Assembly: GCF_002967075.1 (NCBI RefSeq)
Contig: NZ_PUGE01000001.1
Coordinates: forward strand, 1 to 64,000
Direction of reading: 5' to 3'
Origin: Corynebacterium sp. J010B-136
GTDB taxonomy: Bacteria > Actinomycetota > Actinomycetes > Mycobacteriales > Mycobacteriaceae
Length of the DNA: 64,000 nt
In this document: positions 1 through 64,000 of the stretch, piece by piece
Layout: every line of letters begins with the position of its first letter
How positions within the stretch are numbered: the stretch's first letter is position 1
The notes under the pieces: generated by a model
Told to the model about the DNA's origin: nothing
Database searches by the model: none
What the model saw: only the letters and a program-made list of their open reading frames with translations
Translations under genes and position numbers: made by a program

Positions 1-80
1 GCATAGTAGGTAGAATACCTTTCCTCCCAGCCCTAACGGCCGAGAATCTAGATGTCTACCAAACAGGGGTCAGGTCCGCC

Positions 81-2942
81 ATGTCGACCGTAAAATTACT
101 GCAGTGGCTAGCACAGCAGGATTCTGACATTACGTTTAATACGGGCCAGTTATTTATCTATCCTTCTGGCCTGCCCAATCCGCATGCGGCGCTCTCGCGC
201 CGCTCCGGGATTGATGCTGATGAACAGCGCTGGCTTTTGCGCTTGGTTAAGACCTTGCCGCGATTTAATAATGCGCCCTTGCAGAATTACCGCGATATCT
301 TGTGCGAAGCCATTGCAGATCGCGAGATTGATGACGCTGAATTTTCGCGCTTGCAAACTGCCGCGCGAGATGGAGATATCCAGGACGTAGACATTAGCTC
401 CCTGCACCGCGAAGTTATTCGACAATTAGCTCTGGAAACCTTACTGCACAGCGTGAACTTGGCAGATGATCTGCCCAAGCTGAAAAAGGTCGCTGCGCAG
501 CTCAACGTCGATGACCAAGTTATCGACGAATTAATTAAACCGGATTCCGTACAGCACGGTATCCAACTCAATACCGGCGACCGCATCGCTTTCTCCGGCA
601 CCTTGGAAATTCCCCGCGAAGAATGGGTACACCGCGCTACCTTGGCGGGTCTGGTTGTCGAACAAGTCTCAGACAAGACCACGGTCTTGGTCGCGTCCAA
701 CTTGGATTCTGATAGAACCAAAGCGCAGACCGCGCGGCGTTTAGATATTCCGATGGTCACCGAATCTGAGTTCGCGACAATCTTGGGCGCGCACATCGAT
801 ATTGATTCGAGCTTGGACTTCAACGCGAATTTTGCAACCAACGATATCGATCACTTCCAGCTGCAGCGCGTGTTTCCCTGGTTTGATGGCCCCGCGGGTA
901 AGCTCCACACCCCGACGTGTGTGGCACAAGCGTGGGTGGATAACCACCCCGAGGAAGCACTGCAAGATATCTCGCCGTTTTTGGATGCCGCTTCCACGGT
1001 CGATGTCGACCGTGAAGGCGTACGCGTAATGCGCAAAATTGAAAACCGCTCCGCACAGCTGCTGCACCTTTCGGTCAAAGAGATCGCCCAATGCCCAGAT
1101 GTGGGCAAGCTCAATCTCAACTCGATTGTCGTTTCTGCAGTTTTCGCGGCTCTGGATGCCAGCGAAAGCGCCCGCGCTGACGCTGCGACAGAATCATCTG
1201 CACAGGGAGAATTTGCCGCCAGCTCACAGGAGGAATTGGATGCTTTTGCAGCAAGTGTTCTGCATGAGAAATACCGGCAGCTGAGCCTTGGCATGGGCTG
1301 GATCGATCTGAAAAATGACCTCATTCCTACCCCGGGCACCATTTCGCTGCCGCCCGAGGTCAGTGCCAAGTTCAATGAGGTCGCGCAGCTTTTTGAAAAC
1401 TACCCACCGTTGCTCATGGTTTTTGAAGAAGCCACCCAAGAACTGGTTAATGCGGCCAAGGGCGATGAAAGAAAGCTCGCTATCATCGCTAAGCGATGGA
1501 TCGGCGACGCCACCCTCGATGACCTTGGTAATCACTTCGGGATAACGCGTGAGCGCGTGCGCCAGTTCGAAGTCGAATTGGGTGAGGATTTTAACCGTTC
1601 AAGAAACTTTTACGATGCTGTATTGGCCAAGATTGAACGCTTCATCGGCCGTGCCATCAGGCTCTATGCCTTAGAGGAACGCTTTCCGCAGTTGATGGAC
1701 CGCGCAAAGCCCTTTGATACTACTTATGGCAAGCTGTTTACCGCTATTGATGGTGGCTGGGTTGTGCGCAATGGCTGGGTATTCTCACCGACTTTTGAAG
1801 AGGATATCGCGCAGCTGTTAGAGGAAGAAAAGAATGAGTACGGAGTTGCGCTCAAGCACAATGTGTTAGCCAAGTCCGGTATTAGCGAGCGTTTGCTCAA
1901 TGAGTATTTAACGCGTGAGCTGGGCCAGAAGGTCATTTCCATCAAGGATTATTTGATCATTGATGCCGGCTCCCACAACTCTCGTGCGGTGGCGCTGTTG
2001 TCCATTCATGGTGAACCGATGACACTGGAAGAGATTCAGGCGCAGCTGGGCACGATGAATCTCCGGAGTGCGCGCGGCCAGTACGCGGCGGATCAGCGGC
2101 TGATTAGGGTCTCGGGTGACCAGTGGGCATTGCGCAGCTGGGGTATTCCGGCGTTTTCTTCCATCGCCGAGTGGATTTCGGAACAGGTTGATGAAGAGGC
2201 CGCGATGGCCGCGCAACATGGCGGCGAGCCCCAAGGTGTCAGCTTGGACTATCTCCTCTCCCAGGCTGGACGCCTGCGCGTCACTGTAAATTCCATCCGC
2301 ACCTATGCAACATCTGATGGGCTAGAGCTTGTCGATGGCCAAGTTCGCCGCTGCGAACCCGACCTCGACACCCCAATTGGCGGTTCAATTGCTAATTCGC
2401 AGAATGTGTATTTCCGCCAAGGCCAGTGGCACCTGCTGCTTACGTTGACCAAAGTCCATGTGCGCGGAAGTGGTTTCCACATCCCGCGCGGTATCGGCAA
2501 TTACTATGGGATTAATTTTGGTGATGGAATCGACCTGACCAGTCCGCTGGGCTCTGTCCGGATGGGTACGGATAAACTGCGCGCCCTCAGGTTGTCGTCT
2601 ATCCGTCGATTCATCCAAGGCCTTGGCGCAGGCATCGGCGACCGCGTCTGGTTGACCTTTGGCGATGACCGCAGCTTCGCGGTTTCTCTTGCGCCAAAGC
2701 TCCAACCGGAGCTAACTGGCTTTGCGGGCCTGTATAACCACATCGGTTTGGATATCACCGAACCGGAGCTGCGCAGTCTTCTCCAACAAGAAGTAAATGA
2801 TGCCGATACCAGCCGCGCAGACCTCTTAGCGCCTATCAACGAGGCTTTGGGCCTAAGCCCCGACGCGCCACGCCGACGCACGGTCTCGCTGCTTCGCCAA
2901 CGCAATCAGGACGATCTGGCAGAGGCCATTTCAAAGCTCTAG
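81..2942 (+). CDS. BRCT-domain protein with a sigma-region-4-like helix-turn-helix
   Basis: A 953-residue cytoplasmic protein of unknown function. Residues about 60-110 look like a TerB-like helical segment (IADREIDDAEF). Residues about 166-237 form a BRCT domain (GDRIAFSGTLEI, then a hydrophobic VLVASNL strand), a fold used to bind phosphopeptides or DNA ends. Residues about 473-495 carry GDATLDDLGNHFGITRERV followed by RQFE, very close to the -35-binding region 4.2 of sigma factors. No nuclease, ligase or polymerase motif was seen, and no transmembrane segment. The C-terminal half is rich in winged-helix-like segments. The ATG at 81 has only a weak purine stretch upstream. BRCT plus sigma-4-like DNA binding suggests a DNA-transaction or transcription role, but that is inference. 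Confidence 0.72.
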   Translation: MSTVKLLQWLAQQDSDITFNTGQLFIYPSGLPNPHAALSRRSGIDADEQRWLLRLVKTLPRFNNAPLQNYRDILCEAIADREIDDAEFSRLQTAARDGDIQDVDISSLHREVIRQLALETLLHSVNLADDLPKLKKVAAQLNVDDQVIDELIKPDSVQHGIQLNTGDRIAFSGTLEIPREEWVHRATLAGLVVEQVSDKTTVLVASNLDSDRTKAQTARRLDIPMVTESEFATILGAHIDIDSSLDFNANFATNDIDHFQLQRVFPWFDGPAGKLHTPTCVAQAWVDNHPEEALQDISPFLDAASTVDVDREGVRVMRKIENRSAQLLHLSVKEIAQCPDVGKLNLNSIVVSAVFAALDASESARADAATESSAQGEFAASSQEELDAFAASVLHEKYRQLSLGMGWIDLKNDLIPTPGTISLPPEVSAKFNEVAQLFENYPPLLMVFEEATQELVNAAKGDERKLAIIAKRWIGDATLDDLGNHFGITRERVRQFEVELGEDFNRSRNFYDAVLAKIERFIGRAIRLYALEERFPQLMDRAKPFDTTYGKLFTAIDGGWVVRNGWVFSPTFEEDIAQLLEEEKNEYGVALKHNVLAKSGISERLLNEYLTRELGQKVISIKDYLIIDAGSHNSRAVALLSIHGEPMTLEEIQAQLGTMNLRSARGQYAADQRLIRVSGDQWALRSWGIPAFSSIAEWISEQVDEEAAMAAQHGGEPQGVSLDYLLSQAGRLRVTVNSIRTYATSDGLELVDGQVRRCEPDLDTPIGGSIANSQNVYFRQGQWHLLLTLTKVHVRGSGFHIPRGIGNYYGINFGDGIDLTSPLGSVRMGTDKLRALRLSSIRRFIQGLGAGIGDRVWLTFGDDRSFAVSLAPKLQPELTGFAGLYNHIGLDITEPELRSLLQQEVNDADTSRADLLAPINEALGLSPDAPRRRTVSLLRQRNQDDLAEAISKL

Positions 2943-3021
2943 CTCCTCGCGCTTTGCACGGCCGGTGCACTAGGGTTGCCGCCTTGACCCTGCCGTAGCG
3001 TCATAGTTGATACTTGCTATT

Positions 3022-3861
3022 ATGACGCTCCGAATTAAGTTGATTAAGCGAATCTTTCTCGCCCTGCTGCTCTTGACCGTGTCCACGATGCTAATCCTGC
3101 GCGCGCTGGGTCTGGTTTCTAATAGTGCGGTCCTCATCGCATTTTTGGCCGTAGAACTTCCCACGCTGCTTGTTGTTCTCACACTCACCGGCATTGAGTT
3201 ATATCAGCTGAAAAGGACGCGTGGTCTACATGGCCAAGAATTCCTCGCAGCTATTGAAGAGGAACAGCCACTGCTGCGCTTTGCGATTTTAGAAGCACGC
3301 ACCCTATTTGCCCTCATTGAAGTCCTACTCGGGCGCAGACACGGCATGGATTCCAGCACCTTAGGCTTTAGTTACGCCAAAGGCACTCTTGCTATCCCCA
3401 TCGCGCTCGGAGTTGTCACTGTCATTGAAGCTGCCGCTATCCACGTGCTTATCCCCTGGGCGTGGCTGCGCATCTTATTGCTTATCGCATCCATATACGC
3501 ACTGATTCTGATCAGCGGTATTTTCGGCGCCCGCGCCGTTAACCCCCACCTCGTCAGTCCACAATCGCTGACATTGAAATGGGGCCACCGTACCGTGCTT
3601 AAGACCCCGCGAAGCAATATCGTAAAGGTTCAACAGCTTAGCAACCACCAGTACACAGAACCGGCTGTCGATGGATCCCTCATGGTTCTTACTTCTTTTA
3701 CAAGCACGAATGTCCGCATCACCCTCGATGGGCCCGTGCCGGCGCATCCACCAGTATCCAAGAAGAAGTTACCGCAGGATTTCGCTGCTACCGAAGCAGA
3801 TATCTATGTGGCGAACCCGCAAGATTTTGTACGATCCTTAGAAACGGCCACGCAGCAATAG
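3022..3861 (+). CDS. Membrane protein of unknown function
   Basis: A 279-residue protein with four or five predicted membrane helices: near the N-terminus (LALLLLTVSTMLIL, then LIAFLAVELPTLLVVLTLTG) and in the middle (IPIALGVVTVIEAAAIHVLIP, WLRILLLIASIYALILISG). A soluble, probably beta-rich C-terminal domain follows from about residue 180. The frame is open from a TTG at 3007, but the ATG at 3022 (MTLRIKLIKR) is the more natural start. It is followed after 21 bases by a MerR-type regulator on the same strand, so the two probably form an operon. The family was not recognised. Confidence 0.7.
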   Translation: MTLRIKLIKRIFLALLLLTVSTMLILRALGLVSNSAVLIAFLAVELPTLLVVLTLTGIELYQLKRTRGLHGQEFLAAIEEEQPLLRFAILEARTLFALIEVLLGRRHGMDSSTLGFSYAKGTLAIPIALGVVTVIEAAAIHVLIPWAWLRILLLIASIYALILISGIFGARAVNPHLVSPQSLTLKWGHRTVLKTPRSNIVKVQQLSNHQYTEPAVDGSLMVLTSFTSTNVRITLDGPVPAHPPVSKKKLPQDFAATEADIYVANPQDFVRSLETATQQ

Positions 3862-3882
3862 CTGCTTAAAAGGAGGGCGATT

Positions 3883-4614
3883 TTGTCGAACTGGGACGAT
3901 TTCGAACACGGGGTTCTGCGCAGTAAAGACCTCGCAGAAATCACCGGCACTACTATCCGCGCCATCCGGCATTATCTGCAGCTTGGCTTGCTGGAAGAAC
4001 CGCCGCGCGATTCCAACGGCTACCGGCGATTCAACGCAGCGCATGTGGTCCAAGTCTTGCGAATTAAGATGCTGGCAGAATCCGGCGCATCGCTAAAACA
4101 CATCTCCTCCATCTTCGCTGCCGAGGGGATTCTCACCGCCTCAGATATCGATGCCATCGATAAGGAGCTTGCCCGCAAAGAAGAACAGCTGCGTGCACAA
4201 CGTCGCGCATTGAAGGCCTTGAAAGACTCGCACCTGGCAGACTCTCGGCTCAGCAAGACAGCACAATTCGATGCCGATGTTGGGCTTATGATTACCGGCA
4301 CCAACGAACTTCCTGCCCAGACAAAACAAGAAATTAATGCGGCCCTCAATAACCCGGCGATTCAGCAACACAGTGCGGATCTTATGCAGGCCTTCGAATC
4401 ACTGGAGCACCAGGAGACTATCTCTAACGACGCAGCAGATGCCATAGCGCAGAAGGCCGCGAACTTTTATTCACTGCTCGTCGGGCAAGTACACGAAGTC
4501 TCTCCCGTAGCTGATAATGCGCTACTCGATCTCGTTGAAGAACTTCGTCAACAACGACTCTCCCCCGCCCAATCAATTGTGTGGGAGAAGTTCTTAAAGC
4601 TTGTCGAGGGCTAG
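3883..4614 (+). CDS. MerR-family transcriptional regulator
   Basis: A 243-residue regulator. The N-terminal 20-85 residues form a winged HTH of the MerR type (LAEITGTTIRAIRHYLQLG, then NGYRRFN and a helix running VVQVLRIKMLAESG). A dimerisation coiled coil follows (IDKELARKEEQLRAQRRALK) and then a helical C-terminal effector region of about 110 residues. No cysteine cluster for metals is visible, so a small-molecule or protein signal is more likely. The TTG start at 3883 is chosen because a strong AAGGAGGG ribosome-binding site lies just upstream. It sits 21 bases after the membrane protein gene and probably regulates that operon. Confidence 0.85.
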   Translation: MSNWDDFEHGVLRSKDLAEITGTTIRAIRHYLQLGLLEEPPRDSNGYRRFNAAHVVQVLRIKMLAESGASLKHISSIFAAEGILTASDIDAIDKELARKEEQLRAQRRALKALKDSHLADSRLSKTAQFDADVGLMITGTNELPAQTKQEINAALNNPAIQQHSADLMQAFESLEHQETISNDAADAIAQKAANFYSLLVGQVHEVSPVADNALLDLVEELRQQRLSPAQSIVWEKFLKLVEG

Positions 4615-4634
4615 GGCACGACCTAGCGCCCTCG
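4605..4634. terminator. Imperfect hairpin between convergent genes
   Basis: CGAGGGCTAGG at 4605-4615 pairs with CCTAGCGCCCTCG at 4622-4634, with a two-base bulge. It overlaps the last codons of the MerR gene and faces the convergent response-regulator gene. There is no good T-run on either side, so termination activity is uncertain. Confidence 0.35.
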
Positions 4635-4636
4635 CG

Positions 4637-5299
4637 TCAGCGAGAGTTGTTTTCAAATAGTCCGAAGGCGCTAGCCAGGGAAAGTGCCAAAGAAGTACGA
4701 TTATCTGCTTCCATTTTCCGCAATAGCATTGATACATGGTTCTTGACCGTCCCCTCTGCTAGGAACAGCTTGGCAGCGATAGCTTGATTATTCAGACCTC
4801 GTGCCACCAATTTCGCCACCTGTGTTTCCGTAGGAGTTAGCGTTGTTACCTTACGATTGTCCTTAGCAGAAGAACTCGAAGCCGGATTTTTCCCATAAGC
4901 GAATCCAGCAATCCTCGGGTCCAAAACCATCCCTCCGGCTGCCGCGGCTTTAGCTGCATTAGCCAGGTATTCCGCAGAGACATCTTTGAGAATATAGCCG
5001 GAAGCCCCAGCTTCAATGAGCTGCGAAACCAGCTGCGAATCATCGAACGTGGTCAAGACCAAGACTGGGACGTCCGGATGTATATCCTTACACTGCTTAA
5101 CCACCTCAAGGCCATCAAAACGTGGCATAACTGCATCTGTAACGACTACGTCGGGCGCGTGAGCATCGATAAGCTCTGCGACTTCGCGACCATCAGTCGT
5201 AGTAGCCACCACTTCGCAGCCTTCAACGGTGTCAAAGAGCAGGCTAAGCCCTCTAAGCAGCATATCGTGATCATCGATAAGAATAATTCGTGTATCCAT
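4637..5299 (-). CDS. NarL/FixJ-family response regulator
   Basis: A 220-residue two-component response regulator. The receiver domain (1-120) shows the acidic pair D9-D10, the phospho-acceptor D55 (VVTDAVMP), the switch threonine (VLTTFDD) and K105 (YILKDVSAE). A LuxR-type HTH occupies the last 70 residues (LTPTETQVAKLVARG, then AIAAKLFLAEGTVKNHVS). Its 5' end overlaps the 3' end of the kinase gene by 29 bases, so the two are translationally coupled and certainly partners. The target is not known. The divergent CPBP protease gene, whose upstream region carries repeated palindromes, is a natural candidate. Confidence 0.93.
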   Translation of the reverse strand: MDTRIILIDDHDMLLRGLSLLFDTVEGCEVVATTTDGREVAELIDAHAPDVVVTDAVMPRFDGLEVVKQCKDIHPDVPVLVLTTFDDSQLVSQLIEAGASGYILKDVSAEYLANAAKAAAAGGMVLDPRIAGFAYGKNPASSSSAKDNRKVTTLTPTETQVAKLVARGLNNQAIAAKLFLAEGTVKNHVSMLLRKMEADNRTSLALSLASAFGLFENNSR

Positions 5300-6527
5300 C
5301 TACATTCTTTCGTGGCAAGTGGACAGCCAAAGCAAAGCCCTCGTCTATACCTCCGTGAGCCTCAGTCCGCATTAAACCTCCGGACTGTTCTACTCGCTCA
5401 GCCAGTGACCGAAGCCCAAAACCAAAAGGTTCGCTAGTACCTGTACCGTCATCGGCTATTTTCAACTCTATTTCATCTAGGTGTGACGCCAGTTCCAGCT
5501 CAATTTGGGTAGCCGATGAATGCCGAACAACATTGGTCAATGCTTCCTGGGTAACTGCTACGACTAACTCTTCAGCCTGGGAATCAAGCTGCACTTCGGC
5601 AATGTTGGTTTTCACAGCAAGACGCGTAGATCTGAAGCTACCGGCAAGCGCGTTTAAATGTTCACTGAGACTTTCGCCGTTGAGTCTAACGGGGTGAAGC
5701 GCTCTCACTACAACCCGCATTTCTTCTAACGCTTCACTAACATTGTCTCGCGATTCCCCGACTTCTGACCACGCTTTATCAGGTTCACGGTGTTTCATAC
5801 GGAGCGCGTATTCAAGCCCCATCATGACTGTGATGAGCCTGTGGCCTAAGTTGTCGTGCAGGCTCGCAGCAATTCGGCTACGTTCTTTTTCCAATGTGAG
5901 GTCCCTCGACTGCCGCAATGCTGTCGAAAGCTCGGCGTTGACCCGTCGTAGATTTGCATTCGCTTGCACACTTTCCACGGAAGCTGCGCTGGTTTCCCGC
6001 ACCGACACACAGATTTGAAAGCCTGCAAACACCAAGAGCATTGCAACGGTAGTTTCCATGATGACGCGGTTTATAGATGACCCACCGATTAAGTGGATGG
6101 CCATCGTCAGCAAAACAGGCACCATGCAATAGAGAAACGCTAGCTTCGGTGAGAAGGAAAGATAAATTACGGCTGTCGCCGACCAAATTAGCATTAACCC
6201 CATAGGATTATTCGCCACAATAAAAGCTGCAAGGCTAATAAAAGCAAATGATAATGCTGCCGCAACCAGGTTCTTCCCTAATCTGACATTCTTAGCCCAC
6301 CACATCCACGACACGATAAAACCGGCCATAATTGCGAGCAGAAATCCGATATCAAGTACTGGCGCACCTTGTTTTAATGTCGTGGCCAGGACTATCAACC
6401 CACCAATAACAAAGAATTTGAGTAGGCCTAGCATTTCTATTGCGACATCGGTCGCAGAAATATCAACGGGTATCGGCGCCAAATAGCGCCCATAAATTTT
6501 CTTCAATCCGGTCTTTAGAACAGCCAT
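5271..6527 (-). CDS. Membrane-bound sensor histidine kinase (HisKA_3 type)
   Basis: A 418-residue NarX/DesK-type kinase. The first 175 residues contain about five or six membrane helices with very short loops, so the sensor is probably intramembrane and responds to envelope state. A coiled coil follows, then the phospho-acceptor H224 in RSRIAASLHDNLGHRL. The HATPase_c domain has the N-box (VTQEALTNVVRHS), the DDGTG motif and FGFGLRSLAERVEQSGG. It overlaps the response regulator by 29 bases. A purine-rich AAAGGGAG precedes the ATG. The stimulus is unknown. Confidence 0.92.
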   Translation of the reverse strand: MAVLKTGLKKIYGRYLAPIPVDISATDVAIEMLGLLKFFVIGGLIVLATTLKQGAPVLDIGFLLAIMAGFIVSWMWWAKNVRLGKNLVAAALSFAFISLAAFIVANNPMGLMLIWSATAVIYLSFSPKLAFLYCMVPVLLTMAIHLIGGSSINRVIMETTVAMLLVFAGFQICVSVRETSAASVESVQANANLRRVNAELSTALRQSRDLTLEKERSRIAASLHDNLGHRLITVMMGLEYALRMKHREPDKAWSEVGESRDNVSEALEEMRVVVRALHPVRLNGESLSEHLNALAGSFRSTRLAVKTNIAEVQLDSQAEELVVAVTQEALTNVVRHSSATQIELELASHLDEIELKIADDGTGTSEPFGFGLRSLAERVEQSGGLMRTEAHGGIDEGFALAVHLPRKNVDGYTNYSYR

Positions 6528-6574
6528 GGCTCCCTTTATATTCGGGTTTACTGATTCCAGGGTAGAGCCCCTTA

Positions 6575-6615
6575 CCCATGACTGTGGTCATGACTTTCTT
6601 CAGCGAAGTCATGAC
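6575..6615. promoter_or_regulatory. Repeated GTCATGAC palindromes, candidate operator
   Basis: The 8-bp palindrome GTCATGAC occurs at 6587-6594 and again at 6608-6615, exactly 21 bp apart (two helical turns). A partial copy, CATGAC, lies at 6577-6582. The two full copies also form a 10-bp inverted repeat (GTCATGACTT at 6587-6596, AAGTCATGAC at 6606-6615). The site lies between the divergent kinase and CPBP protease genes. A binding site for the adjacent response regulator is the obvious hypothesis. Confidence 0.5.
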
Positions 6616-6660
6616 TGCCGACACTAGTGACAACAGTCCGCTCAAACTTAATCTTCATTC

Positions 6661-7521
6661 ATGAGTAAATATTCATCTAATTTCGACCTTCAACCGCGAA
6701 TCCCAACCACAGCTTGGGGCCTGGTCATACGCGCCGTCATCGCGGTCGTTGTGTTGTTAACTGCAAACTCAATTCGCATTCCGATTTCATCGTGGCTTAT
6801 CAATCCTCAAAACGCGCAAACAGGAGATACCCCAGACCAAGTTCTACTCTCGTCACTCATCTTCTTACTCACCCCAGTAGTTGTATTCGCATTCCTAGCC
6901 CTTTGGATGCCGCTGGTGGAGCGCCGCGGACTCAAGACCATCAGTTTCCCGCACTGGCGGGGCATCCTTCCCGGGATTGTAGGCGGAACCGTCACCGTTG
7001 CGGTCCCAGTAGCAATTGCATGGCCATTAGCGATGGCGCTCGCCGAACCACTAGATAACTCTCCTGCCCAAAACTCTGACATCGGAGGGACACTCATTGG
7101 AGCCTACGTGGTCTATTTTTTGGTCCGTTCATTCTTGCTACAAGGAATTCCCGAGGAATTTCTGTTCCGCGGCTGGTTATTTTCCACAACCAAATCCAAA
7201 CCCCTTTTTAGTTTGGTCTGGACCGCACTTGCTTTCACGGTCATTCACTTAACCTCTAGTGGTGGGCAGCAAAGCACCAAGGATTTTATTCTTTATCTCG
7301 TTATGCCATTAGGTATGGGAGCCATTGCCGGCGCCGTAGTGTTGTGGACAGAAAACACGTGGTGGGCCGCAGGTACCCACGGTGGCTTCCATATAATCTT
7401 GACGGTGCTATCAATGCTATTTCCCTTTTCGATGGGCAGCAGCACCTGGGTTGTCCTCGGAATCATGCAGGTACTCGCTGCTGTTGTCATGACCCTCGCA
7501 TGGTTGCGCCGACGGAACTGA
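6661..7521 (+). CDS. CPBP-family intramembrane metalloprotease
   Basis: A 286-residue membrane protein of the CPBP (CAAX protease and bacteriocin-processing, Abi) family. It shows the family motifs: EEFLFRGWLF near residue 174 (the EExxxR glutamates and arginine), FTVIHLT near residue 195, and the GTHGGFH histidine motif near residue 240. Seven or eight hydrophobic segments are visible. Members cleave prenylated or membrane-bound peptides; in bacteria they are often linked to peptide processing, bacteriocin immunity or sensor control. It is divergent from the histidine kinase, with 133 bases between, and may act in that pathway. No clear Shine-Dalgarno precedes the ATG, so the mRNA may be leaderless. 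Confidence 0.88.
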   Translation: MSKYSSNFDLQPRIPTTAWGLVIRAVIAVVVLLTANSIRIPISSWLINPQNAQTGDTPDQVLLSSLIFLLTPVVVFAFLALWMPLVERRGLKTISFPHWRGILPGIVGGTVTVAVPVAIAWPLAMALAEPLDNSPAQNSDIGGTLIGAYVVYFLVRSFLLQGIPEEFLFRGWLFSTTKSKPLFSLVWTALAFTVIHLTSSGGQQSTKDFILYLVMPLGMGAIAGAVVLWTENTWWAAGTHGGFHIILTVLSMLFPFSMGSSTWVVLGIMQVLAAVVMTLAWLRRRN

Positions 7522-7532
7522 GTCAAGAAAAG

Positions 7533-7575
7533 AAAGCAGGCCACTCGGGTTAAAATAACCTTCATGACCTGCTTT
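7533..7575. terminator. Hairpin terminator between the CPBP gene and tRNA-Val
   Basis: AAAGCAGG at 7533-7540 pairs with CCTGCTTT at 7568-7575, with an inner stem GGTTA/TAACC at 7548-7560. A T-rich tract follows on the plus strand and an A/T-rich one on the minus, so it could serve both convergent units. Confidence 0.6.
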
Positions 7576-7582
7576 AATTTGG

Positions 7583-7655
7583 TGCGGCCTGAGGGGATCG
7601 AACCCCCGACCTACTGGGTGTAAACCAGTTGCTCTTCCAGCTGAGCTAAAGCCGC
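7583..7655 (-). tRNA. tRNA-Val (anticodon TAC)
   Basis: Read on the minus strand this is a complete 73-base cloverleaf. The acceptor GCGGCTT pairs with AGGCCGC, the D-stem is GCTC/GAGC, the anticodon stem ACTGG/CCAGT encloses TTTACAC giving anticodon TAC, and the T-arm is GGGGG TTCGATC CCCTC. The discriminator is A. The CCA end is not encoded. Confidence 0.95.
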
Positions 7656-7764
7656 ATCATGCTCTCTTAAAAGCTTTTCGCTTCCTCATGAGCACTCTTA
7701 GAATACTAGCCACACCTTCTAGCTTAAACAAATCGCCTGGTTGGAAGGTGTTTTCGGCTAATTC

Positions 7765-8184
7765 TTACTTCTTCATTGCACCGCGCGCGACCAAGCAGCT
7801 GCCCTGCCAATCGCCGAGACGCTCTGCGGTGGTCTGGACGAGACCTGCCAGTTGTGCGGATTCAGAAATTTCACCTGGAGCAATGGTGCCAGGCTTTCCT
7901 GCACCAGGAGTCAACAGCCAGATGCTGCCACCATCGCCCAAGGGGCGGAGGGCATCAACCAGGCCGTCCACGAGATCGCCGTCTTCTTCGCGCCACCACA
8001 TCACAACCACGTCAACGAGCTCATCAGTCTCTTCTTCCAGGAAATCTTCTCCCAGAACAGCCTCAACAGCTTCAGAGATTGCAGGATCGCAGTCTTCGTC
8101 CCAGCCAGACTCGAGCGCAATCATGCCCTCAGTAATGCCGAGCGTGGATGCATAGTTTTTGGTTACGCCAGTAGCGTCAGCCAC
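7765..8184 (-). CDS. DUF3052-family protein
   Basis: A 139-residue acidic cytoplasmic protein of the actinobacterial DUF3052 family, which is commonly found next to the pyruvate dehydrogenase gene aceE. Recognisable features are the N-terminal LGITEGMIALESGWDEDCD, the central VVVMWWREEDGDLVD and SIWLLTPGAGKPG. The function is not established. It is transcribed divergently from aceE with a 274-base region between, which probably holds promoters for both. An AGGAGGAAT-type ribosome-binding site precedes the ATG. Confidence 0.85.
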   Translation of the reverse strand: MADATGVTKNYASTLGITEGMIALESGWDEDCDPAISEAVEAVLGEDFLEEETDELVDVVVMWWREEDGDLVDGLVDALRPLGDGGSIWLLTPGAGKPGTIAPGEISESAQLAGLVQTTAERLGDWQGSCLVARGAMKK

Positions 8185-8458
8185 CGTGGTATTCCTCCTC
8201 TAGTATTGAAAACAAGTTACGAAATGATTTCGCAATTGCATTGCACCTTACCTTTAAAGATGCAAGATTTCTCACTTACACAACCAAAAGTTAATCGATT
8301 GCTGCGATTTTAGCTAGAGGCTGACGGCAAACCCGTGCGCAGTTACAATGAAATGCGCGACATATTTAGTGATTAAGCGCACCACTTTTCGACGATGTAA
8401 CCAACTTGCGAGTATTGTGGAGAACAAAACATTTTTACCTAACCAGGAGGTTCATGGA

Positions 8459-11221
8459 ATGGCTGAAAAGGATGCCCTACAGGGCGATTCCAATTTCCCA
8501 CTCATTCGCGACGGCGTTGCCTCGTACCTGCACGACAGCGACCCAGAAGAAACTAATGAGTGGTTGGAATCGCTCGACGGCTTGCTGGATGAAACATCCA
8601 CCGAGCGGGCACGCTTTCTGATGCTGCGCCTCTTGGAGCGCGCAACCGCAAAGCGCGTGCCCCTTCCTTCACTCACGTCCACCGACTTTGTTAACACCAT
8701 CCCTACCACCATGGAACCAGAGTTCCCTGGTGATGAGGAACTGGAAAAGCGTTACCGTCGTTGGATCCGCTGGAACGCTGCGGTCATGGTGCACCGTGGA
8801 CAGCGTCCAGGCATTGGCGTCGGTGGACACATTTCCACCTACGCGGGTGCGGCACCGCTGTATGAAGTTGGCTTCAACCACTTCTTCCGCGGCAAAGACG
8901 ATCCATCAGGCGGCGACCAGGTCTTCTTCCAGGGCCACGCTTCCCCAGGTGTGTATGCACGTGCTTTCATGGAAGGCCGCTTGGACGAAAACGACCTCGA
9001 CGGCTTCCGTCAGGAAGTCTCCCGCGGTCCAGGCAACGGTCTGCCTTCCTACCCTCACCCACATGGCATGGAATGGTTCTGGGAATTCCCAACCGTATCC
9101 ATGGGCTTGGGCCCAATCAACGCTATCTACCAGGCACGCTTTAACAAGTACCTGGAGATGCGTGGCATCAAGGACACCTCCGACCAGCACGTCTGGGCAT
9201 TCTTGGGTGACGGTGAGATGGATGAGCCAGAATCTCGTGGCGCTATTCACCAGGCAACGCTCTATGAGCTGGACAACCTGACCTTTGTCATTAACTGTAA
9301 CTTGCAGCGTCTTGACGGCCCTGTCCGTGGTAACACCCAGATCATCCAGGAGCTGGAGTCCTTCTTCCGCGGCGCTGGCTGGGACGTCACCAAGATCGTT
9401 TGGGGTCGCGCATGGGACAAGCTTCTCGAAGCAGACAAGGATGGCGCACTTGTCCACATCATGAACACCACTTCTGATGGTGACTACCAGACCTTCAAGG
9501 CCAACGACGGCGCTTATGTGCGCAAGGAGTTCTTCGGCCGCGATGAGCGCACCTTGAAGCTGGTTGAAGACATGACCGATGACGAGATTTGGGCGCTGCG
9601 CCGTGGTGGTCACGACTACCGCAAGATTTACGCTGCCTACAACCACGTCATGGAAAACAAGGGCACCGGCAAGCCAACCGTCATCTTGGCCTTTACCATT
9701 AAGGGCTACGGTCTGGGCCACAACTTCGAGGGCCGCAACGCGACCCACCAGATGAAGAAGCTGACCCTGGAAGACCTCAAGAGCTTCCGCGATAAGCAGG
9801 GCATTCCAATCTCCGATGAGGATTTGGAGAAGGACCCAGCGGTTCCTCCGTACTACCACCCTGGCAATGATGCACCAGAAATTAAGTACATGCTGGAACG
9901 TCGTAAAGAGCTCGGCGGCTTCCTGCCGGAGCGTCGTGTTAACTTCACTCCGTTGAAGGCGCCAAGCATCGATAAGCTCAAGAGCGTTCGCAAGGGCTCC
10001 GGTAAGCAAGAAGTTGCTACCACCATGGCTTTGGTTCGTACCTTCAAGGAAGTCATGCGCGATAAGGAACTGGGCAAGCGCGTAGTTCCAATCATCCCGG
10101 ATGAGGCTCGTACCTTCGGTATGGACTCCTGGTTCCCAACCCTGAAGATTTGGAACCCACGTGGCCAAAACTACGTGCCAGTAGACCACGACTTGATGCT
10201 CAGCTACCGCGAGGCAACCGATGGCCAGATCATGCACGAAGGCATTTCGGAAGCTGGAGCTGTTGCATCGTTCACCGCGGCAGCAACCTCATATGCCACC
10301 CACGGTGAGCCAATGATTCCGCTGTACATTTTCTACTCGATGTTCGGTTTCCAGCGCACCGGCGACGCATTCTGGGCAGCTGCTGACCAGATGGCACGTG
10401 GCTTCATCATTGGTGCAACCGCCGGCCGCACCACCCTGACCGGTGAGGGCCTGCAGCACATGGATGGCCACTCCCCTGTCTTGGCGTCGACTAACCCTTC
10501 GGTTCTGCAATACGACCCAGCCTTCGGCTACGAGATTGCGCACCTGGTTACCCGCGGTATTGACCGTATGTACGGTGAAAATGGCGAGAGCGTCATGTAC
10601 TACATCACCGTCTACAACGAGCCTGTGCACCAGCCAGCCGAACCAGAGAACTTGGATGTTGAAGGTCTGCACCGCGGCATCTACCAGTTCAACACCGTCG
10701 GCAATGGCGACTTGGAAGCCAACATCTTGGCCTCCGGCGTTGGCGTCCACGAGTCCCTGCGCGCGCAGAAGATTCTGGATGAGGAATACGGTGTGAAGAC
10801 TAACCTCTTCTCTGTCACTTCTTGGGTGGAGCTGGCGCGTGAAGGCAAGCGCTTGAACAAGGAAGCTTTGCAGCACGGCACTGAGCCAGCAAAGCCATTT
10901 GTCACCAAGCAGCTGGAAAATGTCGAAGGCCCGTTCGTCGGCGTTTCCGACTTCGTCTCCGACCTGCACGAGCAGATTCGTCCGTATGTCCCTGGCACCT
11001 ATGTTGCTTTGGGTACCGACGGCTTCGGCTTCGCCGATACCCGCGCTGCGGCTCGTCGTTTCTTCAATTCGGATGCTGAGTCTGTGGTTGTTGCTGTGCT
11101 GGAAGGCCTGGCTCGCGATGGCAAGGTAGAGCGTTCAGTAGTTGAAAAGGCTGCTAAGGACCTCAAGATCGATGACCCAACCGCAACGGTCGATACCACC
11201 GAGGCTCCTGGCATCGACTAA
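8459..11221 (+). CDS. aceE: Pyruvate dehydrogenase E1 component
   Basis: A 920-residue homodimeric-type E1 that decarboxylates pyruvate with thiamine diphosphate and acetylates the E2 lipoyl domain, feeding acetyl-CoA into the TCA cycle. The ThDP/Mg motif [10 protein letters not shown] near residue 240 followed by [12 protein letters not shown] is clear, as are [15 protein letters not shown] and the pyrimidine-domain region [11 protein letters not shown]. The frame is open from 8348, but the ATG at 8459 ([13 protein letters not shown]) has an AGGAGG site eight bases upstream and gives the usual corynebacterial length. The thiamine operon that supplies its cofactor lies directly downstream on the other strand. 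No E2 or E3 gene is adjacent, as is usual in corynebacteria. Confidence 0.97.
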
Positions 11222-11280
11222 GGCTCTCATATTCGACACGATAGTCCCTCGTGGCTGCTGCACAGTCGTCGAATAGTGAA

Positions 11281-11319
11281 AAAGTGCCTGTGCTTCTCCT
11301 TTAGAAGCACAGGCACTTT
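11281..11319. terminator. Strong rho-independent terminator after aceE
   Basis: A perfect 17-bp stem (left arm 11281-11297 starting AAAGTGCCTG, right arm 11303-11319) with a 5-base loop, followed by GCTTTT. A-rich sequence precedes it, so it may also act in the opposite direction. Confidence 0.9.
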
Positions 11320-11558
11320 GCTTTTCGCTGTACGACGGAATTTTAAATATCAACGCCAAGGCTTTGTCTACCGGAGGTTCCGTCGGCCGGATATGCTCAC
11401 GCAAACTAACACTGCAATCGAATAGCTTTTCCGCCCAGAAAGCTTGCTCTATAGTTGTGAAAATAATTGAAAACTAAGAACCGGGGCCGCCTCACCGTGC
11501 TCGAAGGCCAACCAGCAACGCACTGGAGCTTCGATGACAACGCCTTATAGAACCGGCG
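11320..11558. other. Intergenic region between aceE terminator and thiF
   Basis: Together with the terminator this is a gene-free gap of 337 bases between two converging units. No gene, tRNA or convincing second hairpin was found; open frames here lack ribosome-binding sites and family resemblance. Confidence 0.5.
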
Positions 11559-12667
11559 CTATAGCCCGTTGACACCACCAGGCAGGCTTTCTAGAACAAT
11601 CCCGGCGCGCTGAGCAACCGCTTCGTAGCGTTCCACGAAGTTTTTGCTGCGTTGTCCGGCCGCGCAATAGACCAATACCTGGTTGTTTCCCAGCGTGGAG
11701 AAGAAATTAGCGACATCGTCATCTGCGTTAATCGCGCTCAATGGCAGCTTCTGCGTCGTGATATCTGCCGGCAAATCAGCCAGCATCACTTCATGCGGCT
11801 CGCGGATATCAACAACCGCGAATTCCCCCCGTCGCGCCTGGCTAAGCAATTCCGTAGCACGCGTTGTCACCGCGCAGGTTTGGCTCTCCTCTGCACCGTA
11901 GGTACTCAGTAGCTCAGTGGCCAAAGGCCGCTTCGGGTCAGCAGCTACTTTAAAGGTTCGCGTCGTCGGTGGAAAAGCATCATAGCTAAGCATTTCCCCC
12001 GGTTTCGTTGCGCCAATCCCGCTTAAGTATCCAATGGCATGGGTTGCCATCAGCGCACCCATCGTCGCTGTGGTCGCGCCAAGCACGCCGGCGGTCGCGC
12101 AATCGGGCACGGAGTTGGCATCAGGTTGTTCCGGAAAGAGGTCCCGCAGACCGACTCCGCGGAAGTTGGGCCCGGAGTGAAATAGCGCCAGGTCACCATG
12201 AAAGCGCAGCACCGTTGCCCAAATCAATGGCGTGCCGGTTATCTCCGCTGCATCAGCCACCAGGTATTTGGTGCTAAAAGAATCAGAGCCATCGAGTACC
12301 AGGTCAACAGAACCGACCAGCTCCACAGCGTTATCCGTAGTCAGCCGCTGGGCCGTAGCATTAACGGTAATACCAGGTTGAAGTTCTTCTAGGCGCTGCG
12401 CAGCAACCTCGACTTTCAGCTTGCCCACATCATCCGCGCTGAAAAGAATCTGGCGGTGGATATTGGTGATATCCACGGTGTCATCATCAATCACCGTTAT
12501 GGTGCCAACGCCTGCCGATGCCAAAGATTGCATCAGCGGACATCCCAACCCGCCTGCACCAATGACTAAAACATGCGCATTATGAAGGCGTTCTTGTTGT
12601 TCCAACCCAAATCCGGGAAGGGCCAAGTGCCTGGCGATGCGGCGTAGTTCATAATCAGGCAGGGCCA

Positions 12668-12668
<1 letters not shown>
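11559..12668 (-). CDS. thiF: ThiF-type adenylyltransferase fused to a rhodanese domain
   Basis: A 369-residue E1-like enzyme that adenylates the C-terminal glycine of ThiS for sulfur transfer in thiazole synthesis. The nucleotide fold shows VLVIGAGGLGCP, then DDDTVDITNIHRQ and the catalytic-cysteine region PDCATAGVLG near residue 187. No CxxC zinc pairs were seen. From about residue 275 a rhodanese domain follows (FAVVDIREPHEV, then VLVYCAAGQRSKNF), whose cysteine could deliver the sulfur as persulfide. The start is the ATG in TGATG, overlapping the thiG stop by one base; a GTG one codon upstream is possible. Last gene of the thi operon. A MoeB/MoeZ-like role is an alternative, but the context favours ThiF. 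Confidence 0.88.
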
Positions 12669-13453
<785 letters not shown>

Positions 13454-13651
13454 TTAGCCGCCTTGGACTGCGGTAAGCACGTCAACGACATCGCCGGACT
13501 GGATATCCCGGTTCCACTGTGAGCGTGGAACCACTGCCCCGCCCACAGCAACCGCTACGCCTTCATCGCTACCGATGCGCTCCTTTATAAACTGCTCGAT
13601 ACTCTGCGGCTGGGTTTCAACCATCTCGCCATTGAAATTAAAGGTAATCAC
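13454..13651 (-). CDS. thiS: Sulfur carrier protein ThiS
   Basis: A 65-residue ubiquitin-like protein ending in the diagnostic Gly-Gly (VLTAVQGG), which ThiF adenylates and converts to a thiocarboxylate. The beta-grasp pattern is visible (MITFNFNGEMVE, then VAVAVGGAVVPRSQW and IQSGDVVDVL). It lies between thiO and thiG, as in many actinobacterial thi operons. An AAGGAGA site precedes the ATG. Confidence 0.95.
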   Translation of the reverse strand: MITFNFNGEMVETQPQSIEQFIKERIGSDEGVAVAVGGAVVPRSQWNRDIQSGDVVDVLTAVQGG

Positions 13652-13672
13652 TAAAAAATCTCCTTGAAAAAA

Positions 13673-14806
13673 TTAGACGGTGATTGTGCTTGCTGCGTGC
13701 CGAAAGGGGTTACATGCCGCAACGCTTGTCGATGCCTCCTGACCGGTAGCGAGCTCCACCGCGGATTTCGCACCTAAAGCTGCCAGCAAAATGCCGTGGC
13801 GGAAATACCCAGTCGAGATAATCAGGCCCTCGCGTACCAAGCCCAAGTACGGCAAATCGTCTGGGGTGCCCGGGCGTGCGCCGCAAGTGGCTTCTAGAAA
13901 TTCGGTTTCTTCTACTCCCGGTACCACGCGAATGGCATCACGCAGAAGGTCATGAATGGCCGAGGTGCGTGGGTGCGGCGAATCTTCGCGGCTGGTGGCG
14001 CCGATGGTGACGGTGCCATCATCACGCGGGATGACATAGATGGGCCTATCTTCCACGAACCCGCGGATAACGCGGTTGGTCAGCGGCTGCAGCGCTTCCG
14101 GCACCCGCACGCGCAGAATATCGCCGTAGACAGGGCGCAGCTGCAAAGGATGCTCGCCGTCGAACCAGCCCGTGACTTTCGCGGCGCCCAAACCCGCAGA
14201 CAGAACTACTACTCCAGTTGGCTCAACTTCGACGCACTCACCTGATGCCAGTTCCACTGCCTGCGGCGAAATGGCTACGACCTTCTCGCGAATATGCCGG
14301 GCACCGCGAGAAAGCACTGCATCAAAAAGAGCGCGGGCAAACAGACGCGGGTCAAGTTGGTGGTCGCCATCGATTGCTGCAACTTTAGCGATACGCGGTG
14401 ACAACCCAGGTTCTAGCTGCCGTGCGTGCCGAGTCGTCAGCGGCTCAATGTCCAGGTCCGCTGCTTTCACGTACTCGATGAGCTCAGTGAGGTGCTGCCC
14501 GTCTGCCCTATCTGCACCGATAAGTAGCGTGCCTTCGGTGCGATAACCGGTGGGCAAATCCGTGTGCTGCGTGACGCGCTGAACGAGGTCGGGATAGAGC
14601 TGGGCAGATTCGCGCATGAGTGGCACGAGCTCATGCTGCTGATACTGCACCTCCGCTGTGGGTGCAAGCATGCCTCCGGCGTGATGCGTGGCTCCGGAAA
14701 TCGGATCGGGGTCAATGAGCGTGACCTCAAAGCCTGCTTCTTGGAATTCAAAGCAGGTCGCAAGCCCAATGATGCCGCCGCCGATAATTACTGCATGCCG
14801 GGTCAT
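13673..14806 (-). CDS. thiO: Glycine oxidase
   Basis: A 377-residue FAD-dependent oxidase that turns glycine into the dehydroglycine used by ThiG. The N-terminal dinucleotide fold is AVIIGGGIIGLATCFEFQEAG; the ATHHAGGMLAP segment, GVVVLSAGLGAAKV and the C-terminal ATCGARPGTPDDLPYLG and YFRHGILLA are typical of the D-amino-acid oxidase family. The start overlaps the thiE stop by four bases. Using ThiO rather than ThiH implies the aerobic route. Confidence 0.94.
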   Translation of the reverse strand: MTRHAVIIGGGIIGLATCFEFQEAGFEVTLIDPDPISGATHHAGGMLAPTAEVQYQQHELVPLMRESAQLYPDLVQRVTQHTDLPTGYRTEGTLLIGADRADGQHLTELIEYVKAADLDIEPLTTRHARQLEPGLSPRIAKVAAIDGDHQLDPRLFARALFDAVLSRGARHIREKVVAISPQAVELASGECVEVEPTGVVVLSAGLGAAKVTGWFDGEHPLQLRPVYGDILRVRVPEALQPLTNRVIRGFVEDRPIYVIPRDDGTVTIGATSREDSPHPRTSAIHDLLRDAIRVVPGVEETEFLEATCGARPGTPDDLPYLGLVREGLIISTGYFRHGILLAALGAKSAVELATGQEASTSVAACNPFRHAASTITV

Positions 14807-15495
14807 GCTCGCACCCCTAATGCTTGCGCTCCAATCTTGAAATCGGCAATTACTTGCTCGGCAACTTGCGTGGCTGAGCCGGCTTTATGTGCTTCGCTAA
14901 AAGCACGCACCATGGCCACACCCGCGATGCCGGTTGCAGCAAGGTCACGCACATCTGCCGGCTGGACGTCGCCAATGGCAACGATCGGCAGCTGCGAAAG
15001 TTCCACCAATTCCGGGTAGCCGGAAAGCCCAATAGGTTTGCGCCCGGAGTCTTTGGTCGGCGTGGGACGGAAAGGCCCAGCGCCGACGTAATCAATGATG
15101 CCGGCATAGGCATTGGCCTGCTGGATAAGCTCAGTTGTTCCCGTGGTCAGCCCAATAATCGCATCCGGTCCAAGCAGCTCGCGTACCGCGGCAACAGGGA
15201 TATCTTCTTGGCCAACGTGCACGCCGTGAATGGGAATACCGCGGCGCATTAAGATGGCGGCGATGTCGACGCGGTCATCGATAAGCGTCTTTGCATCTGG
15301 GTTCGCCTTGGCCACGGCAAGCGCTACTTTTTCCGCCAATCCCAGAAGCCGTGAGGCAACTATCGGTTTGGACCGGACTTGGATGACTCCAGCACCACCC
15401 GCGGCGGCGCTAGCAGCAGTAGCCACAATGTCATCGTCAGTGCCTGAGCCTGTAACGACATAGCAGCATAAATCAAGGTGGGCAGGATAGGTCAC
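14803..15495 (-). CDS. thiE: Thiamine-phosphate synthase
   Basis: A 230-residue TIM-barrel enzyme that couples HMP-pyrophosphate to thiazole phosphate. It shows GVIQVRSKP, TLIDDRVDIAA, HGVHVGQEDIPVAAVRELLG, and YVGAGPFRPTPTKDSG, which binds the pyrophosphate, then VAIGDVQPADV near the C-terminus. The GTG start at 15495 has a GAGG site six bases upstream, placed directly at the 3' edge of the TPP aptamer. That arrangement suggests translational control by ligand-dependent masking of the ribosome-binding site. First gene of the thi operon. Confidence 0.95.
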   Translation of the reverse strand: MTYPAHLDLCCYVVTGSGTDDDIVATAASAAAGGAGVIQVRSKPIVASRLLGLAEKVALAVAKANPDAKTLIDDRVDIAAILMRRGIPIHGVHVGQEDIPVAAVRELLGPDAIIGLTTGTTELIQQANAYAGIIDYVGAGPFRPTPTKDSGRKPIGLSGYPELVELSQLPIVAIGDVQPADVRDLAATGIAGVAMVRAFSEAHKAGSATQVAEQVIADFKIGAQALGVRA

Positions 15496-15502
15496 CGATG
15501 TC

Positions 15503-15597
15503 CTCGCTTCCTTCGACGGTATTAACCAACAGGTTCAAACGGTCCAACACAGCGTTAGTGTTCATCTCAGCCCAATGCTTTGGGCACCCGTTGAGGT
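15503..15597 (-). ncRNA. TPP riboswitch (thi box)
   Basis: On the minus strand the conserved thi-box elements occur in the right order: CGGGTGCC, GGGCTGAGAT (CTGAGA at 15565-15570), then TTTGAACCTG (15530-15539), TTAATACCG (15517-15525) and GAAGGAAG (15507-15514). It directly precedes thiE, with the ribosome-binding GAGG at 15502-15505. A TTGACA hexamer at 15631-15636 is a possible -35 box, but no matching -10 was identified. It should shut the operon down when thiamine diphosphate is plentiful. Confidence 0.93.
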
Positions 15598-15642
15598 AGT
15601 GGAAACCAGTCAAGCGCGCGAAACTAGTTTTGTCAACAAGAA

Positions 15643-16653
15643 TTAAGAAAGACGTGGTGAGACTTCAGCAATCACTTCATCTAAAGCCTGAGAGATTTGC
15701 TCCGGTTCTTCCAAAATCACCATGTGGCCAGAGCCATCGATGACTTTCAGATCACCTTTGCCCCACTTCGTGCAGATAAGCTCCGATTGGCTCATCGGCG
15801 TGACAATGTCCATCGAACCAATGACCGCTTGGCCGTGCAGCTTTTGCAACCGCTCTTGAGCAGCGAATTCTTCATGCTCAGTCAGGTCATCGAAGTAGCC
15901 GACGAAGCTTGCCAAAGGCGTATCCAGCAGCATGGCGGTGTGGAATTGCAGGCGCTCCATTTGCGGAAAACCTGCGACCAGAGCGGCAATCGTGGGCGCT
16001 AATACCTGGGCTACGGCAAAGCGAATGCGGTTAAACTTATCTGGCACGCGATCGATGGCTGAATATAACGCCTTCGCGAGCTTAGATTGCAGGATGCGCG
16101 TGATGCCTTTATCGGAGAAACGACGCATCGATGTCGAAATCAGCAAAGCCCCGGAGATGCGCTCGAAGATTTCTTGCGGTGCGCGGCGAATCAGATTCAG
16201 CGCAATCATCCCGCCCAAAGAGTGCCCGACCACAACAATGCGCCCGCCGTCTTTGGGCAAACGCTCCGAAATCACGGCGAGCACATCATCGGCCGCACCA
16301 TCAATCGTGCAGGATCTCGCGGGGACGCGGGAAGATAGGCCGTGGCCGCGGACATCGACAAGCAAACTGCGAACGTCAGTGCGCGAACGCAGATGCTCTA
16401 CCTGATCGCACCACGCCTCCGAAGACAGGCAATAACCGTGGATAAATACCACCGTGACATCAGCATTGGCATTGCCCACCTCAAACCATGCGATGTCCAC
16501 CCCGTCATTATCTACTTTCCCCTCGGCGTCCAGATTTCGCAGGCCAGGTGAAGTTTCATGATCATGCAAACGCTGGTGCACAAGGCGCTGCGCGGAACGG
16601 CTTTTCCGGCGCTGCCCGCGCAACCCAGCCGCAATCCTGTTTCGTTTATACAT
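15643..16653 (-). CDS. Alpha/beta-hydrolase fold protein
   Basis: A hydrolase of about 336 residues. The oxyanion region VVFIHGYCLSSEAW, the nucleophile elbow VVVGHSLGGMIAL and the C-terminal catalytic histidine region IDGSGHMVILEEPE form a full triad layout (Ser, an acid near MDIVTPMS, His). A basic N-terminal extension of about 40 residues precedes the fold, with no clear signal peptide. The frame is open to 16695, but that would overlap the divergent acyl carrier gene. ATGs at 16665 and 16653 are better; a TACAAT -10-like box at 16664-16669 favours 16653 and a leaderless message. Substrate unknown; an ester or lipid is likely given the neighbouring acyl carrier protein. Confidence 0.82.
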   Translation of the reverse strand: MYKRNRIAAGLRGQRRKSRSAQRLVHQRLHDHETSPGLRNLDAEGKVDNDGVDIAWFEVGNANADVTVVFIHGYCLSSEAWCDQVEHLRSRTDVRSLLVDVRGHGLSSRVPARSCTIDGAADDVLAVISERLPKDGGRIVVVGHSLGGMIALNLIRRAPQEIFERISGALLISTSMRRFSDKGITRILQSKLAKALYSAIDRVPDKFNRIRFAVAQVLAPTIAALVAGFPQMERLQFHTAMLLDTPLASFVGYFDDLTEHEEFAAQERLQKLHGQAVIGSMDIVTPMSQSELICTKWGKGDLKVIDGSGHMVILEEPEQISQALDEVIAEVSPRLS

Positions 16654-16687
16654 ATGGACATCCATTGTAGAAGCTAGACTTGAAGCC

Positions 16688-16981
16688 ATGTCCAATGACC
16701 TCAGTGCTCAATTACGCGCTCACCTGCAAGGCCAGCCGCAACAATCCACCGCCAAATCCGGGGTGCCAGAATATTTGGCGCTCATTTCTGAGATTACCGG
16801 GGAAGACACGGCAGAGCTTGTACCCGACCGCCGCTTGGCGGATGTGGGTTTAACCTCATTGAATATGATCGAATTTGCCGTGCGGGCCGAAGATCGTTTG
16901 GGCGTTCAATTTGAAGAATCCGATGCACAAGCGCTTGAAACGCTTGACGATGTAGCCAAATTTGTGGAGGCACACCAATGA
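16688..16981 (+). CDS. Acyl carrier protein
   Basis: A 97-residue carrier protein. The phosphopantetheine attachment site is S57 in LADVGLTSLNMIEF, matching the usual D-S-L context with Thr before Ser, followed by acidic helix II (RAEDRLGVQFEESD). The N-terminal 25 residues are an extra, probably disordered extension. It overlaps the next gene, a HAD phosphatase, by four bases (ATGA) and is divergent from an alpha/beta hydrolase. Since corynebacteria use type I fatty acid synthases, a free-standing carrier protein suggests a specialised acyl pathway or a general spare carrier. TAGACT just upstream of the ATG could be a -10 box for a leaderless transcript. Confidence 0.88.
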   Translation: MSNDLSAQLRAHLQGQPQQSTAKSGVPEYLALISEITGEDTAELVPDRRLADVGLTSLNMIEFAVRAEDRLGVQFEESDAQALETLDDVAKFVEAHQ

Positions 16982-17754
16982 TTTCTTACCTTTCTGACAT
17001 GGACGGCGTGCTCATCAAAGAAGGTGAGATGGTTCCCGGTGCAGATAGATTCCTGCAGACCTTAAAAGACAATGACATTAAGTTCATGGTGCTGACCAAT
17101 AACTCCATGGCGACCCCGCGGGACCTCTCCGCGCGGTTGAAGTCGCAGGGCTTAGATATTGCACCGGAGAAAATCTGGACCTCTGCGCTGGCGACGGCGA
17201 AGTTCCTATCCCAGCAATCCACCGGCCGCACTGCTTTTGTCATCGGCGAGTCCGGACTGACGACTGCGCTGCACGAGGAAGGCTGGATTCTTACGGATAA
17301 CGATCCTGAATTTGTAGTCTTAGGCGAAACGCGAACCTACTCTTTTGAGGCCATAACCACCGCGATCAACCTGATTCGGGGTGGCGCGCGCTTTATTGCA
17401 ACAAACCCCGACGTCACCGGCCCCGCCCCGCAAGGCGTTTTGCCCGCTACCGGTTCTGTTGCAGCGCTAATTACCGCGGCGACCAACCGCGAGCCTTATT
17501 ACGTGGGCAAACCCAACCCAGTGATGATGCGCTCGGCATTAAATAATATCGGCGTGCATTCAGAAAACACCGTCATGATTGGTGACCGCATGGACACCGA
17601 CGTCAAAGCTGGGCTTGAGGCTGGCATGCGCACGATTTTGGTACGCACCGGCATCATGACTGACGCGGCTATCTCCCGCTACCCTTTCCGCCCGACGCGC
17701 GTGCTGGATTCGGTAGCTGATTTGCCGGACCGCATTTTCGATCCTTTCGCTTAG
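16978..17754 (+). CDS. HAD-IIA family hydrolase (NagD-like)
   Basis: A 258-residue phosphatase of the haloacid dehalogenase superfamily. Motif I is DMDGVLIKEGEMVPGA (nucleophile D8, acid D10), motif II MVLTNNSM, motif III KPNPVMM (lysine), motif IV MIGDRMDTDVKAG. The insert between motifs II and III identifies the IIA/NagD subgroup, whose members dephosphorylate nucleoside monophosphates or sugar phosphates. Translationally coupled to the acyl carrier protein (ATGA overlap), so phosphopantetheine-related or acyl-phosphate substrates are conceivable, but not shown. Its stop overlaps the convergent downstream gene by four bases. Confidence 0.9.
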   Translation: MISYLSDMDGVLIKEGEMVPGADRFLQTLKDNDIKFMVLTNNSMATPRDLSARLKSQGLDIAPEKIWTSALATAKFLSQQSTGRTAFVIGESGLTTALHEEGWILTDNDPEFVVLGETRTYSFEAITTAINLIRGGARFIATNPDVTGPAPQGVLPATGSVAALITAATNREPYYVGKPNPVMMRSALNNIGVHSENTVMIGDRMDTDVKAGLEAGMRTILVRTGIMTDAAISRYPFRPTRVLDSVADLPDRIFDPFA

Positions 17755-18263
17755 GCCGCATCCACGCGCGCGCTAAAGCCGAATTCTTCGGCCAAGGTAG
17801 CCACCACGCTGTTAAGCGCGCGCAGCTCATGCGCCGTGCCAGTGATTACCTGGCGGCAGCCCACGCACTTTTCGGCGCGCGGTTGTGGCAGCTCCACGCC
17901 TGGAAACGCGGCCAGGGTCGCTAGGTCATCATCAAAACCAGTATCGCGGTACCAGCGCGTGCACCACTGCGCGGTCAAAGGATCATCGCCTGGCACGACG
18001 TACTCACTTGGCGTGGAAATGCACTGCACCATGGCGCGCTCAATTGCCGGGCGCAGGCGCGTGGGCATGCCACTGACGCGCAACACCGCGGTTTGCACGT
18101 CCAAGCTTTGATCGCGCTTCCCCTCCGCGATCAAAGTGTCTAGCGCAGAGCTGGAAGCACCAGAGGTCTGCGCCGATTGTGCCGCGAAGGCCCAAGCGTT
18201 TTCAGCATGCATGTCATGCTGGGTTATGTAATTGGCCTGAGCAAAGTCTGTTGCTGTTGACAC
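17751..18263 (-). CDS. Conserved hypothetical protein with a CxxC pair
   Basis: A 170-residue soluble protein of unknown function. It is mostly helical, with a CVGC motif near residue 137 (EKCVGCRQVITGTAHEL) and two further cysteines (AMVQCIS and AQWCTRWYR) that could form a metal site. The frame opens at 18302, but a GTG at 18263 has an AAGGAG site eight bases upstream and is the likely start. It converges with the HAD gene, overlapping it by four bases. Confidence 0.6.
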   Translation of the reverse strand: MSTATDFAQANYITQHDMHAENAWAFAAQSAQTSGASSSALDTLIAEGKRDQSLDVQTAVLRVSGMPTRLRPAIERAMVQCISTPSEYVVPGDDPLTAQWCTRWYRDTGFDDDLATLAAFPGVELPQPRAEKCVGCRQVITGTAHELRALNSVVATLAEEFGFSARVDAA

Positions 18264-18686
18264 GTGCCGAATCTCCTTACGGCAATAGGGCGCCACCGCC
18301 ATAGCCCTACTGTGTCTGCGGATCGTTAAAAACAGACACCTTGGAAACCACGGCGTTAATGCGACGCAAGACGAGCTTCGTCTTCCCCTACGAGCTCATA
18401 TACGTTCACAGCGAAGAAGAAATTTAAACAACCCGACACCAGCCGCGGCTGAGCTTGTTTGTGCTCAACATCAGTTACTATCAGTCACTTAGAATTACTT
18501 CGTGCTCTAACGCATTGTCGCCCCACTTGCGTCACACCGGCAACCCTCAACAACCGGTTTAACCCCCACTTATTAAAGTTAAAGTTCAGGTTAAGGATTG
18601 CCACCGCAATGACCGTAGCGATGGCCGTTGCGGTTGCTGCTAGGCATTAATAACTGGGCATTAATTGCTGGGCGAAAATCTCAGCT
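18264..18686. other. Gene-free region
   Basis: About 420 bases between the CxxC protein gene and the serine hydrolase gene, both read on the minus strand. A tiny plus-strand frame at 18610-18651 encodes an alanine/valine-rich 13-mer, but no gene follows it. No RNA gene or good hairpin was recognised. Confidence 0.5.
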
Positions 18687-19484
18687 TTAAAGCTCTGCCC
18701 AGATTGCTTCGTTGGTTTCTTGCCACAGCGGCTTGGCCCATTCGCCGAAATCGCGGTCCGCGAGCGCGACCATGGCCGTATCGCCGGCAACCCACAGGTA
18801 GGTGCCGCTCATACCGAAGTGACCGGCGGCATCGGCAGGCATGTTTGCGCCCATCCAGTGCGGGTTCTTTTCGCCGTGAATTTCAAAGCCTAATCCCCAG
18901 GGGCATGGACGGTGCATGCCGTAGCCGGGCACGATGCCGCGCAGCTCGGGAAATTGCACGGTACGCATCTCGGCTAGCGTATCTGGGTGGATAATCTGCG
19001 GGTTGAGCACCTCGGAGGCAAACTTCACCAGGTCATCCACGCTAGAGATAAGCCCGTGCCCGGCACTGCCTTCCAAGCGGGTGGAGTTCATCCCCAGCGG
19101 CTTCAGCAAACCTTCCTGCAAGTATTCCTCAAAGGGCATGCCGGCCGCTTCGGCGACAATTTCGGCTGCCCATTCATAGCCAGCAGAAGAATAAATCCGG
19201 CGGTCTTCGACCGGACGCTTAGCATTGCGCGAATCAAAATCCACGCCGGAGGCATGCGAGAGCAGATGCCGCAGGGTTGAGCCCTCCGGGCCGGCAGGCT
19301 GGTCCAGCTCCACCGCGCCTTCTTCCACAGCAAGCATGACGCCCATCGCCACAACAGGTTTGGTCACAGACTTAATGTCATATTCGCGGGCAGTATCTCC
19401 TACCGTCTCAATCCCCGCAGATGTAATTAAAGCCCCAGCAACATTGTCAGCTGGCCATTGCACAATCTTTTCTAATGCAGACAT
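18687..19484 (-). CDS. Beta-lactamase-fold serine hydrolase
   Basis: A 265-residue member of the class C beta-lactamase/DD-peptidase/esterase family. The SxxK catalytic motif is IKSVTKPVVAMG, with S and K near residues 39-42. The second motif appears as IYSSAGYEWAAEI (Tyr-x-Asn replaced by Tyr-Ser-Ser), and the third region is GHFGMSGTYLWV. No signal peptide is visible, suggesting a cytoplasmic esterase or peptidase rather than a secreted beta-lactamase. The frame opens at 19529, but the ATG at 19484 (MSALEKIVQW) with GAGGG just upstream fits better. Substrate unknown. Confidence 0.82.
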   Translation of the reverse strand: MSALEKIVQWPADNVAGALITSAGIETVGDTAREYDIKSVTKPVVAMGVMLAVEEGAVELDQPAGPEGSTLRHLLSHASGVDFDSRNAKRPVEDRRIYSSAGYEWAAEIVAEAAGMPFEEYLQEGLLKPLGMNSTRLEGSAGHGLISSVDDLVKFASEVLNPQIIHPDTLAEMRTVQFPELRGIVPGYGMHRPCPWGLGFEIHGEKNPHWMGANMPADAAGHFGMSGTYLWVAGDTAMVALADRDFGEWAKPLWQETNEAIWAEL

Positions 19485-19839
19485 GCCCTCAACCCTACCT
19501 GGGGCGGCATGGTAGGCATCGAAAAGCAAAGCCCGTACACGTCAAAAGTGAATAACAACGAATCGCTAATAGGTGAGTTTTCTCACGTTCAAAATGCCAA
19601 CTTGAGAGCCCACAAAGCACGCCGTTATGCCCCGCATACAGGACATAAGGGTCGAAGAATAGAATCAATTAACTTTAACGAAGAGCTTATTAATCTTTGG
19701 CGATTAATCACCAATGGCGTTAACATGTCGTAGTTCGCAAGCCTTTGTACCCGCTCCCCCGTCAATCGACGGGGGAGTTGGATTTTTGGCGCGGGCGATA
19801 AAACCTAAATATTTAATAATGGAAAGAGAGTGTGTATGC
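19485..19839. promoter_or_regulatory. Divergent region and long betT leader
   Basis: 355 bases between the minus-strand hydrolase and betT. The betT-proximal half is AT-rich and contains TTAACTTTAA-type stretches, then the GC-rich hairpin at 19754-19777. No coding gene was supported here. Promoters for both flanking genes must lie in it, but none could be placed with confidence. Confidence 0.5.
19754..19777 (+). terminator. GC-rich hairpin in the betT leader, possible attenuator
   Basis: CTCCCCCGTC (19754-19763) pairs perfectly with GACGGGGGAG (19768-19777) around the 4-base loop AATC, followed by TTGGATTTTTGG. It lies about 60 bases upstream of the betT ATG on the same strand. It may be an attenuator in the leader or the terminator of upstream transcription. 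Confidence 0.6.
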
Positions 19840-22101
19840 ATGGCTGAGTCTTATGACCCAAGCCTCCCTGAGCACGAACGTTCCAAACCAAAAGTGGACA
19901 GGGAAAAACTCGGCGGAAGCCAGCGCAGCAATGTGGATGTAGAACGCGAAGATAAGCGTCCTCCCAAAACTAGTGCGGACATGCTCAAAGATGGCCCCAC
20001 GCTAGCTGACCGCAACGGCTCCAAAGTTAACTGGCCAGTGCTGGTTATTTCCTCGCTGATTATTCTCGCCTTCTCAATTTGGGCAATTTTTGCCCCTGAT
20101 AACGCCGCCGGCACGATGAAGACCATCGTCGGCTGGATGGGCGTCAATATCGGTTGGGTCTATGTTGTCACCGTCGCAGTTGTCATTGGTTTTGTTATTT
20201 GGGTGGCGCTGTCCCCCGAAGGCAAAGTGCGCATGGGACCAGACCACTCCCGACCTCAATACAATCTTTTAACCTGGGCAGCAATGCTCTTTGCGGCCGG
20301 CGTGGGCATCGACATGCTCTTTTACTCCGTAGGCGGGCCGATCAGCCACTATGTTGATCCGCCGAACGCGGAGCCCCGCAGCCCTGAAGCCCTGCAGGAT
20401 TCCGTCATTTGGACGATGTTCCACTACGGCATGGGCGGCTGGGCCATGTACTCACTTCTTGGTATGGCGATGGGCTATTTCGCTTATCGATGGGGCATGC
20501 CACTGTCCATCCGCGCCGCCCTCTACCCGCTGCTGGGCAAGCGTGTACGCGGACGCACCGGTGATGTGCTGGACATTATCGTGCTGGTTGGCACCGTGAT
20601 GGGTGTGGCAACCTCGATGGGTATTGGCGTTGTCCTGCTCAATGTCGGTTTCTCCATCCTCTTTGGTCTGCCACAAGGCCTAGGGCTGCAAATCGCGCTG
20701 GTGATTGTTGCCGTCATTGTTACCATCGCCGCGTGTACCTCCGGCATGGACAAGGGCATTCGTCTAATTTCCGAGCTCAACCTGTGGGTTGCTGGCGCCA
20801 TGATGCTCTACATCCTGGTCACTGGCCAGACCGCATTCTTGCTCAATACCCTGGTGGAAAATGTCGGCCGTTTCTTCTGGACTTTGCCTGAGCGTTTGAC
20901 CGAAACCATGGGCTACCAGCTCGATGGCGCTGAGTGGATGGCCGGCAACACGCTATTCTTCTGGGCCTTCTGGCTGGCATGGGGTCCATTCGTGGGCTTG
21001 TTCCTCGCGCGCATCTCGCGCGGTCGCACGCTGCGCGAATTCGTGATTGCCGCTATTACCATTCCTGTTTTGTGCGACCTGGTCATGGTCTCACTCTTCG
21101 GCAACTCTGCAATCTTCGAGGCCGTCTTCCAAAACAACACCGAGTTCACCGAAATCGCCCTCGAAAGCCCCGAGCAAGGCTGGTACGCCCTGCTGGAGAT
21201 GTTCCCTGGCGCCATGTTGCTGGTAGGTCTTGCAACCTTGTCCGGTCTGCTGTTCTACCTGACCTCCGCTAACTCCGGTGCGATGGTCATGTCTAACTTC
21301 TCCTCCTCTATTCCAGATCCTGGCGAGGACGGACCCAAGTGGCTGCGCATCTTCTGGGCGATTGTCACCGCGGTTCTCACCATCGCCATGCTCATGGCCG
21401 GTGGCGTGGTCACCATGGAATACGCAACCCTGATCTTCGCGTTGCCGGTGACCATCGTTGCTTATCTCGTGATGTTTTCCTTTACCCGCGCTCTGCGCAT
21501 GGAACGCGCGGATAGAGAGGGACATACGCGTCGACGCCGCAGTGAGGCATCGACAGGCGGGCATACCCCTGACCGCAATATCCGTCAGCGACTGGCCAGC
21601 CTGCGGTCCTACCCGGCTGCTGATGCCGCCGAGCGTTTCAGCACCAGCACCGTGGTTCCTGCGCTCAACACCGCCGCGGAGGAATTCCGCAAGGAAGGGT
21701 ATGACGTTACCGTCGATACCCGCCACCAGGATGACACCAACCTCACGGAAGCTTCCTTCCAGGTCGAAATCCCTGGCCACCGCAGCTTCTTGTACGAAGT
21801 CGCGCCCGTAGAAACCCCGGTCCCCATCTTCGGCGCCCGCCCGGCACCGCAGATGAAGAAGTACTACCGCATGGAAGTCTTCACCCACACCGGTTCCGAA
21901 GGCTACGACCTGTACGGCATTAATAAGCAGCAGGTCATCGATGACGTCCTCGACCGCTTCGAAGCTCACCTAGGTTTCTTGAGCTACTCCGCCGAAGCGC
22001 TCAGCAATACCGTCATCACCCCGCCGATTGCGCACACTTCGCCTATCGATGCCCCCGCCGAGGACGTCTCCGGCACCGAACCCGAGGCTCCGAAGGAATA
22101 A
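19840..22101 (+). CDS. betT: BCCT-family choline/betaine transporter (BetT type)
   Basis: A 753-residue secondary transporter with a hydrophilic N-terminus of about 65 residues, twelve membrane helices and a cytoplasmic C-terminal domain of about 200 residues. Signature segments are AAMLFAAGVGIDMLFYSVGG, TSGMDKGIRLISELN and FFWAFWLAWGPFVGLFLAR followed by ISRGRTLREF. The C-terminal part (KKYYRMEVFTHTGSEGYDL, then QVIDDVLDRFEAHLGF) closely resembles the regulatory tail of E. coli BetT, pointing to choline import and osmotic control. The frame is open from 19714; the ATG at 19840 (MAESYDPSLP) preceded by GGAAAGAGAG is the likely start. No choline-oxidation genes are adjacent. Confidence 0.88.
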   Translation: MAESYDPSLPEHERSKPKVDREKLGGSQRSNVDVEREDKRPPKTSADMLKDGPTLADRNGSKVNWPVLVISSLIILAFSIWAIFAPDNAAGTMKTIVGWMGVNIGWVYVVTVAVVIGFVIWVALSPEGKVRMGPDHSRPQYNLLTWAAMLFAAGVGIDMLFYSVGGPISHYVDPPNAEPRSPEALQDSVIWTMFHYGMGGWAMYSLLGMAMGYFAYRWGMPLSIRAALYPLLGKRVRGRTGDVLDIIVLVGTVMGVATSMGIGVVLLNVGFSILFGLPQGLGLQIALVIVAVIVTIAACTSGMDKGIRLISELNLWVAGAMMLYILVTGQTAFLLNTLVENVGRFFWTLPERLTETMGYQLDGAEWMAGNTLFFWAFWLAWGPFVGLFLARISRGRTLREFVIAAITIPVLCDLVMVSLFGNSAIFEAVFQNNTEFTEIALESPEQGWYALLEMFPGAMLLVGLATLSGLLFYLTSANSGAMVMSNFSSSIPDPGEDGPKWLRIFWAIVTAVLTIAMLMAGGVVTMEYATLIFALPVTIVAYLVMFSFTRALRMERADREGHTRRRRSEASTGGHTPDRNIRQRLASLRSYPAADAAERFSTSTVVPALNTAAEEFRKEGYDVTVDTRHQDDTNLTEASFQVEIPGHRSFLYEVAPVETPVPIFGARPAPQMKKYYRMEVFTHTGSEGYDLYGINKQQVIDDVLDRFEAHLGFLSYSAEALSNTVITPPIAHTSPIDAPAEDVSGTEPEAPKE

Positions 22102-22133
22102 GAAAGAATAATTCGCGGCATTCGGCAACTACT

Positions 22134-22175
22134 GCGGCTCCCCTTGCATCGCTTTTCGATGCTCCGGGGAGCCGC
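22134..22175 (+). terminator. Terminator after betT
   Basis: GCGGCTCCCC (22134-22143) pairs with GGGGAGCCGC (22166-22175), with an inner GCATCG/CGATGC stem at 22146-22162. It is followed by TTGGCGTTTTCC. Confidence 0.75.
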
Positions 22176-22579
22176 TTGGCGTTTTCCACACCGGGGTGAC
22201 AGTAAGCACTACAATTACCCCCGTTTATCCAGGGTTTATTCGGCGCGCCCCAAAGAATTTCCTTTGAAACACGTCACATTCTGCAGCGGTCGAAAACTCG
22301 CGCGATACCCCTGTGTTGCAAAAATAAATTCTAATTACATCGATCGTCCCACCAGTTAAACACCAAGTCTCAAAAATCGGCACTCAACTGCCATTTAAGC
22401 GCCGCACTCCACAGGCTCCACCACACACAGTCGCCACAATTTTCAACGCCCGATCCTCACCCCCGCGACCCCTGCAAAAGCTTCCCACCCGAAACCACTA
22501 TGGCGTGCCCCACATTGAATCCTGATTAAAAACTAATAAAGTCGTGTTTATTGCAAGTCCCCACTAGTCAAGGAGTTCC
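22176..22579. promoter_or_regulatory. Upstream region of hmp
   Basis: About 400 bases with no supported gene. The last 60 bases before hmp are AT-rich (TGATTAAAAACTAATAAAG) and probably contain its promoter. An NO- or nitrate-responsive operator is expected from what is known of corynebacterial hmp, but no specific box could be assigned by eye. Confidence 0.4.
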
Positions 22580-23752
22580 ATGTTCGTCACGTCAAAGCCC
22601 GACACCAAGGCCCAGCGACTTTCCCCTGCGCACGAAGAAATCGTCAAAGCTACACTCCCTGCAGTCGGCGAAAAGATTGAGCTCATCGCCCACACCTTCT
22701 ACGGCAAGATGTTCGCGGCTCACCCCGAGCTGCTGCGCGATACTTTCAACCGCGGCAACCAAAAGTCTGGCGAACAGCAAAAGGCCCTGGCTGCGTCCGT
22801 GGCTACCTTCGCAACCATGTTGGTAGACCCTAACGCACCGGATCCAGTGGATCTCCTCAACCGCATCGCACACAAGCACGTATCCCTTGGCATCACCGAG
22901 GACCAGTACACCATTGTGCACGACAATCTGCTCGCTGCCGTGGCAGAAGTGCTTGGCGATGCCGTCACCCCTGAGGTCGCCGAAGCCTGGTCCGCGGTCT
23001 ACTGGATCATGGCCGATATCTTGATTGCGCATGAAAAGGTTCTCTACGCATCGGACAATGTGGAGCCGGGTGATGTGTTTAGGGACGCGAAGGTCATCGA
23101 AAAGCATGTGCTCACCGACCGTGTAACCGAGTATGTTCTCGAGGGCGATTTCACCGAACCGCAGCCCGGCCAGTACACCTCGATTGGCGTCAAGCTTGAC
23201 GATGGTGCCCGCCAGCTCCGCCAGTACTCAATTATCGGCGGAGACGCGTCCCAGTATCGTATCGCCGTTGAAACTGACGGTGAGGTGTCCAACCACCTGC
23301 GCGCGAAGGTCGAAGTTGGCGATACCATCCAGGCGACCCTTGCGGCCGGTGAGCTGGTGCTGCAGGATTCTGACCGCCCCGCCGTGCTGATTTCTTCCGG
23401 CATTGGTTCGACGCCGATGGTGGGTATGCTTGCGCACCTGGCGCAGAACAAGATCGACCGTGAGGTGCTCTACCTGCACGCCGATGACTCCGCCGAGTCC
23501 TGGGCACAAGAAGGCCACATCCGCGCGCTTGCTGGTCAGCTGGATAACTGCGAGCTAGTTTCGGCCGCACGCAGCAACGGCGAGCTTCTCGATGTCTCCG
23601 CCCACAACCTTGGCGGCGCCGACGTCTACATCTGCGGCGGCACCAACTTCCTCCAGGCAATCCGCAGCAATATCGACAGCCTCGAGCCTGACGCGCAGCC
23701 AGCGTCAGTGAAGTTCGAACTCTTCAGCCCTAATGATTGGCTGATTAACTAG
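22580..23752 (+). CDS. hmp: Flavohaemoprotein (nitric oxide dioxygenase)
   Basis: A 390-residue enzyme that oxidises NO to nitrate using O2 and NAD(P)H. The globin domain (about 10-150) has the proximal histidine H100 in RIAHKHVSLGI and the haem-pocket tyrosine Y41 in HTFYGKMF. The FAD domain shows RQYSIIGG, and the NAD domain ISSGIGSTPMVGML and YICGGTNFL, ending in FELFSPND. Length is normal. AAGGAG lies four bases before the ATG. It is monocistronic with its own terminator, and it protects against nitrosative stress. Confidence 0.96.
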   Translation: MFVTSKPDTKAQRLSPAHEEIVKATLPAVGEKIELIAHTFYGKMFAAHPELLRDTFNRGNQKSGEQQKALAASVATFATMLVDPNAPDPVDLLNRIAHKHVSLGITEDQYTIVHDNLLAAVAEVLGDAVTPEVAEAWSAVYWIMADILIAHEKVLYASDNVEPGDVFRDAKVIEKHVLTDRVTEYVLEGDFTEPQPGQYTSIGVKLDDGARQLRQYSIIGGDASQYRIAVETDGEVSNHLRAKVEVGDTIQATLAAGELVLQDSDRPAVLISSGIGSTPMVGMLAHLAQNKIDREVLYLHADDSAESWAQEGHIRALAGQLDNCELVSAARSNGELLDVSAHNLGGADVYICGGTNFLQAIRSNIDSLEPDAQPASVKFELFSPNDWLIN

Positions 23753-23779
23753 GCCCTTTAGCTAAGCCTATTGAAACTT

Positions 23780-23823
23780 GCCTAGGCGCACACCATGACA
23801 CTATCCAGACAGTGCGCCTAGGC
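23780..23823 (+). terminator. Terminator after hmp
   Basis: A 12-bp stem, GCCTAGGCGCAC (23780-23791) with GTGCGCCTAGGC (23812-23823), and a 20-base loop, followed by TTTTC. Confidence 0.85.
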
Positions 23824-24191
23824 TTTTCTAATCGTCGTTGAACCGCTTCCCCTACACGCGGTCAACGGCGATTTTCTATGCGCAAGGTAACGACTAGCAG
23901 CGCACGACTTGAAATAAGGTTTAGAAAACGCGGATTTACAAAGCTGGCACCGCGTCGAGCCTAGATAGGTTCAGGACCATGGGTAATGACCTCATCTCTC
24001 ACTTTAGTGCTTCAAAAATGCGATATCAATTGCGTGAGCGAAACTCTGCGGACACATCCTTCTCAGACTTTTGAAAGAAGATAACTGCGTTTTAATCATC
24101 TTCATCCTGCAGTGTAAAAGTATAAAATCAGCAAAATTCTGTTGGCGCTGCAAAATGTTGTTTTCCGCAATTCAAAAGACGCTAACCGCGC
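23824..24191. other. Gene-free region next to an accessory gene
   Basis: About 370 bases between the hmp terminator and the end of the minus-strand HNH gene. The part near the HNH gene is noticeably AT-rich (TGAAAGAAGATAACTGCG, TATAAAATCAGCAAAATTC). No coding frame or RNA gene was recognised. Confidence 0.45.
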
Positions 24192-25244
24192 TTAATCTTC
24201 AAAATCCCTAAATTTGTTCACAGCGTGGCTAGCTTCTCGAATCCTCCGTTCCGCGCTATCCTGAAGTTGTTTTAACTTGAGATACCATGCCGCCATACCA
24301 ACTAGGTCATCATTCCCGATACCTTCGATTTGTTTAGTATGGTCTGCCATTTCTCTACGCATCCAAACCAGGTTTAGTCCCGCACGTACCACATCGGTAT
24401 AGATATCCCAGCTTCCTAAAAAGGCCTTTGTTTGTTCATCAAATTCGGATCGATCACGAATAAATGCGATGTCGTTAAGATTAAAGCTTATGAGTGGATA
24501 TTGCCTTATATGCGGATCATGCCACTGAAACATCCCTCCGATAGGCCCGTCTTGCAGCACTGAGCAAAAGAAAAATAGATCATCTCCCGGTTTGAAAGCA
24601 TCGCCATTTTGATTTGCTGTGGCATAATTTGCAAACGGATTCAAAAAAGGTTCGGGCTCGCGAGTCTCTAAATTCTCCCCAAGAATCGAATTGAGATCAC
24701 CCATTTTATTGAACAGGTCAGCGGTTTCGAAATCCTTGTACAAAACCAGACTAAAGTCAGGAATTGCATCAAAATCAAAAAGGTAGGAACGGAGTTCTTG
24801 GGGCACACCTTCAGCCCCAGCATCGATCATCCTACACCCAGCATTCTTGAGGTAATAGCGCTGCAAATGCCTCTGGTCGAAGCTATACCCCGAATAGATA
24901 TCACCCCAAGAAAACTGTCGCTTATCACGAAAATAATCATAGTTTTCAGTTAGGAATTCAACGAAACGGTCATATGCCTTATCGAACTCCTTAGTTCGCT
25001 CATTGTTGCATTTTTGGCACATTGTCTTACCGAATTTGACGACTTGCGAGTTTCTCCCTCTAATTGGATATACTCGACCGTCTTTGCCAGGCGTAAGCAA
25101 GTTTTCACCTGCCTGCAAAGTTTCCTCCATCTGTTTGATTCGCGAAGCCTTAATGGAGTGTTCTTGGGAATCCGCAGGATTCTCCTCGCAGATCCAACAC
25201 AATGGACGATTTCTTCGGGTATATGGGTTCTGTTTAGTTGCCAT
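24192..25244 (-). CDS. Orphan HNH-type zinc-ligand protein
   Basis: A 350-residue protein. The N-terminus carries an HNH5-like arrangement: LCWICEENPADSQEHSIKAS (CxxC then the histidine), then MCQKCNNERTKEFDKAYDRF (second CxxC, Asn and acidic residues), as in HNH nucleases where one CxxC pair binds zinc. The rest (residues 90-350) is not recognised; it has an aromatic-rich middle (FFFCSVLQDGPIGGMFQWHD) and a helical C-terminus. A GAGGAGG site precedes the ATG. The gene is AT-rich compared with neighbours and is flanked by long non-coding stretches and a tRNA gene, which suggests horizontal gain. A nuclease role in defence is possible but unproven. Confidence 0.7.
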   Translation of the reverse strand: MATKQNPYTRRNRPLCWICEENPADSQEHSIKASRIKQMEETLQAGENLLTPGKDGRVYPIRGRNSQVVKFGKTMCQKCNNERTKEFDKAYDRFVEFLTENYDYFRDKRQFSWGDIYSGYSFDQRHLQRYYLKNAGCRMIDAGAEGVPQELRSYLFDFDAIPDFSLVLYKDFETADLFNKMGDLNSILGENLETREPEPFLNPFANYATANQNGDAFKPGDDLFFFCSVLQDGPIGGMFQWHDPHIRQYPLISFNLNDIAFIRDRSEFDEQTKAFLGSWDIYTDVVRAGLNLVWMRREMADHTKQIEGIGNDDLVGMAAWYLKLKQLQDSAERRIREASHAVNKFRDFED

Positions 25245-25806
25245 TTTTGAACCTCCTCAATATTCGCTAAGTCGATATGCAGTAAAGAAGGGATGCACTA
25301 GGTATAGGAAGACAACTTGGCGGTTCGTGTTCACGTCCAAAATTTGATTTGTTTCCGTTCTTAGCCATCTCAAAATTTCTAAGTATGCGTTATCTAAGCA
25401 AAGTTTATCCGTAGTACTTTAAAAATAGGGTCCTTCAACCAAACCCTCAATTGTTTGCAGGTCGTTTTTGAACGAATGACGAATACGACGAATACTGGGG
25501 TGGCGATAAGGGACTAGGGTTGCTCAAGCCTTCACCAAATTACTGTCTCTCCGGATGCCTCACTCGACACTCTGTTCAGCACCAACATGTCGCGTCTACT
25601 GACATAAGGAATTTACCCGTTTAAATATATGCCAAACGATAACTACCGGTGCCCAGTCTCCAAAAAGTTTCCACCGACGTGCACCTGAACAGGTTAGAAT
25701 TTCAATTACTTGCTTCCTATTCTAAAAAGTCAAGAACCACTAACGCGCGGAAAGCAATCTCATAGTCCACCCGAGTTCCCGCTGAGTTCCTCGCTCCAAA
25801 ACTAAA
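25245..25806. other. Gene-free, AT-rich region
   Basis: About 560 bases between the HNH gene start and the tRNA terminator. It contains a short degenerate GACGAATA repeat (25475-25498). No gene, RNA or mobile-element end was recognised. The promoter of the HNH gene should be in its left part. Confidence 0.45.
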
Positions 25807-25829
25807 CCCCCTGACGTGCGGAAAGGGGG
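25807..25829 (-). terminator. Terminator of the CAT-anticodon tRNA
   Basis: Read on the minus strand, CCCCCT pairs with AGGGGG (25824-25829 and 25807-25812), followed by TTTAGTTTT. It is directly downstream of the tRNA. Confidence 0.65.
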
Positions 25830-25836
25830 AATTTTG

Positions 25837-25910
25837 TGGGGCCAGCGGGGCTCGAACCCGCGACCAGCGGATTATGAGTCCGCGGCTCTAACCGACTGAG
25901 CTATAGCCCC
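25837..25910 (-). tRNA. tRNA with anticodon CAT (elongator Met or Ile2)
   Basis: A complete 74-base cloverleaf on the minus strand. The acceptor GGGGCTA pairs with TGGCCCC (one G-T pair), the D-arm is GCTC/GAGC, the anticodon stem GCGGA/TCCGC encloses CTCATAA, and the T-arm is GCGGG TTCGAGC CCCGC. It is not an initiator tRNA, since the 1-72 pair is G-C and the anticodon stem lacks three G-C pairs. Whether C34 is modified to lysidine (Ile2) cannot be told by eye. Confidence 0.93.
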
Positions 25911-26138
25911 CAGCACGTAGCAGCGCAACTGGGCTAAAACACCCGTCGGCGTGCACGCTGGAATCATTATATATGGACGAGTTTCTCAGGCACTAAATGC
26001 CCCGCTTTAGCCGCTCCTCCAGAACGTCAGTAGACCTGTCCTGGTTCGTATTCTTAAAAAGCGATCACCGAATTGCCCGACCAGACCGGCTATCTCGTCG
26101 GGGGCGTGCGTGAATGCCGCTTTTCAGCGCGGCGGCAG

Positions 26139-27269
26139 TTAGATGAGGTCCATTGCTCCCATGCTGCTCAAACGGTGCGTATTATCGACCGGTTTTCCTC
26201 GTGGGGTGAAGTGCCGAACTCTGCCGCGGTGTCGTCGCATCCTGCCGCGACTCGGCTTTCGCCTCCCTGGTTTCTTGCGGCCGGGCTTTGCTGGGCCGTC
26301 ATCATCATTCACACCGTTGTGGTACTTACACAGCATCGTTAGATTCGAGGGTTTGGTGTGTCCGCCGGTCTTGTGGGCGTCGATGTGGTGGACTTGGCAC
26401 CGATCCGCGGGCACGTTGCAGTCCGGCCACGGACAGACGAGGTTTTCTGCCATGGCTAAAGTTCGTAGTTTGTCGGAAGCGAACCGTGCTTCGTAGAGAT
26501 TGACTGGCCCAGCGGTGGGATGGAAGAGCCCGACATAGAGCTTGTCGCCAAGCGCGCCTTCCATCGCGGCATTGATGAACTCAGCACCAGTCATGGTCGT
26601 GCCATCAGAAAGCGCGACGATTACTTCTTCGCCTTTGCCACAGGAGACTTTGGCGAAGTCATCCAGACCGATGGCGATAACCGTGCGGTATTCAGGTTTG
26701 ATTATCCCAGTGCCGCCTCCTTCGACTAAATCCCAGAAAGGCTCGAGTAAAGCTTCGGAGCGTGGCTGGTCCTCATCGTGCTTGATGCCAGCATCAAGCG
26801 TTTTCTCGAGGTCGGTAATGCGGCGTTGGGTGTCGGTAATGCTAATGGTGCGTAGACCGTCTATAGCCCGGCCGACGCGTACGCCGCGTTGTTTGGGTGT
26901 GTCGCCGCCTTCTTCGGTGACGCGTTGCTTGCCGAATTCATTAACTTCATCCAAGGTCCCTTCATGTGCGATGAGTTCGGCGCGCAGTTTCCAGGCAGCA
27001 CCACGGGTTGTGAGTTTCTTGGCGTGTTTGTTGACCATTTCTAAATACTCGACGCTTAATTGCCTTGCTTCGGCGAGTGCGACAGCATCGCGCTGCACCT
27101 TGGGAGAATCCCCAGGGCCGAAAAGTACATCGGCAAGTTTGACGTATTTTCGTGCGGTGCTAAGCGACATTACGGCACCGGCTAAGTCATGCGGGGAACA
27201 CTCATACACATCGCGGAGGATGGTTACTCCGCTGGTAGTGAAGAGTTCTAAAATCTGTTGTCCTTTCAT
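26139..27269 (-). CDS. DUF222 (13E12-repeat type) protein with HNH endonuclease domain
   Basis: A protein of about 376 residues. The N-terminal 250 residues are helical, DUF222-like. The C-terminal HNH motif is NLVCPWPDCNVPADRCQVHH followed by IDAHKTGGHTKPSNLTMLC and KYHN, with both zinc-type cysteines and the HH catalytic pair present. The tail is strongly basic (GRKKPGRRKPSRGRMRRHRG). This family occurs in many copies in actinobacteria, often near mobile DNA, but its function is unsettled. The frame opens with a TTG at 27296; the ATG at 27269 (MKGQQILELF) is preferred. It is divergent from the nicotinamidase gene. Confidence 0.85.
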   Translation of the reverse strand: MKGQQILELFTTSGVTILRDVYECSPHDLAGAVMSLSTARKYVKLADVLFGPGDSPKVQRDAVALAEARQLSVEYLEMVNKHAKKLTTRGAAWKLRAELIAHEGTLDEVNEFGKQRVTEEGGDTPKQRGVRVGRAIDGLRTISITDTQRRITDLEKTLDAGIKHDEDQPRSEALLEPFWDLVEGGGTGIIKPEYRTVIAIGLDDFAKVSCGKGEEVIVALSDGTTMTGAEFINAAMEGALGDKLYVGLFHPTAGPVNLYEARFASDKLRTLAMAENLVCPWPDCNVPADRCQVHHIDAHKTGGHTKPSNLTMLCKYHNGVNDDDGPAKPGRKKPGRRKPSRGRMRRHRGRVRHFTPRGKPVDNTHRLSSMGAMDLI

Positions 27270-27408
27270 AACTTCGGCACTAAAAGGCGAACGCAAGCCA
27301 GCGCTAGTGCAAGCTTGAAAATCTGTGGATAACTACGTTGACGCGTCACGCAACTGCCAAAGTTATCCACAGGCGGCACAAAGTGCGCCACGTGGCTACC
27401 CTAAAAGT

Positions 27409-27972
27409 ATGTCCAAAGCACTGATTATTGTTGATGTCCAAAATGATTTCTGCCCTGGTGGTTCCTTGGGCACCGAACGCGGCGATGAGGTGGCGCGCGG
27501 GATTAATGATCTGCTTCAGTCTGAGCACGACTATGACGTGATTGTCGCGACGCAGGATTGGCATATTGATCCGGGAACGCACTTTTCCGAGCAGCCTGAC
27601 TTTGTTGATACCTGGCCCGCGCATTGCGTGGCGGATTCCGAGGGCGCGCGCATGCACCCAGAGGTGGATGTGTCGCAGATTCGGGAGTACTTCCGGAAGG
27701 GTGAATACACCGCGGCGTATTCGGGGTTTGAGGGGCACGCGGCGTCGGACGGATCGACGTTGTTGGCGCAGTGGCTTAACGATGCCGCCGTCACCAAAAT
27801 CGACGTCGTAGGCATCGCAACCGACCATTGTGTGCTGGCTACATCCAAGGATGCACTCAAGGAGGGCTTCGCGGTTGCGGTGATTGCCGATCTGTGCGCG
27901 CCGGTGGATAAAACTCGAGGTGAGAGTGCTCTCATTGAGCTTGAAGAAGCAGGCGCAAATATCATACGATAG
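27409..27972 (+). CDS. pncA: Nicotinamidase
   Basis: A 187-residue isochorismatase-fold amidase that hydrolyses nicotinamide to nicotinate for NAD salvage, and would activate pyrazinamide. The catalytic triad is visible: the first Asp in LIIVDVQNDFCPGG, the Lys in FRKGEYTAAYSGFEG, and the Cys in VGIATDHCVLATS. The metal ligands are in TQDWHIDPGTHF. The frame opens at 27325, but the ATG at 27409 (MSKALIIVDV) gives the family length. TACCCT just upstream could be a -10 box, implying a leaderless message. Confidence 0.93.
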   Translation: MSKALIIVDVQNDFCPGGSLGTERGDEVARGINDLLQSEHDYDVIVATQDWHIDPGTHFSEQPDFVDTWPAHCVADSEGARMHPEVDVSQIREYFRKGEYTAAYSGFEGHAASDGSTLLAQWLNDAAVTKIDVVGIATDHCVLATSKDALKEGFAVAVIADLCAPVDKTRGESALIELEEAGANIIR

Positions 27973-28018
27973 TTGGAGATAACCTTCTTATAAGCATTCA
28001 CATACAGGAGCATTGGGC

Positions 28019-28858
28019 ATGTCGGGCGCGGTAGTTTCCACCAATCAGAGCCAAGCGAAAGCAGCGTCGACACGCCAGAAGCAGAAGTCGCGCCGCTCGC
28101 AGGGCTGGATGCCCAATCAGCACGGCGCGTGGTTCATGCTCTTTATCCCACCGCTAATGGGCATGATTTTGCAGCCCTCGTGGGCAGCCGTGCCACTGTT
28201 TATTACGTGGTGGTTCGGATACTTCACCTACTTCGCCATCACCATCTGGGTCAAAAGCCGTTTGCGTAAAAAGCACCTGCCGCCGGTTCTAACCTACGGT
28301 GCGATTACCGCGCTGGCGGGTATCGCGGCGCTGATTACACAGTGGCAGCTGATTGCCTGGCTGCCAATCTTCGCGCCCATTATCGCGGTCGCCGTGTATG
28401 AAACCATCAAGCGCCGTGAGCGTTCACTGGTTTCTGGCTGGTCGACAGTGTTGGCGGCGGCGATGATGTTGCCGACGGTGGCATCGATAAGCACTAGCGG
28501 CACACCAGCTGCCGTGAGCGCAGATCTCTGGTGGGCAACCGCCTGGTTCGCACTGTATTTTGGCGGCTCTATCTATTACGTCAAAACGCTGATTCGCGAC
28601 TTCGGCAACCGTTCGCGCTTTATCCAATCCGTAATATTTCACGCGATAGTCTATGTCGCCGCGCTCGGCTTGGCGTTCGCACAGCCACACACCTGGCCGG
28701 TCGCGGTCGTCGGCGCGCTGCTTGCCGCACGCAGCTATGCCGTACCACGCATCGCCCAGCGTCGCGGCAAGCGCATCCCGCCGAAGCATGTCGGCATGAT
28801 TGATGGCCTGGTCACGGTCTTTGTAGTCGTCGCGGCCTTCGCAGCATTTGGCAGTTAA
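28019..28858 (+). CDS. YwiC-like integral membrane protein
   Basis: A 279-residue membrane protein of the YwiC-like family, recognised from the conserved MPNQHGAWFMLFIPPLMG near the first membrane helix. About eight hydrophobic helices follow a basic, cytoplasmic N-terminus of 25 residues. The conserved basic loop VKSRLRKKHLPP and VYETIKRRERS are cytoplasmic. The function of the family is unknown. The ATG at 28019 has AGGAG eight bases upstream; a TTG at 28013 is too close to it. It is upstream of the MscCG-like channel on the same strand, with a hairpin between them. Confidence 0.82.
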   Translation: MSGAVVSTNQSQAKAASTRQKQKSRRSQGWMPNQHGAWFMLFIPPLMGMILQPSWAAVPLFITWWFGYFTYFAITIWVKSRLRKKHLPPVLTYGAITALAGIAALITQWQLIAWLPIFAPIIAVAVYETIKRRERSLVSGWSTVLAAAMMLPTVASISTSGTPAAVSADLWWATAWFALYFGGSIYYVKTLIRDFGNRSRFIQSVIFHAIVYVAALGLAFAQPHTWPVAVVGALLAARSYAVPRIAQRRGKRIPPKHVGMIDGLVTVFVVVAAFAAFGS

Positions 28859-28891
28859 CTTTAGGCCACCTTTCAGAAAATCGGCCTAAAG
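28859..28891 (+). terminator. Hairpin immediately upstream of the mscCG start
   Basis: CTTTAGGCC (28859-28867) pairs with GGCCTAAAG (28883-28891) around a 15-base loop, followed by TCGGTTTT and then the ATG of the channel gene at 28900. It begins at the YwiC-like stop codon. It may be a terminator or a structure that limits translation of the channel gene, which lacks a Shine-Dalgarno. Confidence 0.6.
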
Positions 28892-28899
28892 TCGGTTTT

Positions 28900-30549
28900 A
28901 TGAACCTTGAGTTTTACCTGTTTCGACTGTGGGAGCTGGTCGTTGACCACGCCATCCCGCTGGTAGCCCTTCTCCTTTTAGCCATCTTGCTTCCGCGCCT
29001 AGGAAGGTTGACGGTCAAGATTATTGAAGGGCGCCTCGATGAGGAAGAGGAATCCACCAAGTCACGCTTAGCGCTTTTGGGTGCGTTGGTTTATGTCATT
29101 CAAATTGCCGCTTACTTCCTCATTGTTTTGGTGGCGCTGTCTAATTTGGGCGTGCCGCCGCTTGGCGCCGCAGTGCCTGCAACGATTGTCTCGGCTGCGG
29201 TTGGTTTCGGCGCGCAGAGCATCATCGGGGATTTCCTCTCGGGCTTTTTCATTTTGTCGGAGCGCCAGTTCGGCGTGGGCGACTACGTCAGCTTCGATGG
29301 CACCAGCACCGCGACAGAAGGCACTGTCGTCGCGCTGACTTTGCGCGCGACCAAGGTGCGCACGCCGTCGGGTGAGGTGGTGATGATTCCTAATGGTTCT
29401 GCAGGGGTTGTCACCAACTATTCGCAGGAATGGTCGCGCGCGGTGGTCAACTTCGATGTGCCTGTGCGTTCAGGGGAAAACCTTGATGATATCCATCGCA
29501 CCATTGAAGAAACGGCCAAGCAAGCAATCAAAGACCCCTCGATTTCCGAAGACGTTGCAGGCGAAGTCGAAATCCTCCCCGCTACTGCGCTGACCTCCCC
29601 TACCGCCGCTGGCCAGCCATGGCGGGTAAATTTCCGTGTGCTCGTAGTCGTAAACCCCGCGCGCCAGTGGGCGGTCGAGCGCGGTATTCGCGCCGCGTTG
29701 CTCAGTGTATTTTGGGATCACTTCCGCACGCCTTTCGAATCCCCCAATGAGGAATTCACACGGGAGATGGGGGTTGCATCGCTAAGCGATGCTCCCACCG
29801 AGACCATCCCCGTTGACCCCTCGGCGGGTGAAGCCGCACCTTCAGTTGAAGATACCCAGGATGCGGCGGAAGCGGCCGCGCGCGATGAAAAAGCGGACGA
29901 GGACATCGCACCTGCCGCCAAAGACGACGGCCCGGGCCGGCCTTCGACGACCGCTGCATCAGAAGCCGATACCGATACCGACGCCGAGACTGAGGTCTTT
30001 GAAAAGCCGAACTCCAAGCGCCGCGATTTCTGGCGCACTGATGCCTACGACCAGCGGTGGAAGAAGGTCTTAAGCTTTGGCGGGCGCATCCGGCCCTCGA
30101 CGACCGGCTTGATTGTCGCGTTGTTCTTCACCGGCGGCCTGGCGCTGGCCTCCTCCAACCCCGAAGACGGCAACGCAGGCATTCTCTCCCCTGCGTATTG
30201 GCAGCAACGCTCCGCGGCCGAGTCCAGCGAAGTGGAAACCACGCCGGAAGAACCTGTCGAAACCCCGGCCACAGAGCCTTCCTACCAGCCGCAACCGGAG
30301 CCTTCGGTGCAGCCTGAGCCGACGGCTGAGCAAAACCCCGAGGGCTTCTCGCAGAACCAAGAACAGCTAGACACCGGTGCTTCCACGGAGCAATCCCCCG
30401 CCCCAAACCAGGCCCCACAATCGGTCGCCCCGCAGGACAGCCAAGGCACCCAGAGCACGCAGGGCACAGCGGAAAGCTCGCCTAACGATGCCGACGCCAC
30501 CTCCGGCACCGACAACTTCCACGTCCCCGAACCCACCGAGGAGAACTAG
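28900..30549 (+). CDS. mscCG: MscS-type mechanosensitive channel (MscCG-like glutamate exporter)
   Basis: A 549-residue channel. Residues 15-115 contain three membrane helices; the pore helix is glycine/alanine-rich (IVSAAVGFGAQSIIGDFLSG, then FFILSERQFGVGDYV). The MscS beta domain (RATKVRTPSGEVVMIPNG) and alpha/beta domain follow to about residue 285. An acidic linker leads to a fourth membrane segment at about 403-420 (TGLIVALFFTGGLALASS) and a Pro/Glu-rich external tail. That extra C-terminal segment is the hallmark of corynebacterial MscCG, which releases glutamate and betaine on membrane tension. There is no Shine-Dalgarno; a hairpin ends eight bases before the ATG. Confidence 0.92.
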   Translation: MNLEFYLFRLWELVVDHAIPLVALLLLAILLPRLGRLTVKIIEGRLDEEEESTKSRLALLGALVYVIQIAAYFLIVLVALSNLGVPPLGAAVPATIVSAAVGFGAQSIIGDFLSGFFILSERQFGVGDYVSFDGTSTATEGTVVALTLRATKVRTPSGEVVMIPNGSAGVVTNYSQEWSRAVVNFDVPVRSGENLDDIHRTIEETAKQAIKDPSISEDVAGEVEILPATALTSPTAAGQPWRVNFRVLVVVNPARQWAVERGIRAALLSVFWDHFRTPFESPNEEFTREMGVASLSDAPTETIPVDPSAGEAAPSVEDTQDAAEAAARDEKADEDIAPAAKDDGPGRPSTTAASEADTDTDAETEVFEKPNSKRRDFWRTDAYDQRWKKVLSFGGRIRPSTTGLIVALFFTGGLALASSNPEDGNAGILSPAYWQQRSAAESSEVETTPEEPVETPATEPSYQPQPEPSVQPEPTAEQNPEGFSQNQEQLDTGASTEQSPAPNQAPQSVAPQDSQGTQSTQGTAESSPNDADATSGTDNFHVPEPTEEN

Positions 30550-30709
30550 CCAACCGGCGTTTAATGTACGACAAACCATGCATTAGGCGCCACACCAATC
30601 ACTTTAGCCACTCCCGTAACATTATTGCCGTGTGAAAATCTGAATTCTTTGATAGCTTTTTAGTGGACTCGCATCCTTAAAAATCCCTATCACTTTCAGG
30701 AGTTCTTCC

Positions 30710-31609
30710 ATGGTTTTCAAGAAGGCATTGGCCACCGCGGCGGTGAGCGCGACTGCCGCAGCTCTACTTATTTCAAACGCTGGCGCCGATGATAAGGCCG
30801 CCACCGTTGCCCAAGGTGACTTGGTTGGCCAGTGCGCGGTTAGCTTCAACGATCCCAGCACGAACCGTTCTTATGTTGCGGATTTCTGCGCCGAGTCGGT
30901 TACTCCTACCCGCCTGTACGGTGAGAACAACGCCCCGATTGACGGCCTGGGCACTTTCCATGCCTCTGGATTCAACGAGGCCGGCACCCAGCTAGCGTTT
31001 ATCCAGTGGAACGATGAGGTCGAAGTACTTCCTAATAACATCTCCACCGACGGCTTTGCTCCTGCCCCACAGGTTGGCGACACGGTATATTTCCACCAGC
31101 CTGCCTACGACGGACTTGCTGCGCTTGACGGCCAAGGCACCTACGCTGGTCAGATTAACGGCACCCACTTTGTCGATTTCGGCGCGAACACCGGCACCCA
31201 GGAAGCCAATTCGGGCCTGCTCAATGGCACCACCGTCTGGACGGATGAGGGCATTCTCGGCATCATCGATGGCCGCCACAAGGTCGGCGATCACCCACAC
31301 TTGAGCCTGGTCGCCTCCCCCGACGCCACCGGTGGTGCGATGGGCGCTGAGACCAAAAACGATCGCTTTGCGCTTTTCGATGCCTTCTTCGCCTCCAACC
31401 CCGCTGGCAACAATGACGCCAACGACGCCGGCGATCAAGATGGCAAAGAATCGCCTGTAAATCCTGCTCCAAGTCAGCCAAACGAGCCAAACCAGCCAGG
31501 TGAACCTGACGAATCTGGAAAGTCCCAGCCTCAGATTCCAGCCCTCGGTGGTTCTTCCGGCTCTTCGCTGGGAGCGCTCGAGGATCTCATCAGCCAGGCG
31601 CTGAAGTAG
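30710..31609 (+). CDS. Secreted protein of unknown function
   Basis: A 299-residue exported protein. The N-terminal 26 residues are a signal peptide (MVFKKALATAAVSATAAALL, then cleavage around NAGADD). A mature domain of about 190 residues has two early cysteines (GQCAVSF and ADFCAES) that may form a disulfide and a segment EANSGLLNGTTVW that faintly resembles the catalytic-serine loop of trypsin-like proteases, but no clear triad is present. The C-terminus is a low-complexity Asn/Pro/Glu linker ending in SLGALEDLISQALK. AGGAG precedes the ATG. It seems monocistronic. Family not recognised. Confidence 0.75.
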   Translation: MVFKKALATAAVSATAAALLISNAGADDKAATVAQGDLVGQCAVSFNDPSTNRSYVADFCAESVTPTRLYGENNAPIDGLGTFHASGFNEAGTQLAFIQWNDEVEVLPNNISTDGFAPAPQVGDTVYFHQPAYDGLAALDGQGTYAGQINGTHFVDFGANTGTQEANSGLLNGTTVWTDEGILGIIDGRHKVGDHPHLSLVASPDATGGAMGAETKNDRFALFDAFFASNPAGNNDANDAGDQDGKESPVNPAPSQPNEPNQPGEPDESGKSQPQIPALGGSSGSSLGALEDLISQALK

Positions 31610-31739
31610 CACACGGGCCAATCCGAGTCCTGCCAGGCTACATCAGTTCTAAGATCCATTAAAAGTTCATGGCTCTGTCTCCAATTAGGAGCCAGCGCCA
31701 TTTGCTTTCTTCAATCACGGCTACAGTCATTCTGCCTGC

Positions 31740-32261
31740 TTACGTGGATTTTACGTATCCGCCCTCGGATTGAATGTAACCCATTTTTGCCATTTCCTCT
31801 TCAGGGGGCAACGGGAATATCAGCTCGCCTTTAGTGAAGTGCGGCATGATCAATTGCGCTCTCAAAACACGCGAAGCGAGCGTCTGAACAGTCTCACGCA
31901 AATAGGGCAAAAGAGTTGCAATTGCTTGATCATTAGCAAATGCAACTAAGCCGATCGGGTTGACGTCGTTAATGAAACTTTCGGGGAAACGGTAACTACC
32001 TACGACTTCACTACTAACGATTCCGCGGTCCACCCTAATCTCTACAGCAAGTGCGATAGCTGCGGTCAACCATCCTTCCTCATCTCCCTCTGAAGAATCA
32101 TCAGTTGATACGCGCAATCCAAACACCGGCTGAAGCCCCTCTTCCGCGACGTCAGTCAGCTGAACTTCTGCACTCATCTTGTTGTAGGAAATATCTCGAA
32201 GTTCAAGTTGCTCGTCGAGGATCTTCAAATATTGAGCGGCTAAGGCTTCATGGTCAAGCAT
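31740..32261 (-). CDS. SecB-like chaperone of a toxin-antitoxin-chaperone module
   Basis: A 173-residue protein. The C-terminal half has the SecB pattern: a beta strand VVGSYRFPESF, then PIGLVAFANDQAIATLLPYL and RETVQTLASRVLRAQLIMP, closely following the FPYxRExxxxxxxR helix of SecB and ending in the hydrophobic ELIFPLPPEEE. General SecB is absent from most actinobacteria; SecB-like proteins there belong to TAC modules such as M. tuberculosis Rv1957. It is the third gene of the unit, and its ATG at 32261 overlaps the antitoxin stop by eight bases, with GGAAGG upstream. Expected role: bind the antitoxin tail and keep it folded and protected. Confidence 0.78.
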   Translation of the reverse strand: MLDHEALAAQYLKILDEQLELRDISYNKMSAEVQLTDVAEEGLQPVFGLRVSTDDSSEGDEEGWLTAAIALAVEIRVDRGIVSSEVVGSYRFPESFINDVNPIGLVAFANDQAIATLLPYLRETVQTLASRVLRAQLIMPHFTKGELIFPLPPEEEMAKMGYIQSEGGYVKST

Positions 32262-32646
32262 ATTCCACCTTCCCGATAGTCGGCTGCCATGAACTGTTTT
32301 TACGGGCGGCGTCAACTGAGGTCAAACGACTCTTCTTGACTAATGAAGCTGATACATCAGGTTGACGGGTGGGCAACACAAACGCCTTATCTCGCGGGGT
32401 CGCTGACATTACGATCGACGCCCCCACTGCTAACGCGTATCTCCTAATAGTTCCCAAAGTCGGGTTGGAATCATAACGCTCAAACTGCGCAATGGCACTT
32501 TGAGATAACCCCAGAGCTTCTCCGACCTGCTGTTGGGAAAGGTTTCGCTGCTCGCGAATTTTCACGAGGCTATTACGAAACTCCCGCTGCTCACGAAGAA
32601 TCTCCTTGGCGTGCTCTTTCATTTCCGCTTGCTGACGACCGCTCAT
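32254..32646 (-). CDS. XRE-family antitoxin (HigA-like) with C-terminal tail
   Basis: A 130-residue protein. Residues 24-80 are an XRE helix-turn-helix (LVKIREQRNLSQQQVGEALG, then LSQSAIAQFERYDSNPTLG). Residues 84-130 form a tail beyond the HTH ending SSWQPTIGKVEYA, rich in small and basic residues with spaced W120, I124 and V127. In TAC systems such a tail is the chaperone-addiction (ChAD) region that the SecB-like partner binds. It starts ten bases after the toxin stop and overlaps the chaperone start by eight bases. An ATG at 32622 is an alternative start. It should neutralise the upstream toxin and repress the operon. Confidence 0.85.
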   Translation of the reverse strand: MSGRQQAEMKEHAKEILREQREFRNSLVKIREQRNLSQQQVGEALGLSQSAIAQFERYDSNPTLGTIRRYALAVGASIVMSATPRDKAFVLPTRQPDVSASLVKKSRLTSVDAARKNSSWQPTIGKVEYA

Positions 32647-32656
32647 AAGCTTTATC

Positions 32657-33211
32657 TTATACCGCTGGTGGCTTCTTGTTGCGTTTACGAAGGGAATCAA
32701 GTTCACTGACTTTCCAATTATCCTCGGAGCACTTTTCACATAGCTCGATCGCTGCATCGATTTCTATATATTGTAACCTATTGGTTTCAGCCTTATCCCC
32801 GTTAACTATCTTCTTTTCATGGAGATACAACCCAACCACCCAGCTATCCCCCTCCTCTACCGTATAAAGGCGCAGATGAACATTAGCTTGGCGGTATAAG
32901 CCCGACGCTTTCTCCGCTTTCAGAACCTTGATATCAGTCCATCGAATTTCATAAATGTCTAGGGGCTTGGCTCGATGAATTCGTTTAATATGTTTGAGCG
33001 GTTCTAGGTCCCCCCTTTCCGCGCATTCGAGCAATTCTTCTATCTGACCTTCCAAGTCAGCTTGGAGAATGCCCGCTATGCGGTATCCACTTTTTATCAA
33101 TTTTTCTGTCGCGAATTCTGCGGTTTCTTCAATATGCTTTGAAGTCGAACAAAACCGCCAAAAATAATGAACCTGGCCCCCGCCCGAGCACACCGATATT
33201 TTATGTCCCAC
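32657..33211 (-). CDS. HigB/RelE-superfamily toxin-like protein
   Basis: A protein of up to 184 residues. The core at about 75-160 fits HigB/Gp49-type toxins, which cleave ribosome-bound mRNA: KHIKRIHRAKPLDIYEIRW, then VHLRLYTVEE, SWVVGLYLHEKKIV and a helix QYIEIDAAIELC. Basic residues in these strands (H75, K76, R77, R80, R90, K133, K134) are candidates for the active site. An extra N-terminal helical region of about 70 residues and a basic tail KKPPAV are unusual for HigB. The GTG at 33211 is only a candidate start; a later one is likely, since no ribosome-binding site is seen. First gene of the TAC unit, matching the toxin-first order of HigBA. Confidence 0.68.
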   Translation of the reverse strand: MGHKISVCSGGGQVHYFWRFCSTSKHIEETAEFATEKLIKSGYRIAGILQADLEGQIEELLECAERGDLEPLKHIKRIHRAKPLDIYEIRWTDIKVLKAEKASGLYRQANVHLRLYTVEEGDSWVVGLYLHEKKIVNGDKAETNRLQYIEIDAAIELCEKCSEDNWKVSELDSLRKRNKKPPAV

Positions 33212-33376
33212 AGATATCAGAATACCGCTTGTTCTCGAACTTGCAGCGCAATCTCGCTAACTTCGATGCACTCAATACGCCGTTCGCCTTGAGTCAGAAG
33301 TATGGCTACAGAATCGAACATAATCTTGTCCCGGCAGGACGCGCAGTTCAAACGCTGCGAGGAGATTAATTGGTTC

Positions 33377-34612
33377 TTAGTCCTCGCGCTCTTTGTATTT
33401 TTTGATCAGGCGGTTGACGAGTTCATCGGTAAGCTTGTCGTCGGACAAGATCATGTCGAGCATCTCTTGCCGGGCTTCGTCAGACTTTTCGGACGGTGAT
33501 TCATCGCTATCGCTCGCTGAATCTTCGTCGTAGTGCTCGTAGGCTTCGCCGGAAAAGTCCATGCCCATGTCCGCGAAGAAGCCCGTGCTTGGTTCTTTAT
33601 CGCTGGCGGAGGCAGGCTCGTCGGTAGTGGGATGCACGCGGTCGGCTAATTCGGCAGAAGGCTTTGGTGGTTTGTGCGCGGGTTGTTTCAGCATCGGCTC
33701 TGGATGGCGCGAGTCGGACGCCACGGGTGTTTCGTCCTGCGCGAATTCTAAGGTGAAGGTTTCCAGGAAGTTCTCGGCATCCGATTCTGCTGTGGAGCGG
33801 CGCTTGCCGCGTTTGACCTCTAACTCGATGCGGCGCTGCAGCGCCTTTTCCATCTGCTTATGACGCCAGGAACGAATGCGGGTGGGTTCATATTTGCGGC
33901 CGACCGCGCGGCTTTTATGCTCTGCCTTCTTAGCCAATTCCGCGACCTGCACTGCGGATTCATTCACCGGTGCCCACTCGGGATTGGAATTTAGGCGCCA
34001 TCCACCCCAGTACCCCAACAGCGATAATAAGATACTGACCAGTGGACCGAGGATCATGCCGACGGCAAGGAAGCCGAAGGCATCGGAGACAAGCACGATG
34101 ATGGAGGCGGCGATAGCGGGAATCACGGTGGGTTGATTATCGCCAAACACGCCGGGCACACGCCCTGTGACAACATCGCGTATCATCGACCCGCCGGTCG
34201 CGGTAAAGACGCCCATCATGATGCAGGGCACCACCGGCAAACCAAAGGTCAACGCTTTAACAGTGCCGGTGCCGGCCCACAACCCGGAGACGATGGCATC
34301 GCCATGCGCCTGCAAGATATCCCAAGTACGCCCCTTGAAGTACACAAACCGCGCAATCAAAGCGCCGGTAAAAGCCAGGATCAGATATTCCGGTTGTGCC
34401 ATGGCGGCAACGGTCCCGCGGTTGATGAGCACATCGCGAATCATGCCGCCGCCCAGCGAGGAGAACAGCGCGATGAAAAAGAACCCAATGATGTCATAGC
34501 CACGCTGTCTGGCAATGGTTCCGCCGATGATGCCCATCAGTAAAACACCGCTGACATCAGACCAGCGGTATAACGACTCAATCAGCGGATCAACCTCGTG
34601 CATGCGCTTCAT
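33377..34612 (-). CDS. TRIC-type (UPF0126) membrane channel with long tail
   Basis: A 411-residue protein. The first 215 residues contain two repeats of three membrane helices plus one, with the glycine motifs SSLGGGMIRDVLINRG and TATGGSMIRDVVTGRVPGV that line the ion path of prokaryotic TRIC trimers. Residues 230-411 are a charged, probably disordered cytoplasmic tail with a coiled-coil stretch (RRIELEVKRGKRR) and acidic low complexity, ending in LVNRLIKKYKERED. Bacterial TRIC proteins conduct K+ or other monovalent cations; some relatives have been linked to glycine uptake. The long tail is unusual for the family. Confidence 0.87.
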   Translation of the reverse strand: MKRMHEVDPLIESLYRWSDVSGVLLMGIIGGTIARQRGYDIIGFFFIALFSSLGGGMIRDVLINRGTVAAMAQPEYLILAFTGALIARFVYFKGRTWDILQAHGDAIVSGLWAGTGTVKALTFGLPVVPCIMMGVFTATGGSMIRDVVTGRVPGVFGDNQPTVIPAIAASIIVLVSDAFGFLAVGMILGPLVSILLSLLGYWGGWRLNSNPEWAPVNESAVQVAELAKKAEHKSRAVGRKYEPTRIRSWRHKQMEKALQRRIELEVKRGKRRSTAESDAENFLETFTLEFAQDETPVASDSRHPEPMLKQPAHKPPKPSAELADRVHPTTDEPASASDKEPSTGFFADMGMDFSGEAYEHYDEDSASDSDESPSEKSDEARQEMLDMILSDDKLTDELVNRLIKKYKERED

Positions 34613-34710
34613 TGTATAAACCCCAGCTGCATGTGCGCCGTTGTTTGGTAGATATCGCGGTGTTTAGCGTGAAAGTTCAGCTACTGGCACAAGACCAAGA
34701 AAAGCGTGTA

Positions 34711-37700
34711 TTAGGAACGAAAAGCTCCGCTAATTACCCCAAGTAGGTTCCGGAAGGCACCGCCGAGGGCATCGAAGAGTCCAAAGATTCCGCCACGGCT
34801 GGAGCTAGAAGATACCGAAGAACCGGGGTTCTCGGAAGATCCTGATGAGCCCGAGCTGCCTTCGGAGCTGCCTTCAGAGCTAGAGGCGTCGTCTTTTTCG
34901 GTGACAACCACGATGCGATCGGTAGTGGCTTGGTTGCCGTTGGCATCGCTGACTACGTAGCGGATAATATAACGGCCAGGTTGGTTGATGTCGAGGTTAC
35001 CAACGACTTCAATATTGTCGGTGACATCGCCATCAACGTCATCGGTAGCAGTGACTCCGGCGAGCAGGTCGGCGGCGGAACCAGCTTCAACAATGAGGTC
35101 ATCGCTAGGCACGGTCAGCTCAGGCGCGGTGGAGTCGGTGCCAGCATCGCGGGCGGTAAATACTGCGAACTGACGAGTCTGACCAGGTTCGACCTTCTCA
35201 CCGGTGGCGGTGTCGCGGCTGGTGGCATACCAAGCGTAGACCTCGTCGGATTTGAGTCCGGTCCAGTTGACTTCGGCTGGCCAGCCGGAGCGCGCGGTGT
35301 CTTTGCCAATTTCTTCGCCGGTGTCGGATACAAGCGTTACGGCATCGGTAGTAAAGCTGGTCTTGCGGGTTTCAAACTGAACCGGCAGGCGGGTGTCATC
35401 TTCGGTGCCGTCGTAACGGGCGCGGTCATCGTATTCGGTGGCACCAAAGTTATCGAGAAACGGCGAGTAAGTATCCACGATCATTTCGCCGGCATCGAGG
35501 TCGAATTGCAAAAGGCGTAGGAACGCGGCACCAAATTGCAGTGGTGTGTCGGTGCCGTATCCGCCGACTTCGGTAAGTCCAAGCTCATCGGATCCGACTT
35601 TGTAGAACTGGTAGTCAGCTAGCAGTTCGGTGACATGGTTGCCTTCCGTGCCAACGTCTTTGCGCGTGACGATGGACACGCCGTGCTCATGACCCGAGAG
35701 CACTAGGGCTACATTCGGGTTAGGTTCCACAACTTTTTCTAAAACGATGCTGCCGTCGTGAGAGGCATTCGCGCCTCTGCCGTCGGGCGAATTGCTGGGT
35801 TTGTTGTAGGCGTGTGTGAGCACAATAGCGTTGCGGTCTGGGTACTGCTTGAGCACGCTATCGGCCCAGGCGGCTTCTTCTTCGGTGACATCGTAACCGA
35901 GACTGACCACGACGAATTCTAGTCCTTCGGCGCTGAACAAATCATAGTGGTTGTCATTGTCGCCTTCTTTCCACGGGTGGTGCGAAGCATCGCGGGCTTG
36001 CCAGCCGGCGGTCTGTTCTAGGGCTTCGTAGCGCTCCGGGCCGAAGTACTGGTTGTACAGGTTGTCCGGACCGATATCGCGGCCGGTCCAGTTATCGTGG
36101 TTACCGGGCAGAACACCATTGACAACCTCGGCTTCGTCGAGAATCTTTTGAGCTTCAGACGCTACCTCAAATTCTTTGCGAGCGTTGTCCTCATCATTGG
36201 TTTCGCGAATCCAGTTTTCAATGATGTCGCCGGTGTGCGCGTGGTAGGCAATCTTGCGTGCATCAGCATTGTCCGCAACCCATTGGGTGGCATCTAGGTA
36301 AGACTGCTTCCAAACTTCGCGTTCTTCTTCGGACTCGTTTTCTACCGCGCCTTCCACAATGTACTGGGTGTCAGTGTGGTGAGAAATGGCAAAGTCATAG
36401 TCATCCGGGTCTGCGAAGCTATCTTCGACGGTGTTCGGGATGTCATCTGCGAATGGGTCATAGCCTAAGACCATGGCGTGTACATCGCTGCCATCGATAT
36501 GTTCTGCACTGATGTCGCCGTTGAGGCTAACCTCGCTGTTGCTAGTTCCGCGGGTGCTTGCCAGCTCATCCCAGGTAGAGGTTGCCGTGTTCCATGCAAA
36601 CAAGCGCGCGCTGCGATTAGGGTCCACTTGGCCTTTCCACACCAGTTGGTTTTCTTCCGTGCCGTCAGCAGGAAGAGCAACATCGAAACGCTGAAAAGGC
36701 ATCTGCGTGGTGGAAGCTGTCTGCGCGGTGTCGTCATCGCCAGGCTTAAGCGAGGCAGAAATCTCGGAAGCGTCCTCGTATTCAAAATCCAGCGAATCCG
36801 GCATTCCGCCGACAACTCCCTGGAACCCACCCTCCGGAGTAGAGGTAGTTCCCTTGGTAAACGTGGTCTCCACATCCCCACCGGAAGGATTATCGGCGAT
36901 AGCAGACAGGGTCACGTTCCCCTTTCCTTGGTCCGTATCAGTGCCACCGCCTTGAGGGATGTTGCCGCTGGTGAAGGAAACTCGCTCAGAAATCTCTCCG
37001 CCAAAAACGTCACGGGCTTGAATGTGAAGCTCGTGCTCTCCTTCCAAAAGACCAGGTCCGATAAGCTGGCCTGCCTCCACTTTTTCACCATCAAGCTCAT
37101 AAGTGGGTTCACCGCTAAGCAAAGCGTCATCTGAGTATTCGACCTCAAGCTTTACGCCTTCTTTGACGTGGTCACCTGCAGCCGGTGTGGTAGATGCCAG
37201 TTCCAGCTGCTTCTCACTGTTAACGCCAGATTCGCCGTACAGGGCCGCCACATCCGACTCACCGATGGGCTCGGAGTAAAGGCGGGCGGTGCGGAAGGAG
37301 GCATCGGCAAGCAGTTGCGGGTTGTCAGAGCCATTGGTGTCACCGCCTACGGTGAAGGAATCAGCATTGCCGGTGGGTAGGTTGTATTCGCCGGTAGTTT
37401 TCTTGCTCGCTGCCAGCTCACCGTTGAGATAAAGCTGGGCTTCTTGGCCGTCCCATACGCCAACCGCGTGGTACCAGCGGTCTGGGTCAACCTCCACGCG
37501 GGCCTGCTGGTAGCCGGAGCCGACGTGGATGATGAAAGACAGTTCATTTTCATACAGCGCCAGTGCGAACCCGCCGGCTTCTTTGTTGGCACACAGGCTC
37601 TTTTCGCTGGCAAATTCGCCGTTGAGTTTGAAAGTGCACTCGACTGCGAAGCCATCGGCAAGCGCTGCGTCCTGGTCCCCGATATCAAACTGCACGGCAT

Positions 37701-37950
37701 CATCTTGGCCGTCAAAGGTAGCAACCGGCTGCTCCAACGCCGGGTCGATGCCAAAATCCGGATCCCCGCTGATTTTGGCCGGAACATCCCGCGCGGTGTC
37801 GATGGCCCCGGATTCCGAAATCTCAATATCAAGCAGATCTGCTTGTGCGTTTTGTTGTCCATGGGCCGCCCCTACCATGGCAACGTGGCTTACGGTCACC
37901 GTGCCGGCGACGACTAGTGCTGTTGACAGCCGAGTCGATTTAATTGTCAT
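34711..37950 (-). CDS. Large secreted LamG-metallophosphatase
   Basis: A 1079-residue exported enzyme. A signal peptide (STALVVAGTVTVSHVAMVGA, then AHGQ) leads to a LamG/concanavalin-like lectin domain at about 80-250 (DRWYHAVGVWDGQEAQLYLN). The calcineurin-type phosphoesterase core spans about 515-840: SHHTDTQY, AHTGDIIENW, LPGNHDNWTG, VLTHAYNK and LSGHEHGVS carry the metal ligands. An Ig/DUF5011-like domain follows (TATDDVDGDVTDNIEVVG, then PGRYIIRYVVSDANGNQ), then a Ser/Gly-rich linker and an amphipathic C-terminus (GGIFGLFDALGGAFRNLLG). No LPxTG was seen. The ATG at 37950 is chosen since it opens the signal peptide directly. It could cleave nucleotides, phosphosugars or wall polymers. Confidence 0.88.
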   Translation of the reverse strand: MTIKSTRLSTALVVAGTVTVSHVAMVGAAHGQQNAQADLLDIEISESGAIDTARDVPAKISGDPDFGIDPALEQPVATFDGQDDAVQFDIGDQDAALADGFAVECTFKLNGEFASEKSLCANKEAGGFALALYENELSFIIHVGSGYQQARVEVDPDRWYHAVGVWDGQEAQLYLNGELAASKKTTGEYNLPTGNADSFTVGGDTNGSDNPQLLADASFRTARLYSEPIGESDVAALYGESGVNSEKQLELASTTPAAGDHVKEGVKLEVEYSDDALLSGEPTYELDGEKVEAGQLIGPGLLEGEHELHIQARDVFGGEISERVSFTSGNIPQGGGTDTDQGKGNVTLSAIADNPSGGDVETTFTKGTTSTPEGGFQGVVGGMPDSLDFEYEDASEISASLKPGDDDTAQTASTTQMPFQRFDVALPADGTEENQLVWKGQVDPNRSARLFAWNTATSTWDELASTRGTSNSEVSLNGDISAEHIDGSDVHAMVLGYDPFADDIPNTVEDSFADPDDYDFAISHHTDTQYIVEGAVENESEEEREVWKQSYLDATQWVADNADARKIAYHAHTGDIIENWIRETNDEDNARKEFEVASEAQKILDEAEVVNGVLPGNHDNWTGRDIGPDNLYNQYFGPERYEALEQTAGWQARDASHHPWKEGDNDNHYDLFSAEGLEFVVVSLGYDVTEEEAAWADSVLKQYPDRNAIVLTHAYNKPSNSPDGRGANASHDGSIVLEKVVEPNPNVALVLSGHEHGVSIVTRKDVGTEGNHVTELLADYQFYKVGSDELGLTEVGGYGTDTPLQFGAAFLRLLQFDLDAGEMIVDTYSPFLDNFGATEYDDRARYDGTEDDTRLPVQFETRKTSFTTDAVTLVSDTGEEIGKDTARSGWPAEVNWTGLKSDEVYAWYATSRDTATGEKVEPGQTRQFAVFTARDAGTDSTAPELTVPSDDLIVEAGSAADLLAGVTATDDVDGDVTDNIEVVGNLDINQPGRYIIRYVVSDANGNQATTDRIVVVTEKDDASSSEGSSEGSSGSSGSSENPGSSVSSSSSRGGIFGLFDALGGAFRNLLGVISGAFRS

Positions 37951-38208
37951 TTGGTTGTCTCTTCTCGTAGTGGTTGAACAAAATCTCACGCGAAATAGCT
38001 ATTTCGCCTAAGACACGCCCTCTTCGAGGACATGCCGCAAGCACGATATCGAGGCAGGGTTAAGCCAAAACAAACTACAAAACAACATCTCACAAACGTT
38101 AGGTTGATGAAAGAACTTTTAGAAGAACTGCTTCGCGCTCTCCCCTTTTTTGTGTCACTGTTAGTCCGCTATAGCCGAATTATCTTGATGTGAACTAACG
38201 TTGTGTTT

Positions 38209-39780
38209 ATGAGCGCCAAGAAAAAGCCCACCACGGACGTAGCCAGGACGACTCACACTGATGAGCAACAAGCTTTGACTGAATCTGAGCTCAAAGAAGC
38301 TCACCAGAAGGTCCGTCCGGGTGTCGGAAAAATGATGGGCGTTTCCCTCCTTATGGGAGCCCTCGGCGGTGGCGCATTAGCCGGGGGTGTCGGGGCAGCT
38401 ATAGATGCTCCGCAGCGCGCGGATTTTGAGGTTGCTAATACTGCAGAGATGGAGATCACCAGCACATTTAGCACTGAGGTTCACAATCCAGAAGGTGTGC
38501 TGAGCGCAGATGATGAAGCGCGTTTGGAGCGTGACGCCGAGCGCATTGACGCCCCCGCCGTAGTAGAGCAGCTGCACTACATGGTCTTTGAAGAAAATGA
38601 TGACAACGTCAATGACACCGTGGAGGAATACCTGCGCGATAACCGTACGGATTTGATTGGTGATGATTACTTCGCGGATGGTGTTCTTATTGTCGGTGTC
38701 GGCCTCGACCCCCGTCAGGCCTTCATTTTTGCTGGCGAAGATGTAGCCGAGGCCTTGGACTTGCGCGATAGTTCCCACTTGGATGATGCACTCGATGCCA
38801 TCAAGCCCGGCGTTAAGGATAACAACATCCCGGCGGGGCTTTTTGCTGGCGCGAATGCGGCAACGGATATTTCGGCCCTCGCGGAAGATCGCTATAACGA
38901 TGCCGTCGGCGATCGCATCGCTGCGATGGTCGGCTCTGGAATCGGTGGCGGCGGAGCTATCTTCGCTACCGGGTTGGGTGTCGGCGCGTATCGCCGGAGC
39001 AAAGCAAAGAAGATTGCCCAGGCTCGCGCCGAGATGTCCCTAGTGGGCAAGGAATACGGTCAGCTGGCAGCACGCCTGGATGAGATTGATATCCGCGCGC
39101 ACTCGTTGACCTCGCCTTTTGCTAATAACACCATGCGCTCGCAGTGGGAATCGGTGCGCCGTCGTTTCTTTGACATCCACAATCAGGTCGATTCCCTGGG
39201 CAATCTGACCTCGCAAGATTCTGATAAAGAGTTCTACGAGAACGCCGACAAGATCCACGAGGCTGCCTTAACGACGAGGAAGGTAAGTTATGCGGAGGAG
39301 AACATCGACAAGCTTTATCGCTTAGAGCACGGCGATGACGTCGTTCGCCGCACCGAGTTGCAGGCGCTGCGCGACGATGTGGTCGAGGCGCAAGTAGCGC
39401 TTGACGATGCCTCCTCCGGCCTCTACCGCGAACTACAAAATTTGCGTGAGCGTGCGGACTCGTTGATGAACACCACCCAGTCCCCCGATTTCTTGGATCA
39501 ATACGTCATTTTGCTCGGTGACTACCGCACTGCCCTTGAACAGCTGCGCAAGCAGAAGTTCGACGACCTCGACGAGTCCGAGAACACCGAACTCGCCGCA
39601 CCGTCGATTACTTCCCCCGATTACCGCGTCGGCTATGGCTATAACAACTTTGTGCCGTTCTGGGCCTTAAGCTCCTGGCACGCCTCCAACGCCACCGCGC
39701 AGTCCACGTCCTCCAGCGGCGGCGCGAACACCAGCTTCAGCTCCGGCTTCTCTGGCGCCGGTGGCTCGTCCAGTTTCTAA
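38209..39780 (+). CDS. TPM/DUF5129-type membrane protein
   Basis: A 523-residue envelope protein. A basic N-terminus precedes a glycine-rich membrane segment at about 44-66 (MMGVSLLMGALGGGALAGGV). The TPM-like external domain (VHNPEGVLSADDEARLERDA, then YFADGVLIVGVGLDPRQAFIF) runs to about 235, and a second glycine-rich membrane segment follows (MVGSGIGGGGAIFATGLGVG). Residues 270-460 are charged coiled coil, ending in a Ser/Gly-rich tail with SFSSGFSGAGGSSSF. The start is the ATG at 38209; the frame opens with GTG two codons earlier. Function unknown; a second protein of the same architecture begins at 62136. Confidence 0.78.
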   Translation: MSAKKKPTTDVARTTHTDEQQALTESELKEAHQKVRPGVGKMMGVSLLMGALGGGALAGGVGAAIDAPQRADFEVANTAEMEITSTFSTEVHNPEGVLSADDEARLERDAERIDAPAVVEQLHYMVFEENDDNVNDTVEEYLRDNRTDLIGDDYFADGVLIVGVGLDPRQAFIFAGEDVAEALDLRDSSHLDDALDAIKPGVKDNNIPAGLFAGANAATDISALAEDRYNDAVGDRIAAMVGSGIGGGGAIFATGLGVGAYRRSKAKKIAQARAEMSLVGKEYGQLAARLDEIDIRAHSLTSPFANNTMRSQWESVRRRFFDIHNQVDSLGNLTSQDSDKEFYENADKIHEAALTTRKVSYAEENIDKLYRLEHGDDVVRRTELQALRDDVVEAQVALDDASSGLYRELQNLRERADSLMNTTQSPDFLDQYVILLGDYRTALEQLRKQKFDDLDESENTELAAPSITSPDYRVGYGYNNFVPFWALSSWHASNATAQSTSSSGGANTSFSSGFSGAGGSSSF

Positions 39781-39924
39781 AGCAAAACTGTCACCAGCAT
39801 CACCTGAGTTTTCCTCAGACTTTCTGGCCGCAACCAGCACAAATCGGCTATGATTATCTCGTTTCGCGACTCAACTCCCCCTCCCTATTCCTGGTTGAGC
39901 GCGTCTTGAAAGGAAAACTCAACA

Positions 39925-40731
39925 ATGCCTGCTTCTGGGTCACTTATAAAGCGTGTCCTGGCGATTGCAACCATCGCCCTTGCTGCTCTCATCGCGCTCG
40001 TATCGTTTGCTCCACCATTTAGTATCTCTAGCCTTTTCGCAGCTCTCGGATTCTTCATTCCGGGCGCTTGGTGGTTCTACTGTGAGTCCAAAGACAAAAA
40101 GGCCAGAGCAGCACATCAGCAACGTGCCCAGGCACAAGCTCATTGGAATGAGCATCTTGATCCTGTTAAAGACCACGCTATCTTGGCAGGCCTTGGACCA
40201 TCATTCGACGCTCCACAGCCTTTCCGCCGCCGCTGGGGTTGGGCATTTTTCGCAGCTTTCGTAGCACTCGCAATTGCGATGGCTCTTTCTCCTGAGACTC
40301 CGGCTGCATCAGAGACAGAAGAGCCTGAAGAAACCACATCCGTGGCCACCACTACGTCAGAGACAACCACGAGCACGACTACTTCATCGAGTTCGTCGAG
40401 CACTACGACCACTACTGAGCCGACCTCAACTTCTTCCACTACAACGCAAGAACCAGAACCTGAGCCGACAACGCAAGAAGTTACTGAAGAACCCTACGTC
40501 GAAGAGGTCCACGTAGAGCAGCGGCCGGTTTATACCCCTGCGCCGGAACCTACACCTACCCCTCAGCAGTTCTACCAGCAGCCTGCCGCACCCGTTGTTC
40601 AAGATTCGCCATCTGTCTATTACCAAAACTGTGATGCGGTTCGTGCTGCCGGTGCAGCACCTCTTTACATCGGTTCACCGGGATATGCTCCAAAACTAGA
40701 CCGAGACGGCGACGGCGTAGCCTGCGAGTAA
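39925..40731 (+). CDS. Excalibur-domain membrane protein
   Basis: A 268-residue protein with two N-terminal membrane helices (LAIATIALAALIALVSFAPP and LFAALGFFIPGAWWFYCES), a cytoplasmic basic loop, a third helix at about 105-120 (WAFFAAFVALAIAMAL), then a Ser/Thr-rich and Pro/Glu-rich external stalk. The C-terminus is a complete Excalibur calcium-binding domain (YYQNCDAVRAAGAAPLYIG, ending LDRDGDGVACE) with the DxDxDG loop and two cysteines. GGAAAA precedes the ATG. It converges on a second Excalibur gene across a shared terminator. Confidence 0.88.
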   Translation: MPASGSLIKRVLAIATIALAALIALVSFAPPFSISSLFAALGFFIPGAWWFYCESKDKKARAAHQQRAQAQAHWNEHLDPVKDHAILAGLGPSFDAPQPFRRRWGWAFFAAFVALAIAMALSPETPAASETEEPEETTSVATTTSETTTSTTTSSSSSSTTTTTEPTSTSSTTTQEPEPEPTTQEVTEEPYVEEVHVEQRPVYTPAPEPTPTPQQFYQQPAAPVVQDSPSVYYQNCDAVRAAGAAPLYIGSPGYAPKLDRDGDGVACE

Positions 40732-40750
40732 TTCTCTATCCGTTCATCTA

Positions 40751-40790
40751 AAAGGGCTAGTCCCCAGCGCTTGCTGGGGACTAGCCCTTT
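40751..40790. terminator. Shared bidirectional terminator between two Excalibur genes
   Basis: A perfect 18-bp stem (AAAGGGCTAGTCCCCAGC at 40751-40768, complement at 40773-40790) with a 4-base loop GCTT. Its ends are A-rich on one side and T-rich on the other, so it can stop transcription from both directions. Confidence 0.92.
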
Positions 40791-40811
40791 GATTAATGGT
40801 TTTGATCAGGT

Positions 40812-41366
40812 TTAGCGAGGATCTCGTTCGCAGCCTACGCCGTCGCCATCGCGGTCGAACTTGGACTGGAAACCAGCATCACGTGCATAAATGGAGCGAC
40901 CAAGCTTGTTCCACACATCGGTACAATTTTTGTAAGTTGCAGCCCGAGCCGGACGAGGGGCTGGAGCTGGCTTTTCTACAGCTTGCTTAGCCGGTGCTGG
41001 CTTAGCAGCAGGCTTAGGGGCCGGTTTGGGAGCCGGCTTCGCTGCTGCCTTCTTGACCGCAGCCTTCTTTGGTGCAGGTGGGTTAGGGATGATTCCGGGC
41101 AGAGGATTAGGAATCATGCGCTGCTGAACTGCCCAGTGCACGCCACCGGCAATAGCAGCGACAACGCCTGCGATGACCGCAACGCCGGCGATGATCTCGA
41201 GGTCCGAAGAGCCTTCCTCGACCTTTTCAAGGGCAGCAACTTGGCCCTCTTGATTTTGATTTAGTTCCTGATTTTCTACATTCGCAGGCTCTTCAGCAAG
41301 TGCTGATGGAACTACAGAAAAAGCGAGCGACGCTGCGACGATGGCAGGAATTATTCTTTTATGCAT
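40812..41366 (-). CDS. Secreted/anchored Excalibur-domain protein
   Basis: A 184-residue exported protein. The signal peptide (MHKRIIPAIVAASLAFSVVP, cleavage after SALA) is followed by an acidic segment, one membrane helix at about 60-78 (IIAGVAVIAGVVAAIAGGVH), a Lys/Pro/Ala-rich linker (KAAAKPAPKPAPKPAAKPAP) and a C-terminal Excalibur domain (TYKNCTDVWNKLGRSIYARD, ending FDRDGDGVGCE). The alanine/lysine/proline linker suggests contact with the cell wall. The start is the ATG at 41366, since the longer frame adds nothing typical of a signal peptide. Confidence 0.88.
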   Translation of the reverse strand: MHKRIIPAIVAASLAFSVVPSALAEEPANVENQELNQNQEGQVAALEKVEEGSSDLEIIAGVAVIAGVVAAIAGGVHWAVQQRMIPNPLPGIIPNPPAPKKAAVKKAAAKPAPKPAPKPAAKPAPAKQAVEKPAPAPRPARAATYKNCTDVWNKLGRSIYARDAGFQSKFDRDGDGVGCERDPR

Positions 41367-41771
41367 GGATAGCAATATATAGCCACCACAGTTAATACAC
41401 ATACTTTTGACAGGTGGATTGGAGCACTTAAAATTGCTGGCCGGAATTCAAGCTTGGTAGCTAGATTTCCCCAGCTTCTACTGAACGCCGCCCGACCAGG
41501 GATAAGAGTTTTCACCCCCGGTATGGGGCATTTCCGCAGCGCACAGATTTTTCATCGGTTGGCCTGACAAAGACAGAGTGTATCCACCGGATCCGCGCGA
41601 TTCGCAGCACGCGATCTATTAGAATTTCGAAACATTCTTTTCGGTTGTTCTATAGGCTGCACTACGTAGGCCCTAGATACGCAATCGCACATCGGCGGGT
41701 CTTTGCAAAACAAAGTTGCAGAGTATGAGGTTTTTGCTCGCCGAATGTGCCTGACAGACGGAAGTGAGACT
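41367..41771. other. Gene-free region upstream of the nitrogen block
   Basis: 405 bases between divergent genes. It contains short palindromes (CTACGTAG near 41662) and TTCTATAGGC, but no complete CTAT-N6-ATAG box was found, unlike the region before the second glutamine synthetase. Promoters for both neighbours should lie here. Confidence 0.45.
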
Positions 41772-42929
41772 ATGACCGCAAGTGAGCACGCTGATACTCA
41801 AATTAATCTGATCTGGTTGTCCGAGCAGGACATGATCGACGCCGGCGTAACCGATACCGCCAAGTGCGTGGAAACCATGGAAGAAACGCTCATCCTCCTT
41901 GATAAAGGTGACTACCGGATGGCAGGGGCATCTGCGAACTCGCACGGCGCACAAATTAACTTCCCCGACGAGCCGGAACACGAGGGCATGCCAGCGAATG
42001 GCCCGGACCGTCGTTTCATGGCGATGCCGGCGTATATCGGCGGGCGCTTCAACAACACAGGCGTGAAGTGGTACGGCTCGAATGCCGAAAACCGCAAGAA
42101 TGATCTGCCTCGTTCGATTCACGTGTTCGTCCTCAACGACACGGTCACGGGCGCACCGAAGGCCATCATGTCAGCTAACTTGCTCTCTGCTTACCGCACC
42201 GGCGCAGTACCTGCCGTAGGCGTCAAGCACCTAGCAGTAGAAAACGCCGAAGAAGTCGGCATCATCGGCCCAGGCGTAATGTCGCGTACTATCTTGGCAT
42301 CGTCAATCACGCAGCGTCCATCGATTAAGCGCGTGAAGATTAAGGGCCGTACGCCTGCATCGACAAGCCGCACTGCGGACTACCTGCGCGAGAAGCACCC
42401 TGACATCGAATTCTCCGTCGTCGAAACCGAGCAAGAAGCGATTGAGAACTCCGATATTCTTATCGCTGGTACGTCCACCTCCCCGGATGGACCGCAGGGT
42501 TTCCCTTACTTCAAGAAGGAATGGCTTAAGCCCGGCGCGCTGGTCTTAGCGCCCGCAGCAGCGCGTTTCGATGATGACTTCATCACCGCCGGCGGTGCCC
42601 GCCTGGTTATGGACTACAAAGGCCTTTACGCCGAGTGGTTCAACGAGAACGGACCCGATGTTACCTACGAGCGCCTGCTGGGCATCCCTGGAAACCGCTG
42701 GTGGGACATGGTGCAAGAAGGAACCTTAAAGGAATCAGACATCGCCAATATCGGCGCGATTGCTAACAGCGATGCCCCTGCCCGTAACAATGATGAAGAA
42801 ATTTTCTTCTATTCCATCGGTGGCATGCCTGTAGAAGACGTAGCATGGGCAACAGATGTCTACCACCAGGCACTGGAAAAGAAGCTGGGCACTCCCTTGA
42901 ACTTGTGGGATATCCCAGCTCTGTCATAA
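41772..42929 (+). CDS. Ornithine cyclodeaminase/mu-crystallin family protein
   Basis: A 385-residue NAD(P)-dependent protein. The substrate domain has FMAMPAYIGGRFNNTGVKWY, the Rossmann fold begins at EEVGIIGPGVMSRTILASSI, and SDILIAGTSTS follows, as in ornithine cyclodeaminase and related imine reductases. Relatives in Corynebacterium and Arthrobacter have been labelled tyramine oxidase subunit B, but no oxidase subunit is adjacent. The frame opens at 41703; the ATG at 41772 (MTASEHADTQ) fits the family. It is 58 bases upstream of a glutamine synthetase gene on the same strand, which suggests a shared role in amino-acid or ammonium metabolism. Confidence 0.8.
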   Translation: MTASEHADTQINLIWLSEQDMIDAGVTDTAKCVETMEETLILLDKGDYRMAGASANSHGAQINFPDEPEHEGMPANGPDRRFMAMPAYIGGRFNNTGVKWYGSNAENRKNDLPRSIHVFVLNDTVTGAPKAIMSANLLSAYRTGAVPAVGVKHLAVENAEEVGIIGPGVMSRTILASSITQRPSIKRVKIKGRTPASTSRTADYLREKHPDIEFSVVETEQEAIENSDILIAGTSTSPDGPQGFPYFKKEWLKPGALVLAPAAARFDDDFITAGGARLVMDYKGLYAEWFNENGPDVTYERLLGIPGNRWWDMVQEGTLKESDIANIGAIANSDAPARNNDEEIFFYSIGGMPVEDVAWATDVYHQALEKKLGTPLNLWDIPALS

Positions 42930-42987
42930 CTAGCCATATCTAGTCCGTACCAACAACCAATCAGATACACGAAGGCGTGTTTTCACA

Positions 42988-44430
42988 GTGAGCTTTAAAG
43001 CTTCCTCAGTTCAAGACGTAATCGACTTTATTCAGGCTGAGGAGGTGCGCTACTTAGATATCCGCTTCAGCGATATTTTCGGCGCTGAGCACGCGTTGAC
43101 TGTGCCTGCCCGCCTTCTCTCGGAAGAAACTGCCAGCGAAGGCTTTGCTTTCGATGGCTCCTCCATCCCTGGATTCGCCACGGTGGATAAATCGGACATG
43201 ATTTTGGTCCCGGATCCAGAAACTGCGTATGTCGATCCTTTCCGTGATCACAAGACTTTGAACATGCAGTTCTTTGTTCGCGATCCACTCTCCCAAACCT
43301 CCTACAGTCGCGACCCGCGCTCCATTGCGCAAAAGGCCGAGGAATATCTGAAAGAAACCGGCATCGCGGATACCTGTTCCATCGGCGCCGAGGCGGAGTT
43401 CTATGTCTTCGATTCGGTGCGCTATTCCTCCGGCGTCAACCATTCTTTCCACCACGTAGATTCTGATGAGGGATGGTGGCGTTCGGGCGAGGAAACCATG
43501 ATGGATGGCAGCCCGAACCGCGGCAACCAGATTCGTATTAATGATGGTTATTTCCCTGTCGCTCCTTATGACAAGACCATTCCGGTGCGCGATGACATCG
43601 TGTACAACTTGGAGAAAATCGGTTTTGAGATTGAACGCTTCCACCACGAAGTAGCCACCGGTGGTATCCAGGAGGTCAACTACAAGTACTCTGACTTGCT
43701 GCATGCCGGCGACGATATGCAGGCGTTCAAGTACATCGTTCGCAACACCGCTGAGGCTCACGGGCAGACCGCAACCTTTATGCCCAAGCCATTGGCTGGC
43801 GATGGCGGCTCCGGTATGCACGCCCACCAGTCGCTATGGAAAGACGGCAAGCCACTGTTTTATGACGAGACCGGTTACGCCGGGCTTTCCGATGTCGCCC
43901 GCTACTACATCGGCGGCCTACTCAAACACGCACCGGCGGTGCTAGCTTTGACCAACCCTACGGTCAATTCCTACCGTCGTCTCTACTCGGGTTTCGAGGC
44001 CCCAGTGAACCTCGCTTACTCCCAGTCCAACCGCTCCGCGGCCATCCGCATCCCACTGACCGGAGATAACCCAGCGGCCAAGCGCATCGAATTCCGCGCA
44101 CCGGATCCATCCGCCAACCCGTACTTGGCATTTACCGCGCAGTTGATGGCAGGCATCGACGGCATCTTAAACCGCATCGAGCCTGGCGAGCCAGTGGACA
44201 AGGACCTCTACGAACTTGAAGCAGAAGAGCTCAAAGGTATCCCGCGTGTACCGCACTCGCTGGAAGCATCGCTCGAGGCGCTCGAAAATGACCACGACTT
44301 CCTTACCGCCGGCAACGTCATGAGCGAAGACTTCCTCGAGGCCTACGCGCGCCTGAAGTTCGACCGCGAAATCCAACCATTACGCCAGGGACCGTCACCG
44401 AAGGAATTCGAGCTGTACTACAACGTCTAG
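42988..44430 (+). CDS. Glutamine synthetase type I paralogue
   Basis: A 480-residue type I glutamine synthetase (glutamate + ammonium + ATP to glutamine). It has GFAFDGSSIPGF, the GAEAEFYVFD metal ligands, the ATP region [20 protein letters not shown], the NRSAAIRIP loop, and [15 protein letters not shown]. Tyr408 in DKDLYELEAEEL occupies the adenylylation position of GSI-beta enzymes. All catalytic motifs look intact. The GTG start is 58 bases after the ornithine-cyclodeaminase-like gene. Compared with the second synthetase (45235) it has many substitutions, so this is the divergent paralogue; it lacks obvious AmtR boxes upstream. A role with another amine substrate is possible. Confidence 0.9.
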   Translation: MSFKASSVQDVIDFIQAEEVRYLDIRFSDIFGAEHALTVPARLLSEETASEGFAFDGSSIPGFATVDKSDMILVPDPETAYVDPFRDHKTLNMQFFVRDPLSQTSYSRDPRSIAQKAEEYLKETGIADTCSIGAEAEFYVFDSVRYSSGVNHSFHHVDSDEGWWRSGEETMMDGSPNRGNQIRINDGYFPVAPYDKTIPVRDDIVYNLEKIGFEIERFHHEVATGGIQEVNYKYSDLLHAGDDMQAFKYIVRNTAEAHGQTATFMPKPLAGDGGSGMHAHQSLWKDGKPLFYDETGYAGLSDVARYYIGGLLKHAPAVLALTNPTVNSYRRLYSGFEAPVNLAYSQSNRSAAIRIPLTGDNPAAKRIEFRAPDPSANPYLAFTAQLMAGIDGILNRIEPGEPVDKDLYELEAEELKGIPRVPHSLEASLEALENDHDFLTAGNVMSEDFLEAYARLKFDREIQPLRQGPSPKEFELYYNV

Positions 44431-44441
44431 TTTGCTTTTCT

Positions 44442-44507
44442 CCCGAGACTAATCGTGCACTAAGAACTCGTACTGACCGCTAAATTGGTCCAGTACGAGT
44501 TCTCGGG
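44442..44507 (+). terminator. Terminator after the first glutamine synthetase
   Basis: The inner stem AGAACTCGTACTG (44463-44475) pairs with CAGTACGAGTTCT (44491-44503), extended by ACC/GGT. An alternative outer stem CCCGAGA/TCTCGGG (44442-44448, 44501-44507) is followed by TTTTG. Confidence 0.85.
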
Positions 44508-44545
44508 TTTTGCGGGCGCATCGTCCTATTTCGCGACACCGCCTG

Positions 44546-44779
44546 TTAGTTCAAACTGAACGAATAGCTTCCGGTCAGGCCGTTGTGAATCACCACGGAA
44601 TAGCTCTGGCCGTTAGAATTCGCCCCCTCCACAAGAGACTCAACCTCCTGCGCGTTGTAATAGCGGCTCAGCCCCAAGTACAGCAGCAACAAGAGGAACA
44701 TCCCCACCACGATAATTGCGGTAACCACCATGGGTGCTGTAGCTCGGTGCTCTTTCTTGACAGTATCTACTTCTGGCAT
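44546..44779 (-). CDS. Small single-pass membrane protein
   Basis: A 77-residue protein with a short charged N-terminus (MPEVDTVKKEHRATAP), one membrane helix at about 17-39 (MVVTAIIVVGMFLLLLLYLG) and an external segment of about 35 residues. No family was recognised. GGGAGG lies about a dozen bases upstream of the ATG. It sits between the two glutamine synthetase genes, on the opposite strand, with the AmtR-like boxes behind it. Confidence 0.6.
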   Translation of the reverse strand: MPEVDTVKKEHRATAPMVVTAIIVVGMFLLLLLYLGLSRYYNAQEVESLVEGANSNGQSYSVVIHNGLTGSYSFSLN

Positions 44780-44915
44780 TCGAACCGGTATCCTCCCGCG
44801 TGCTTGGCTGCCCCAGAGTCAGTGCCAACCGTGTCGCAGCTATCGAACACCAGGGATTTCGGCCGCCATCGTATCACGGGTCAATCAGCACCTGCTTTCG
44901 CATGTGGAAGTGTTT

Positions 44916-45020
44916 ATGGCCAAGAAGATAGCCCCATCGCCGGAAAAATACAGCTGTGACAAACACAACAAATGGGTTCAATGGAGGCCTTCGGGCGCCC
45001 TAATACCTATAACCCTATAG
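44916..45020 (+). CDS. Candidate 34-residue small protein
   Basis: A short frame (MAKKIAPSPEKYSCDKHNKW to its stop) with GTGGAAG six bases before the ATG. It is basic with one Cys and one His close together. Its TAG stop coincides with the last bases of the first AmtR-like box at 45007-45020. There is no homology known to me, so it may be accidental, though position and ribosome-binding site are good. If real, it would be a small basic protein in the glnA control region. Confidence 0.3.
   Translation: MAKKIAPSPEKYSCDKHNKWVQWRPSGALIPITL
45007..45020. promoter_or_regulatory. AmtR-like box 1 (CTAT-N6-ATAG)
   Basis: CTATAACCCTATAG fits the CTAT-N6-ATAG core of the corynebacterial nitrogen repressor AmtR and is also inside the longer repeat CCTATAACCCTATAGG. 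It lies about 215 bases upstream of the second glutamine synthetase. Confidence 0.6.
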
Positions 45021-45117
45021 GCAGTTTTTGCACGTCAGGGCCACGGCGAGAATCACGCGAACTAATGTCCGGAAAATTCGGAAATAACCGCAATGACGTG
45101 CGCGGGCACATTTCTAC

Positions 45118-45131
45118 CTATTAGCCTATAG
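45118..45131. promoter_or_regulatory. AmtR-like box 2 (CTAT-N6-ATAG)
   Basis: CTATTAGCCTATAG, an exact CTAT-N6-ATAG match, embedded between TTTCTA (45111-45116) and TAGAAA (45137-45142), which resemble the outer parts of the AmtR consensus. It lies about 104 bases upstream of the glnA start. Confidence 0.65.
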
Positions 45132-45147
45132 GTATATAGAAAGTTAT

Positions 45148-45161
45148 CTGTTAGCTTATAG
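45148..45161. promoter_or_regulatory. AmtR-like box 3 (one mismatch)
   Basis: CTGTTAGCTTATAG differs from the CTAT-N6-ATAG core at one position. It lies 30 bp from box 2, about three helical turns, and shares the TATAGGTAT extension with it. It probably lies close to or within the glnA promoter. Confidence 0.55.
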
Positions 45162-45234
45162 GTATTCCGCTTCGGGCAGTTGTTCCCGGGGCAGGACGCT
45201 GTGCCTAACCGATTGATAAATAGAGGAGCATCCC

Positions 45235-46671
45235 ATGGCCTTCGCAACTGTTTCCGACGTAGTCGAGTACATCAAGGAAGAGGGCATCCGTTTCTTGGAT
45301 GTGCGCTTTACTGACGTGCCTGGCACGGAACACCACTTCACCATCCCGGCAGAGGAATTCGATGAGGATGCTGCTGAGCAGGGTTTGGCTTTCGATGGAT
45401 CCTCAGTGCGCGGTTTCACGTCTATCGATGAGTCAGATATGACGCTGCTGCCAGATCCGGCGACGGCCACGTTGGATCCGTTCCGTATTGAAAAGACGCT
45501 GAACATGAAGTTCTTCGTGCATGATCCGCTGACTTTGGAGCCGTATGCGCGTGATCCGCGCAATGTGGCGCGCAAGGCGGAAGAGTACTTGGCATCTACC
45601 GGTATTGCAGATACCTGTAACTTCGGCGCGGAGGCAGAGTTCTACCTGTTTGATTCGGTGCGCTATGCCACTGAGACCAATACGGGTTTCTACGAGGTGG
45701 ACTCAAATGAGGGCTGGTGGAACCGCGGCAAGGCGACGAACCTGGATGGCACGCCGAACCTAGGATCGAAGGTGCGCGTGAAGGGTGGCTACTTCCCCAC
45801 CGCACCCTATGACCAGACAGTGGATGTCCGCGATGAGATGGTCACTAACTTGCAGGATGCAGGTTTTGCGATTGAGCGCTACCACCACGAAGTCGGCAGC
45901 GGCGGCCAGCAGGAGATCAACTACCGCTTCAATACGTTGTTGCATGCGGCGGATGATATTCAGTCTTTCAAGTACATCGTCAAGAACACCGCGGTGAAAA
46001 ATGGCAAGACGGCGACGTTCATGCCAAAGCCGCTGGCAGGCGATAACGGATCGGGCATGCACGCGCACCAGTCGCTGTGGAAAGACGGCTCCCCGCTGTT
46101 CTATGACGAGGCCGGCTACGGCGGCCTGTCTGATATCGCGCGCTATTACATCGGCGGCATCTTGCACCACGCGCCATCGGTACTCGCGTTTACGAACCCG
46201 ACGCTGAACTCCTACCACCGCCTGGTCCCAGGCTTTGAGGCGCCGATTAACTTGGTGTACTCGCAGCGCAACCGCTCGGCGGCGATTCGTATTCCGATTA
46301 CGGGCTCGAATCCGAAGGCAAAGCGCATCGAATTCCGCGCACCGGATCCATCAGGTAACCCCTACTTCGGATTCGCCGCGATGATGATGGCGGGCTTGGA
46401 CGGAATCAAAAACCGCATCGAGCCGCATGCGCCGGTCGATAAGGATCTGTATGAGCTGCCACCGGCAGAGCAGGCATCGATTCCACAGGCACCGACCTCA
46501 CTGGAGTCAGCGCTGAAGGCACTGGAGGCGGACCACGACTTCCTCACCGAGGGCGATGTGTTTACCGAAGACCTCATCAACACCTTCATCCAGTACAAGC
46601 ACGATAACGAGATCGCGCCGGTACGTCTGCGCCCAACCCCGCAGGAATTTGAACTCTACTTCGATTGCTAA
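45235..46671 (+). CDS. glnA: Glutamine synthetase type I (canonical GlnA)
   Basis: A 478-residue enzyme that closely matches what I recall of Corynebacterium glutamicum GlnA along its whole length: [69 protein letters not shown] and a C-terminus [15 protein letters not shown]. Tyr406 in [12 protein letters not shown] is the adenylylation site. An AGAGGAG site precedes the ATG. The upstream region has three AmtR-like boxes, so expression should rise under nitrogen limitation. It is followed after 16 bases by gltB, making a complete GS/GOGAT operon glnA-gltB-gltD. Confidence 0.96.
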
Positions 46672-46687
46672 GGAGGAGGTTAACCCC

Positions 46688-49600
46688 ATGACCTTTATTC
46701 CAGGCCCGCAAGGGCTCTACAACCCGGAATTTGAAAAGGATTCCTGTGGTGTCGCATTCATCGCGGATATGCATGGACGCGCTACCCGCGACATCGTGGA
46801 CAAAGGCATCCAGGCTCTGGTCAATCTAGAGCACCGCGGCGCGGCAGGTGCAGAGGCTAATACGGGCGATGGCGCCGGCATCCTCATGCAGATCCCGCAC
46901 GCTTTTTGCCAGGCGGTAGCGGCCGAAGAAGGCATCACATTGCCCGGCGCGCAGGCTTATGCCACAGGCATTGCCTTCTTGCCGCGCGGGCGCATGGCGA
47001 TGTTGGATGCCAAGCGCGAGATTGAAGCCATCGCTCACGAAGAAGGTGCGAAGGTCTTAGGGTGGCGCACGGTGCCGACAGATCCCTCGGAGCTGGGCAC
47101 CATGGCTTATGAGGCCATGCCGCACTTTGAGCAGATTTTCATCACCTCCGAGCGCGACGGCCAATTGCTCCAAGGAATCGCGCTGGACCGGGTCATGTTT
47201 TTCATCCGCAAGCGGTGTGCGCGTGAGCTGGGTACTAAAAACGGTGAAGATACTATCTACTTCCCGTCGCTGTCGGCACGCACCATCGTCTACAAAGGCA
47301 TGCTCACCACCCCGCAGTTGGCCGGGTTCTACCAAGACCTGCGCGATCCGCGTATGGAGTCAGCTATTGTGCTGGTGCACTCGCGCTTTTCCACTAACAC
47401 TTTCCCGTCGTGGCCACTAGCGCACCCGTTTCGTATGGTCGCGCACAACGGTGAGATCAACACGGTCAAGGGCAATGAGAATTGGATGCGGGCGCGCGAG
47501 GCGCTCATGCGCTCTAAGGAGCTTGGTTCACTCGATCGGGTATTGCCGATCTGTGCGCCTTCAGGTTCTGACACAGCGCTTTTCGATGAAGCCCTAGAGC
47601 TTCTCCACTTAAGTGGCCGCACGCTGCCCCATGCAATGATGATGATGGTGCCGCAGGCGTGGGAGCATGCGGAAAACATCGATAAGCAACTGCGTGACTT
47701 TTACGAATACCATTCTTGTTTGATGGAACCGTGGGATGGCCCGGCGGCGATTGCATTTACCGATGGCACCCTGGTGGGCGCGACTTTGGACCGCAATGGC
47801 CTGCGCCCGGGACGCATTTGGATTACGGATGATGGCCTGGTGGTCATGGCATCGGAAGCCGGCGTGTTAGATATTGACCCAAAGCATGTGGTCAAACGCA
47901 CCCGCGTGCAGCCGGGCCGGATGTTCTTGGTGGATACTCATGCCGGGCGCATTATTGATGATGCCGAAATCAAGCACGCGCTTGCCACCGCCGAGCCCTA
48001 CGGGGAGTGGATCCGTGAGAACTTCGTGCCGGTGGAAAAGCTGCCGCAAACTCGCTATGAGTACATGCCGCATGACCGCGTGGTCTTGCGCCAGCGCGTC
48101 TTTGGCATCACCGAAGAAGACGTGGAACTAATCATCAAACCCATGGCGCTGACCGCTGCGGAGGGACTGGGCTCCATGGGATCGGATACTCCGATTGCCG
48201 CGCTCTCTTCGCGTCCGCGCATGCTTTTTGATTTCTTCTCCCAGCGCTTTGCGCAGGTAACCAATCCGCCGCTGGATTCGATTCGGGAAAAGAATATTAC
48301 CTCCATGTTCACCCTGCTGGGCGCGCAATCGGATGTGCTCAACCCGGATGCGCAGGCCGCACGCCGTATTCACTTGGATGGCCCGGTAATTGATAACCAT
48401 GAATTCACCACCTTGGTCCACGCCAACGACAACGGTGAAGCCGAGCCTTTTGGTTGTGCGAAGATTCATGGACTCTATCCTGTGGCGCACCACGGCAAGG
48501 GTTTGCGCGAGGCCATCGATAAGGTTTTGCGCGAGGTCGATGAGGCCATCGCCGAAGGCAAGAGTCTCATTGTGCTCTCAGACCGCGATTCCGATGAGCG
48601 CTTTGCACCGATTCCTTCCCTGCTGCTGACTTCCGCTGTACACCAACACATGGTGGCTGAGCGCACGCGTACTCGGGCTTCGCTGATTATTGAATCCGGC
48701 GATGCCCGCGAAGTCCACCACCTGGCCATGCTGATTTCCTTCGGCGCCGATGCGATTAATCCATATATGGCATTTGAGACTATCGATGAACTACGCCTGG
48801 CTGGTCAGCTCGGCGAGCTCAGCCTAGATGAGGCGTGTTCTAATTACGTCACCGCGGCGACCACGGGCGTGCTCAAAGTGATGTCCAAGATGGGTATCGC
48901 TGCTGTATCGTCCTACCGCGGCGCGCAATTTGCCGATGTCACCGGTCTCAACCAGGATCTGCTGGATAACTACTTTGGCGGCATCAACTCCCCTATTTCC
49001 GGCGCGGACTTAGAAGACCTCGCCGCCGATGTCGAGGCCCGTCACCGCAGCGCGTTTTTGCCACGGCCAGAAGAAAACGCGCACCGCGACCTGGAATTAG
49101 GCGGGGAATACAAGTGGCGCCGCGAAGGCGAATTCCACCTGTTTAACCCAGAGACCATCTTCAAGCTCCAGCACGCAACGCGCACGGGACAGTATGAAAT
49201 TTTCAAAGACTACACCCGCGCGGTCAATGACCAATCTCAGCGTCTCGCGACCATCCGCGGCTTATTTGAATTTGCCCCGGACCGCGCGCCGATTGCGGTG
49301 GATGAGGTGGAGCCGGTCGCAGACATCGTCAAGCGCTTTAGCACCGGTGCTATGAGCTACGGTTCTATTTCTGCCGAGGCGCATGAAACCCTGGCTATTG
49401 CCATGAACCGCCTGCACGGCATGTCCAATTCCGGCGAGGGCGGTGAGGACCCCAAGCGCTTTGAGGTTGAACCCAACGGCGATTCCCGCCGCTCTGCTAT
49501 CAAGCAGGTGGCCTCCGGGCGCTTTGGTGTGACCAGCCACTACCTTAATAACTGCACCGATATTCAAATCAAGATGGCCCAGGGCGCCAAGCCCGGTGAG

Positions 49601-51304
49601 GGCGGCCAGCTGCCACCCAATAAGGTCTATCCGTGGATTGCCAAAGTGCGTATTACCACCCCGGGTGTGGGGCTAATTTCCCCACCACCGCACCATGACA
49701 TCTACTCCATTGAGGACCTCGCGCAGCTCATCCACGATCTCAAGTGCGCGAACCCGGATGCCCGCATCCACGTCAAACTCGTTGCTGAACAAGGAATCGG
49801 GGCTGTTGCAGCCGGTGTCTCCAAAGCGCATGCCGATGTCGTGCTGGTCTCCGGCCACGACGGCGGCACCGGCGCATCACCTTTGACCTCACTCAAACAC
49901 GCCGGCGGCCCCTGGGAACTGGGACTTGCTGAAACCCAACAAACACTGCTGCTCAACGGCCTGCGCGATCGCATCCGCGTGCAATGCGATGGCCAGTTAA
50001 AGACCGGCCGCGACGTCATCATCGCCGCACTCTTAGGCGCTGAGGAATTCGGCTTTGCCACTGCTCCCTTGGTGGTGGAAGGCTGCATCATGATGCGCGT
50101 ATGCCACCTCGATACCTGCCCCGTGGGCATTGCCACCCAAAACCCAGACCTGCGCAAGAAGTTTACGGGACGTGCCGAACACGTGGTCAACTTCTTTACC
50201 TTCATCGCCGAAGAAGTCCGCGAATACTTAGCCCAGCTCGGCTTCCGCTCCATCGACGAGGCCGTCGGCCAAGCCCACGTCCTTCGCCAGCGTGCTGCCG
50301 CAAGCAGCACGCCAGGAGCAACAGAGCGCGCGGACAAACTCGATCTCTCGCCGATTTTCCACCGCGTGGAATCACCATATTTCCGCAACCAGAATCTGCG
50401 CCAAACTAAGGAGCAGAACCACTTCCTGGACCAGGCACTAGATAATCAGATCATCGCCGATGCACAGTTGACTATCGATGCCGCCGCTGCCAAGTCCTCT
50501 GCCAACGCCCCCGACTGGATGGCAGCGGGCAAAAAGCCCACTGTCGATCTGCACTATGCAGTCTCCAACCGCGACCGCTCGGTGGGCACCATGGTGGGCT
50601 CGCGCATCACCCGCGCTGCCGGTGCGAAGGGACTTCCTGCTGACACCATCAACGTGCACCTGAAAGGTTCTGCCGGTAACTCCTTTGGCGCGTTCATCCC
50701 CACGGGTTTGACGCTAAACCTAGAAGGCGACGCCAATGACTTTGTGGGCAAGGGCCTCTCCGGTGGGCGGATCATTGTCCGCCCGGCTGAATCGAGCCCA
50801 CGACAGTTAAAGCACAACCCGGATATCATCGCCGGCAATGTCACCGCTTACGGTGCTACCAGCGGTGAGCTCTATATCCGGGGTGCAGTGGGCGAGCGTT
50901 TCTGCGTCCGCAACTCCGGCGCCACCGCGGTCGTCGAAGGCATCGGCAACCATGGCTGCGAGTACATGACCGGCGGCACCGTGATTATCGCCGGGGAGAT
51001 TGGAGAGAACTTCGGCGCCGGCTTTACCGGCGGCACCGCCTTTATCCTGCGCGCCCCGGAAGTACTTGCACGTCTCAACAAAGATGTCGCCAACGCAGTG
51101 GAAGAACTCACACCAGCTGATGAAGCTTTCCTGGCAGAGACCCTGGCTAAACACATCACCTATACCGGATCGACGATTTCTGCGACCCCGCAGGATTTCT
51201 TGAAGGTAGTACCGACCCCGTACCGCAAGGTTTTAAACATCATGGCCACAGCTGAGCGCGAAGGCCGCGATATTAACAACGCAATTATGGAGGCTGTGAA
51301 GTAA
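46688..51304 (+). CDS. gltB: Glutamate synthase large subunit
   Basis: A 1538-residue GOGAT large subunit that takes the amide nitrogen of glutamine and makes glutamate from 2-oxoglutarate. The amidotransferase nucleophile is C20 ([16 protein letters not shown]), exposed after removal of a 19-residue propeptide. The FMN domain shows [20 protein letters not shown], and the 3Fe-4S cysteines are in [19 protein letters not shown] (C-x5-C-x4-C). The C-terminal beta-helix repeats follow ([30 protein letters not shown]). The frame is open from 46556 but the ATG at 46688 has AGGAGGAGG upstream. Stop overlaps the gltD start (TAATG). Confidence 0.97.
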
Positions 51305-52845
51305 TGGCTGATCCACACGGATTTCAAAAGTTTAACCGCGCAACCCTTGCGCACCGTCCGGTCCCCCTGCGCTTAATGGATTACCGTGAGGTCTACGAGA
51401 AGGCCCCCGCTGGCCAGATTGAACAGCAAGCTACCCGCTGCATGGACTGCGGAGTCCCCTTCTGCCACGAGGGCTGCCCCTTGGGCAATATCATCCCCGA
51501 GTGGAACGACCTGGTGCGCCAGAACCGCTGGCGCGAAGCCTATGACCGCCTGCACGCCACGAACAACTTCCCCGAATTTACCGGCCGCCTGTGCCCCGCC
51601 CCGTGCGAAGGCGCCTGCGTACTGGGCATCAACGATGACGCTGTAGCCATTAAAGACGTGGAACTTGCCATCGTAGAACGCGCCTTTGAAGAAGGCTGGA
51701 CCACACCCATTAAACCCAGCCTGGATACCGGGATGCGCGTGGCCGTCGTCGGCTCTGGCCCCGCCGGTCTTGCCGCCGCACAACAGCTCACCCGCGCCGG
51801 TCACGCTGTTACCGTCTATGAACGCGATGACCGCCTCGGCGGGCTTATGCGCTACGGCGTGCCTGAATACAAAATGGAAAAGCAATGGATCGACCGCCGC
51901 CTAGAACAAATGCGCGCTGAGGGAACGGAATTCCGCACCGGCATCTCTCCCACCGCGGCCGACCTCAACGCCTTTGACGCCGTCATCTTAGCCACCGGCA
52001 CGCCCGTCACACGTGAGCTTGCCGTGGATGGCCGTGAGCTTAACGGCATCTACCCCGCGATGGAATATCTGACCTGGCAAAACCGCGTCAATGAGGGCGA
52101 CTACCCCGACTCCGCTATTTCCGCCAAAGGCAAGAAAGTTGTCATTATCGGCGGCGGCGATACCGGCACCGACTGCTTCGGCACCGCCCTGCGTCAAGGT
52201 GCAGCCAGTGTCACCCAATTCGATATCCGCCCTCGCGCCCCGAAGAACCGCGCTGCCTCTACCCCGTGGCCGATGTACCCACTGCTGTATCGCACCGCCA
52301 CCGCGCACGAGGAGGGCGAATACACCATCACCGGCGACGAATCCGCCGATGAAATCGCAGCGCTTGGCCTTGCTACCCGCGAAAAAGGCACCACTTTGGG
52401 AAATCGCACCTACTCCGTCAACACCGTCTCCTTCCACGGCGAGAACGGCCACGTCACCTCCCTTCGCGGCAACGAGGTGGAAGTGGTCAACGGACGGCGC
52501 CAACCGATGAAAGACACCGACTTCGAACTCGACGCCGACCTAGTACTCATCGCCTTAGGCTTCCAAGGCGCTGAACGCGGCGGGCTTATCCACGAACTCG
52601 GAGTCTCCTTCGACCAACGCGGCCGCATGGTGCGCGACAGTGAATACCGCGCCGAAACAAAGCCGCTCTTCCCTGGCTTCAAACCACCGGTCTACATCGC
52701 CGGCGATAACGGCCGCGGCCAATCCCTTATCGTCTGGGCCATCGCCGAGGGCCGCGCCGCGGCCGCTGCCTGCGACCGCGACCTCATGGGCGAATCCGCA
52801 CTCCCAGTCCCAGTCACCCCACGCTCTGCCCCACTGAGTGTCTAA
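51304..52845 (+). CDS. gltD: Glutamate synthase small subunit
   Basis: A 513-residue subunit that oxidises NADPH and passes electrons to GltB. The N-terminal cysteines (TRCMDCGVPFCHEGCPLGN and CPAPCEGACVLG) bind the 4Fe-4S clusters, the FAD fold is VAVVGSGPAGLAAAQQL, and the NADPH fold VVIIGGGDTGTDCFGTAL. The C-terminal FAD contact is YIAGDNGRGQSLIVWAIAEG. Full length. It overlaps the gltB stop by one base, so the subunits are made in equal amounts. Confidence 0.97.
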   Translation: MADPHGFQKFNRATLAHRPVPLRLMDYREVYEKAPAGQIEQQATRCMDCGVPFCHEGCPLGNIIPEWNDLVRQNRWREAYDRLHATNNFPEFTGRLCPAPCEGACVLGINDDAVAIKDVELAIVERAFEEGWTTPIKPSLDTGMRVAVVGSGPAGLAAAQQLTRAGHAVTVYERDDRLGGLMRYGVPEYKMEKQWIDRRLEQMRAEGTEFRTGISPTAADLNAFDAVILATGTPVTRELAVDGRELNGIYPAMEYLTWQNRVNEGDYPDSAISAKGKKVVIIGGGDTGTDCFGTALRQGAASVTQFDIRPRAPKNRAASTPWPMYPLLYRTATAHEEGEYTITGDESADEIAALGLATREKGTTLGNRTYSVNTVSFHGENGHVTSLRGNEVEVVNGRRQPMKDTDFELDADLVLIALGFQGAERGGLIHELGVSFDQRGRMVRDSEYRAETKPLFPGFKPPVYIAGDNGRGQSLIVWAIAEGRAAAAACDRDLMGESALPVPVTPRSAPLSV

Positions 52846-52886
52846 CCACCCCGAACCCAGTCACCCTCACTCAACAAAAACACACG

Positions 52887-52925
52887 ATAAAAGGAGCGCG
52901 CGGTATCACCGCGCGCTCCTTTTAT
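52887..52925. terminator. Terminator between convergent gltD and pyrG
   Basis: A perfect 18-bp inverted repeat (left arm 52887-52904, right arm 52908-52925) with the 3-base loop ATC. The core is AAGGAGCGCGCGGT, with A-rich and T-rich ends, so it serves both directions. Confidence 0.92.
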
Positions 52926-53009
52926 CTGATCATCTCGCCCGAGAGCCCACCCACGCGATTACTACTCAGTCCGCGGATCACTCAACTCGAGGGGCACAGA
53001 GCCCGATAA

Positions 53010-55282
<2,273 letters not shown>

Positions 55283-55325
55283 TAAAAAAGCACCCCACAA
55301 CCAAAATTTCTGGTAGCGGAGTGCT
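55283..55325 (-). terminator. Terminator of tRNA-Asn
   Basis: On the minus strand AGCACTCC pairs with GGGGTGCT (one G-T pair), with an inner ACCA/TGGT stem, followed by a TTTTTT run. It starts six bases after the tRNA 3' end. Confidence 0.85.
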
Positions 55326-55330
55326 GCTTG

Positions 55331-55403
55331 CTCCTCCAACTGGGCTCGAACCAGTGACCCTTCGATTAACAGTCGAATGCTCTGCCAACTGAGCTATGGA
55401 GGA
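55331..55403 (-). tRNA. tRNA-Asn (anticodon GTT)
   Basis: A complete 73-base cloverleaf on the minus strand. The acceptor TCCTCCA pairs with TGGAGGA, the D-stem is GCTC/GAGC, the anticodon stem TTCGA/TCGAA encloses CTGTTAA giving GTT, and the T-arm is ACTGG TTCGAGC CCAGT. The discriminator is G. No encoded CCA. Confidence 0.96.
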
Positions 55404-56049
55404 TTATGAAGCATAAGAAGCGAAGAACTCGTTCCCTGCAACGGTTAGTAACTATATAGCTATTCGTCGTTTGCTGGCAAATCACCATGTCAACGCCGGT
55501 ATTAGGCACAAACTAAACTCTAATATCGATATCGAAGGATTTGTAGCGTTCACGTCCGTGTAACTCCCTAGTAGGGTCGACAAAATAAACAGGCTAAATG
55601 CGCCGCCATCAAACAGATGAGTGTGTTTCCGGCATTTTAAAGAGAAATATTTATTTTAGATAGCGCTAAGCGAACCGCAGTTCTACTGAGGACTTTGATC
55701 TGGAATCTTCTCTATACTCTCCGTCTGATTCGGAGTTCGGTGGGCTGGGTCCACTGCATGACTAGCTACGCCCAGTGCGGCTGTAGCAATCGCGGCGGAA
55801 GTTGCCTGAGGCAACAGGGATTCAAACTCCACATGGTTAAAACTATCGGAGGATCTACCAGCCTGGGAAGTGCTCGCGAGGTTTTAATTCCCCAGTACCC
55901 CTTTTAGAGCCCCCTTTTTTGCTCAGAAATGGAGAGTGCAGGTCCGCAATGGACTAAGAGGCGTATCTTCACCGCATGGAAGAACCCGGTAGGATAGAGC
56001 AAGAAATTGACCGCATGTGCGCAAAAAGTACAGGGAGTAGAGCAAAATA
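55404..56049. other. Region with no supported gene
   Basis: 646 bases. A minus-strand GTG frame at 55683-55832 (VEFESLLPQATSAAIATAAL onward, 49 residues) reads like protein but lacks a ribosome-binding site, and the frame stays open upstream without a start, as in a gene remnant. Several small hairpins (GTTGCC/GGCAAC near 55801, CTCCG/CGGAG near 55719) and a T-run at 55914-55920 leave open a structured RNA on the plus strand, which I could not identify. Confidence 0.35.
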
Positions 56050-56319
56050 ATGTTTCAATTCGTAGTCGGTGCCGCTGCAGGTTATGTACTTGGTACCAAG
56101 GCCGGCCGCAAGCGTTTCCACCAGATTAAGAATGCCTACGAAAAGACCATCAACTCTCCTATGGCCAAAAATGCCGTTAATGCAACGCGCAAGACTATCG
56201 CTAACCGTTTAGATCCAGATCCACGTATGCGCGAGATTAAAGATCTGAATCGCGGCAAGAAAAAGAAATACGACCAGGAGCAATCCCCTGATCGAATTTA
56301 TGAAGTCGATGAGGATTAA
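56050..56319 (+). CDS. Small YtxH-like protein
   Basis: An 89-residue basic protein. The N-terminus (MFQFVVGAAAGYVLGTKAGR) is a short glycine/alanine-rich membrane-type helix, followed by a basic KRFHQIKNAYEKTINSP amphipathic stretch and a Lys-rich tail. This is the YtxH/YhaH-like pattern of small membrane-associated stress proteins. GGGAGTAGAGC precedes the ATG. Its stop overlaps the end of convergent dnaG by four bases. Function unknown. Confidence 0.75.
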   Translation: MFQFVVGAAAGYVLGTKAGRKRFHQIKNAYEKTINSPMAKNAVNATRKTIANRLDPDPRMREIKDLNRGKKKKYDQEQSPDRIYEVDED

Positions 56320-58244
56320 GGTCCACTAGGACCGCTAGGTCCACGGAAGGCACGGTTGTTGAGTTCGCGGCGGGCTTGCTCCAAAGCGACAAGGTCAGCG
56401 AATAACGAGTTATAAGCTGCCTCGTCTTCAGATGGTCGCATGCGGCCTAATCGAGCTTTGAGTTCCGCGATGTGGTTACCTACCTGAGATTCCTGCAGGC
56501 GGGATAAGACCATGTCGGCGTATTCTTCCATGGATAGCCCGGTGGGCAAGATTTCTTCGACGGCTAATTCAGAGACGAAATTGCGGCCGGTGAGATCTAA
56601 CATTTCGCCGGCTACATTCGCGATCCATTCCACCGTGGGTTGTTGCGCGCCCTGTGTTGCACCACCTGCAGAAATAATCGCATTGCGAACAATGCGGTAG
56701 GCCTCATTGGTAAAGGCTTCCTCATCAACGCCATCAAAATAGGCACCGGCCACTTGAGGATATTGCAGCGCCACCTTGAGCGCCTCGCGCTGCGGCCACA
56801 GGTGTGTCTCCCGCGGCGATGGCGGGCGAATCATTGGTGCAGCAGTTGATGGAACCTGATTGTCCTTCGATTCCGACAAGATACTGCGGCGCTGCTCCGG
56901 CTTTTTCGGCTTCTTCATCTCCGCGCGCACTTGTTGCAAGACTTCATCGGGATCAGGCCAACCCACCCATCCGGCTAAGCGGCGGGCGTATTCGCGCTGG
57001 AGTGGCTCGTCGCGAATTTGTGCGACCACTGGTACGGCACGGCGCAGTGCCTGCAGGCGACCTTCAGCGGTATCTACGCGGTACTCAGAGATGACCGATT
57101 CGATAACGAACTCAAACATCGGAATGCGGTCAGCTACTAGCTCGCGCACGGCGGCATCGCCGCGTTCCAAGCGCAGATCGCAGGGATCCATGCCTTCTGG
57201 AGCAACGGCAACGAAGGATTGGCCGGTGAACTTCTGTTCGCCTTCAAAGGCGCGCATGGCGGCTTTTTGGCCGGCCTCGTCGCCATCGAAGGTGTAGATG
57301 AGCTCACCGTTGAAATAGGAGTCATCGAGCATCAACCGGCGCAGCACCTGTAGGTGCGGACCGCCAAAGGCCGTGCCACAGGATGCGACTGCGGTGGTGA
57401 CTCCCGCGGCGTACATCGCCATGACATCGGTATAGCCTTCGACCACTACTGCTTGGCGCTGTGCCGCGATTTCGCGCTTGGCAAGATCGAGACCGAATAA
57501 CACCTTGGACTTGTTGTACAACATCGTCTCCGGCGTATTCATGTACTTGCCCATTTTGTCGTCATCAAAAAGCTTGCGAGCACCAAAGCCAATGACGTTG
57601 CCGGCTAAATCTTTAATTGGCCACAACAGGCGGCGATGGAAACGGTCAATGGGTCCACGTTTACCCATCTTGGTAATACCGGCTGCTTCGAGCTCTTCGA
57701 AGCTAAAGCCCTTGCGCAGCAAATGCTTAGTGGTGGTATCCCAGCCGCCCGGTGCATAACCGCATTCGAAGGTGTAGATAATGTCCTGGCTGAACCCACG
57801 GTCTAACAGGAAGTTACGGGCTGTGGCCGCCTCAGCAGTTTCCAGTTGCTGCCGGTAAAATTCGTGCGCGGCTTTATTAGCCGCCACCAGCCGCTGACGG
57901 GTGCCAGGTTTTTCATCCCGCGCGCCAGTCGTACCACCTTGATAATTGATGTGGTAGCCAATTTTCTGCGCTACTGTCTCTACTGCCTCAGGGAAAGATA
58001 CTTGTTCCATCTCCATGAGGAATTTGAAAACGTCGCCGCCATTGCCAGTGGAAAAGCAGTGATAATAACCACGTTGGGGGCGCACGTGAAAAGACGGAGT
58101 CTTTTCTTCCTTAAAAGGAGACAGTCCTTTCAAACTGTCATATCCAGCTGGCTTGAGCTGGACATACTCGCCCACTATTTCCTCAATGGGGGCGCGTTCG
58201 CGGATCGCTTGGATGTCGCTCTCCGGAATTCTGCCTCGTGCCAT
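56316..58244 (-). CDS. dnaG: DNA primase
   Basis: A 642-residue primase making RNA primers for replication. The N-terminal domain (GRIPESDIQAIRERAPIEEI) is normal, but the zinc module reads LSPFKEEKTPSFHV and YYHCFSTGNGGDVF. Three of the four expected ligands (Cys, His, Cys, Cys) are S42, K45 and T66, leaving only C63, so the zinc site must be lost. The TOPRIM core is intact (VVVEGYTDVMAMYAAG, IYTFDGDEAGQKAA). The C-terminal DnaB-binding domain is helical. Single gene, converging with a small protein gene. Confidence 0.96.
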   Translation of the reverse strand: MARGRIPESDIQAIRERAPIEEIVGEYVQLKPAGYDSLKGLSPFKEEKTPSFHVRPQRGYYHCFSTGNGGDVFKFLMEMEQVSFPEAVETVAQKIGYHINYQGGTTGARDEKPGTRQRLVAANKAAHEFYRQQLETAEAATARNFLLDRGFSQDIIYTFECGYAPGGWDTTTKHLLRKGFSFEELEAAGITKMGKRGPIDRFHRRLLWPIKDLAGNVIGFGARKLFDDDKMGKYMNTPETMLYNKSKVLFGLDLAKREIAAQRQAVVVEGYTDVMAMYAAGVTTAVASCGTAFGGPHLQVLRRLMLDDSYFNGELIYTFDGDEAGQKAAMRAFEGEQKFTGQSFVAVAPEGMDPCDLRLERGDAAVRELVADRIPMFEFVIESVISEYRVDTAEGRLQALRRAVPVVAQIRDEPLQREYARRLAGWVGWPDPDEVLQQVRAEMKKPKKPEQRRSILSESKDNQVPSTAAPMIRPPSPRETHLWPQREALKVALQYPQVAGAYFDGVDEEAFTNEAYRIVRNAIISAGGATQGAQQPTVEWIANVAGEMLDLTGRNFVSELAVEEILPTGLSMEEYADMVLSRLQESQVGNHIAELKARLGRMRPSEDEAAYNSLFADLVALEQARRELNNRAFRGPSGPSGP

Positions 58245-58324
58245 ACCTCAAAGACTACCGTGTTACACCAAATCGTCATCGTTGCCTGAATACTTAAGGC
58301 CACCTAATTTCGTTTCCGCACCCC

Positions 58325-58858
58325 ATGGCTGCAACAATGGTGCGCATGGCACAAGCATCAGAGGATTTTTCATCTGAAAATCCAGCCCGACGCAAAAAGT
58401 CTTTGCCCGTTATTATCGGCGGCGCGGTAGTGGTTTTAGTCGCCGGATACTTCGGCATTGACCTCTCTTCTGATAATTCAGGAAACTCCGGTGCTTCCGG
58501 TAACACTGGAAACTCTGATGATTCAGCTGTAGCAGGATCCGATGCTGGTACGACCGACGGTGAAACGTGCGCGATTGCTTCCCTGCCAGACGAGGCTAGC
58601 GAGACCCGCGATGACATCCTGGCCGGTGGTCCTTATGACTACCCCGACAATGACAATCGTCATTTTGGCAATTATGAAGGCATCTTGCCTGAGCAAAATT
58701 CGAACTTTTACCGCGAATACACTGTTGAAACCCCCGGCTTAGACCACCGTGGGCAGCGCCGCATCATTACCGGCGGTGGCTCCGAAGAAGCCCCTGAAGT
58801 GTGGTACTACACCGATGACCATTATGAATCATTCTGCGAGATCCCCGATGCCGAATAA
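58325..58858 (+). CDS. Membrane-anchored RNase Sa-like guanyl ribonuclease
   Basis: A protein of up to 177 residues. A basic N-terminus and a membrane helix at about 27-47 (LPVIIGGAVVVLVAGYFGI) act as signal anchor or signal peptide. A Ser/Gly/Asn linker leads to a ribonuclease of the RNase Sa/N1 family at about 80-177: catalytic E131 (FYREYTVETPG), R142 and R146 (HRGQRRIITG) and H166 (DDHYESF) match E54, R65, R69 and H85 of RNase Sa. C82 and C171 could form the disulfide. ATGs at 58337 and 58346 are alternative starts. The 3' end overlaps a barstar-like gene by 11 bases. Confidence 0.88.
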   Translation: MAATMVRMAQASEDFSSENPARRKKSLPVIIGGAVVVLVAGYFGIDLSSDNSGNSGASGNTGNSDDSAVAGSDAGTTDGETCAIASLPDEASETRDDILAGGPYDYPDNDNRHFGNYEGILPEQNSNFYREYTVETPGLDHRGQRRIITGGGSEEAPEVWYYTDDHYESFCEIPDAE

Positions 58859-59093
58859 GCGCCGCGTACTTATCACCGACTGTCTACACAGCCGTGACGA
58901 CTTCTACCACGCGCTAGAATCCGTGCGCTGTGAACATGATGCTCCTGCACCAAAGACCTTAGACGCGCTGGCGGATTTCCTAGTCGATGCAAAAATTGAC
59001 CGCATTACGTGTGCAAACTGGGATTTGAATGACGCTGATGCCGCGGCGATTATGCGGGTGCTAGGTGACCTTGGCGTGAAATTATACCGATAA
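58848..59093 (+). CDS. Barstar-like ribonuclease inhibitor
   Basis: An 81-residue acidic protein. It has the barstar pattern: DDFYHALESVRC in the first helix, then APKTLDALADFLVDAKI corresponding to the inhibitory helix and loop that block the ribonuclease site, and an NDADAAAIMRVLGDLG helix near the end. The ATG lies 11 bases inside the upstream ribonuclease frame, so it is translationally coupled and certainly its inhibitor. It would stay in the cytoplasm and protect the cell from unexported enzyme. Confidence 0.85.
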   Translation: MPNKRRVLITDCLHSRDDFYHALESVRCEHDAPAPKTLDALADFLVDAKIDRITCANWDLNDADAAAIMRVLGDLGVKLYR

Positions 59094-59119
59094 AATCCCT
59101 CGCACGCTCGGGTATTTTA
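59091..59119. terminator. Terminator between barstar-like gene and dgt
   Basis: TAAAATCCC pairs with GGGTATTTTA (one bulged base) around a short GC-rich loop, with A-rich and T-rich ends suitable for both convergent genes. Confidence 0.6.
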
Positions 59120-59128
59120 CCGCAGGCA

Positions 59129-60394
59129 CTACCCTAGATAGCCGGAAAATTCCGCCGAAGCGCGCGCGATGCGCTCGAGGCGGGATTCGGTCATAGACGC
59201 AATCTGGTCAATGATGACGCGTTGTTGCTCGGCTGGGGTGTTGGCTTGTTCCCACCACATGCGAAACATTGGGTCAAGTGTGCCCGGCGCGCCCGCGGTG
59301 AGGTAGTCAAAGACGCGGTAGACGCGCTCACGTTGGCGGTCCTGGCGGCGCAGGTGCACAGGAGTATCCATCACGTAAAGCACGGCGATGGTTTTAAGAA
59401 GGCGCACTTCGGCCTCCGCTGCTGGTGGGATAATGAGTTGGCCGTGTTGGCGGCCAAGCGTTTCCCCTGATTCTTTGGTCGCGGAGATAGTTGCGCCCAC
59501 GTAGCGGCCGACTAATTCCGAGGTCATCTTCTTTAACTCCACGTAGCTTTTTAACGTGTAGTCAAAGGTGTGGTGAGAGACGATGGGAAGTTGGCGGAGG
59601 GAATCGGCGGCATCGAGAAGCTCTTCTGCCGTGCCACCGAAAGCTTTGGCGCCTTTATCGGCGAGGTTGGCAAGCTCAACTAAGTCCCACAGCACGTTAA
59701 GCGAGATGCGTCCGGAGACAATGCCGTCTTCGACATCGTGGACGGAATAGGCAATGTCGTCGGACCAGTCCATGGTTTGTGCTTCCATCGAGGGCTGGTC
59801 ATCGACATGCCCTTCGCGCAGCCAGTCAAGGATATGCGCGTCTTCATCGTAGGCCCCGTATTTGCGGTTGATGCTGCCATCCGCGTTCGTCTTCGCCTTG
59901 GGGTATTTACAGGCGGCATCAAGTGCTGCACGGGTGAGGTTAAGGCCTACGGAGTTGCCTTCATCGTCGATGATCTTTGGCTCCAGGCGGGTGAGGATAC
60001 GCAGGGTCTGGGCATTGCCTTCAAAGCCGCCGCATTCGGTGGCGACTTCATTGAGCGCATTTTCGCCATTGTGGCCATAGGGTGGATGACCAATATCGTG
60101 GGTAAGCCCAGCCATCTCACACAGGTCGGCGTTAAGACCTAGCCCCTCCCCAATGCCGCGGGCGATTTGGGCGACTTCTAAAGAGTGAGTAAGGCGGGTG
60201 CGTGGGGTATCGCCGTCGTGGGGGCCGACGACCTGAGTCTTATCGGCCAACCGGCGTAGTGCCGCCGAGTGCAGCACGCGGGCGCGATCACGGGAAAAGG
60301 CACCGCGCTGATCGGCTTCTGAAGACGCAAAAGTAGAACCCTTGGGCGATTCATCAAAAATCCGGGCGGTATCAGCGGCGTTGTAGAAATACAT
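59129..60394 (-). CDS. dgt: dGTPase-like deoxynucleotide triphosphohydrolase
   Basis: A 421-residue HD-domain enzyme that removes triphosphate from dNTPs. The HD metal ligands appear in order: RTRLTHSLEVAQIARGIG, MAGLTHDIGHPPYGHNGENA and the later aspartate in TMDWSDDIAYSVHDVEDG. The N-terminus RARVLHSAALRRLADKTQV is the conserved substrate-binding region. Length is typical of the actinobacterial class. It is six bases downstream of the DUF218 gene and close to dnaG, an arrangement common in this group (dgt-dnaG region). Confidence 0.92.
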   Translation of the reverse strand: MYFYNAADTARIFDESPKGSTFASSEADQRGAFSRDRARVLHSAALRRLADKTQVVGPHDGDTPRTRLTHSLEVAQIARGIGEGLGLNADLCEMAGLTHDIGHPPYGHNGENALNEVATECGGFEGNAQTLRILTRLEPKIIDDEGNSVGLNLTRAALDAACKYPKAKTNADGSINRKYGAYDEDAHILDWLREGHVDDQPSMEAQTMDWSDDIAYSVHDVEDGIVSGRISLNVLWDLVELANLADKGAKAFGGTAEELLDAADSLRQLPIVSHHTFDYTLKSYVELKKMTSELVGRYVGATISATKESGETLGRQHGQLIIPPAAEAEVRLLKTIAVLYVMDTPVHLRRQDRQRERVYRVFDYLTAGAPGTLDPMFRMWWEQANTPAEQQRVIIDQIASMTESRLERIARASAEFSGYLG

Positions 60395-60400
60395 TGCCTT

Positions 60401-61030
60401 TCATTCTATGTTGTTATCGCTGCTAGCGTCTGTATTGTTCGACGAGTTCTTGCGAATCAAACCGTGGCGGGTTTTAAACCGCGGGCGAATAAGTGCTTCC
60501 ACGTTATAGAGCAGCCCGCGGATCTTCTCCCCTGCTGTCTTGCCCAACAGCCCGGTAAGGATAGCGACTATGAGTCCGCCGGCCTCATGGGCGAGTCCGC
60601 CCCACCATTCTTTTTGTGGGAAGGAATAAGGACACGTGCGCGCACCTTTAACCTTTGGGGTCCAGCCTAGCTGCCGAGCAATGAGCTTCGCGCGCACGGT
60701 GTGGAGGGGGTCGGTGATGAGGTAAGAGGGGGCATCGAAAAGCAAAGCGTGCTCTTTTAACACTGCTTCCAAAGAACCGACTGTGTCATTGCCCTTGGGG
60801 ATGGCATGCACCCGAGTCTCATCCACGTTGCGGTTTAGCAGGTATGTCTTAGCCACCTGGGCTTCGGTGAACCTATCGCCCGGCATATTGGCGCCAAGGG
60901 TATAAAAATGCACGTCTTTGTCCGCGTGCTCCCCCGCTATGGCCAAAGCCTCCTCCAAGCGCGCGGCAAGCACCTTTGATGCCCGGCCATCATATTGCGA
61001 GGCACCCAAGATAACTATTGCCATATCCAT
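60401..61030 (-). CDS. DUF218 (YdcF-like) family protein
   Basis: A 209-residue protein with the DUF218 fold: AIVILGASQYDGRASKVLAAR at the start, VHFYTLGANMPGDRFTEAQ, the ETRVHAIPKGNDTVGSLEAV motif, and YLITDPLHTVRAKLIARQLG. These match the SanA/YdcF group, linked to nucleotide binding or envelope functions. The C-terminus has one weak hydrophobic helix (GGLIVAILTGLLG). The ATG at 61030 or two codons later. Probably co-transcribed with dgt six bases downstream. Confidence 0.85.
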   Translation of the reverse strand: MDMAIVILGASQYDGRASKVLAARLEEALAIAGEHADKDVHFYTLGANMPGDRFTEAQVAKTYLLNRNVDETRVHAIPKGNDTVGSLEAVLKEHALLFDAPSYLITDPLHTVRAKLIARQLGWTPKVKGARTCPYSFPQKEWWGGLAHEAGGLIVAILTGLLGKTAGEKIRGLLYNVEALIRPRFKTRHGLIRKNSSNNTDASSDNNIE

Positions 61031-61215
61031 AGCACCCCAGACTACGTGGTGTGGTTGGACGTAGTAGGTGGAAATGGCGAATGAGTCTCTAGGTGCTGCC
61101 TGGCGGGCATGGGTGCTGTGGGAGGTTTATATGAATCTTTAGCGAAATACCGCGGGATTCGGCTTATTGTGGAGGAAAGTTATTTTTCGCAGGGGATGCA
61201 TTGAAGGGAGTCTGG

Positions 61216-61797
61216 GTGCCGCAGCTACATATCAATCACGTAAGAAACCAGGTGGAGATTGAATACCATCTCAATATGTTCATCTCCGCGTTTCGCACTG
61301 ATGCTGCAGGTGACCCGGAGTTCACCTATGAAGATTTGCTGGCGTACTTTCTGCATTTCCCGACTAGCTCCGGGTCCACTGCCCAATTCGGTGAGGATTG
61401 GTGGCGGCTGCAAGTAAACGCTGAGCAAATAATGTCCGGGGAGCCTGGGGACAGCGAAAGGTTTCATCATTGCGAGCGCCCGGAGTTCTTTGGCGATAGT
61501 GCTTATCTGGAACTTGTGGTTCACGGTGATGGCACGGAGACTGCGGCTGTCAGGGCGCACGATGGTGAGCTGATGGAAGATTGTGATGGCGCGGCGTCTG
61601 GCGATTACTTACTTCTTATGAGGTCATTAGCTTCATTGGTTCGCCGTGCGAAGGAGGATCCGGGCTATTTTCCGGTGACGTCGTGGCATGTCACCTATTC
61701 GCGGGGTGACGGGGAGAAAGATTGGAAAATCTGGTTTCTTGCCGGGTGTGAAAAGGGTGAGCCACCGCGCTGGTCGCCGTATTGGTCTACAGGCTGA
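61216..61797 (+). CDS. Hypothetical protein
   Basis: A soluble acidic protein of about 193 residues with no recognised family. It has aromatic-rich segments (TYEDLLAYFLHFPTSSG, QFGEDWWRLQVN) and a tryptophan-rich C-terminus (TSWHVTYSRGDGEKDWKIWF, then WSPYWSTG). The frame opens at a TTG at 61201; a GTG at 61216 with GAAGGGAG upstream is at least as good. It converges with a 66-residue gene. Confidence 0.55.
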   Translation: MPQLHINHVRNQVEIEYHLNMFISAFRTDAAGDPEFTYEDLLAYFLHFPTSSGSTAQFGEDWWRLQVNAEQIMSGEPGDSERFHHCERPEFFGDSAYLELVVHGDGTETAAVRAHDGELMEDCDGAASGDYLLLMRSLASLVRRAKEDPGYFPVTSWHVTYSRGDGEKDWKIWFLAGCEKGEPPRWSPYWSTG

Positions 61798-61803
61798 TGC
61801 TTA

Positions 61804-62004
61804 TTAAGCAGCTGAGAAATAGCGCGAGTGAGAGTGGCGAAGGTTCTTCTCGCTGTGGCTGGCTATTGCGACAATCTCAAGGTCGGGGTCGGCGTTTTTC
61901 CTATCAAGGACAATGCGCTGCTTTGTAGCTTCTAGTAATGAAGCAAACTTAGAGACTTCCACCCTGCCGCTGCGGCGCTGATATTTAATTAAAAAGGCTG
62001 GCAT
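61804..62004 (-). CDS. Small hypothetical protein
   Basis: A 66-residue basic protein (MPAFLIKYQRRSGRVEVSKF onward) with a strand-helix-strand pattern: an EVSKFASLLEATKQRIVLDR helix then DLEIVAIASHS. GGGAGGGAA precedes the ATG, supporting it as real. No family was recognised. Confidence 0.6.
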   Translation of the reverse strand: MPAFLIKYQRRSGRVEVSKFASLLEATKQRIVLDRKNADPDLEIVAIASHSEKNLRHSHSRYFSAA

Positions 62005-62135
62005 TTATCTTCCCTCCCTGAGATTTCAGGCGCACGTTGTTATTTAATTTCAGGCTAGCTCAGATCGCAGTAGGTCTTATGCTTTTCTCAGGGACTTCCC
62101 ACAGGCAGCGGCACACGACGGTAGGATTGGCGGAT

Positions 62136-64000
62136 ATGAACAAGCGAGTGCGTATTGGCCATCTCCTGTGTACCGGTTTATTTGCCACTGCCCTAGGCTG
62201 CGGGGTTGCTGCCCCGGCTTTTGCGGCAAGTGTTGATGTTATAGCGCAGGCACCGACTGTAATTACTGATCGCGTCACTGATACTGCGGGTGTGCTCAGC
62301 GCTGCTGAAGAGCAGGAGCTGACAGACAAGATTACGCAGCTGCAGCAGGAACAGCAGTTGATGGTGCATATTGTCTTTAGCAATGACTTAGGCGATATGG
62401 ATGCAGAAAGCTACGCGGGCGCGCTTGTCGATGAAAAAGGCCCGAACTCCGCTGCCTATGTCGTGAACTTAGAAACCCGGAAGATGGGTGTACAAACTGG
62501 CGATCAGTGGCCGCAGGGCAAATTAGACGAGATGTATGAAGCGGCCTATGGGCCCCTAGCTACCGATGACTGGGCAGGCTCCGCGAATGCGCTGATGGAT
62601 GCGGCACTAGGCACCGGTGGGGCCGGCGGCAATGGTGGCGCATGGTTAGCCGGCGCCGGTGGTGTCGCCGTGGTGGCCGGTGGCGGTATCTGGGCTTATA
62701 CGCGTAAGCGGACCAAGAAGGAATCGGCAGCGGTCTTAGAAGATGCCCGTGAGATTGCACCGACGGATATTCGCCGGTTGAATTCTTTGGATTTGGAGAC
62801 CTTGGACGCGTTGGCGCATGAGGAATTGGTCAGCACCGATGAATCGATTCGCCGTGGCAAGGAAGAATTAGACATCGCAACCGCTGAGTTTGGCCCTGAG
62901 CGCACCAGGTCATTTACGCGCGCGATGAACCACTCCACCACCACGTTGCAAAAGGCGTTTGGTATTCGCCAGCGCCTGGATGACTCGATTCCAGAGACCC
63001 CGGAGCAGCGCCGGGAGATGCTGGTGGAGATTATCTCTTCTTGTGGCCAGGCCGATGATGCGCTTGATGCCCAGGCGGCAGAGTTCGCGGAGATGCGCAA
63101 CCTGCTTATTAATGCTGATTCCAAGTTGGATGAGCTGACCCAGCGCACGATTGATGTCCGCGCGCGTTTGCCCAAGGCCGAGCAGACCTTGGAAGGTCTG
63201 CAAGCTGAATTTAACGAAGAGATGCTGCAGTCGATTGATGACAATACGCAGATGGCCGCAGCCGCGTTGGATGAGGCGGAGAAGTCTTTGGAATCCGCGC
63301 GTGAGATTGCGGCGCGTCCGGCCGGTGAGCAAGGTGCGGTGGTTGGCTTTATCCGCGATGCTGAGCACGCGATTGAGGTCTCTGACCGCAACCTGCAGGG
63401 CGTCGAGAATGCCCGCAGCAATATCTCCCAGGCGCAGGCGACGTTGCCGGCGCTGATTGAAGAGGTCGAAGGCGAAATCGCTGAGGCCGGACAGATTAAG
63501 GCGCAGGGTCGCTCCCAGGGCACCGAAGCTAACTGGCAGGACCTCGATGCCGTGGTTGCCCGCGCGCAGCAGGCCGTGGATACTGCCAAGCAGGAAGGTT
63601 CCACTGACCCGCTGGGCCAGCACACGGCGTTGATTACCATTGATACGGAGCTGGATGAGCAGCTGGATACCGTGCGTGAGATAACCTCCACGCACGCGCG
63701 CCAGCTAGAGCAATTTGCCAAGCAGATTCAGGCAGCCGCGACACAGGTTCAGGCCGCAGAAGATGTCATTTCCTCGCGCGGGCGGATTGTGGGTTCCGGT
63801 GCACGCACCGCGCTTGCCGATGCCAAACATCTCCACGCCCAAGCCCTCCACTCCCGCGACCGCGATATTCGCCAAGCCATTGACTACGCGCGTCAATCGA
63901 CGAATGCTGCGAAGATTGCGGCGGACCGGGCACGTGATGATTACAACAACCACCGCCGTGCCCAGCAGCGCCAGCAGGCCGGAAATATGGCCGGCAATAT
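62136..64000 (+). CDS. TPM-domain secreted coiled-coil protein (3' end outside window)
   Basis: An open frame running off the window, at least 621 codons. The signal peptide (MNKRVRIGHLLCTGLFATAL, ending PAFA) is followed by a TPM domain at about 45-150 (TVITDRVTDTAGVLSAAEEQ, then AAYVVNLETRKMGVQTGDQW), a glycine-rich membrane segment at about 165-190 (AWLAGAGGVAVVAGGGIWAY) and a long charged coiled coil. The layout mirrors the protein at 38209. TAGGAT ten bases before the ATG looks like a -10 box, so the message may be leaderless. Function unknown, likely envelope-associated. Confidence 0.82.
   Translation, partial: MNKRVRIGHLLCTGLFATALGCGVAAPAFAASVDVIAQAPTVITDRVTDTAGVLSAAEEQELTDKITQLQQEQQLMVHIVFSNDLGDMDAESYAGALVDEKGPNSAAYVVNLETRKMGVQTGDQWPQGKLDEMYEAAYGPLATDDWAGSANALMDAALGTGGAGGNGGAWLAGAGGVAVVAGGGIWAYTRKRTKKESAAVLEDAREIAPTDIRRLNSLDLETLDALAHEELVSTDESIRRGKEELDIATAEFGPERTRSFTRAMNHSTTTLQKAFGIRQRLDDSIPETPEQRREMLVEIISSCGQADDALDAQAAEFAEMRNLLINADSKLDELTQRTIDVRARLPKAEQTLEGLQAEFNEEMLQSIDDNTQMAAAALDEAEKSLESAREIAARPAGEQGAVVGFIRDAEHAIEVSDRNLQGVENARSNISQAQATLPALIEEVEGEIAEAGQIKAQGRSQGTEANWQDLDAVVARAQQAVDTAKQEGSTDPLGQHTALITIDTELDEQLDTVREITSTHARQLEQFAKQIQAAATQVQAAEDVISSRGRIVGSGARTALADAKHLHAQALHSRDRDIRQAIDYARQSTNAAKIAADRARDDYNNHRRAQQRQQAGNMAGN

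Follow-up and report, generated by a model that had tools for sequence, protein, structure and literature searches.

Gene layout of the locus

Three tightly packed genes were located on the minus strand of the window (the whole stretch of 64,000 nucleotides that was analysed, from Corynebacterium sp. J010B-136). A preliminary description of this DNA had given the same arrangement, with an 8-base overlap of the second and third genes, and the coordinates and spacing re-derived here agree with it; a gap of 10 bases separates the first gene from the second. The genes, in reading order, are as follows:

33211-32657, minus strand: toxin gene, 184 amino acids, GTG start, predicted RelE/HigB fold
32646-32254, minus strand: antitoxin gene, 130 amino acids, ATG start, XRE family (HTH_3, E 4.9e-12)
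32261-31740, minus strand: SecB-like chaperone gene, 173 amino acids, ATG start, its first 8 bases inside the antitoxin gene

All three frames are intact in a relative of the module in genome G094 (67-68% DNA identity). In each gene the third codon position carried the most differences between the two copies (first/second/third position: toxin 45/34/96, antitoxin 34/28/66, chaperone 36/21/108). The corresponding dN values were 0.245, 0.252 and 0.194, with dS of approximately 2.2 for the toxin and 2.1 for the antitoxin, that of the chaperone not being computable. The possibility that the three open reading frames are chance frames was ruled out by this codon-position bias together with the existence of distant homologues. 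The flanks of the G094 copy are collinear with those of the window, which makes orthology of the two copies most likely. In G094, too, the toxin has a GTG start at the corresponding position, and the N-termini of most other relatives agree with this start, a shorter N-terminus being listed for two of them. Promoter-like sites at the module were in no excess over shuffled sequence, a terminator-like site was looked for there and none was found, and a search for an operator repeat gave nothing convincing (one 15-base inverted repeat, 73% complementary, in 271 bases).

Predicted folds and conserved residues

The 173-residue protein, previously described as SecB-like, was confirmed as such by structure comparison: the SecB fold is recognised in its model, and the first match is Rv1957, a TAC (toxin-antitoxin-chaperone) chaperone. 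The model was built from 4 sequences and has a pLDDT of 70.2 and a pTM of 0.57, the five models ranging from 40 to 70. At the level of sequence there was no Pfam or NCBIfam match for the window chaperone; with respect to the gathering cut-off of Pfam SecB (PF02556), the window protein had no match and the best relative reached 16.9 bits against the required 26, while PHROGs gave E values of 0.33 and 0.4. The PADLOC profile PD-T4-9_C, from a system (PD-T4-9) which we take to be CmdTAC, matched weakly (E 0.0098 for the window protein; six of seven members matched, the best at 7.1e-5).

The antitoxin divides into a helix-turn-helix domain and a C-terminal tail:

32416..32562, minus strand: helix-turn-helix domain, residues 29-77 (HTH_3 match)
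32257..32415, minus strand: C-terminal tail (residues 78-130), by alignment a candidate ChAD-like (chaperone-addiction) region
32287..32289, minus strand: W120 codon, the sole invariant column after the helix-turn-helix in 8 of 8 aligned antitoxins

Tails of 42-63 residues, each with a tryptophan, were found in all eight antitoxins measured, and all 12 tryptophans of these proteins lie in the tails, with none in 620 core residues; the only tryptophan of a ninth antitoxin (G1069) is also in its tail. With five lineages taken as independent and at background frequency, the chance of a tail tryptophan in all of them is 0.021, which therefore gives moderate support only and not proof. The tail alignment is gap-rich and loose. 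W120, I124 and V127 had been singled out as a hydrophobic pattern of the tail; the positions are right and W120 is general, but I124 is replaced by threonine in G094, and V127, although common to the window and G094, was not placed in the others. In HigA1 of Mycobacterium tuberculosis, a pocket of Rv1957 encloses the buried W108 of the ChAD region (excerpt of PMC6377645), and no significant similarity links the ChAD regions of those TAC antitoxins that have been tested (excerpt of PMC5105189); for these two reasons, a lone conserved tryptophan is what might be expected. Unlike the M. tuberculosis ChAD peptide, the window tail does not have the W-x-R-x3-Y spacing (WQPTIGKVEY in the window). The antitoxin may be chaperone-addicted, as suggested by its conserved tryptophan in the tail and by the likeness of the chaperone to Rv1957.

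The toxin had been read as HigB/RelE-like, which holds by predicted structure and not by sequence profile. The modelled protein adopts a RelE-type fold, and its nearest structures by structural alignment are HigB and RelE entries. With Foldseek alone, HigB ranked second (E 0.056) behind an unrelated chain, and none of 680 matches reached E <=0.001. No family in Pfam, NCBIfam, PHROGs or PADLOC was matched by the window toxin, and sequence and profile searches of the PDB returned nothing or one unrelated chain. The window toxin did not match Pfam Gp49 (PF05973), which was reached by only 2 of 15 toxins (best E 0.0095, 16.4 bits against a gathering cut-off of 23.9). Comparison by hhalign with five actinobacterial Gp49 proteins, out of twelve Gp49 matches, gave probabilities of 0.14% (17 toxins) and 0.26% (three plasmid toxins), which is not above the level of shuffled columns. 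The toxin and chaperone are too diverged for a confident match in the family libraries tried.

An N-terminus about 70 residues longer than usual had also been proposed for the toxin. This was not borne out, as the structural alignments give an N-terminal excess of roughly 4-12 residues (the alignment with Streptococcus pneumoniae HigB begins at model residue 13, paired with its residue 1, and in that with Rv1955 model residues 11-12 are paired with its residues 7-8). Most of the extra length is internal, a long beta2-beta3 hairpin included. The features of the toxin are:

32873..32941, minus strand: beta2-beta3 hairpin, residues 91-113 (model and alignment)
32948..32950, minus strand: E88, unchanged in all 17 aligned toxins and, by spacing and strand position, a candidate equivalent of HigB-TAC E66
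32870..32872, minus strand: R114, also unchanged in all 17 and a candidate equivalent of HigB-TAC R77
32813..32821, minus strand: H131-E132-K133, where beta4 ends; all 17 toxins have H131 and K133, and K133 is a candidate equivalent of HigB-TAC K95

Acidic and basic residues of catalytic type are therefore present on beta2, beta3 and the end of beta4, their pairing with HigB being proposed from spacing. Position 90 varies, with arginine or lysine in 16 of 17 toxins (lysine in four) and alanine in one. The residues in HigB-TAC are E66, R68, R77 and K95, with 11 residues from E66 to R77 by the published numbering (excerpt of PMC9098466), and three plasmid relatives of the window toxin have an E-x-R-x8-R spacing identical to that of E66, R68 and R77. 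From E88 to R114 the distance is 26 residues in the window toxin against 11 in these relatives, its hairpin being 15 residues longer. On the predicted fold and the invariant E88, R114, H131 and K133, the toxin likely cuts mRNA on the ribosome.

Distribution and genomic context

A toxin gene, an XRE antitoxin gene and then a SecB-like gene were found in an operon-like cluster in all nine loci read, down to approximately 25% identity: the window, G094, C. riegelii, G485, G509, G1069 and three Curtobacterium/Clavibacter plasmids (for the C. capsici plasmid toxin, a longer open reading frame was used instead of the annotated one). The M. tuberculosis HigB-HigA-Rv1957 gene order, noted earlier for the window, thus recurs in distant loci. 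The antitoxin and chaperone genes overlap or lie <=7 bases apart in 7 of 8 loci measured, the exception being G485 (43 bases); in the ninth locus the longest open reading frames overlap. The module reads identically in C. riegelii NZ_CP068159 and in G060, a genome from the genus of the window genome.

Searches among 5.8 billion proteins returned 2 relatives of the chaperone, 3 of the toxin and 12 with a six-toxin alignment. The toxin profile was present in 5 of 242 Corynebacterium genomes and the chaperone sequence in 3 of 201 genomes; in wider samples, which overlap, the toxin profile was found in 1 of 301 family and 1 of 397 order genomes (in both cases the window's own) and in 2 of 394 class genomes. 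Chaperone matches were obtained on 16 of 72,556 plasmid records (10 Curtobacterium, 6 Clavibacter) and not in phage records, by tblastn. The same search with the toxin gave nothing in the 72,556 plasmid or 50,697 phage records; this reflects sensitivity, since the three plasmid records that were opened of those 16 carry toxin relatives at 26-30% identity. Scans of viral contigs with the toxin and chaperone alignments gave no relative. A further toxin relative, protein P0012 (44-46% identity, 25 member sequences), is named as a C. diphtheriae hypothetical protein.

The G+C content is 0.46-0.50 inside the module against 0.53-0.64 around it. This low G+C content, the rarity of the module and its plasmid copies suggest horizontal spread, and the module was probably acquired horizontally. 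The module is real and rare, with a divergent toxin and chaperone.

Neighbouring genes in the window encode, among others, a mechanosensitive-channel protein, a protein that has no match in Pfam and a glycine-transporter-family protein, and none of five flanking proteins tested had a PADLOC match. No clean empty site was obtained; in G006 the genes for the transporter-family protein and the channel are near each other, but their order is rearranged. A 299-residue secreted-looking protein without a Pfam match (30710-31609) adjoins the module both in the window and in G094. Also present in the window are a 1092-residue metallophosphoesterase-domain protein with laminin-G-like and bacterial Ig-like domains (34711-37989) and, some 4.4 kb from the module, a 385-residue HNH endonuclease-domain protein with a TTG start (26139-27296).

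At the distant loci other neighbours were observed. An AbiLi/AbiLii-like pair (E 2.2e-80 and 6.1e-23) lies approximately 1.2 kb from the module in C. riegelii, with transposase-type genes downstream (L004:1703-3782), and G509 has an OLD/AriA-like ATPase gene approximately 0.7 kb away, with transposase-type genes on the other side (L059:983-2890). In G485 the module is near two genes, one for a 607-residue protein that Pfam does not match and one for a ClpP-like SDH-type protease (L058:1057-2880, L058:6969-7913); two neighbours were tested there and neither had a PADLOC match. Two Clavibacter plasmids carry, immediately after the module, a small hypothetical gene and a Fic family gene, which may be another toxin-antitoxin pair (L007:3385-4456, L008:3386-4202). 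The context fits a mobile, partly defence-associated spread, without showing defence.

Proposed mechanism and alternative explanations

The three genes very probably form a TAC operon, composed of a SecB-like chaperone, an antitoxin with a W120-bearing tail and a RelE/HigB-like toxin, with function predicted. The chaperone would bind the tail of the antitoxin and spare it from aggregation and proteolysis, without which the antitoxin could not fold or persist; the stabilised antitoxin would then neutralise a ribosome-dependent mRNase toxin, and the XRE antitoxin may also be autorepressing. Anything that occupies the chaperone would leave the antitoxin to decay and free the toxin. The trigger, the least-supported step, would most likely be a freshly synthesised structural protein of a phage, the kind of trigger published for E. 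coli HigBAC and for CmdTAC.

The window proteins have approximately 18-21% identity to those of the M. tuberculosis HigB1-HigA1-Rv1957 TAC over structural alignments, the window toxin being longer and having a longer beta2-beta3 hairpin. E. coli HigBAC is alike in its components, with a HigB toxin, a HigA antitoxin and the SecB-like chaperone HigC, and is activated by the lambda major tail protein, a trigger which belongs to HigBAC (excerpt of PMC11980606). CmdTAC shares the three-gene logic with a SecB-like chaperone, next to the weak PD-T4-9_C match, and is triggered by phage structural proteins (excerpt of PMC11618068), but its toxin CmdT is an mRNA ADP-ribosyltransferase, in contrast to the predicted RelE fold of the window toxin. 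S. pneumoniae HigBA (6af3/6af4) has toxin chains of 114-119 residues against 184 in the window, and its entry titles are without a chaperone.

It is possible, though doubtful, that such a TAC module serves mainly in surveillance of host stress or export and not in phage defence, with a chaperone that also takes part in export and is drawn off the antitoxin when export is blocked. None of 61 relatives, the window genome counted in, had a Pfam SecB match at E 0.001, so the genome may have no SecB-like protein besides the module chaperone; the window copy lies among ordinary chromosomal genes, and a sentinel role has been put forward for Rv1957, with blocked export as a hypothetical trigger (excerpt of PMC4257090). 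However, export cannot generally depend on a module whose toxin occurs in only 5 of 242 Corynebacterium genomes, and distant copies are on plasmids or near abortive-infection-like and transposase-type genes.

The invariant E88, R114 and K133, which fit the published HigB-TAC set, the shared E-x-R-x8-R spacing of the plasmid relatives (excerpt of PMC9098466) and the HigB and RelE entries as closest structures make it unlikely that the toxin, with a remodelled hairpin and C-terminus on a RelE/ParE-superfamily fold, acts on a target other than A-site mRNA, such as gyrase or tRNA, although no sequence profile places it in Gp49 and its hairpin exceeds that of the plasmid relatives by 15 residues. 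More improbable still is an ordinary two-gene HigBA pair beside a chaperone gene dispensable for neutralisation: the 43-base separation in G485 and a likeness to ChAD regions of one tryptophan only would suit this, but the chaperone gene is directly downstream in 9 of 9 loci, with the overlap or short spacing in 7 of 8, and all eight measured antitoxins have a tail of at least 42 residues containing a tryptophan.

Within the preferred reading as a TAC operon, a more speculative proposal, made tentatively, is that actinobacteria have a TAC lineage with a toxin family of its own. In this lineage the long beta2-beta3 hairpin would reach the decoding centre and change the codons or RNAs cut, the SecB-like chaperone would be free of export duty and serve as a phage-protein sensor, and plasmids would spread the module among Corynebacterium, Curtobacterium and Clavibacter. 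In excerpts of three papers from literature on Corynebacterium or Clavibacter with SecB and antitoxins (PMC10440598, PMC8832971, PMC6504116) no such module is described, an earlier listing being possible; an HTH_3 pair is listed in a Corynebacterium in one of them (PMC6504116). Actinobacterial TAC modules are probably under-counted, because Pfam and NCBIfam give the toxin and chaperone no match. In TAC modules a chaperone can serve as the safety catch for a toxin and, as published for two E. coli systems, can also sense phage. In the modules described here the toxin and tail sequences are very different and a single tryptophan is retained, which makes them a natural test of the minimal chaperone-addiction sequence.
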